A stretch of DNA of 36,299 bases from Mycobacterium sp. (lineage in GTDB: Bacteria; Actinomycetota; Actinomycetes; Mycobacteriales; Mycobacteriaceae), in the NCBI GenBank assembly GCA_020438865.1, contig JAGQTU010000039.1:1-36299 (forward strand), in the 5' to 3' direction. Shown piece by piece: positions 1-36,299 of this stretch (the first letter of the stretch is position 1; each line of letters opens with the position of its first letter). Under the pieces are notes generated by a model. It saw nothing but the letters and a program-made list of their open reading frames with translations. It was not told the DNA's origin and searched no databases. The position numbers were made by a program, and so were the translations under genes.

Positions 1-119
1 TCAACGCGGTCGCCGTCGCAGCCGGCTGGCACAACGACGACGGCGGCGAGTTCCTGGACAACTATCTGCGGGTCACCCGGCGGGCCAAAGCCGTCGTCCT
101 CAAGGTATTCGGAGGCTGA
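1..119 (+). CDS. glnE: 3' end of a gene, probably glutamine synthetase adenylyltransferase (GlnE)
   Basis: The frame starting at base 3 is open and ends with TGA at 117-119. It gives 38 residues ending in [20 protein letters not shown] plus GG, a basic amphipathic helix. This resembles my recollection of actinobacterial GlnE C-termini. GlnE adenylylates and deadenylylates GlnA. Context supports the call: in M. tuberculosis glnE lies beside glnA1 with converging 3' ends, and here glnA1 is the next ancestral gene, pointing toward it from 8.2 kb. The N-terminal ~950 residues lie outside the window, so catalytic motifs cannot be checked. The next gene starts on the base after this stop, so the two are probably co-transcribed. 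Confidence 0.55.
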
Positions 120-785
120 GTGGACTTCGATTTCGACCTCATCGACACCGAGGACTACGAGCGCATTCGCGAACTGCACGAGCCGCTGGCGCACGCCGTG
201 CGCCGGCTCATCGACGCGAGCATCCACACCGGCGCCGACGCCGACGCCGAGGACATTCGGCGCGCCCGCGAGGCCATCGACGATGTCAGCCGAATGCTGG
301 AGGCGACCCGCAGCGGGCGGCCCAGGACGTTGCGGCGCGCCGAGACCGGCACACCGGTCGCCTGGGCGAATCCCGCTGTGGGACGCCACAATCCGATCGC
401 GCCGGTGATCACCACCCATCACGTCGGTGACCGGCTGGCGAGCGAGTTCACCCTCGGGCCGGTCTACGAGGGACCGCCGGGGCTGGTACACGGCGGAATC
501 TGCGCTCTGCTGCTCGACCAGTTGCTCGGCGAGGTGGCCACCAACCAGATGTCGATGCCCAAGTTCACCGGGACGATCTCGCTGAGGTACCTGCGCGGAA
601 CGCCGCTGGGGCCGCTGCGGGCCGAGGCCTGGGTGGAGCGCACCGAAGGCCACAAGACCTATGCGCGCGGTTTCCTCGCCGACGCGCACGGACCGACCGT
701 GGAGGCAGAAGGGGTGTTCATCATGCCGGCTTGGGCGCGCGATGGCGGGGGAGAGCGCAGCGACTCGGGGGTGGCGGCGGGATGA
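120..785 (+). CDS. PaaI-family (hotdog fold) acyl-CoA thioesterase
   Basis: This 221-residue protein has an N-terminal helical extension (about 1-75) followed by a single hotdog domain (about 95-210). The hotdog helix carries GLVHGGICALLLDQ, with HGG at 124-126 and Asp133 as the likely catalytic acid. These are the usual features of PaaI/YbgC-like thioesterases, which hydrolyse acyl-CoA in the cytoplasm. The substrate cannot be read from the sequence. The GTG start at 120 directly follows the previous TGA, and GGAGG at 111-115 serves as ribosome binding site. The TGA at 783-785 overlaps the next ATG (ATGA), so translation is probably coupled to the oxidoreductase. Confidence 0.85.
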   Translation: MDFDFDLIDTEDYERIRELHEPLAHAVRRLIDASIHTGADADAEDIRRAREAIDDVSRMLEATRSGRPRTLRRAETGTPVAWANPAVGRHNPIAPVITTHHVGDRLASEFTLGPVYEGPPGLVHGGICALLLDQLLGEVATNQMSMPKFTGTISLRYLRGTPLGPLRAEAWVERTEGHKTYARGFLADAHGPTVEAEGVFIMPAWARDGGGERSDSGVAAG

Positions 786-1642
786 AGTTCTACGTCAGCT
801 GTGCATTCTCCAAGACCAGCGAGGTCGTCGAGATCGCCAAGGCGGCCGACGATCTCGGCTACGAGGGTCTCGGCATCCCCGATCACGTGGTGAATCTGGA
901 GACCCTGGCAACCCCATACCCGTACACCCCCGACGGCGAGCGCCGCTGGCAGCCGTTCACCGACTGGCCCGACCCGTGGGTGCTGGTCGGCGCTCTGGCC
1001 CAGGCCACCCGGCGGCTGAAGTTCCTCACCACCGTCTACATCCCGGCGATGCGGGATCCCTACTCGGCGGCCAAGGCCATCGGCACCGCCGCCTATCTGG
1101 CGGATGGCCGGGTGCAACTGGGCATCGGGGTGGGCTGGTGCGAGGAAGAGTTCACCCTGATGGGCCAGCAGTTCGCCAAGCGCGGCAAGCGAACCGACGA
1201 GATGATCGAACTGATGCGCAGGCTGTGGGAGCCCGGCTGGACCGAGTTCGACGGCGAGTTCTATAAGACCCCGCGGTTGGAGATGACGCCGACACCGCCG
1301 CCGATCCCGGTCTACAGCGGGGGTCTGTCCGATATCGCGCTGCGCCGCGCCGCCCGCCTCGACGGATGGATCGGCGATCTGATCACCCTGGACCAGGCCA
1401 TCGAACGGGTCGAGAAGGTGCGCGGACTGCGGGCCGAAAAGGGTTTGGGCATGGACGGTTACACGGTCGTCACGCCGCTGGCCGATGCCTTCCTGCCGGA
1501 GCACTACGACCGGGCCGCGCAGGCGGGCATCGACGGCATCATCACCATGCCCTGGGTGTTCTACTGCGGTCCGGACGCCCCGGTGTCGGAGAAGATCGAC
1601 GGCATGCGGCGCTTCCGCAAGGACCTGGGACTGGACGCCTAG
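782..1642 (+). CDS. LLM-class F420-dependent oxidoreductase (TIGR03619-like)
   Basis: A 286-residue TIM-barrel flavin/F420 oxidoreductase of the luciferase-like monooxygenase class. It begins MKFYVSCAFSKTSEVVEIAK and contains the family signatures DDLGYEGLGIPDHV near residues 25-40 and GRVQLGIGVGWCEEEF near residues 110-125. Mycobacterial members mostly use coenzyme F420; the substrate is unknown. The frame is open from 731, but ATG 782 overlaps the upstream stop by four bases and gives the standard N-terminal beta strand, so I chose it. The adjacent thioesterase suggests a joint role in acyl-CoA or lipid-related redox chemistry, which is inference only. The gene converges with a decayed minus-strand gene. 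Confidence 0.85.
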   Translation: MKFYVSCAFSKTSEVVEIAKAADDLGYEGLGIPDHVVNLETLATPYPYTPDGERRWQPFTDWPDPWVLVGALAQATRRLKFLTTVYIPAMRDPYSAAKAIGTAAYLADGRVQLGIGVGWCEEEFTLMGQQFAKRGKRTDEMIELMRRLWEPGWTEFDGEFYKTPRLEMTPTPPPIPVYSGGLSDIALRRAARLDGWIGDLITLDQAIERVEKVRGLRAEKGLGMDGYTVVTPLADAFLPEHYDRAAQAGIDGIITMPWVFYCGPDAPVSEKIDGMRRFRKDLGLDA

Positions 1643-1668
1643 GGCAGTCACGGGTCGCATCGGGGGTA

Positions 1669-2202
1669 TCAGGTGGGGTCGGCGGATGTCCTATCCGCGG
1701 CCTGGCTGCAGCGGTGTGCGCAACGGCTACAGCCGTGAATCACCCTGCGTGTCAACGGCGTCGGAAATCCGCAGTCGGCGCACGGCAGACCCGGTTGGGT
1801 GTCGACGCAGCCGAATCCCGGCGCGTCGCAGGTCCGGGCCGCACGTCGCCAGGCAGCGAGCCAGTGTCGCGCCGAGTCGGCTCAGCACCTCTCGACGGCC
1901 GGGATTGTGAGTGGCCCGCAGGTCCGGCTCGACGAGAGCCAGGCAGTCGGGCGAGCGTCGCACCGTTGCGCGGACAGCGGCGCTGAGGCTCTGCAGTGTG
2001 GTGATGCCCTTGACGACACCGACCGGTTCACCGCGCGCCGGCCGCACGATGAGCGCCTGGGCAGGCAGTGGGGTGAGCAGCTCGGCGCCGAGTGACGGTC
2101 GAAGGCGGGCGCGACTTGCCGTGCCTTGCCGTGCCGGGTGCCGACCGCGATGACAGCACCGCGGTACGGCTCACGATGCGCCGCCGACGCCCTTCGCGTC
2201 AT
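1669..2202 (-). pseudogene. Decayed DUF6671-like gene (two frameshifts and an internal deletion)
   Basis: Conserved blocks appear in order on the minus strand but in three frames. Block 1 (about 2160-2083) reads GAVIAVGTRHGKARQVAPAF. After a frame change near the codons for DRH, block 2 (about 2092-1850) reads LGAELLTPLPAQALIVRPA, then VVKGITTLQSL and EPDLRATHNPGRREVLSRL. After a second frame change near 1840, block 3 reads CDAPGFGCVDTQPGLPCADC, then GFPTPLTRR and HGCSRCAHRC, ending at a TGA at 1669. The Cys pairs look like a zinc ribbon. From memory, intact DUF6671 proteins are roughly 280 residues; only about 175 codons remain and the middle is missing. The function of the family is unknown. 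This explains the otherwise gene-free 1643-2170 stretch. Confidence 0.65.
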
Positions 2203-2467
2203 GAAGCACTGCCAAGATCTCGCCGATGTCGTGCCCCCGCTCGACCGGGTGCCGCAACGGGCGGTCCGCCTTGACCCGGTAGTAGTTGCGTCGGCCCTCG
2301 CGGAGCCGGTCGAGGTAACCTCCCTCGACGAGGTCGCTGACGATGCGCTGGGCCGCGCGTTCGGTCACGCCCACCCGCTCGGCCACGTCGCGCAACCGGA
2401 TCCCGGGATCCCGCGCAATGCACAACAGGGTGTGGGCGTGATTGGTCAGAAAGGTCCATTCCCCCAT
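2171..2467 (-). CDS. Small winged-helix transcriptional regulator divergent from the dab operon
   Basis: A 98-residue one-domain protein beginning MGEWTFLTNHAHTLLCIARD. A helix-turn-helix follows (RLRDVAERVGVTERAAQRIV, about residues 24-43), then a wing containing REGRRNYYRV (about residues 56-65). This matches a common actinobacterial MarR/ArsR-like wHTH family. I placed the start at ATG 2467 rather than GTG 2488. ATG 2467 begins the conserved MGEWTFLTNHAH sequence and lies 6 bases after a TACACT -10 hexamer, as in leaderless mycobacterial genes. It is transcribed away from dabB across a 133-bp shared regulatory region, so it is the natural candidate regulator of that operon. It has no obvious ligand domain beyond the C-terminal helix. 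Confidence 0.8.
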   Translation of the reverse strand: MGEWTFLTNHAHTLLCIARDPGIRLRDVAERVGVTERAAQRIVSDLVEGGYLDRLREGRRNYYRVKADRPLRHPVERGHDIGEILAVLHDAKGVGGAS

Positions 2468-2473
2468 ACCTGA

Positions 2474-2479
2474 AGTGTA
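2474..2479 (-). promoter_or_regulatory. -10 hexamer TACACT for the wHTH regulator
   Basis: Read on the minus strand, TACACT is followed by 6 bases (TCAGGT) and then ATG 2467. This is the spacing of a leaderless mycobacterial transcript. No convincing -35 is seen. Confidence 0.45.
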
Positions 2480-2563
2480 GGTCTGCACTGCCGTAACAAG
2501 AAATACGCATCCATCGTCGGCTCCTTCGTGTCGCGCTCATATGGGACTCATAATTCCCGAAGA

Positions 2564-2593
2564 TTGACACCCGAAATAAAACACATGTAGTTT
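2564..2593 (+). promoter_or_regulatory. Promoter of the dab operon (TTGACA, 18 bp, TAGTTT)
   Basis: A perfect TTGACA (2564-2569) is separated by 18 bp from TAGTTT (2588-2593), which fits the mycobacterial TAnnnT -10. The expected start site is at about 2600-2601, the A of the dabB ATG, so the transcript would be leaderless. An inverted repeat ACACA (2581-2585) / TGTGT (2593-2597) flanks the -10 and could be an operator for the divergent regulator. Confidence 0.55.
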
Positions 2594-2600
2594 GTGTCGC

Positions 2601-4187
2601 ATGTTGGACGGTATCTCGATGACGACGACCGGTGGTCCGGTCATGAGCGCATTGTTGGTGATCCTGCTGGCGGCACCGGCCGTCATGGCCGCGTTGGCCA
2701 TGACCGCCGGGCGCCGCAGCCCGCGACTCGCCGGCGGCCTCGGAGCGCTGACCGCGGGTGCGGGCTTTCTGGGTTCGGTGGTTCTGGCGGTCAAGGCGGC
2801 TGCCGGTGATGTCGCTTCGCTGTCGATCAACTCCGCCGGCGGCCCGGTCCTCGCGGTTCGCGCCGACCAGGTCGCGGTGGTTCTGCTGCTGCTGGTGTTC
2901 GGCGTCAGCGCGATCGTGCAGACCTTCGCGATGCGCTACCTCGCCGAGGACGGGCGCGCCGTTTGGTTCGCGGCCGGAGCGGGCCTGCTCACCACCGCCT
3001 CCGCGGTCCTGATGACAGCCGGCACCCTGGTGATGCTCGCCATCAGCTGGACGGTTGCCGGAGTGGCGCTGTGCCTGCTGCTCGCGACCTACTGGCAGCT
3101 GTCCGCCGCCCGGGACGGAGTGCGGCGAACGGCGACGGCCTTCCTGCTCGGAGACCTCGCGCTGTGGGCGGCGGTGGCACTGGTCGCCACCCGGGCGGGC
3201 AGCTTCGACCTGCGCGCGCTGCAGTCGGAGTCACTGCGTGGTCCGGTGATCGCTGTGGCTGCCATCCTGGTGGTGGTGGCCGCACTGTCCCGGTCGGCGC
3301 AGATACCGTTCCACCGCTGGCTGCCGGCCACGCTGGCCGCGCCCACCCCGGTCTCGGCACTGCTGCACGCCGGGGTGGTCAACGCCGGCGGCGTCCTGCT
3401 GGTCAAGCTGAGCTTCCTGCTCACCGCCTCCGGGCTGGCTCAGGCGGCGACCATCGTCGCAGGCGTCGCCACGCTGGCCTACGGCGCCATGATCATGCTG
3501 GCCAAGCCTGATATCAAGGGTGCCCTGGTGCACTCCACGATGGCCCAGATGGGCTTCATGATCCTCACCTGCGGGCTGGGTCTCTGGGCCGCGGCGGTGT
3601 TCCATCTCGTCGCGCACGGCTTCTACAAGGCCACCCTGTTCCTGTCCTCGGGGTCGGCGATCGCCTACCGTCGCCGGAAGACGGCGCTGCCGATCCTCGA
3701 GCTCTCGGCGGGCGAGCGGATCCGGGCGATGGTCCCCGCCGTGCTGCTGCCCGCGGCCGCCCTGTACCTGGCGCTGAGCATCATCCCGATGGGTCCCGGC
3801 GACCACACCGCGGAATGGGCACTGCTGCTCTTCGCCTGGGTCACCGGCGCCGCCGCGAGCATGGGCTGGCTGGCCCGCCGGCCGGGCCTCGGAGGAATTC
3901 TGACCGCCGCCGCCTTCCTGGTGCCCGCCAGCCTCGGTTACGTCTGGCTGATCTCCACGGTCAGCGGCTTCATGGCACCGGCCCTACCGGTCGCCGCGCT
4001 GCCGGCCACGGCCACCTGGATGATCACCGGCGCCACGCTGCTGGCCCTCGGCGCCCTGGCCGCGGTGCGCTGGGCGCCCGGCGGCGGGAGGTTGCAGAAC
4101 GCTCTCTACGCCCGCGCCCTGAGTGCCGGTCACATCGCGCCCTCAACGCCGTCCCTGCCCACCCAACTGACAGGAGCACATTCATGA
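2601..4187 (+). CDS. dabB: DabB: NuoL-like proton-conducting subunit of the DAB inorganic-carbon transporter
   Basis: A 528-residue polytopic membrane protein of the proton-translocating NADH-quinone oxidoreductase/MrpA family, with about 13-15 hydrophobic segments. The proton_antipo_M core is visible as QIPFHRWLPATLAAPTPVSA and then LLHAGVVNAGGVLLVKLSFL near residues 235-275, with HGFYKATLFLSSGSAIAYRR near residues 340-360. Complex I partners are absent. Instead it overlaps dabA by ATGA, the arrangement of DAB (DIC accumulation) systems, where DabB is thought to couple the proton gradient to CO2 hydration by DabA. I chose ATG 2601 because it coincides with the predicted transcription start. 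TTG 2592 and ATG 2619 and 2643 are in-frame alternatives. Located in the cytoplasmic membrane. Confidence 0.88.
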   Translation: MLDGISMTTTGGPVMSALLVILLAAPAVMAALAMTAGRRSPRLAGGLGALTAGAGFLGSVVLAVKAAAGDVASLSINSAGGPVLAVRADQVAVVLLLLVFGVSAIVQTFAMRYLAEDGRAVWFAAGAGLLTTASAVLMTAGTLVMLAISWTVAGVALCLLLATYWQLSAARDGVRRTATAFLLGDLALWAAVALVATRAGSFDLRALQSESLRGPVIAVAAILVVVAALSRSAQIPFHRWLPATLAAPTPVSALLHAGVVNAGGVLLVKLSFLLTASGLAQAATIVAGVATLAYGAMIMLAKPDIKGALVHSTMAQMGFMILTCGLGLWAAAVFHLVAHGFYKATLFLSSGSAIAYRRRKTALPILELSAGERIRAMVPAVLLPAAALYLALSIIPMGPGDHTAEWALLLFAWVTGAAASMGWLARRPGLGGILTAAAFLVPASLGYVWLISTVSGFMAPALPVAALPATATWMITGATLLALGALAAVRWAPGGGRLQNALYARALSAGHIAPSTPSLPTQLTGAHS

Positions 4188-6751
4188 CCGCCGTCCAGAT
4201 CAAGACCGGGCTCGCTGAACAGCGGTCCGCGTTGCGCAGCGATATCACGCTGGCGGCGCGGGTCCTGCCCACGCACTACCCCCTCGAGACCTTCATCGCC
4301 GTCAATCCGCTCGCCGGATTCGAGGCGCTGCCCTTCGAGCAGGCGGTGCGCCGGGCCGGCGATCTCTACGGCATCCGGGGAACGCTGTCCGAGGATCGCT
4401 TCCGCGAACTGCACCGGTCGGGCCGCATCACCGATGCCGACCTCGATACGGCGCTGGCCCGCTGGTATCCCGGCGTGATCGCCGGTGCGCCACTGCGGTT
4501 CGGCGGCCGCGAGGTCACCGCGGCCGAGCTGCTCCGGGGCGACCTGCTCCACGGCACGGGAACCCCGCACCCGGCGCGCCGCCACCGCAGTCACTCCGAG
4601 CGGGTGGCCCCGGAGGTGGCGCAGACCATCGACGCGCAAGCGGCCAAGTGGTGTGCGGCGTTCTTCGGCGGGGCCAGCTGGTCGATGCCCGGCCGCAAAG
4701 CCGGCTTCTACGCGGCTTGGCGCGCGCTGGCGCCCGCCGACCCGACCCTGCCGCGCAAGGTCAGGGCGCAGCTTCGCGAGGTCGCCGAGCGGCCCGATGA
4801 CGCGATCCTGGCGGCGCTCGCCCGGCTGGGGGTCGAGGAGCAGTCGCGCATCGCCTACCTCCAGGCCCATCTGAGCCGGCTGCCGGGGTGGGCGGCACAC
4901 ATCCAGTGGTGCGCGGCCCGCGACGCCGGCGTGGACCTGCCCGGCTATCTGGCGGTGCGGTTGAGCTACGAGGCAGCCTTGCTGCCCCAGGACCGGACGT
5001 ATTCGGACCCAGAGCCGCCGGCGACGGAGATCCCCTCGGCGCGAGCCCGCGCCGCTCACCTGGCCAGGGTATGGAAGCTCGAGGTGGCTGAGACCGAACT
5101 GGCCGCGGCGGCGCGGGTGCTGGCCGCGCTGCCGGTCGCAGCCCGAGAGATGCTGTGGCAGAACGCCTTCGAGGGTCATTACCGGGACGGGCTGCTCGCC
5201 GAGCTGGCCGCCCCGCCGCAGCACGTCGCGCCTTCGATGCCCGACACCCAGCTGATCAGTTGCATCGACACCCGTTCGGAGGGTCTGCGCCGGCATCTGG
5301 AGTCCATCGACGGCTACCAGACCTTCGGCTTCGCCGGCTTCTTCGCCGTCGCCATCCGATTCACCGACCTGCTGGGCGGCAAGTCGTGCGACCTCTGCCC
5401 GGTGCTGATCGAGCCGAATCACGACATCCGCGAGACGCCGGCACCCGAAGCCGCGGTGGCAGCTGCCCGGGAGGTCGCCGGGGTGGTGGGACTCACCGGA
5501 GCGGAGTCGGCGTTCCACGCCGCGAAGGACGCCGTGGCCGCACCGTTCACGCTGGCCGAGGCGGCCGGCTGGCTGGCCGCACCGCTCTCGGCGGCCAAGA
5601 CTCTGGCACCCGCGTTGAGCGGCAAGCTGCGGCACCGCTTGCGCGACCTGGTCGCTCCGCCCGCGCCGACGGTGCTCAACGTCGCGGAGCTTCCGCTGGA
5701 CCAGCGGGCCCTGTTCGCCCAGGTGGCCCTCACGACCATGGGGCTGACCGAGAACTTCGGCCGGCTGGTCGTGCTCACCGGGCACGGCAGCACCACGGAG
5801 AACAACCCCTACCAGGCGTCTCTGGACTGCGGGGCCTGCGGCGGGCAGGCGGGCGGCCCCAACGCCCGCGCCGCCGCGGCGATCCTCAACCAACCGGAGG
5901 TGCGCGACGAACTGCGCTCGCTGGGCATCGACGTCCCCGAGTACACCTTCTTCCTCGCCGCGCAGCACGACACCGCCACCGACCGGGTCTCGGTGCTGGA
6001 CACCCATCTCATCCCGGACACGCACCGCGATCAGGTCCGGCAACTGGAGCAGGATCTGGCCCGAGCCGGCGCTGCGCTGGCGGCCGAACGCAGTGTCATG
6101 CTGCCGGGCGCCCCGGGGCAGATTTCGCCGAGCCGTGCGGCACGGCACGTCGCGGGCCGGTCATTGGACTGGGCCCAGGTCTATCCGGAGTGGGGACTCG
6201 TCGGCAACGCGGCCTTCGTGGTCGCGCCGCGTGAGGTGACGCGTGGGATCAACCTTCACCGCCGGACATTCCTGCACTCCTACGAAGCCGATGTCGACCC
6301 CGATGGCAGTGCGTTGGAGACGATCCTCACCGCGCCACTGGTGGTGGCGCAGTGGATCAACTGCCAGTACTACTTCTCGACCGTCGCGCCCGAGGTCTTC
6401 GGCGCCGGCACCAAGACGATCCACAATGTCGTGGGCACCGCCGGGGTCATCGCCGGACACGAAGGGGACCTGCGACTGGGTCTGCCCTGGCAGTCGGTGG
6501 CCACCGGTCGGCAGCTGGCCCATGAACCCCTGCGTCTGCTCGCCGTCGTCCAGGCCCCGCTGGAGCGGATCGACATGGTGGTCGACCGCAACCCGATCCT
6601 GCAACGACTGTTCGGCAACGGCTGGGTGAGTGTGGCAGCCCGGGAAGAAGCCGGCCAGGAATGGCAGCGATGGACGCCGGGCGGATGGCGCCCCTGGACC
6701 GAAACCGACTGCAACCCAGAAGTTCCCGACAAGGAGGAAATGGTTCGATGA
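4184..6751 (+). CDS. dabA: DabA (DUF2309/UPF0753): carbonic-anhydrase-like subunit of the DAB transporter
   Basis: An 855-residue protein, the usual size for DabA. Start is ATG 4184, overlapping the dabB stop by four bases. The beta-carbonic-anhydrase-type zinc site is complete: Cys360 and Asp362 in SCIDTRSEG, His534 in LTGHGSTTENN, Cys549 in LDCGACGGQAGG. Arg364 completes the Asp-Arg dyad. Spacing (His to Cys 15 residues, Cys to His 174) matches the ligands established in Halothiobacillus DabA (C351, D353, H524, C539). With DabB it is expected to convert cytosolic CO2 to bicarbonate in one direction, driven by the cation gradient, so concentrating inorganic carbon for carboxylases. A strong ribosome site AAGGAGG near its 3' end serves the next gene. 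Confidence 0.92.
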   Translation: MTAVQIKTGLAEQRSALRSDITLAARVLPTHYPLETFIAVNPLAGFEALPFEQAVRRAGDLYGIRGTLSEDRFRELHRSGRITDADLDTALARWYPGVIAGAPLRFGGREVTAAELLRGDLLHGTGTPHPARRHRSHSERVAPEVAQTIDAQAAKWCAAFFGGASWSMPGRKAGFYAAWRALAPADPTLPRKVRAQLREVAERPDDAILAALARLGVEEQSRIAYLQAHLSRLPGWAAHIQWCAARDAGVDLPGYLAVRLSYEAALLPQDRTYSDPEPPATEIPSARARAAHLARVWKLEVAETELAAAARVLAALPVAAREMLWQNAFEGHYRDGLLAELAAPPQHVAPSMPDTQLISCIDTRSEGLRRHLESIDGYQTFGFAGFFAVAIRFTDLLGGKSCDLCPVLIEPNHDIRETPAPEAAVAAAREVAGVVGLTGAESAFHAAKDAVAAPFTLAEAAGWLAAPLSAAKTLAPALSGKLRHRLRDLVAPPAPTVLNVAELPLDQRALFAQVALTTMGLTENFGRLVVLTGHGSTTENNPYQASLDCGACGGQAGGPNARAAAAILNQPEVRDELRSLGIDVPEYTFFLAAQHDTATDRVSVLDTHLIPDTHRDQVRQLEQDLARAGAALAAERSVMLPGAPGQISPSRAARHVAGRSLDWAQVYPEWGLVGNAAFVVAPREVTRGINLHRRTFLHSYEADVDPDGSALETILTAPLVVAQWINCQYYFSTVAPEVFGAGTKTIHNVVGTAGVIAGHEGDLRLGLPWQSVATGRQLAHEPLRLLAVVQAPLERIDMVVDRNPILQRLFGNGWVSVAAREEAGQEWQRWTPGGWRPWTETDCNPEVPDKEEMVR

Positions 6752-7071
6752 CAGCACCGACACTGACCAAGATGATGAAGATCGAGGTCGTGGTCGCCGG
6801 CAGTGATGCGCCGGCGGTCCGCGATCTGATCAAGAGCGTGGGCGCGACGGGCTTCACCAGCCTGTCCGGGGTCTCCGGGCTCGGCCACCATGGCTACCAC
6901 CAGGGCCGCCTGCTGTTCAACCAGCAGGCCACCCTCGAGCTGCTGATCACGGTGGTGCCCGAAGGCAAGGTCGAAGCGCTGCTGGCCGGCCTGCGGCCCC
7001 TGCTCGACGCCTCACCGGGCGTGATGTTCGTCAGCGAAACCTACGTCAGCCGTCCCGACTACTTCGCCTAA
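6748..7071 (+). CDS. PII-like (CPII-type) signalling protein of the dab operon
   Basis: A 107-residue protein with the beta-alpha-beta pattern of PII-superfamily trimers: MKIEVVVAGSDAPAVRDLIK (strand, helix), GVSGLGHHGYHQGRL in the position of the T-loop, LELLITVVPEGKVEALLAGL (second repeat), then MFVSETYVSRPDY. The T-loop lacks the uridylylated/adenylylated YRG motif of GlnB/GlnK. This fits the CPII/SbtB-like branch found beside bicarbonate transporters, whose characterised members bind adenine nucleotides and bicarbonate. The start at 6748 overlaps the dabA stop (ATGA) with AAGGAGG at 6731-6737. Likely role: reporting carbon or energy state to DabAB. Ligands here are inferred. Confidence 0.8.
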   Translation: MTAPTLTKMMKIEVVVAGSDAPAVRDLIKSVGATGFTSLSGVSGLGHHGYHQGRLLFNQQATLELLITVVPEGKVEALLAGLRPLLDASPGVMFVSETYVSRPDYFA

Positions 7072-7092
7072 CAAAGAGAAAGGTAGACCGAC

Positions 7093-7701
7093 ATGTCCGA
7101 TCCGATGAGCGCCTGGCAGCGACTGCGGGCAGGCAACGAACTGTTCTTCGTACCCACCCACGGCCGCCAGCAGACACTGCACCAGGGCGCCCCGGTGGCC
7201 GCGGTGTTCCGCTGCGCGGACACCGACGTCGCCAGCGAGGTGGTGTTCGGCCAGAGCTGGGGATCGCTGATCGACGTCAGCACCTGGGGCCACGTTGTCG
7301 ACACCGGGGTGCTCGGCACGCTGGAGCACGCCGTCGACAGCCTCGACGTGCCGCTGATCGTGGTGCTCGGCCATCACAACTGCGGCGCCATGCGCGCGGC
7401 GATGCGGGCCTGGCAGAACGCCGAACTGCCGGACGGGGCCAGTCGCCTCGCCGTCGAGCAGGCCCTGTCCTCGATCGTGCGACTGGGGTCGGCGGCCGAC
7501 AGTGCCGACGAGGTCAGCTCCGCGCACGTGGTCTCGGTCGGAATGTCGCTGCTGGAGCGCTCACCCGTCATCGCCCAGCGGGTCGATGCCAGCAGATGCG
7601 GGATCGTCTGCGCCACAACAGATCACGACGGCCGAGTGCAGGCATACGCCACCGTCGGAGCGCTGGGCGAGACGGGTGACGCGCTGCTCGAGTGCGTCTG
7701 A
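7093..7701 (+). CDS. Beta-carbonic anhydrase homologue lacking the Asp-Arg dyad
   Basis: A 202-residue beta-class carbonic anhydrase fold. It aligns well by eye with mycobacterial CanB (LKEGNERF-like N-terminus, DTGVLGTLEHAV, VPLIVVLGH). Zinc ligands are Cys41, Asp43 or water, His94 and Cys97 (CADTDVASE and GHHNCGAM). The invariant C-x-D-S-R motif is altered to C-x-D-T-D, so the Arg of the catalytic dyad is Asp45, and the usual RNAGN/RTAGH segment reads DVSTWGH (61-67). It may therefore be inactive, weakly active or regulatory. It is the last gene of the dab operon, 21 bp after the PII-like gene, with ribosome site AGAAAGG just upstream. The protein is cytosolic, with no signal peptide. Confidence 0.85.
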   Translation: MSDPMSAWQRLRAGNELFFVPTHGRQQTLHQGAPVAAVFRCADTDVASEVVFGQSWGSLIDVSTWGHVVDTGVLGTLEHAVDSLDVPLIVVLGHHNCGAMRAAMRAWQNAELPDGASRLAVEQALSSIVRLGSAADSADEVSSAHVVSVGMSLLERSPVIAQRVDASRCGIVCATTDHDGRVQAYATVGALGETGDALLECV

Positions 7702-7707
7702 GCCGGC

Positions 7708-8112
7708 TCAGCGCCGGGCGCGGCCGCCGATGGTGAAAGCGCCCGGGCCGGCGAAGGCGATGAGGAACAGCGAGAAGCAGAACAGCACGGCCAGCTCGCC
7801 GCCGTTCTCGATGGGCCACAACGCCTTCGGTTGGTGCTCGGTGAAGTAGGCGAACGCCATTGCACCCGAGCCGATCAGGGCCGCGATCCGGGTGAACAGC
7901 CCCAGCAGCACCAGGACGCCGACGGCGAGTTCGATGACACCGGCCCACCAGAAGGGCCATTGACCGACGGGTGGCCTGCCGCCCTGGGCGGCGGGCCAGC
8001 CGAACAATTTCGTCGTGCCGTGGAGGGCGAACAGCAGGCCGATGACGATCCGAAACAGGCCGAGCACGGGGGAGTGATAGGTGTCTAGGCGGGCGTCCAG
8101 TCTCTGGGTCAT
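7708..8112 (-). CDS. DoxX-family membrane protein
   Basis: A 134-residue protein with four hydrophobic segments (about 17-35, 53-72, 77-92 and 105-125) and the family signatures LGLFRIVIGLLFALHGTTKL and WAGVIELAVGVLVLLGLFTR. DoxX proteins are small integral membrane proteins. Mycobacterial members have been linked to redox homeostasis with superoxide dismutase, but the role of this copy is unknown. ATG 8112 lies 6 bases after a TATGGT -10, so it is probably leaderless. A 14-bp perfect palindrome sits immediately upstream of the -10, implying a dedicated repressor. It converges with the dab operon and leaves only 6 bp between stops. Confidence 0.85.
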   Translation of the reverse strand: MTQRLDARLDTYHSPVLGLFRIVIGLLFALHGTTKLFGWPAAQGGRPPVGQWPFWWAGVIELAVGVLVLLGLFTRIAALIGSGAMAFAYFTEHQPKALWPIENGGELAVLFCFSLFLIAFAGPGAFTIGGRARR

Positions 8113-8118
8113 GCGCCG

Positions 8119-8149
8119 ACCATACTGTTCGGACCGCGGTCCGGATAGT
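8119..8149 (-). promoter_or_regulatory. doxX promoter with TetR-type palindromic operator
   Basis: On the minus strand TATGGT (8124-8119) precedes ATG 8112 by 6 bases. Just upstream, CGGACCGCGGTCCG (8130-8143) is a perfect 14-bp palindrome. Symmetry extends imperfectly to 8124-8149 (11 of 13 positions per half by my count). Its position across the -10/-35 spacer is typical of a repressor site. No TetR gene is visible nearby. Confidence 0.6.
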
Positions 8150-8158
8150 CCTACGGGA

Positions 8159-8210
8159 CGAGCCCACCCGCCGCGCGATTTCGGAGGGGATCGCGGAGCG
8201 GATGGGCTCG
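8159..8210 (-). terminator. Hairpin terminator downstream of glnA1
   Basis: Perfect outer arms CGAGCCCA (8159-8166) and TGGGCTCG (8203-8210) enclose inner arms CGCGAT / ATCGCG with loop TTCGGAGGGG. There is no T-run, as is common in mycobacteria. It lies 23-74 bp after the glnA1 stop. Confidence 0.5.
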
Positions 8211-8232
8211 GCCGGCCTACTGCGGCGCGGGC

Positions 8233-9669
8233 TTACACGTCGTAGTAGAGCGCGAACTCGTATGGATGCGGCCGGATCTGTACCGGCAGGATCTCATTCT
8301 CCCGCTTGTAGGCGATCCAGGTCTCGATCAGGTCCGGCGTGAACACGCCGCCCTCGGTCAGGTAGTCGTGATCGGCCTCGAGGCGGTCGATCACCGACGC
8401 CAGCGAGGTCGGCGCCTGCGGGATGTTGGCGGCCTCCTCCGGCGGCAGCTCGTAGAGATCCTTGTCGACCGGGGCGGCCGGCTCGATCTTCTTCTTGATC
8501 CCGTCGATGCCGGCCATCAGCATGGCCGCGAACGCCAGGTACGGGTTGCCCGAGCTGTCCGGGCAACGGAACTCGAGGCGCTTGGCCTTCGGGTTGTTGC
8601 CGGTGATCGGGATGCGCACGCAGGCCGACCGGTTGCGCTGGCTGTACACCAGGTTGATCGGGGCCTCGTAGCCCGGCACCAGCCGTTTGTAGGAGTTCAC
8701 CGTGGGGTTGGTGAACGCCAGCAGCGACGGGGCGTGGTGCAGGATGCCGCCGATGTAGTGCCGCGCGGTGTCGGACAGGCCCGCGTAACCCGCCTCGTCG
8801 TGGAACAGCGGCTTGCCGTCCTTCCACAGCGACTGGTGGCAGTGCATGCCGGACCCGTTGTCACCGAACAGCGGCTTGGGCATGAACGTGACGGTCTTGC
8901 CGGCGGCCCACGCGGTGTTCTTGATGATGTACTTGAACAGCACGAGATCGTCGGCGGCGGCCAGCAGCGTGTTGAACTTGTAGTTGATCTCGGCCTGCCC
9001 GGCGGTGCCCACCTCGTGGTGGCCGCGCTCCAGGGTGAAGCCGGCGTTCTGGAGGTTGGTGCACATCTCGTCGCGCAGGTCGACGTAGTGGTCGTACGGC
9101 GCCACCGGGAAGTAGCCGCCCTTCGGGCGCACCTTGTAGCCGCGGTTGGCACTGCCGTCGGCCTCGAACGGCTCGCCGGAGTTCCACCAGCCCGACTCCG
9201 AGTCGACCTCGTAGAAGGTGCCGTTCATCTTCGAGTCGAAGCTGACCGAGTCGAAGATGTAGAACTCCGCCTCGGCACCGAAGTAGGCGGTGTCGGCGAT
9301 GCCGGTGCTGGCCAGGTAGTTCTCCGCCTTGCGGGCCACGTTGCGCGGGTCGCGCGAGTAGGCCTCACGGGTGAACGGGTCGTGCACGAAGAAGTTCAGG
9401 TTCAGGGTCTTGGCCGCCCGGAAGGGGTCGATGCGGGCGGTCTCGGGGTCCGGCAACAGCATCATGTCGGACTCGTGGATCGACTGGAAGCCGCGAACCG
9501 ACGAACCGTCGAACGCGAGGCCGTCCTCGAACACGCTCTCGTCGAACGCCGAGGCCGGAATCGAGAAGTGCTGGACGACGCCGGGCAGATCACAGAACCG
9601 GATGTCGACGTACTCGACCTTCTCGTCCTTGATCAGCTTGATGATGTCGCCAGCGTTCTTTTCTGCCAC
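8233..9669 (-). CDS. glnA1: Glutamine synthetase type I (GlnA1)
   Basis: A 478-residue enzyme, the same length as M. tuberculosis GlnA1 and nearly collinear with it. It makes glutamine from glutamate, ammonia and ATP as a dodecamer in the cytoplasm. Visible motifs are [17 protein letters not shown] near residue 55, [12 protein letters not shown] with the metal-binding Glu, the ATP-site [16 protein letters not shown], and NRSACVRIP. Tyr406 in [12 protein letters not shown] is the site adenylylated by GlnE. The GTG start at 9669 is preceded by GAAGGAG (9677-9683). Upstream lie a TTGACG -35 candidate and a GlnR-like box, consistent with nitrogen control. Confidence 0.97.
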
Positions 9670-9755
9670 TTACTAACTCCTTCGGTGCAGGCACAGAGGT
9701 TTCTTAACCCGCGGCTGACGGTAGGGAGCCGATGTTGCCTGCCCGTCAAGCTCGT

Positions 9756-9771
9756 GTTGCGCCGACGTTAC
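9756..9771 (-). promoter_or_regulatory. GlnR-like box upstream of glnA1
   Basis: On the minus strand the sequence is GTAAC-N6-GCAAC (9771-9756), close to the actinobacterial GlnR pattern gTnAC-N6-GaAAc. It sits 6 bp upstream of a TTGACG -35 candidate (9749-9744) for glnA1. A TAnnnT -10 (TACCGT) follows at a longer than usual 20-bp spacing, so the exact promoter is uncertain. Confidence 0.4.
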
Positions 9772-9806
9772 GCATCTGCGGTCGCGGGCCTGCATCCGGA
9801 CCCACC

Positions 9807-9812
9807 TATCCT
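9807..9812 (+). promoter_or_regulatory. -10 hexamer TATCCT of the RDD gene
   Basis: TATCCT is followed by 7 bases and ATG 9820, compatible with a leaderless transcript from the divergent glnA1/RDD intergenic region. Confidence 0.45.
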
Positions 9813-9819
9813 TGGGGCC

Positions 9820-10284
9820 ATGGCGCGTGAGATCGGGTCCTGGCTGAGCGGACCGGAACCGGCGCGGCCCGGCGGCGACACCGGATACCCCGGCGAGCGG
9901 CTCGGCCTGCCCGAGACCGGGTCGCGGTCGCTGGCTCGGATGGGCCGCCGCTTCGGTGCGCTGATCATCGACTGGCTGATCAGCTACGGCCTCGCCGCGC
10001 TCGGGCTGAATCTTGGGCTGATCAGCATGGCCTGGCTCTCGACGGCGATCCTGGTGATCTGGTTCGTCCTGGGCGTGGTGTCGGTGCGGCTGTTCGGCTT
10101 CACCCCCGGGCAGTACGCGTTGGGCCTGATGGTGGTGCCCGTCGACAACAGGCTGCACGTCGGCACCGGCCGTGCGATCGGCCGGGGCCTGCTGATCGCC
10201 CTGGTGATCCCGCCGCTGTTCACCGACGCCGACGGGCGCGGCCTGCAGGACCGGGCCACCGGCACCGCCGTCATCCGGCGTTGA
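9820..10284 (+). CDS. RDD-family membrane protein (Rv2219A-like)
   Basis: A 154-residue protein. After a hydrophilic N-terminus of about 45 residues, the RDD domain starts with RMGRRFGALIIDWLISYGLA, giving the Arg and two-Asp signature (R ... D in the first helix). Two more hydrophobic segments follow (about 75-98 and 120-135). The segment FTPGQYALGLMVV is typical of RDD domains. The molecular role of RDD proteins is mostly unknown; some act as ion transporters. The frame is open far upstream, but ATG 9820 gives the family N-terminus and lies 7 bases after TATCCT. Divergent from glnA1 and convergent with DUF4191, as in M. tuberculosis. Confidence 0.85.
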   Translation: MAREIGSWLSGPEPARPGGDTGYPGERLGLPETGSRSLARMGRRFGALIIDWLISYGLAALGLNLGLISMAWLSTAILVIWFVLGVVSVRLFGFTPGQYALGLMVVPVDNRLHVGTGRAIGRGLLIALVIPPLFTDADGRGLQDRATGTAVIRR

Positions 10285-10299
10285 CTGGCCGGCGTTGAT

Positions 10300-10353
10300 T
10301 CAGAACTCAGGCACCGGGGTATTCGTCTCGAACTTCGTGTGCGTGAGTTCTGA
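10300..10353. terminator. Inverted repeat between convergent RDD and DUF4191 genes
   Basis: TCAGAACTCA (10300-10309) and TGAGTTCTGA (10344-10353) are perfect 10-bp arms around a 34-base centre. They fill the 84-bp gap between two converging stops, the position of a bidirectional terminator. No T-run is seen. Confidence 0.5.
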
Positions 10354-10368
10354 CTGCACGGGGAGAAG

Positions 10369-11121
10369 TCAGCGGCGGCGCACGCTGCGCTGCACACCCT
10401 TCATCTTGGCCTGCGCAGGCAGCGGGCCCTTCGGCATCGCGGCCGGACCCACCCGGCTGCCGAGCGCGGTCAGCTTGGACTCGAGGTTGTCCATCTGCTT
10501 GACGGTGATGTTGGCCGGCAGCTTGGTCAGGTGGCGCTCGAGCTTGGCCAACGGCACCTCGCCCTCGCCGTTGCCGACGATCACGTCGTAGATCGGCACG
10601 TCACCGACCAGCCGGGCGGTGCGCTTCTTCTCCTGGGCCAGTAGCGGCTTGACCCGCGACGGCGCACCCTCCGCGACGAAGATCACCCCGGGGCGGCCGA
10701 TCACCCGGTGCACCGCATCGAAGTGGCCGGTGGCCGCCACGCCCTGCGTCACCCGCCACTTGCCGCGCATGTTGTCCAGCGCCCAGGCCGCCGCGCCGGT
10801 CTGCCCCTCGGCTTTGCTGTACACCGACTTCTGTGCGCGCCGGCCGAAGATGATGAACGCCACCAGACCGCCGAGGACGACGCCCAGCGGGATGAGCAGG
10901 TAGCCGGTGAACCCGCCGATCGCCAGCCCCCCGGCCACGGCGAGCGCCACGATCAGCACGAACGCGCCGACCATGTAGGGCAGCAGCCGCTTGTCTTCCT
11001 TGCGCTGCATCTGGAAGGCCTGCCACAGCTGACTGCGGCGCTGCTTGGAGGCGGCCTTACGGGCGGCCTTCGCCTCGGCCTTCGCGGCCTTGGTGGCGGC
11101 GGCCTTCTGGGGTTTTGCCAT
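10369..11121 (-). CDS. DUF4191 integral membrane protein (Rv2219-like)
   Basis: A 250-residue protein beginning with an Ala/Lys-rich stretch (MAKPQKAAATKAAKAEAKAA), then two adjacent hydrophobic helices (about 49-71 and 74-94) and a soluble C-terminal domain with RGKWRVTQGVAATGHFDAVH and RPGVIFVAEG. This is the DUF4191 architecture conserved next to lipA in mycobacteria and other actinobacteria. Function is unknown; persistent linkage to lipA/lipB hints at a membrane or lipoate-related role, by inference. TATCCT lies 8 bases before ATG 11121, so it may be transcribed separately from lipA, whose stop is 27 bp upstream. Confidence 0.9.
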   Translation of the reverse strand: MAKPQKAAATKAAKAEAKAARKAASKQRRSQLWQAFQMQRKEDKRLLPYMVGAFVLIVALAVAGGLAIGGFTGYLLIPLGVVLGGLVAFIIFGRRAQKSVYSKAEGQTGAAAWALDNMRGKWRVTQGVAATGHFDAVHRVIGRPGVIFVAEGAPSRVKPLLAQEKKRTARLVGDVPIYDVIVGNGEGEVPLAKLERHLTKLPANITVKQMDNLESKLTALGSRVGPAAMPKGPLPAQAKMKGVQRSVRRR

Positions 11122-11129
11122 AACTACAG

Positions 11130-11135
11130 AGGATA
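11130..11135 (-). promoter_or_regulatory. -10 hexamer TATCCT of the DUF4191 gene
   Basis: On the minus strand TATCCT is followed by 8 bases and then ATG 11121. It lies in the 27-bp gap after lipA. Confidence 0.35.
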
Positions 11136-11148
11136 CGGAAGCCGGGAA

Positions 11149-12099
11149 TCAGCCCGTTGCGGGAGCCGCCGACCCCAGCTTGTGGGCCCGGGCCGCCTGC
11201 TCGTAGAGCCGCCCGGCCCGGTAGGACGAGCGCACCAGCGGTCCGGCGAGCACACCGGCGAACCCCAGGCCCTCGGCGTACTCCGCGAGCGCGACGAACT
11301 CGTCGGGATGCACCCACCGCTCGACGGGGTGATGGCGCAGGGACGGCCGCAGGTACTGGGTGATGGTGATGATGTCGCACCCCGCGGCGTGCAGGTCGAC
11401 CAGCGCGGTGCGGACCTCGTCGATGGTCTCGCCCATGCCGAGGATCAGGTTGCTCTTGGTGACCAGACCGAACTCCCGGGCGGCCGTCAATACGTCGAGG
11501 CTGCGCTGGTAGCGGAATGCCGGCCGGATCCGTCTGAAGATCCGCGGCACAGTTTCGACGTTGTGCGCCAACACTTCCGGACGGGCGTCGAACACCTGCC
11601 GCAGCAGCTGCGGGTCACCGTTGAAGTCCGGGATGAGCAACTCCACCCCGGTCGCCGGGTTCAGCTCCTTGATGGCGCGCACCGTCTCGGCGTAGAGCCA
11701 GGCGCCGCCGTCGGGCAGGTCGTCGCGGGCCACGCCGGTGACCGTCGAGTAGCGCAGGCCCATCGCGGCCACGCTCTCGGCGACCCGGCGGGGCTCGTCA
11801 CGGTCGAGTTCGGCGGGCTTGCCGGTGTCGATCTGGCAGAAGTCGCAGCGACGGGTGCACTGCTCACCGCCGATCAGGAACGTGGCCTCGCGGTCCTCCC
11901 AGCACTCGTAGATGTTGGGGCAGCCGGCCTCCTCGCACACCGTGTGCAGGCCCTCGCGGCGGACCAGCCCCTTCAGGGACGTGTACTCCGGGCCCATCCG
12001 GGCGCGGGTCTTGATCCAGGGCGGCTTGCGCTCGATCGGGGTCTCGGCGTTGCGAACCTCCAGACGCAGTAACTTGCGGTTACCGGGGTCGACGCTCAC
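11149..12099 (-). CDS. lipA: Lipoyl synthase (LipA)
   Basis: A 316-residue radical-SAM enzyme that inserts two sulfurs into protein-bound octanoyl groups to give lipoyl groups. The auxiliary cluster cysteines are in [12 protein letters not shown] (about residues 55-66), and the radical-SAM CX3CX2C motif is CTRRCDFC (about 81-88). The C-terminal RSSYRAG segment is present. The GTG start at 12099 overlaps the lipB TGA (GTGA), so the two lipoylation enzymes are translationally coupled. Their main client in this window is dlaT, 1.6 kb upstream on the same strand. Confidence 0.97.
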
Positions 12100-12782
12100 G
12101 GCTTCGATGCTACGTGAGTCGACACCACCAGGCGGCCGTCGAGTGCGTCACACACGGCCTCGGCGGCGCGGGCCCGCACGTCGTCGACACTCACCCGTTT
12201 GCCCAGTTCAGCGGTCAACGACGTCACGCCCGCGTCGGTGATGCCGCACGGCACGATCGCGGTGTAGGCCGTCAGCTCACAGTCACAATTCAGCGCGAAC
12301 CCGTGCAGGGTGGTGCCGCGCGCCACCCGGATCCCGATCGCGGCGATCTTGCGTTCCGGTCGGCCGGCGTCGGCGGGCAGCCACACCCCGGAGCGGCCCT
12401 CGACCCGGCCGGCGTCCAGGCCGTAGTCCGCGCACACGTCGATCAGCGACTCCTCAAGGCGGCGAACGTAATTCACCACATCCAGTGGCTCGGCCATGCC
12501 GATGACGGGGTAGCCCACCAGCTGTCCGGGACCGTGCCAGGTGATCTTGCCGCCCCGGTCGGTGTCGACGACGGGGGTGCCGTCCACGGGACGTTCGTGG
12601 GCCTCGGTGCGCCTGCCCGCGGTGTAGACCGCGGGGTGCTCTAGCAGCAGCAGGGTGTCCGGGCCACCGGCCACGCGGGCGTCGGCCAGTTCGCGTTGCA
12701 GCTGCCAGGCGTCCAGGTAGTCGACCGTGCCGAGTTGCCGCACCTCGATGGGCGCGGTACCGGACCGGATGGACTGCCGCAC
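12096..12782 (-). CDS. lipB: Octanoyl-[ACP]:protein N-octanoyltransferase (LipB)
   Basis: A 228-residue LipB that transfers octanoate from ACP to lipoyl-domain lysines, forming an acyl-enzyme on Cys. The catalytic pair is Lys145 ([10 protein letters not shown]) and Cys179 ([14 protein letters not shown]). [18 protein letters not shown] (about residues 77-94) is the family signature. The GTG start at 12782 is 7 bases after TACCGT (12795-12790), so it is likely leaderless despite following the epimerase gene by only 13 bp. Four-base overlap with lipA downstream. Confidence 0.96.
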
Positions 12783-12789
12783 CCGATCG

Positions 12790-12795
12790 ACGGTA
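12790..12795 (-). promoter_or_regulatory. -10 hexamer TACCGT of lipB-lipA
   Basis: On the minus strand TACCGT, then 7 bases, then GTG 12782. It abuts the epimerase stop at 12796, so lipBA may have its own leaderless transcript. Confidence 0.4.
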
Positions 12796-13728
12796 CTACC
12801 CGGGGGCCGGCGCGGTGGCGTAGGCCAGCGCCTCGCCGATGGTGTTGTGGTGGAACACGAAACCGGCCCGCTCGAGTGCGGCGGGGATGGCGCGCTGGCC
12901 GCCGAGCAGGCCCTCGTCGGCGAACTCCCCGAGCAGGGTGCGCAGCGCGATGCCGGGCACCAGCCACGGGGTCGGACGGTTCAGGCAGCGGCCCAGGGCC
13001 GCGGTGAACTCCGCGTTGGTGACCGGCGCGGGTCCGGTGAAGTTCACCGGGCCGGAGAGTTCGTCGTTGTTGATGGCGAACAGCAGTGCCCGGATCTCGT
13101 CCTCCAGGCTGATCCACGGCATGTACTGCCTGCCGCCCCCGAGTCGCCCACCCAGTCCGAACGAGAACAGCGGCCGCAGCCGGCCCAGCACACCGCCGCC
13201 GGGGGAGAGCACCAGCCCGGTGCGCGCGAGCACCACCCGGACGCCGGCGTTCTGCGCGGGCAGGGTGGCGGCCTCCCAGTCCACACACAGCTGGGCCAGG
13301 AAACCCGTTCCGGGCGGGACGGTTTCGTCGATGACCCGGTTGCGGGTGTCGCCGTAGTAGCCGACCGCGCTGGCGTTGATGAGCGCGGGAACCCCGGCCG
13401 TCGTCACCGCCGCCGAGATCACCTCGGTGGGGTCGATGCGGCTGTCGCGCAGGCTCTGTTTGAATGCGCCCGACCACCGCTTCTCGCCGACGTTGACCCC
13501 GCACAGGTTGACCACCGCGTCGACACCGTCCAGCCCGGCCGGGTCGAAGTCGCCGCTGTCGGGGTTCCAGTGCAGTTCGTCACCGTTGGACGGCGCCCGC
13601 CGCACGATGCGCAGCACCCGGTGGTCGGCGGCGCGCAGCGCCGATACCAGGGCCGAGCCGATCAGTCCGGACGATCCGGCGATCGCGATGAGCTTGCCGC
13701 GTCCCCGCCCGAAGTCGCGCTGGGTCAC
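12796..13728 (-). CDS. TIGR01777-family SDR epimerase (Rv2216-like)
   Basis: A 310-residue extended short-chain dehydrogenase/epimerase. The Rossmann motif [15 protein letters not shown] lies at about residues 18-32. The family signatures [20 protein letters not shown] and [15 protein letters not shown] follow, and a C-terminal DUF1731-type segment resembles [20 protein letters not shown]. The reaction is not established for this family. The GTG start at 13728 follows the dlaT stop after 4 bases, so it is read from the dlaT operon. This matches the M. tuberculosis order dlaT-Rv2216-lipB-lipA. Confidence 0.9.
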
Positions 13729-13732
13729 CTAC

Positions 13733-15517
13733 TCAGAGCCCCAGGTCGGCCTCGAACGCCCCCTCTTCCAGGCGCCGTTTGACGGTGGTGAGGAACCGGC
13801 CCGCGTCGGCGCCGTCGATGAGGCGGTGGTCGTAGGTCAGCGGCAGGTAGCAGATCGAACGCACGCCGATCGACTCGTTGCCGGACTCGTCGACGATCAC
13901 CCGCGGACGTTTGACGATGGCTCCGGTTCCCAGCATCGCTGCCTGCGGCGGCACCAGGATCGGGGTGTCGAACAGGGCGCCCTGGCTGCCGATGTTGGTG
14001 ATCGTGAAGGTGCCGCCGGAGAGTTCGTCGGGCTTGAGGTCGCCGGAGCGCGCCCGGGCCGCGATGTCGTTGATCGCCCGGGCCAGCCCGCCCAGCGAGA
14101 GGTCGCCGGCGTTGTGGATCACCGGGGACAGCAGGCCCTGGTCGGTGTCGACTGCGATGCCGAGGTGCTCGGCGTCGTAGTAGGTGATCTCCTTGGTGTC
14201 CTCGTTGTAGCTGGCGTTGATGTTGGGATGCGCCTTGAGGGCGTCGATTGCGGCGCGTGCGATGAACGGCAGGTACGTCAGGTTGACGCCCTCGCGCTCG
14301 GCGAACTCGTTCTTGGCCCGCGCCCGCAACGCCACGATCTTGGTCATGTCGACCTCGTGGGTCTGGGTCAGCTGAGCCGTGGCCTGCAGTGATTCGCGGG
14401 TCTTCTTCGCCGTGAGCTGCCGGATCCGGTTCGCCTTTTGGGTGGTGCCACGCAGGTGGGCCAGCGCCGACGGGGCAGCGGCGGCGGGCGGCGGTGCCGC
14501 TGCCGCCGGGGCCGCGGGGGCCGAGGGTGTGGAAGCGGGTGGCGCCGGAGCCTGCTTCGCCTCCGCCGCGGCCAGCACGTCCTGCTTGCGGATGCGCCCG
14601 CCAACGCCGGTGCCCTTGACGCTGCCGAGGTCGATTCCGTTCTCGGCGGCCAACTTTCGCACCAACGGAGTCACATACGGGCTGCCGTCGCCGCTCGGCT
14701 CGGCGTCCGCGGCGGGTGCGGGCTGCGCCTTGGGCTCGGACTTGGGTTCGGGCTCCGGTTCCGGTTTCGGTTCGGGCTTGGGTTCCGGCTTGGCCGCCAC
14801 CTCGGGTTCGGGCTTGGGTTCGGGCTTGGGTTCTGGTTTCGGTTCGGGCTTGGGTTCGGACGGGGCCTGCGGCGCCGCGCCGGCGGCACCGATGCGGCCC
14901 AACTCCCCGCCCACCGGTACCGTCACGTCCTCCTCGGCCGTGATGCTCAGCAGCGTCCCGGCGACGGGCGAGGGGATCTCGGTGTCGACCTTGTCGGTGG
15001 AGACCTCGACCAGGGGGTCGTCGATCTCGACGGTGTCGCCGACCTTCTTCAGCCAGCGGGTGACGGTGCCCTCGGTGACGGACTCGCCGAGTTCGGGCAT
15101 CTTCACCGGCGTCGAGGAACCGGACGACTGCGCGGCCGGCTTCGCCTCCGGCTCCGGCTCGGGTTCGGGCTGCTCGACCTCTTCGGCGGCCGGCTCGGGC
15201 TGGGCTGCGGGCTCCTCGGCGGGCTTCTCCTGCTCGGCCGGGACCGGCGAGCTTTCCGACGAGGTCTGCGGGGCCTCGCCGGCCTCGCCGATGAGCGCCA
15301 ACTCACCGCCGACCTCGACGGTGTCGTCCTCCTGCGCGATGATCTTGGTCAGCACACCCGACGCCGGGGAGGGAATCTCGGTGTCGACCTTGTCGGTCGA
15401 CACCTCGAGCAGCGGCTCGTCGACCTCGACGGTGTCGCCCTCCTGCTTCAGCCACCGTGTGACGGTGCCCTCGGTCACGCTCTCACCAAGTGCGGGCATC
15501 TGGACGGACACGGCCAT
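13733..15517 (-). CDS. dlaT: Dihydrolipoamide acyltransferase E2 (DlaT/SucB) with two lipoyl domains
   Basis: A 594-residue E2 component. Lipoyl domain 1 covers residues 1-80 and lipoyl domain 2 about 125-205, each with the lipoyl-lysine motif [14 protein letters not shown]. The linker after domain 2 is a repeat of PKPEP units. The E3/E1-binding domain ([20 protein letters not shown]) is near residue 295. The catalytic domain ends with [16 protein letters not shown], carrying the active-site His and Asp. In mycobacteria this protein serves pyruvate dehydrogenase and peroxynitrite reductase complexes. Start: ATG 15517 with GAGGGAG upstream, not the longer frame to 15571. It heads the operon with the epimerase and possibly lipBA. 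Confidence 0.96.
14736..14860. repeat. Degenerate in-gene repeat encoding the PKPEP linker of DlaT
   Basis: Repeats of the type GGTTCGGGCTTG (plus-strand view) encode alternating Pro-Lys-Pro-Glu units in the linker between lipoyl domain 2 and the subunit-binding domain. Codons differ slightly between copies. The swinging-arm linker is expected to be extended and may vary in length between strains. Confidence 0.75.
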
Positions 15518-15676
15518 GTGTGATGACTCCCTCGAACAGTCAGTCGTACGGGTCGACCTCTGGCATACCACAGCGTCGTGTCCTCATCCTGTCACCACTC
15601 GGGCTCTCACATGCACTCAGGGCGAAGTGCGTTTTCTCTGGCACCATCGATGGAAACGACCGCAGTGAGGGAGTGA

Positions 15677-16027
15677 GTGGAGTTGGGGCTGTTCGACAGG
15701 TTCCGGTCCGGCCGCGGCGCGGAATCGGGACCCGCGGCCGACCTCAGGTATCTGCACGAGTGGGCCACGCAGCGTAGCGGCGTCGAGGCCTTTGTCGAGC
15801 CCGAGACCAGCGTCACCCCGATGACCGTGGTGCTGGTCGCCGGCGACGGCGAGTGGACCCGGCGGCCGGTCGCAGGCGCGGCCGGCGCGCGCCGCGTCGG
15901 CGAGCAACTGGGCATCCCGGTGTACGACGTCGAAAAGGTGGGTTATCCGCAACGGATGCGCGATCACGACGCCCGGCGACGGGTCGAACGTCGCCGGGCG
16001 CTGCGGGAGGAACTCGGCGAGCGTTGA
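15677..16027 (+). CDS. Small conserved hypothetical protein upstream of ephD
   Basis: A 116-residue soluble protein with no motif I can name. It begins MELGLFDRFRSGRGAE. The middle has beta-like segments (SVTPMTVVLVAGDGEWTRRP), then GIPVYDVEKVGYPQRMRDHD and a basic C-terminal helix (DARRRVERRRALREELGER). It is acidic to neutral early and very Arg-rich at the end. The GTG start at 15677 has GAGGGAG 5-10 bases upstream. It is divergent from dlaT (159 bp apart) and 102 bp before ephD on the same strand. Coding bias looks like that of its neighbours, so I consider it real. Function unknown. Confidence 0.75.
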   Translation: MELGLFDRFRSGRGAESGPAADLRYLHEWATQRSGVEAFVEPETSVTPMTVVLVAGDGEWTRRPVAGAAGARRVGEQLGIPVYDVEKVGYPQRMRDHDARRRVERRRALREELGER

Positions 16028-16076
16028 GGCGTCTTGACACCCGGCTCCCGCGGCGGGCAGGGTCAACCGCGTTTAG

Positions 16077-16102
16077 TACCAACGGTATGGGCTACTTACC
16101 GT
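16077..16102. promoter_or_regulatory. Inverted repeat upstream of ephD (candidate operator)
   Basis: TACC-AAC-GGTA (16077-16087) is a short palindrome. Its ACGGTA half (16082-16087) pairs again with TACCGT (16097-16102) across 9 bases. The site ends 27 bp before the ephD ATG. Plausible TetR-type binding site, but no regulator is adjacent. Confidence 0.35.
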
Positions 16103-16129
16103 CACAGTTAGTCGGGGACGGGAGGTCGA

Positions 16130-17884
16130 ATGGCTACGCGCTTTGTCGACGGCAATGACGGGACCCGCATCGCGGTGTACGAGGAGGGCAACCCCGACGG
16201 GCCGACCGTCGTGCTCGTACACGGTTGGCCGGACTCGCATCGACTCTGGGACGGCGTGGTGCCGTTGCTCGCCGACAAGTTCCGGGTGATCCGCTACGAC
16301 AACCGGGGGGCCGGGGCGTCCGCGGTGCCCGCGAAGGCGTCGTCGTACACCATGGACCACCTGGCCGACGATTTCGCCGCCGTGATCGCCGAACTTGCCC
16401 AGGACCGACCCGTGCACGCGATGGGACACGACTGGGGATCGGTCACGGTGTGGCGCTATATCGGCCGACCGGGGGCGGCCGACCGCGTGGCGTCGTTCAC
16501 CTCGGTGTCGGGCCCCGACCTGGACCATTTCGGTCGCTACATCCGTGAGGGCCTGAGAACGCCGTACCGACCGAAGCGGTTCGCGCACAGCGTCTCCCAG
16601 GTGCTGCACCTCAGCTACATGGCCACGTTCTCGATCCCCGTGCTGATGCCGGCCCTCATGCGCGCGTATCTGGCCAAAGCGATCCGCCGGTTTGCCATCA
16701 GCCGGGGCATTCCAGCGGATCGGGTTCATTATGGCGAGACCTTCGTCGCCGACGCCGCGAACGGCCTGAAGATCTACCGCGCCAACGCTTTCCATACGCT
16801 GGCCCACGGCGGGGCCGACCGTCCCGTGCAGGTGCCCGTTCAGTTGATCGTCAACCTCGACGATCCCTTCGTGCGGCCCTACCTGTATGCCGACACCCAT
16901 CGGTGGGTGCCGCGGCTCTGGCGGCGCGACCTACGCGCCGGGCACTGGTCGCCGTTCTCCCATCCCCAGGTACTGGCGACCGCCGTCACCGAGCTGGCCG
17001 AGCACATCGAGGGCAAGCCCGCCGGCCGGGCACTGCTGCGCGCGCAGGCCGGCAGGGCGCGAAAGCCGTTCGGCGACATGCTGGTTTCGGTGACCGGGGC
17101 CGGCAGCGGCATCGGCCGGGAGACCGCGCTGGCGTTCGCGCGTGACGGCGCCGAACTGGTCGTCAGCGATATCAACGAGGCAGCCGTCAAGGAGACGGCT
17201 GACCACATTGCCGCGCACGGTGGGGTCGCACACACCTACGTGCTGGACGTGTCCGACGCCGACGCCGTCGAACGCTTCGCCGACGAGGTGTGCAACGTGC
17301 ACGGTGTGCCCGACATCGTGGTCAACAACGCGGGCATCGGGATGGCCGGGGGGTTCCTGGACACCCCGGCCGAGCAGTTCGACCGGGTGCTCGACGTCAA
17401 CCTCGGGGGCGTGGTCAACGGTTGCCGCGCCTTCGCCCGCCGACTGGTCAAGCGCGGCACCGGCGGCCACATCGTCAACGTCGCCTCGATGGCGGCGTAC
17501 GCGCCGATGGGCTCGATGAGCGCGTACTGCACCTCCAAAGCGGCGGTCTACATGTTCTCGGACTGCCTGCGCGCCGAACTCGACGCCGCCGGGATCGGGC
17601 TGACCACCATCTGCCCGGGCGTGATCAACACCAACATCGTGTCCACCACCGCTTTTCACGTTCCGGAGGACAACCGCATGAAGGTGCCGGGTCGGCGGGC
17701 ACAGGTGGAGAAGATGTTCGCCGTGCGGAATTACGGCCCCGACAAGGTGGCCAAGGCGATCCTGGCCGCGGTGCGGAAGAACACGCCGATCCGCCCGGTC
17801 TCACCGGAGGCCTATCTGGTGTACGGCACGTCGCGGCTGGCGCCGCAGGCGCTGCGCAGCACCGCCCGCACCAAGGTGGTCTAG
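16130..17884 (+). CDS. ephD: EphD-like fusion: alpha/beta-hydrolase (epoxide hydrolase type) + short-chain dehydrogenase
   Basis: A 584-residue two-domain protein collinear with Rv2214c. The hydrolase domain (about 1-295) has the oxyanion motif HGWPDS (31-36) and nucleophile Asp101 in GHDWGS. The SDR domain (about 318-560) has TGAGSGIGRE (322-331), NNAG near residue 400 and the catalytic YCTSK motif (Tyr466, Lys470). EphD of M. tuberculosis has epoxide hydrolase activity and has been linked to mycolic acid composition. The ATG start at 16130 is preceded by GGGAGG. It converges with pepB across a 92-bp tandem-repeat region. Confidence 0.95.
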   Translation: MATRFVDGNDGTRIAVYEEGNPDGPTVVLVHGWPDSHRLWDGVVPLLADKFRVIRYDNRGAGASAVPAKASSYTMDHLADDFAAVIAELAQDRPVHAMGHDWGSVTVWRYIGRPGAADRVASFTSVSGPDLDHFGRYIREGLRTPYRPKRFAHSVSQVLHLSYMATFSIPVLMPALMRAYLAKAIRRFAISRGIPADRVHYGETFVADAANGLKIYRANAFHTLAHGGADRPVQVPVQLIVNLDDPFVRPYLYADTHRWVPRLWRRDLRAGHWSPFSHPQVLATAVTELAEHIEGKPAGRALLRAQAGRARKPFGDMLVSVTGAGSGIGRETALAFARDGAELVVSDINEAAVKETADHIAAHGGVAHTYVLDVSDADAVERFADEVCNVHGVPDIVVNNAGIGMAGGFLDTPAEQFDRVLDVNLGGVVNGCRAFARRLVKRGTGGHIVNVASMAAYAPMGSMSAYCTSKAAVYMFSDCLRAELDAAGIGLTTICPGVINTNIVSTTAFHVPEDNRMKVPGRRAQVEKMFAVRNYGPDKVAKAILAAVRKNTPIRPVSPEAYLVYGTSRLAPQALRSTARTKVV

Positions 17885-17992
17885 CCGTTCGCGGCGGGAG
17901 TTGTTGCGCCGCTCACCCGTTCGCGGCGGGAGTTGTTGCGCCGCTCACCCGTTCGCGGCGGGAGTTGTTGCGCCGCTCACCCGTTCGCGGCG
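17885..17992. repeat. 32-bp minisatellite at the ephD/pepB convergent junction
   Basis: Three identical 32-bp copies start at 17885, 17917 and 17949, followed by a 12-bp partial copy at 17981. The unit runs from CCGTTCGCGGCGGGAG to GCGCCGCTCAC. The last copies overlap the pepB 3' end: the plus-strand TCA at 17977-17979 is the pepB stop, and the partial copy encodes its final codons. Each unit contains GCGGCG and CGCCGC arms, so the array can fold into serial hairpins and may act as a bidirectional terminator. Confidence 0.95.
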
Positions 17993-19494
17993 ATGTCCTC
18001 CAGGACCGCGAACATGGTCCGGGTCGGTACCCCGGTGCCCCCCTTGGGGGTGTAGCCCCACGGGGCGGAGGTGTTGTAGGCCGGACCGGCGATGTCGAGA
18101 TGCGCCCACTGCACGCCGTCGGCGACGAACTCGCGCAGGAACACCCCGGCCACCAGCATGCCGGCGAACCGCTGCGAGCTGATGTTGGCCAGGTCCGCCA
18201 CCGAGGACTTGAGGTCGTCCTTGAGCTCGTCGGGCAGCGGCATCGCCCAGGCGTTCTCGCCCTCGGCCTGCGACAGCGCGGCGACCCGGTCGCGGAACTC
18301 TTCGCTGCCCATCACGCCGGGGGTGCGCGAGCCCAGTGCGACGGTCTGCGCGCCGGTCAGCGTCGAGGTCTCGATGAGGTAGTCGGGCTTGTCCTCGCAG
18401 GCCCGAACGATCGCGTCAGCCAGGATGAGCCGGCCCTCGGCGTCGGTGTTGAGCACCTCGACCGTCGTCCCGCCGTACTGGGTCAGCACGTCACCGGGGC
18501 GCTGCGCGGTGGCCGAGGGCATGTTCTCGGCCATCGGCACGGTGGCGACCACGTCGATCGGAAGTTCCTGGTCGGCGACGAGCACCATGGCGGCGACCAC
18601 CGCCGCGGCCCCGGCCATGTCCGAGGTCATGTGGTGCATCGAGGCGGCCGGCTTGATCGAGATGCCGCCGGTGTCGAAGGTGATGCCCTTGCCGACCAGC
18701 GCCACCTTCTTCCGCTTCTTGCCCTTGCCGCCCTTGTAGGTCAGTCGCACCAGCCGAGGTGGATTGGCCGATCCCTTGCCCACGCCGATGATCCCGCCGT
18801 AGCCGGCCTTTGCCAGATCCTTCTCGTCGAGCACCTCCACCGTCAGACCCGCCGCGGTGCCCAACAGCTTCGCCCGCTTGGCGAATTCGTCCGGATGCAG
18901 ATGGCTGGGCGGTGTGTTGACCAGGTCGCGCGCGGTGGCCACCGCTGAGGCGATCGCCACGGCCCGGGCGGCGACGCGCTTGGCTCCGGTGGCGGTGCTC
19001 AGCGCGGTGATCGACGACAGGCCCGGCTCTTTCGGTGCGGTCTTGGCGCTGCGGAACTCGTGCATCTGGTAGGTGCCGAGGATGAGCCCCTCGACCGCCG
19101 CCCCCAGATGAAGCTCGGAGAGCAGGGTGACCACCGAGGCCACCCCGGTCAACGAGCGGGCAGCCACACCTGAGGCCCGCCGGATCGCCTCGGCCGGCCA
19201 CTCCTCGCGCGGGGCCCCGAGTCCGACCGCCAGCACGCTGCCCACCGGCAGCGACGGCACGTGCAACCGGGTGACCTGCTCGGCTCCGCCCTTGGCGCCC
19301 AGAGCGCGCAATGCGACCTCGATCTCGCCGATCGCCTCGGCGTCGAGGAACGGACCACCCACAACCTTGGGCGAACCGTCCTTGTCCGGGCCGGTCACCA
19401 CGGGCACGACGAGCACCGCTGACCCGATGCCCCGTTTGGGCAATGTGGTGGCGACCGTGACGGCGGGGGCGGGATAACCGGGTGCAGTGCTCAC
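17977..19494 (-). CDS. pepB: Leucyl aminopeptidase (PepB/PepA family, M17)
   Basis: A 505-residue M17 metallo-aminopeptidase, expected to be a cytosolic hexamer releasing N-terminal residues from peptides. The C-terminal catalytic domain shows [20 protein letters not shown] (metal-binding Lys and Asp) and the invariant [14 protein letters not shown] (metal-binding Asp/Glu and catalytic Arg). The GTG start at 19494 gives [14 protein letters not shown] and lies 8 bases after a TAGGGT hexamer (19508-19503). It is divergent from gcvT with only 40 bp between starts. The stop codon is embedded in the 32-bp tandem array. Confidence 0.96.
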
Positions 19495-19502
19495 GAGCGT
19501 TC

Positions 19503-19526
19503 ACCCTAGTCGCGCTCCGTTAGTGT
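19503..19526. promoter_or_regulatory. Back-to-back -10 elements for pepB and gcvT
   Basis: Minus strand: TAGGGT (19508-19503), 8 bases, then GTG 19494 of pepB. Plus strand: TAGTGT (19521-19526), 8 bases, then GTG 19535 of gcvT. The 40-bp divergent gap leaves the two -35 regions inside the opposite gene or promoter, so the polymerases must compete. Confidence 0.4.
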
Positions 19527-19534
19527 TGTTCGCC

Positions 19535-20638
19535 GTGACCGACACATCGGAGTTGTTGCAGGGCCCGCTGGAGAGCCGCCACCGCGAGCTCGGCGCGACG
19601 TTCGCGCCGTTCGGCGGATGGCTGATGCCGGTGTCCTACGCCGGCACGGTCAGCGAGCACACCGCCACCCGCGAGACGGTCGGCCTGTTCGACGTCAGCC
19701 ACCTGGGCAAGGCGCTGGTGACCGGCCCGGGCGCGGCGGAGTTCGTCAACTCCGCGCTGACCAACGACCTGCGCCGGATCGGTCCGGGCAAGGCGCAGTA
19801 CACCCTGTGCTGCGCTCCCGCGGGCGGGGTGATCGACGACCTGATCGCCTACTACGTCAGCGATGACGAGATCTTTCTGGTCCCCAACGCGGCCAACACG
19901 CCGGCGGTGGTGGCAGCCCTGCAAAGGGCTGCACCGCAAGGGATCTCGGTCACCGATCGGCATCGCTCGCACGCGGTGCTGGCGGTTCAGGGCCCCCGGT
20001 CGGCCGACGTGCTGGGCGCGCTGGGACTGCCGACCGACATGGACTACATGGAGTACACGGACGCCTCCTACTCCGGTGTGCCGGTGCGGGTGTGCCGCAC
20101 CGGGTATACCGGCGAGCACGGCTACGAGTTGCTGCCGCCGTGGGACGCGGCGTCGGTGGTCTTCGATGCGCTGGTGACCGAGGTGCAGGCCGCCGGCGGG
20201 GCGCCGGCCGGGCTGGGCGCGCGGGACACGCTGCGCACCGAGATGGGGTATCCGCTGCACGGCCACGAACTGTCGCTGGACATCTCTCCGCTGCAGGCCC
20301 GCTGCGGCTGGGCCATCGGCTGGCAGAAGGACGAGTTCTGGGGCCGCGACGCGCTGCTGGCCGAGAAGGCGGCGGGACCGCGCCGGCTGCTGCGGGGTTT
20401 GCGGGCGGTGGGCCGTGGTGTGCTGCGAGCGGACCTCCCGGTGTTCGACGGGTCCACCCAGGTGGGGGTGACCACCTCGGGCACGTTCTCCCCGACGCTC
20501 AAGGTCGGCATCGCCCTGGCCCTGATCGATGCGGGTGCCGGTATCTCCGACGGCGCGCTGGTCGCCGTCGACGTCCGCGGCCGGCCACTGGAGTGTGAAG
20601 TGGTCAAACCGCCCTTCGTCCAGGTCAAAACTCGTTAG
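19535..20638 (+). CDS. gcvT: Aminomethyltransferase, T-protein of glycine cleavage (GcvT)
   Basis: A 367-residue T-protein that transfers the aminomethyl carbon from lipoyl-H-protein to tetrahydrofolate. Visible are [33 protein letters not shown] near residue 50, the folate-site Asp region [20 protein letters not shown], and [13 protein letters not shown]. The GTG start at 19535 matches the conserved N-terminus; the frame extends to 19487 only by overlapping pepB. As in other mycobacteria it is separated from the other gcv genes. ilvE follows after 23 bp with its own promoter-like hexamer. Confidence 0.96.
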
Positions 20639-20648
20639 CTGCGAGGTT

Positions 20649-20654
20649 TACAAT
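20649..20654 (+). promoter_or_regulatory. -10 hexamer TACAAT of ilvE
   Basis: TACAAT is followed by 7 bases and ATG 20662. This is one of the best TAnnnT matches in the window and points to a leaderless ilvE transcript. Confidence 0.5.
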
Positions 20655-20661
20655 CTTGGGT

Positions 20662-21768
20662 ATGACGAAAGGCCACCTCGAGTTCACGGTTGAGCGCAAC
20701 GCGAGTTCGGCGAGCGATGAGGTACGCGACGGGATCCTGGCGGACCCCGGCTTCGGCCGGTATCCCACCGACCACATGGTGTCCATCCTTTACACCCATG
20801 ACCTGGGCTGGCACCACGCCGAGGTGTTGCCGTACGGGCCGTTACAGCTGGACCCGTCGGCCATCGTCCTGCACTACGCGCAGGAGGTCTTCGAGGGCCT
20901 CAAGGCCTACCGGTGGGCCGACGGATCCATCGTCTCGTTCCGCCCGGAAGCTCATGCTGCACGTTTGCGCAGCTCCGCTCGGCGGCTGGCGATGGCGGAG
21001 TTGCCCGAGGAACTCTTCGTCGAGTCGCTGCGTCAGTTGATCGCCGTCGACGGCGCCTGGGTGCCGGCCGCGGGCGGCGAGGCATCGCTGTACGTGCGGC
21101 CGTTCATCATCGCCACCGAGCCCGGCCTGGGCATCCGCCCGTCGTCGGAGTACCGCTATTTGCTGATCGCCTCGCCCGCCGGCGCCTACTTCAAGGGCGG
21201 CATCAAGGGTGTCAGCGTGTGGCTGTCCACCGAATACGTGCGCGCCAGCCCGGGCGGCACCGGCGCGGCGAAGTTCGGCGGCAACTACGCCGCCTCGCTG
21301 CTGGCCCAGGCCGAGGCCGCCGAGCACGGCTGCGACCAGGTGGTCTGGCTGGACGCGATCGAACGCCGCTACATCGAGGAGATGGGCGGGATGAACCTGT
21401 TCTTCGTCTTCGGCAGCGGCGGCTCGGCGCGGCTGGTCACCCCCGAACTCAGCGGCTCGCTGCTGCCCGGGATCACCCGCGACTCCCTGTTGCAGCTTGC
21501 CGGCGATGCCGGCTTCGCCGTCGAGGAGCGCAAGATCGACGTCGAAGAGCTGCGCAAGGGCGTCGCCACCGGCGAGATCACCGAGGTGTTCGCCTGCGGG
21601 ACGGCCGCGGTGATCACCCCGGTCGCCCACGTCAAGTACGGCGAGGGAGAGTTCACCATCGCCGGTGGCGAGCCCGGCGAGGTGACGATGGCCCTGCGGG
21701 ACACCCTCACCGGGATCCAGCGTGGCACCTTCGCCGACACCCGCGGTTGGATGGCCAAGCTCAACTGA
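20662..21768 (+). CDS. ilvE: Branched-chain amino acid aminotransferase (IlvE)
   Basis: A 368-residue fold-type IV PLP enzyme interconverting Leu, Ile and Val with their 2-oxo acids. The PLP lysine is Lys204 in [14 protein letters not shown], the same number as the known lysine of M. tuberculosis IlvE. Other family segments are [47 protein letters not shown] and [15 protein letters not shown] chose ATG 20662 over the TTG at 20656. It converges with the His-rich peptide gene, with 15 bp between stops. Confidence 0.97.
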
Positions 21769-21783
21769 GCCATCTCCGCCGAA

Positions 21784-22044
21784 TCAGCCCGCGTGGTGGT
21801 GGTGCTGATGGTGGTGGTGCGCCGGGGTGCCCGGCGCCGGCTGGTTGGTCTGCCCGGGGAAGGCCTCGTGGTGTGCCGGGGCGTGGAACCCCGGATCCGG
21901 GCTGTTCGACGTGGTGGTCTCCGCGTGCGCGGCGGTGGCGGTACCGATCGCGATCAGCAGCGGCGCGGCACCCAGGATCGCACCTGCGATCAGGCGGCGA
22001 ATTGCGTTGGCACGGTTGGTGTTGGTGTTCTTGTTTGTGGTCAT
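21784..22044 (-). CDS. Small exported histidine-rich protein
   Basis: An 86-residue protein. A Lys/Arg-containing n-region and hydrophobic core (RRLIAGAILGAAPLLIAIGT, 16-35) end at ATAAHA, predicting signal peptidase I cleavage after residue 41. The mature part is only 45 residues, Pro/Ala/His-rich, with 11 histidines including a C-terminal HHHHQHHHH. There is no other domain. A metal-binding (Ni, Cu or Zn) or buffering role is plausible but unproven. The start is ATG 22044; the longer frame to 22170 runs into lysR. No clear ribosome site is seen, and TATCTA about 30-35 bp upstream may be its -10. Confidence 0.75.
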   Translation of the reverse strand: MTTNKNTNTNRANAIRRLIAGAILGAAPLLIAIGTATAAHAETTTSNSPDPGFHAPAHHEAFPGQTNQPAPGTPAHHHHQHHHHAG

Positions 22045-22097
22045 GAACTGATCGTCGCGGGGTGACCACCTCCCCGGTAGATACGTTGTTGTTGTGA

Positions 22098-22120
22098 GGT
22101 CACAAGTCTGGTTTGTGACC
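22098..22120 (-). terminator. Hairpin at the lysR 3' end
   Basis: GGTCACAA (22098-22105) and TTGTGACC (22113-22120) are perfect 8-bp arms with a 7-base loop, overlapping the lysR stop (22102-22100). It separates lysR from the His-rich gene and could be a terminator or an operator. Confidence 0.4.
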
Positions 22121-23038
22121 GATGTGCGCCAGGAGATCGCGTACCGCGCCGGCCGGGGGAGTGCGCTCACCGACCCAGATCGCGCGGAAGGTGCGCCGCC
22201 AGTCGACCTCGGCCACCGGCACCGCGCTCAGCCGGCCCTGGGCGAGATCGTCGGCGACGGCCAGCCGGCTCATCACGGCGGGACCGGCGCCGGCCAGCAC
22301 CGCGGCCCGCACCGAGGCCGCCGAGCCGAACTCGAGGGACTCCGGAGTCATGGCGTCGCTGCTGAGCAGATCCTCCGCGGCGTCGACGTCGCCGAGTAAA
22401 TGCCACCAGCCGAGCTTCCGGGACACCAGTTGGGTCCGGTTCAGCTCGGCGACGGGCAGCGGCGCCGCCCGCCGCGCCCAGCGATGCTCGGGCGGCACCA
22501 CGAGCACCAGTTCGTCGCGCATGACCACGCGGCTGCGGAGACCCTTGAGCTGACCCGGCGTCTCGATGAACCCGAGGTCGGCGTCGCCCTTGCGGACGGC
22601 CGCGATGACGTGGTCGCTGTCGGTCGCGGTGAACGTCACCTCCGGGGCCGCCGCGCCGTGCCGGTGCGCCGCGGCCCGCATCGACACCAGCCAGCCGGGC
22701 AGCAACTGTTCGGCGATGGTCAGGCTGGCCGCGAGCTTGAGCCGGCCGCGGGCGCCGGCGCGTAGGGCAGCCAGGCCGGCGTCGAGTCGGCCGGCCACCT
22801 CGAGCACCTGTTCGGCCCACCCGGCGACCACAACGCCCGCCGGCGTGAGGGTCGAACCGCGTGCCGACCGGGTGACCAACCGGACCCCCACCTGCGACTC
22901 CATCGATCGCAACCGCGCGGAGACCGCCTGCTGGGACAGGCCGAGCTCGCGGCCCGCGGCACCGAGACTGCCGGACTTGGCGATCTCGGCAAGAACCTGC
23001 AGCGCACCGAGTTCGGGCATCCGAGCGCTCAGCGGCAT
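22100..23038 (-). CDS. LysR-family transcriptional regulator
   Basis: A 312-residue LysR protein. The N-terminal winged HTH (residues about 8-66) reads LQVLAEIAKSGSLGAAGREL, then GLSQQAVSARLRSMESQVGV. It is followed by the linker helix and a periplasmic-binding-like effector domain (about 95-300) with RGRLKLAASLTIAEQLLPGW and GDADLGFIETPG. The effector is unknown. ATG 23038 lies 7 bases after TACCAT, suggesting a leaderless transcript, although the cyclase gene ends only 37 bp upstream. No divergent target gene is present, unlike most LysR regulators. Confidence 0.92.
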   Translation of the reverse strand: MPLSARMPELGALQVLAEIAKSGSLGAAGRELGLSQQAVSARLRSMESQVGVRLVTRSARGSTLTPAGVVVAGWAEQVLEVAGRLDAGLAALRAGARGRLKLAASLTIAEQLLPGWLVSMRAAAHRHGAAAPEVTFTATDSDHVIAAVRKGDADLGFIETPGQLKGLRSRVVMRDELVLVVPPEHRWARRAAPLPVAELNRTQLVSRKLGWWHLLGDVDAAEDLLSSDAMTPESLEFGSAASVRAAVLAGAGPAVMSRLAVADDLAQGRLSAVPVAEVDWRRTFRAIWVGERTPPAGAVRDLLAHIGHKPDL

Positions 23039-23045
23039 GGCGCTG

Positions 23046-23051
23046 ATGGTA
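23046..23051 (-). promoter_or_regulatory. -10 hexamer TACCAT of the lysR gene
   Basis: On the minus strand TACCAT, 7 bases, then ATG 23038. Confidence 0.4.
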
Positions 23052-23075
23052 ATCACCGGGCCCGCCCGGTGCGGG

Positions 23076-24413
<1,338 letters not shown>

Positions 24414-24459
24414 CCCAGCACCGGTCGGGGGAATTCCGGTCGGATGTGACGAGGTCGGG

Positions 24460-26529
24460 TCAGTAGGCCCGCACCGCGTTGCGACCCGAACGCTTCGCCT
24501 TGTACAGCGCTTCGTCGGCGTGCGCCAGCCACGAGTCGAGATCGTCGCCGGCGGCGAGTTCGGCGGCGCCGATGCTGGCGGTCACCGGCCCGGCGTCGGC
24601 GAACATCGTGTCGGCGATCAGTCCGCGAATCTTCTCGGCGGTGACCACCGCCTCCTCGATGTCGGAGTCGCGCAGCAGGATCACGAACTCCTCGCCGCCC
24701 CAGCGGGCCACCACATCGGTGCTCGGCAGGCCCTCCCGAAGTCGCCGGCTCACCTCGATCAGCACCCGATCGCCGGCCTGATGACCGAAGCGGTCGTTGA
24801 TCGACTTGAAGTGGTCCAGGTCCAGCATGAGCAGGGTCAGCGGCCGGCCGGTATCCCGGGCGTCGGACAGTTCGGCCTGGAACAGTTCCTCGCCGTGGCG
24901 CCGGTTCCACACCCCGGTGAGCGCGTCGGTCACCGCCAGTCGGAGCAGTTCGGCTTCGAACGCCTTGCGCTCGCTGATATCCCTTGTGACACCGAGGATC
25001 TCGACGACGCGCCCGTCGGCATCGATGTTGGGGACGATCTGTAGCTCACCGATGATGGTGGACCCGTCGCTGCGGCGGTACTCGTGTTCGTCGCGCAGCA
25101 CCGGCGGCTCGGTGCCGTTCTCGATGGCGGCCCAGAGACGCCGGAAGTAGCCCAGCACGGACGCCTCGGACTGGGGCGTCAGGGTGTCGCGCAGAGACGA
25201 GAACATCGCCTGTTCCGGTGGGATGCCGAGGACCCGCTGAATGGAGGGACTGACGTAGGTGATCCGGGTGTCCATGTCCATGGTCCAGACGACGTCCCAT
25301 GCGTTCTCCGCGAGCAGGCGATAGCGCTCTTCGGACCGCCGGAGGTCGGCCTCGGCTTGTTTGCGCGCGCTGATGTCCCGGGTGACGCCGATGATCTCCA
25401 CCAGGCGGCCGTCCTCGTCGAGGTGGGGGATGACCTGGGTCTCACTGACCATGATCGAGCCGTCTGCGCGGTACTGCTCGTGTTCCTCGCGATACACCGG
25501 CGGCTTCTCGCCGTCGCGGATCGCGGCGTGCAGGTCGCGGAAGTAGGTGCGGATGCCGTCCGCCGACGACGGTGTGTAGATCTCCTCGAGCGGCTGGTCC
25601 ATGGCCTGCTCGACGGTGATGCCGCGAACCCGCTCGACGGCGGCATTGACGTAGGTGGCGGTGCCGTCCGGGCCGGCGGTCCAGATGATCTCCCAGGCGT
25701 TTTCGGCCATCAGCCGGGCGCGCTCCTCGGACCTGCGCAACTCCGCCTCGACCCGCTTGCGTTCGCTGATGTCCCGGCTGACCCCGAGCAGCTCGACGAT
25801 GTGCCCGTCGTCGCCGACATGGGGGATCACCTGAAGATCGGCGCTCATGACGGAGCCGTCCTTGCGGTAGAAGTCCACCTCGCCGTGGAACACCGGCAGT
25901 TCGGCGCCCTTCTCCTGCGCCTCGAACAGCTCCTGGAAGTAGCCGAGGGCAATCTGGACCGACTCCGGGGTCAATGCCTCGGCGAGCGACTCGCTCATCG
26001 CCTCCTCGGGAGTCAGACCGCGGACCTGCTCGACGGCCGGGCTGACATAGGTGATGGTGGTGTCCATCGCCATGGTCCAGATGACTTCCCAGGCGTTTTC
26101 GGCCATCAGCCGGTGTCGTTTCTCCGACAGCTGCAGCTCGACCTCCGCCTCGCGCAGTTGGGTGATGTCGCGCGCGGTGCCCTCCAGGATCACCGAGCCG
26201 TCGTCACGCTGCCGCGACCAGGCCCGGATTCGGCTCGCCCGCTCGTGGCCGTCGCGGTGCCGCCAGACCAGTTCCACTGTGGTCTCGCTGCCGGGTGGCA
26301 GCGCGAGCGCCTCGGCCAACCGCGCTGCGGAAGCCGCGTCGATCCGGCCCAGTACCGTCGCCGGGTCGGCGAGTGCCTCGGCCGCCGTCACGCCGATCTG
26401 GCTTTCCAGCGCATCGTTGATGAACTCGAATGCCAGGTCCGGTTGCACCCGGAGGATGAAGAACACCAGCGCGCCGTGGTCGGCCAGGCGGCGGAACCAC
26501 TCGCCGTCGGGCGGTGCACCCTGGCTCAT
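24460..26529 (-). CDS. Four-PAS GGDEF diguanylate cyclase
   Basis: A 689-residue soluble protein: PAS1 (about 10-128), PAS2 (131-258), PAS3 (259-384), PAS4 (385-511) and GGDEF (512-689) with RWGGEEF (GGEEF at 611-615). PAS2-4 are internal duplicates, each with a RLMAENAWEVIW-like start, a KDGS/ADGS segment and a GVxRDISERK-like end. PAS1 is a different type shared with the neighbouring cyclase and with the fragment at 27025. Predicted to make c-di-GMP in response to unknown signals. The RxxD inhibitory site is missing (PSTD). Start is ATG 26529; the upstream extension of the frame overlaps the PNPOx gene and lacks similarity. Confidence 0.92.
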   Translation of the reverse strand: MSQGAPPDGEWFRRLADHGALVFFILRVQPDLAFEFINDALESQIGVTAAEALADPATVLGRIDAASAARLAEALALPPGSETTVELVWRHRDGHERASRIRAWSRQRDDGSVILEGTARDITQLREAEVELQLSEKRHRLMAENAWEVIWTMAMDTTITYVSPAVEQVRGLTPEEAMSESLAEALTPESVQIALGYFQELFEAQEKGAELPVFHGEVDFYRKDGSVMSADLQVIPHVGDDGHIVELLGVSRDISERKRVEAELRRSEERARLMAENAWEIIWTAGPDGTATYVNAAVERVRGITVEQAMDQPLEEIYTPSSADGIRTYFRDLHAAIRDGEKPPVYREEHEQYRADGSIMVSETQVIPHLDEDGRLVEIIGVTRDISARKQAEADLRRSEERYRLLAENAWDVVWTMDMDTRITYVSPSIQRVLGIPPEQAMFSSLRDTLTPQSEASVLGYFRRLWAAIENGTEPPVLRDEHEYRRSDGSTIIGELQIVPNIDADGRVVEILGVTRDISERKAFEAELLRLAVTDALTGVWNRRHGEELFQAELSDARDTGRPLTLLMLDLDHFKSINDRFGHQAGDRVLIEVSRRLREGLPSTDVVARWGGEEFVILLRDSDIEEAVVTAEKIRGLIADTMFADAGPVTASIGAAELAAGDDLDSWLAHADEALYKAKRSGRNAVRAY

Positions 26530-26572
26530 CGCACCCCCGTTCTTTGGCGACGCATTGGCGAAGAGTAGACCC

Positions 26573-27010
26573 TCAGTCGGGTTTGACTTGCTCGAATCGG
26601 CCGGTCTTGTGGTGCAGCTTGATCCGGTACACCGATCCATTGCGCAACGCCGACAGATCGGGCGGCGGTTGGTCCCTGGGCAGCGTGAGCAGTGGCATGA
26701 TCCGTTCGGCAAGCATGGCGAAGCCGGCGTCCCAGTCGCCGCCCCGGCACTCCTCGAAGGTGCCCCAGGCGATGACGCTGCGCCAGTTCGACAGGTCGTC
26801 GACCTGCTCCACCTCGACGCACACTTTCGGGTTGGCCCGCATCGCCCGCAGTTTGGCCCCGTCCATGGCATGGCCGTACACGTAGGTGCCGTCGTAGACG
26901 TAGGTGACGGGCACGACATAGACGCGGCCGTGGCTGATGCAGCCGATACGCGCGATGACCTCGGCGTGCAACACGTCTTCGATCTGTGCCGCATCCAGTT
27001 CACCGAGCAT
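26573..27010 (-). CDS. Pyridoxamine 5'-phosphate oxidase-fold (FMN-binding) protein
   Basis: A 145-residue split-barrel flavin protein. It begins MLGELDAAQIEDVLHAEVIA, then ARIGCISHGRVYVVPVTYVY, YVYGHAMDGAKLRAMRANP, and VCVEVEQVDDLSNWRSVIAW plus GTFEE. This is the pattern of the small Nim/PNPOx-like mycobacterial proteins that bind FMN or heme. Its substrate is unknown. It lies 43 bp upstream of the four-PAS cyclase on the same strand, so it may be co-transcribed and could supply a redox input, by inference only. The ATG start at 27010 overlaps nothing; the upstream PAS fragment ends at 27025. Confidence 0.85.
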   Translation of the reverse strand: MLGELDAAQIEDVLHAEVIARIGCISHGRVYVVPVTYVYDGTYVYGHAMDGAKLRAMRANPKVCVEVEQVDDLSNWRSVIAWGTFEECRGGDWDAGFAMLAERIMPLLTLPRDQPPPDLSALRNGSVYRIKLHHKTGRFEQVKPD

Positions 27011-27024
27011 CGACGGTCACCGAC

Positions 27025-27201
27025 TCAATCGACCCGCGCATCGGCCATCGCCTCCGCGGCGGGACAGCCGGTGTGAGTCTCGATCGCGTCGCCGAGGAAC
27101 TCGAAGGCCAGGTCGGGTTGCACCCGCATGGCGAAGACCACAATGGTGCTGCCGCCGGCCAGTTGGCGAAACCACTCGCTACGGGGCAGCCCGGTCGACA
27201 C
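27025..27201 (-). pseudogene. Truncated third copy of the cyclase N-terminal PAS domain (58 aa)
   Basis: A short frame from GTG 27201 to TGA 27025 reads SEWFRQLAGGSTIVVFAMRV, QPDLAFEFLGDAIETHTG, then CPAAEAMADARVD. It aligns with the first ~55 residues of both cyclases: the four-PAS enzyme has GEWFRRLADHGALVFFILRV, QPDLAFEFINDALESQIG, AAEALADP. The copy stops abruptly where the domain should continue. It is either a remnant of a third PAS-GGDEF gene or a tiny half-domain protein. It sits between cobS (30 bp) and the PNPOx gene (14 bp), in the same orientation. Confidence 0.75.
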
Positions 27202-27231
27202 CGCACGAGGTTAGCGCGGGCCGCCGTCGGT

Positions 27232-27981
27232 TCACCCGGCTTTGATCACCAACCCGATCATGGTCAGCGTCGTCGTCAACTCGACCGTCGCGCCGAGCAC
27301 ATCCCCGGTGATCCCATCGAAACGCCGCACGCAGTGCGCCACCAGCAGCGCCGACACCAACAGTGCGGTCAGCACCACCGCCGGGCCCTGCCACGGGCGG
27401 GCCGTCGCGAACACCGACAGCGCCGCCGGTGCCACCGTCCACAAGGCCGCCACGGCCGTCGGCTGCCCCCCGGCGACCTGCGCGCCGAGCACGCTGCCCG
27501 GGGCGGCGGGCACTCCGCGGCGGCAGGCCAGCACCGCGGCGACCCGGCCGGAAGCCACCGCGGTCACGACGGCGAGGACGCCGGTCAGGCCGGCCGGCGC
27601 CATCGCGAACGCCAGCGCCTGGGCTACCAGCACGACCGTCACCGCAGCCACCCCGAACGGGCCCGCCGAACCGTCCCGCATCACCTGCAGGGCACGCTCG
27701 GACGATCCGTAACAGCCGAGGGCGTCGACGGTGTCGGCCAGTCCGTCGATGTGCAGGCCCCGGGTCGCCAGCAGCAGGGCGGCGACTGCGAGCAGCCCGG
27801 CCAGCACGCTGTGCGGTCCGAACGCCCAGCGGCCGCCCCACAGCACCCCGGCGGCGAGCAGGCCCAGCACCAGCCCGACGAGGGGGAGGGCCGTCACCGT
27901 CGCCGGTCCGACCGCCGCCCCGCGCTGCCGGATCGGCAGCACGGTGCCGAACGCGAATGCCGTTGCGAGTGAACGGATCAC
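27232..27981 (-). CDS. cobS: Adenosylcobinamide-GDP ribazoletransferase (CobS)
   Basis: A 249-residue integral membrane enzyme that joins adenosylcobinamide-GDP to alpha-ribazole(-phosphate), the last nucleotide-loop step of cobalamin synthesis. It begins [17 protein letters not shown] and has the family motif [20 protein letters not shown] plus GCYGS (about residues 68-95), with the conserved Asp residues [10 protein letters not shown]. At least five hydrophobic segments follow. The GTG start at 27981 overlaps the cobT TGA (GTGA), giving a coupled cobU-cobT-cobS order. Confidence 0.95.
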
Positions 27982-29036
27982 GATCCGTCCGGTGTCTTCC
28001 CGGACACCCCGGCGTCATCGAAGGTGGCCATCGACGCCAGCACCGCCACCGCGGCGCGCACCAGGGGCAGCGCCACCGCCGCGCCGGTACCCTCGCCGAG
28101 CCGAAGCCCGAGGTCGACGATCGGTTCGAGTCCGAGCTGGGCCAGCGCCAGCGTGTGAGCCGGCTCGGTGGAGCGGTGGGCGGCCTGCCACCAGGACCGG
28201 GCGCCGGGCGCCATCCGGTCGGCGACCAGCGCCGCGGCCGTCACCACCACCCCGTCCAGCAGCAGCGGAGTGCGGCGCACCGCGGCCTGCGCACAGAACC
28301 CGGCCATCGCGGCCAGGTCGGCGCCGCCGCAGGTGCGCAGCAGCCCGATCGGATCCGACCGGAGCCGCCGTGCCCGGTACAGCCCGTCGCGCACGGCCGC
28401 GGTCTTGCGCGCCCAGCCCGCATCGTCGATGCCGGTGCCCCGACCGACCACGGCGACCGGTTCGGTGTCGGTCAGCGCGGCGATCAAAGTCGTTGCGGCC
28501 GTGGTATTCCCGATGCCCATGTCACCGGCGATCAGCAGATCGGCCCCGGCGTCGACCTCCTCGTCGGCGATGCGGCGGCCCGCCTCGACCGCAGCCACGG
28601 CCTCCGCGCCGTTCAGGGCGTCCTCGACGGCGATGTTGCCACTGGACCGGCGCACTTTGTGGGCGCCGATCGACTCCGACAGGGGCGCGGCGCAGTCGAC
28701 GGCGACGTCCACCACCCGGACCGTCGCGCCGGCCACCTCGGCCAGCACGTTGATGGCCGCACCGCCGGCATCGATGTTGGCTACCATCTGGGCGGTCACC
28801 TCCGGCGGGTATGCCGACACCCCGGTACGCGCCACCCCGTGATCACCGGCGAACACCACCACCCGAGCCCGCTCGAATTGCTTTGGGGGACATGATGACT
28901 GGCAGGAGGCCACCCAGACCGAGAGGTCCTCGAGCCGGCCGAGCGCGCCACGCGGCTTGGTCAGCGTGTCCTGACGGCGCCGGGCCGCCGCGGCGGCCCG
29001 GCTGTCCGGCGGGGTGACCACGGGGAAATCCGTCAC
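27978..29036 (-). CDS. cobT: Nicotinate-nucleotide-dimethylbenzimidazole phosphoribosyltransferase (CobT)
   Basis: A 352-residue enzyme that makes alpha-ribazole phosphate from dimethylbenzimidazole and nicotinate mononucleotide. Motifs: [20 protein letters not shown] near residue 60, [20 protein letters not shown] near residue 165, and the catalytic Glu315 in [13 protein letters not shown] (equivalent to Glu317 of the Salmonella enzyme). I chose GTG 29036 because it overlaps the cobU stop (GTGA) and fits the family length; the frame extends to 29111 only through cobU. Confidence 0.95.
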
Positions 29037-29566
29037 CTGCCGGCCTCCGTCGTCTGTGATTTGACTTGAACCGCCAGCCCCGCCACCACCAGCACCACAC
29101 TCTCGCAGCACCGGGCGAGGCGTTGGTTGAGGCTGCCGAGTTCGTCGGCGAAACGGCGGCCCGCGGCGCTGGGCGCCACCACACTCAACCCCACCTCCGG
29201 GCTCACCAGCACCAGTGGGGCGCGGAAGTCGCTGACCGCCGTCACGAGTTCGTCGACGTCGGCGGCCACCGAACCGTCATCCCAGCCCCGGCGATCCAGC
29301 GTGGCCGTCAGCCAGCCGCCGAGGTCGTCGACCAGGGTCACGGTGTCGGGATGCGACCGCAGCCGCTCGGCAACCTCGGCGCTCTCGACGGTGGCCCAGT
29401 CCGGCGGACGGCGGTCGCGATGCCGGGCGATGCGGGCCGCCCAGTCCGGGTCCGCCCCCGCCGCTGCGCCGGTGGCCAGGTAGCAGACCGGGCCCTGGCC
29501 GGCGACGGCATCCTCGGCCCATCGGGACTTGCCCGACCTGATCCCACCGAGCACCAGTGTGCGCAC
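29033..29566 (-). CDS. cobU: Adenosylcobinamide kinase / adenosylcobinamide-phosphate guanylyltransferase (CobU)
   Basis: A 177-residue bifunctional enzyme activating adenosylcobinamide to its GDP form. The P-loop GGIRSGKS is at residues 7-14, and the probable guanylylated His49 lies in [18 protein letters not shown] and [20 protein letters not shown] are further family segments. GTG 29566 gives the correct short N-terminus (MRTLVLGG); the frame to 29707 runs through the DUF3043 gene. The gap to that gene's stop is 13 bp. In M. tuberculosis cobU is elsewhere, so this species keeps the three nucleotide-loop genes together. Confidence 0.94.
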
Positions 29567-29579
29567 GTGCCGGATCGGT

Positions 29580-30242
29580 TCAGACGACCTTGGCGCCGCG
29601 CTCGACCTGAGGTCGCGGCGCCCGCATCCGGCGTATCTGTGAAGCCCGGCCGGCCGCGTAAACCCCGAGCTTCCAATGGCTTTCCCCGTTGTCCGGGAAC
29701 TTGGCATCGACCGCCTTGTTGACGCGGCGGGCCAGCAGGATGCCGTCAGCCGCCATGATCAGCATCAGCAGCAGCATCGCCGGGGACATCAGTCTCTGCA
29801 CGGTCAGGCTGGGCATGCCGAGCATCACGAAGATCAGCCCCAGCGCGGCCGGCATGAACAGCCCCAGCACGTTGCGGCGGGCGTCGACGATGTCGCGCAC
29901 GTAGCGCCGCACCGGACCCTGGTCGCGCGGCAGCAGGTAGGCCTCCTCGCCGGCCATCATCCGCTCCCGGCGGTCGCTCATCGCGGCCCGGCGCTGCAGC
30001 TTCTCCGCCTGACGCTCCTCCTTGGTCAGGGTGCTCCGCATCTCCTTGCGGCGCTTGCGGGCCTCGGAGGTCGTCATCGGGGCGGGGGCCACCGGCCCGC
30101 GGCGTTTGGCGGACTGGCTGCGCTTCGGCGTCGGGCGGCCCTTGGGCGCGGTGGTGCGCTGCTGCGCCGGTTCCTCGGCCGGCGTCGGCTCGGCCTCCTG
30201 CGCAGCGCCGTCTTCGTCCCGTCCGCGGCCCAGCAATTTCAC
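29580..30242 (-). CDS. DUF3043 membrane protein (Rv2206-like)
   Basis: A 220-residue protein. An N-terminal disordered, charged, Pro/Lys/Arg-rich half (1-95) contains [19 protein letters not shown] and [19 protein letters not shown]. Next comes [20 protein letters not shown], a DUF3043 hallmark, then two hydrophobic helices (about 125-145 and 150-170) and a basic C-terminus. It is conserved throughout actinobacteria; function unknown. GTG 30242 lies 6 bases after TAACCT, implying a leaderless transcript that may continue into cobUTS. Divergent from the glycerate kinase gene. Confidence 0.9.
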
Positions 30243-30248
30243 GCTGCC

Positions 30249-30306
30249 AGGTTACTTCGCCGCGGCGGTCCCCCGGCATGCGCCTCCCGGAGCCCGGCCT
30301 TACCCT
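30249..30306. promoter_or_regulatory. Divergent promoter region of DUF3043 and glycerate kinase
   Basis: Minus strand: TAACCT (30254-30249), 6 bases, GTG 30242. Plus strand: TACCCT (30301-30306), 6 bases, ATG 30313. Both arrangements fit leaderless transcripts from a 70-bp intergenic region. Confidence 0.45.
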
Positions 30307-30312
30307 GCTGGG

Positions 30313-31428
30313 ATGACGGGGTCGCGGGTGGGTGAAGCGGCCCTGCGGGTTCTGGTGGCGCCCGACTGTTTCGGCGACAGCCTGACCGCCGTCGAGGCCG
30401 CCCAGGCCATCGCGGTCGGCTGGCAGCGGGCACGGCCCGGCGACGAGCTCAGCCTGGCCCCGCAGTCCGACGGCGGTCCCGGCTTCGTCGGTGTGCTCGC
30501 CGGCCGACTCGGCGACCTGCGGCACAGCCGGGTGTCCGGCCCGTTGGCGGGAGAGGTCGACGCCGAGTGGGTTTTCGACCCGCTGACATCGACGGCCTAC
30601 ATCGAATGTGCGCAGGCCTGTGGCCTGGCGCTGCTGGGCGGGCCGCCGACGGTGGCGACCGCGCTCGCCGCGCACAGCAGGGGGGTGGGCCAACTCGTCG
30701 ACGCCGCGCTGCGGCACGGGGCCGGCACCATCGTTGTGGGCTTGGGCGGCAGCGCCTGCACCGATGGCGGGCGCGGGCTGGTCGAGGCGCTCGGCGGGCT
30801 GGAGCGGGCGCGGCGCCGGCTGGCCGGGGTCGAGCTGATCGCCGCCACCGATGTCGAGCATCCGCTGCTCGGGCCGACGGGGGCGGCGCGGGTGTTCGGC
30901 CCGCAGAAGGGCGCCGACCCGGCCACGGTGGAGCGGCTCGAGGAGCGGCTGACGGGCTGGGCAGCCGAACTGGACGTGGTGGCCGGCCGCCCGGTCGGCG
31001 AGCTGGCCGGGGCCGGGGCGGCGGGCGGGATCGGCGCGGCGCTGCTGGCGCTGGGCGGACGGCGGGAATCCGGCGCGGCGGTGATCGCCGAGCACACCCG
31101 GCTGGCCGCCGACATCGCGTCCGCCGGGCTGATCATCACCGGGGAGGGCCGTTTCGACGATCAGTCCCTGCACGGCAAGGTGGTCAGCGCGCTTGCTGCG
31201 GGCGCGGCGCCGCGCGGCATCCCGGTGTTGGTGCTGGCCGGCCAGGTCGCGCTCAGCCCGGCGGCGCTGCGCGACGCCGGGATCGCCGCCGCCTACTCGC
31301 TGGCCGACTACGCGGGCTCGGTCGCCCTGGCCATCGACGACGCCGCCGACCAGCTCGCCGGCCTGGCCCGCCGCACCGCCGCCGAACTCGGCCGGCTCGG
31401 GAATAGCGAGCCGACAAGGTACCGTTGA
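30313..31428 (+). CDS. Glycerate kinase (GlxK/GarK family, Rv2205c-like)
   Basis: A 371-residue glycerate kinase of the type I family, which phosphorylates D-glycerate with ATP. Signatures: [20 protein letters not shown] near residue 15, [12 protein letters not shown] near residue 50, [15 protein letters not shown] near residue 140 (glycine-rich loop), [18 protein letters not shown], and [20 protein letters not shown] near residue 280. The ATG start at 30313 follows TACCCT by 6 bases; the frame is open much further upstream but without similarity. Expected in the cytoplasm, feeding glycerate to glycolysis and serine metabolism. Confidence 0.93.
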
Positions 31429-31486
31429 GCAGGTGAGCGCATCCCACGGGAGCCCCACTACAGACATGAGCATTGAGGGAGACGCA

Positions 31487-31882
31487 ATGACTGTTTCCGA
31501 CGAGTCGGCGACCACCACGACCCCCGATGGCGCGGCGCTGACCACCGCGACCGCGACCCATGGGGTGACGCTGAGCGACGCCGCGGCCGCCAAGGCGAAG
31601 TCGCTGCTGGACCAGGAGGGTCGCGACGACTTGGCGCTGCGCATCGCCGTCCAGCCGGGCGGGTGCGCGGGCCTGCGCTACAACCTGTTCTTCGACGACC
31701 GCGCCCTCGACGGCGACCTCACCGCGGAGTTCGGCGGCGTGACACTGACCGTCGACCGGATGAGTGCCCCGTACGTGCAGGGTGCCACCATCGACTTCGT
31801 GGACACCATCGAGAAGCAGGGCTTCACCATCGACAACCCGAACGCCACCGGCTCCTGCGCCTGCGGCGATTCGTTCAACTGA
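31487..31882 (+). CDS. HesB/IscA-type iron-sulfur cluster assembly protein (Rv2204c-like)
   Basis: A 131-residue A-type carrier. After a Thr/Ala-rich N-terminal tail of about 30 residues, the domain shows VTLSDAAAAKAKSLLDQEGR and the three conserved cysteines Cys60 (PGGCAGLRYNLFFD), Cys124 and Cys126 (GSCACGDSF at the C-terminus). It delivers Fe-S clusters to apo-proteins; LipA in this window is a typical kind of client. ATG 31487 has GAGGGAG 5-11 bases upstream. ATG 31466 is an in-frame alternative. It converges with the Rv2203-like gene across a 35-bp tandem repeat. Confidence 0.94.
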   Translation: MTVSDESATTTTPDGAALTTATATHGVTLSDAAAAKAKSLLDQEGRDDLALRIAVQPGGCAGLRYNLFFDDRALDGDLTAEFGGVTLTVDRMSAPYVQGATIDFVDTIEKQGFTIDNPNATGSCACGDSFN

Positions 31883-31912
31883 GCAACAGCTTCACGCCGA
31901 CGGCCGTCCGGT

Positions 31913-32035
31913 ACTGCGTTCAGTACTGGGGACTGATGCAGTCCTTCACTGCGTTCAGTACTGGGCGCTGATGCAGTCCTTCACTGCGTTCAGTACTGGG
32001 GACCGTTTCAGTCCTTCACTGCGTTCAGTACTGGG
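31913..32035. repeat. 35-bp minisatellite at a convergent gene junction
   Basis: Copies start at 31913, 31948 and 31983, with an 18-bp partial copy at 32018. Each copy begins ACTGCGTTCAGTACTGGG and ends CAGTCCTTC. Copies 1 and 2 differ at 2 bases, while copy 3 has more changes before CAGTCC. The last copy enters the minus-strand gene, so CAGTACTGA (its last two codons plus stop, read on the minus strand) is present in every copy. Copy 1 carries a perfect hairpin GGACTG-ATG-CAGTCC. The array fills the gap after the HesB/IscA-like gene and is visibly less GC-rich than its surroundings. Confidence 0.95.
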
Positions 32036-32654
32036 CGGCCGTTCGTAGCAGGTAGGAGCACACCAGCAGCTTGTTGTCCTGTCGCAACACCTGCGCCACG
32101 CCCTGCTCGTCGGCCCGCGCGTTACGCGACCCTGAGGTCGGGGCCACCTTCATCGTGAACAGCACCTGGGCCTGGTAGTTCGACGATGGCACTATCTTGT
32201 CGATAGAGGTCACCTCGGCCTGGGCGAACTGCCTGCGGAACGCGTCACTGGACAGCCGGGCCAGCGCCTGGTCGGAGCGGCGGTCCTTGACCCCGTCGTA
32301 GAGGCCGCAGAGGTTGTTGCGGGCGATCACGTCGAGGTCGCCCTTCGACAGCGCGTGCAGGTAATTCTGGATCGCGGTCTTCACCGCCGGTTCGGTGAAC
32401 AGCGCGGCGCCGGTGGCAGGCCGGTCGGCCCGGATGGTCAGCACCGCGGCCACGATGGCGCCGGCCAGGACCAGCACCAGCAGGCTCAGCCACAGCGTTC
32501 GGCTGCGGCGTGGCTTCGGATAGCCCACCGGGGGCGGCAGCATGCCCGGGTAGACGCCGGGATAGGCGGCCGGCGCGGTGTACTGATCGTCCGGATAAGG
32601 GAGCGGTTGACCCTCCGTGCCGAACTGCCGGTACGGCTGATACGGGCCAGCCAT
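32025..32654 (-). CDS. Proline/tyrosine-rich single-pass membrane protein (Rv2203-like)
   Basis: A 209-residue protein with a cytoplasmic Pro/Tyr/Gln-rich N-terminus (PYQPYRQFGTEGQPLPYPDD), one transmembrane helix after PKPRRSR (about 53-73), and an extracytoplasmic domain of about 130 residues (AVKTAIQNYLHALSKGDLDV ... LLVCSYLLRTA). The outer domain resembles DUF4878/NTF2-like lipoprotein folds and has two cysteines (NLCGLYDG, LVCSYLL). Function unknown. ATG 32654 has AGGAG at good spacing. The last codons and stop are part of the 35-bp repeat. Confidence 0.85.
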   Translation of the reverse strand: MAGPYQPYRQFGTEGQPLPYPDDQYTAPAAYPGVYPGMLPPPVGYPKPRRSRTLWLSLLVLVLAGAIVAAVLTIRADRPATGAALFTEPAVKTAIQNYLHALSKGDLDVIARNNLCGLYDGVKDRRSDQALARLSSDAFRRQFAQAEVTSIDKIVPSSNYQAQVLFTMKVAPTSGSRNARADEQGVAQVLRQDNKLLVCSYLLRTAAQY

Positions 32655-32796
32655 CGATATGTCTCCTGGGGGTCATCGGATGCCGCCGCTACCTGCACCG
32701 AGCACATCAACAGCGATGACGGCCCATATAGTCGGCTCTTGTACGCAGGCTAGCGCACCGGCGCGGAAATGATCGACAGCGTCACTCCGGTACCGT

Positions 32797-32811
32797 TAGC
32801 TAGATCAGCTA
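32797..32811. promoter_or_regulatory. Short palindrome upstream of adoK
   Basis: TAGCTAGATCAGCTA: arms TAGCT / AGCTA around 5 bases, 22 bp before the GTG start. The position suits an operator; identity unknown. Confidence 0.25.
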
Positions 32812-32815
32812 TTGA

Positions 32816-35736
<2,921 letters not shown>

Positions 35737-35817
35737 TCGGCCCAGTATGCCGCACCTGGGCGGGCCCGCCGAACCCGCGACACGGGTGGGCAGCGGCCCG
35801 CCGGCCCGGATGTGAGG

Positions 35818-35851
35818 CACCAAAATCGAGACTCGAGACACCGAAATCGAG
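35818..35851. repeat. 13-bp direct repeats, 21 bp apart, upstream of ctaC
   Basis: CACCAAAATCGAG (35818-35830) and CACCGAAATCGAG (35839-35851) match at 12 of 13 bases, with a 21-bp period (two helical turns). A CTCGAG palindrome lies between them. They sit in the 257-bp asnB/ctaC divergent region, upstream of a TAGTAT hexamer at 35891-35896. This could be a tandem activator or repressor site. Confidence 0.5.
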
Positions 35852-35890
35852 GTGTGTCGGGCCAGCTGTTCGCGCGTGGTCTACGCTGCG

Positions 35891-35896
35891 TAGTAT
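35891..35896 (+). promoter_or_regulatory. Candidate -10 (TAGTAT) of ctaC
   Basis: TAGTAT lies about 16 bp after a weak TTCGCG, leaving a leader of roughly 90 bases before the GTG at 35994. The leader ends with ribosome site AGGAGGAG (35981-35988). Confidence 0.35.
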
Positions 35897-35993
35897 TCGA
35901 GTGGCGATACGCGTTCGCCCGACCCGTCCCCGGTGTGGACTGTGGGCCGGTCGAAGCGTATCGGCCCAGGTTGGGACATCAGGAGGAGCCAAG

Positions 35994-36299
35994 GTGACAC
36001 CCCGCGGGCTAGGCCGTAGCACCACCGGGTCTCGTCGGATGCGGACGGTGGCGCTGGCCGTCACCCTCGGTGCGCTGGCGCTGACGCTCAGTGGTTGCAG
36101 CTGGCAGGAAGTGCTCGGGCTGGGCTGGCCGAAGGGCATCACCCCGGAGTCGCACGCCAACCGTGACCTGTGGCTCGGCTCGGTCATCGCCGCCTTCGTG
36201 GTCGGCATCATCGTCTGGGCCCTGATGTTCTGGTCGGCGGCCTTCCACCGCAAGAAGAAGGGCGATGACGAGATGCCCCGCCAGTTCGGCTACAACATG
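35994..36299 (+). CDS. ctaC: Cytochrome c oxidase subunit II (CtaC), 5' part
   Basis: The first 102 codons of CtaC, open to the window edge. GTG 35994 follows AGGAGGAG. A lipoprotein signal peptide ([17 protein letters not shown], lipobox LSGC) places the lipidated Cys at residue 35. A transmembrane helix follows ([20 protein letters not shown], about 60-80), and then [19 protein letters not shown], which matches M. tuberculosis Rv2200c closely. The CuA-binding domain lies beyond the window. It is part of the aa3 oxidase of the respiratory supercomplex in the cytoplasmic membrane. Confidence 0.94.

Follow-up and report, generated by a model that had tools for sequence, protein, structure and literature searches.

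What does a mycobacterium do with a DabB-DabA inorganic carbon pump, and is the carbonic anhydrase homologue encoded beside this pump an enzyme? Both questions are raised by a locus of the window which we analysed, that is, the entire 36,299-base contig (C303) of a Mycobacterium genome (4.96 Mb in 366 contigs, 90.9% complete). Our answer, which we hold to be rather probable as far as homology and conservation can carry it, is that the locus would encode a heterotroph's pump driven by the proton motive force and turning CO2 into bicarbonate, together with a CPII-like reporter protein and a pseudo-carbonic anhydrase, the whole being transcribed from an apparently leaderless promoter and accompanied by a winged-helix (wHTH) regulator. 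The product of the fourth gene of the operon is probably not an enzyme.

Gene content and position of the locus

The features of the locus and of its flanks are collected in Table 1. The matches of the wHTH regulator, of dabB, of dabA, of the PII-like gene and of the beta-carbonic anhydrase (beta-CA) homologue all exceed the Pfam cut-off (5/5). An ATGA overlap joins dabB to dabA (4184-4187), a second one joins dabA to the PII-like gene (6748-6751), and a gap of 21 bp then precedes the beta-CA homologue. The coordinates and Pfam thus confirm the divergent regulator and the tightly packed dabB-dabA-PII-beta-CA operon that had been described in the initial annotation.

The same annotation had placed this operon between glnE and glnA1. 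The presence of glnA1 bears this out on one side; on the other side, glnE is outside the window, which starts beside a 4HBT gene and an F420-type luciferase-like gene, and in relatives glnE is found nearby, just beyond both. The order in relatives is glnA2, glnE, (4HBT, LLM oxidoreductase), (DUF6671), wHTH, dab operon, (DoxX), glnA1, where the gene called glnA2 is probably such, judging from its position and from its identity of 33-43% to GlnA1. This order means that the placement between glnE and glnA1 fits the lineage. Elsewhere in the window (24460-27003, minus strand), we observed the gene of an 847-aa protein with several PAS domains and one GGDEF domain.

Table 1. Positions in the window of the dab operon, of its regulatory elements and of the flanking genes
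Feature	Position	Strand	Evidence or remark
LLM-class F420-type oxidoreductase, TIGR03619 family, flank	776-1642	+	domain/homology match
Decayed DUF6671 (PF20376) gene	1681-2196	-	broken into three fragments that lie in different frames; the middle is lost
Winged-helix regulator, MarR_2/HTH_24	2171-2488	-	Pfam; divergent from dabB
Core promoter/operator, conserved	2564-2593	+	pattern conservation upstream of dabB
dabB, membrane proton-conducting subunit	ATG 2601 (or TTG 2592)-4187	+	PF00361, 121 bits
dabA, catalytic subunit	4184-6751	+	PF10070, 812 bits
PII-like gene	6748-7071	+	PF00543, 62 bits
Beta-CA homologue (pseudo-beta-carbonic anhydrase)	7093-7701	+	PF00484, 72 bits
DoxX-family gene, flank, outside operon	7708-8112	-	Pfam
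glnA1, flank	8233-9669	-	domain/homology match

The DabA-DabB pump

The PF10070 match of DabA spans positions 2-747 of the 747 positions of the profile, and the protein matches DabA2 of the DAB2 complex of Halothiobacillus neapolitanus (PDB 9rd0, chain 9rd0_A) with an E-value of 8.7e-110. The zinc site (C, H, C) and the Asp-Arg dyad are present, the catalytic set of the window being C-D-R-S-H-C plus H595/D600. In an alignment of 103 DabA rows, which holds the window twice (itself and L200), the equivalents of C351, D353, R355, H524, C539, H585 and D590 are invariant (103/103) while the equivalent of S356 is kept in 101 rows. According to PMC13144422, alanine at the zinc ligands or at the Asp-Arg dyad of DAB2 impairs growth under CO2 limitation.

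The second subunit, DabB, matches DabB2 (9rd0_B) with an E-value of 6.7e-34. Its motifs SALLH, DIKGALVHS and HLVAHGFYK are found at positions 255, 307 and 338, and the spacings within and between them, when compared by motif positions, are equal to those of the proton-path residues S256/H260, K310/S316 and H339/H343/K347 of DabB2. The finger residue is different: in DAB2, Glu444 is essential and occupies the place of Lys399-Asp400 of NuoL, whereas in the sequence alignment it faces Lys448 of the window, with E441 and D449 nearby. Across the DabA alignment, this column holds Lys in 89 of the 103 rows and Glu in 4. Because of this Lys the coupling may differ from that of DAB2, or else the alignment may be shifted there. 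The locus also differs from DAB2 in that a PII-like gene, a pseudo-CA and a wHTH regulator are added to the pump, and in that RuBisCO was not found in the host genome (90.9% complete). From the homology of both subunits and from the residues kept, we infer that DabB-DabA would act as a vectorial carbonic anhydrase which is driven by the proton motive force and converts cytoplasmic CO2 to bicarbonate.

Genes accompanying dabA

The nearest solved relatives of the PII-like protein, 5d4n and its set, are matched with an E-value of 2e-18 over nearly the full length. We take 5d4n to be the bicarbonate-responsive CPII protein of Thiomonas, with the difference that the gene of the window belongs to a dab operon. 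It is from this closest solved relative that we draw a sensing role: the CPII-like protein would report the bicarbonate or the adenylate state to the DabB-DabA pump. In the part of the window that is annotated, we saw no carboxysome genes.

Of 396 Mycobacterium genomes, 80 contain PF10070, a part of these matches being broken or clipped by contig ends. In a family-wide sample it is found in 13 of 301 genomes, 7 of these 13 lying outside the genus. We fetched 70 dabA loci of the genus, of which 66 were usable (1.5 kb or more of sequence on the right-hand side of dabA). A PII gene and a CA-like gene accompany dabA in 65 of the 66. The lone exception is G074 (L199), where dabA is broken and where neither a PII gene nor a CA-like gene was found; another broken copy of dabA was seen in G165 (L198). 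Outside the genus, the CA-like gene is absent from five of six dab loci. The sixth one (L197, in genome G419, of the same family and another genus) has a distant relative of the CA family (47.5 bits) just after dabA, which is devoid of the catalytic Arg and has the motif ASAAH; no PII gene was found at this locus, and its CA-family gene is possibly an independent pseudo-anhydrase. When 80 genomes were searched for the CA-like protein, all the dabA-positive ones (10/10) matched with at least 193 bits. None of the 70 dabA-negative genomes had an intact match, the best score there (138 bits, 45% identity) being in the range of canonical enzymes, and fragments of the gene were found in one of them, G053.

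The carbonic anhydrase homologue

The closest structure to the CA-like protein is 2a5v (E 6.7e-34), which is presumably the mycobacterial CanB-type beta-CA Rv3588c. As in this nearest solved relative, the zinc ligands are present (C41, H94 and C97), and so is the Asp (D43); unlike it, the protein of the window has D45 at the position of the dyad Arg and, by alignment, is without the Gln. It has CADTD in place of CADSR, and STWGH in place of RTAGH.

We aligned 78 unique CA-like proteins from 120 DAB-linked places with the four canonical beta-CAs of the host genome; the distantly similar L197 is left out of the following counts, which are therefore given for 77 proteins. The first zinc Cys is kept in 72 of them, the His in 77 and the second Cys in 71, all three ligands being present together in 71, and the catalytic Asp is kept in 75. 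The dyad Arg survives in only 5 proteins, its position being occupied by 12 residue types, and all five catalytic positions are kept in only 4. The column of the transition-state Gln is gapped in 77/77, in a region which is gapped and poorly aligned as a whole. In the RTAG motif, Arg is changed to Ser in 74 proteins and Ala to Trp in 76, and the pseudo-CA family has a conserved S-T/N-W-G-H motif. Both zinc Cys are replaced by Ser in five members, which form part of the M. gordonae clade. The four other beta-CAs of the host genome all keep C, D, R, H and C. What had been called a beta-CA homologue does belong to the family (PF00484, 2a5v), but with the dyad Arg in 5/77 and all five positions in 4/77 it is probably no enzyme. 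We must also mention a tandem pair of pseudo-CA genes at L127 (G026), located about +391 and +1226 relative to the dabA end; one copy has the Arg, but its second zinc Cys is changed to Ser.

The DAB-linked CA-like proteins group together in a 73-row tree, as a single clade (support 100/100, stem 1.47). This clade meets the mycobacterial CanB-like and the Microbacteriaceae enzymes at one fork, its sister group being unsettled; the two "canonical" rows found inside it are Arg-bearing duplicates of the DAB-linked L055 and L088. The pseudo-CA would thus have a single origin and be related to the mycobacterial CanB-type enzymes. The gene is under purifying selection, with dN/dS values of 0.03-0.24 in 16 hand-picked pairs; three of these pairs, from the gordonae clade where both zinc Cys are changed to Ser, give 0.07-0.17. 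Taken with the losses of residues, this selection points to a gene that is maintained for something other than ordinary carbonic anhydrase activity. The pseudo-CA would most likely be a non-catalytic receptor of CO2/HCO3-, or a partner of the beta-CA-like fold of DabA.

DUF6671

In many relatives, a DUF6671 gene adjoins the dab operon. The window has no intact full-length copy, and the decayed one of Table 1 was missed by the initial annotation; the gene is intact in many relatives, in some of them at this position, and G171 (L191) and G079 (L136) have just fragments of it. We found DUF6671 in 30 of the 396 Mycobacterium genomes, full-length and without stops in 28. All the 30 carriers are among the 80 genomes with dabA (6.1 expected, Fisher p 8.5e-24), and in 29 of them both genes are on one contig. 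In a class-wide sample of 246 genomes, DUF6671 is found in 5 besides the host; four of them also carry dabA, on the contig that bears DUF6671, versus 5 of the 75 others tested (p 4e-4). By co-occurrence, DUF6671 is hence a DAB partner. The fifth genome (G740, L257; 1.4-Mb) is an exception: it has DUF6671 and a wHTH relative, and no dabA was found in it.

When compared as a profile with 24 HAM1 proteins, DUF6671 aligns with HAM1/ITPase in the expected register and weakly (probability 9%, P 0.0036, the controls giving P 0.16 for CA and P 0.47 for PII). Such a relationship is only a lead, and against solved structures the profile gave nothing better than an E-value of 0.26. A role in defence was considered and rejected: PADLOC gave nothing for DUF6671, for the PII-like protein and for DabA, and only weak helix-turn-helix matches for the regulator.

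Promoter and regulator

Upstream of dabB, TTGACA (2564-2569) is followed, after an 18-nt spacer containing ACACATG, by TAGTTT (2588-2593). The latter ends 7 nt before ATG 2601, a distance which implies a leaderless dabB mRNA. The pattern made of TTGAC, 14-22 nt and ACA[CT]GTA, which was written after viewing the same loci, occurs in 52 of 102 unique dabB upstreams versus 1 of 2040 shuffles, and a stricter pattern has a single match in the host genome, at dabB (reversed control, 0). The pattern is missing from the 50 other loci, which comprise most slow-grower loci and all the non-Mycobacterium loci except L059 (Rhodococcus). A promoter, as proposed in the initial annotation, is therefore supported by the conservation of its elements, while a generic scan with the sigma-70 consensus found no promoter upstream of dabB.

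Orthologues of the wHTH regulator precede dabB with 78-90% identity in relatives having the operon at the gln site, and with 53-74% identity in Rhodococcus, Actinoplanes and Microbacteriaceae. The operon would be transcribed from this single promoter, conserved and seemingly leaderless, with the divergent regulator probably binding the operator there.

Origin of the module

We compared the tree of DabA with that of AsnB for 67 genomes, these being quick trees with a single marker. Their distances are correlated (r 0.75 inside the genus; p 0.001 by permutation), and 14 supported splits are common to both trees (of 27 for AsnB and 35 for DabA). The two nearest genomes of the window are identical in both, and 8 supported splits of DabA conflict with AsnB. 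In the dabA-negative genome G053 (L256, on contig C9), the interval from glnA1 to glnE contains two DoxX genes, two fragments of the CA-like gene, the regulator's C-terminal part, LLM, 4HBT and glnE: this is a deletion scar, left by the loss of dab at the glnA1 site.

Among relatives the dab operon is found at several chromosomal sites, and a mobilizable plasmid of Mycolicibacterium aubagnense (23.7 kb, NZ_CP122998.1, L332, 989-9010) carries the whole module, namely wHTH, TerC, CBS, DUF6671, dabB, dabA, PII-like and CA-like genes, the TerC and CBS-domain genes sitting between the regulator and DUF6671. Its PII-like protein is 84% identical to that of the window; its CA-like protein has the STWGH motif and the Arg. 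Several chromosomal sites likewise have TerC next to dab. On a Nocardia plasmid we found DUF6671, wHTH, dabB and dabA, another gene occupying the position of PII.

From the agreement of the trees, the scar of G053 and the plasmid copies, dab appears to be an old module, often lost and sometimes moved. The initial annotation had seen it as acquired or lineage-restricted, and some transfer does occur, as the plasmid copy and the 8 conflicting splits indicate. A recent horizontal acquisition of the operon at the glnE-glnA1 site is nevertheless improbable. The patchiness of dabA (80/396), the several chromosomal sites, the complete copy on a mobilizable plasmid and the tree conflicts speak for it, but the DabA tree largely follows that of AsnB, down to the two nearest neighbours of the window, and what is seen in G053 is a loss at this very site.

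Role of the operon and alternative readings

The bicarbonate made by DabB-DabA would feed the carboxylases of the heterotroph. Since the genome has four other beta-CAs, the operon would not be the sole route of carbon supply, and its likeliest use would be an energised, one-way supply of bicarbonate to carboxylases at low CO2. A supply of bicarbonate to the carboxylases of a heterotroph at low CO2 had been suggested in the initial annotation, and it is supported as far as the sequence goes. It is very unlikely that the module serves an autotrophic or mixotrophic fixation of CO2, as in chemoautotrophs: DAB2 was characterised in a chemolithoautotroph, and RuBisCO is also found in 12 of the 80 genomes with dabA, but this overlap is that of chance (10.9 expected, p 0.72), and the host genome, 90.9% complete, yielded no RuBisCO. 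We give even less credit to the view that DabAB would mainly carry ions or support the membrane potential rather than supply inorganic carbon. DabB resembles the NuoL and Mrp subunits, the alignment shows no conserved finger Glu and a use of sodium was argued for MpsAB; against this, the zinc site and the dyad of DabA are invariant in all the 103 rows, and a CPII-type PII protein and a CA relative are constantly alongside.

As to the fourth gene, its product could still be an enzyme beside the pump, whether a carbonic anhydrase that works slowly or a hydrolase acting on a related substrate such as COS or CS2, the beta-CA family being known to include COS/CS2 hydrolases. With three zinc ligands in 71/77 proteins, the Asp in 75/77 and all five positions in 4/77, a weak or changed catalysis is possible. 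We judge this unlikely, as the position of the Arg tolerates 12 residue types, as the region of the Gln is lost by alignment, and as five members are without both zinc Cys in a clade which is still under purifying selection. Our preferred reading remains that of a non-catalytic protein, with the pump being presumably gated by the PII protein and by the pseudo-anhydrase. A more detailed version can be offered as a tentative proposal, which we would sooner doubt than believe: the dead anhydrase would use its remodelled pocket to sense CO2 or bicarbonate and, together with PII, would gate DabA by pairing with the beta-CA-like domains of DabA, DUF6671 being a further dedicated partner of DAB.

Relation to known systems and significance

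Earlier publications already describe the pump, its use by a heterotroph and the nuoL-like/DUF2309/PII gene order (PMC5700660, PMC4633670). The heterotroph Staphylococcus aureus has a DabAB homologue, MpsAB, which PMC6689103 describes as crucial for growth in air and PMC8567241 as the sole system of this species, whereas the genome of the window has four other beta-CAs. The dabB-dabA-PII order is that of nuoL-DUF2309-PII clusters (COGNAT clade B, PMC5700660; alpha-carboxysome loci, PMC4633670), a reverse-oriented regulator being found in another clade; the difference is that the divergent regulator there is of the LysR type, and that the accessible parts of these two papers describe neither a CA-like gene nor DUF6671. 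In the full-text literature searched, which had most subscription papers outside its scope, none of the papers listed deals, judging from titles and abstract openings, with the pseudo-anhydrase or with the link to DUF6671, and the word DUF6671 itself is absent from this literature.

PMC13144422 reports that purified DAB2 binds CO2 but does not hydrate it by itself. For the switching of DAB pumps, the gene next to dabA, conserved and coding for a relative of the catalytic fold that is probably inactive, offers a direct and testable candidate regulator. DUF6671 gains a functional link. The annotation "carbonic anhydrase" is probably wrong for the DAB-linked gene, for instance in the record of the M. 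aubagnense plasmid. This is of consequence, since work on mycobacterial beta-CAs treats them as enzymes. Finally, if the pseudo-CA and PII do gate the pump, with DUF6671 as a further DAB partner, the DABs of actinobacteria would be regulated machines made of multiple components.
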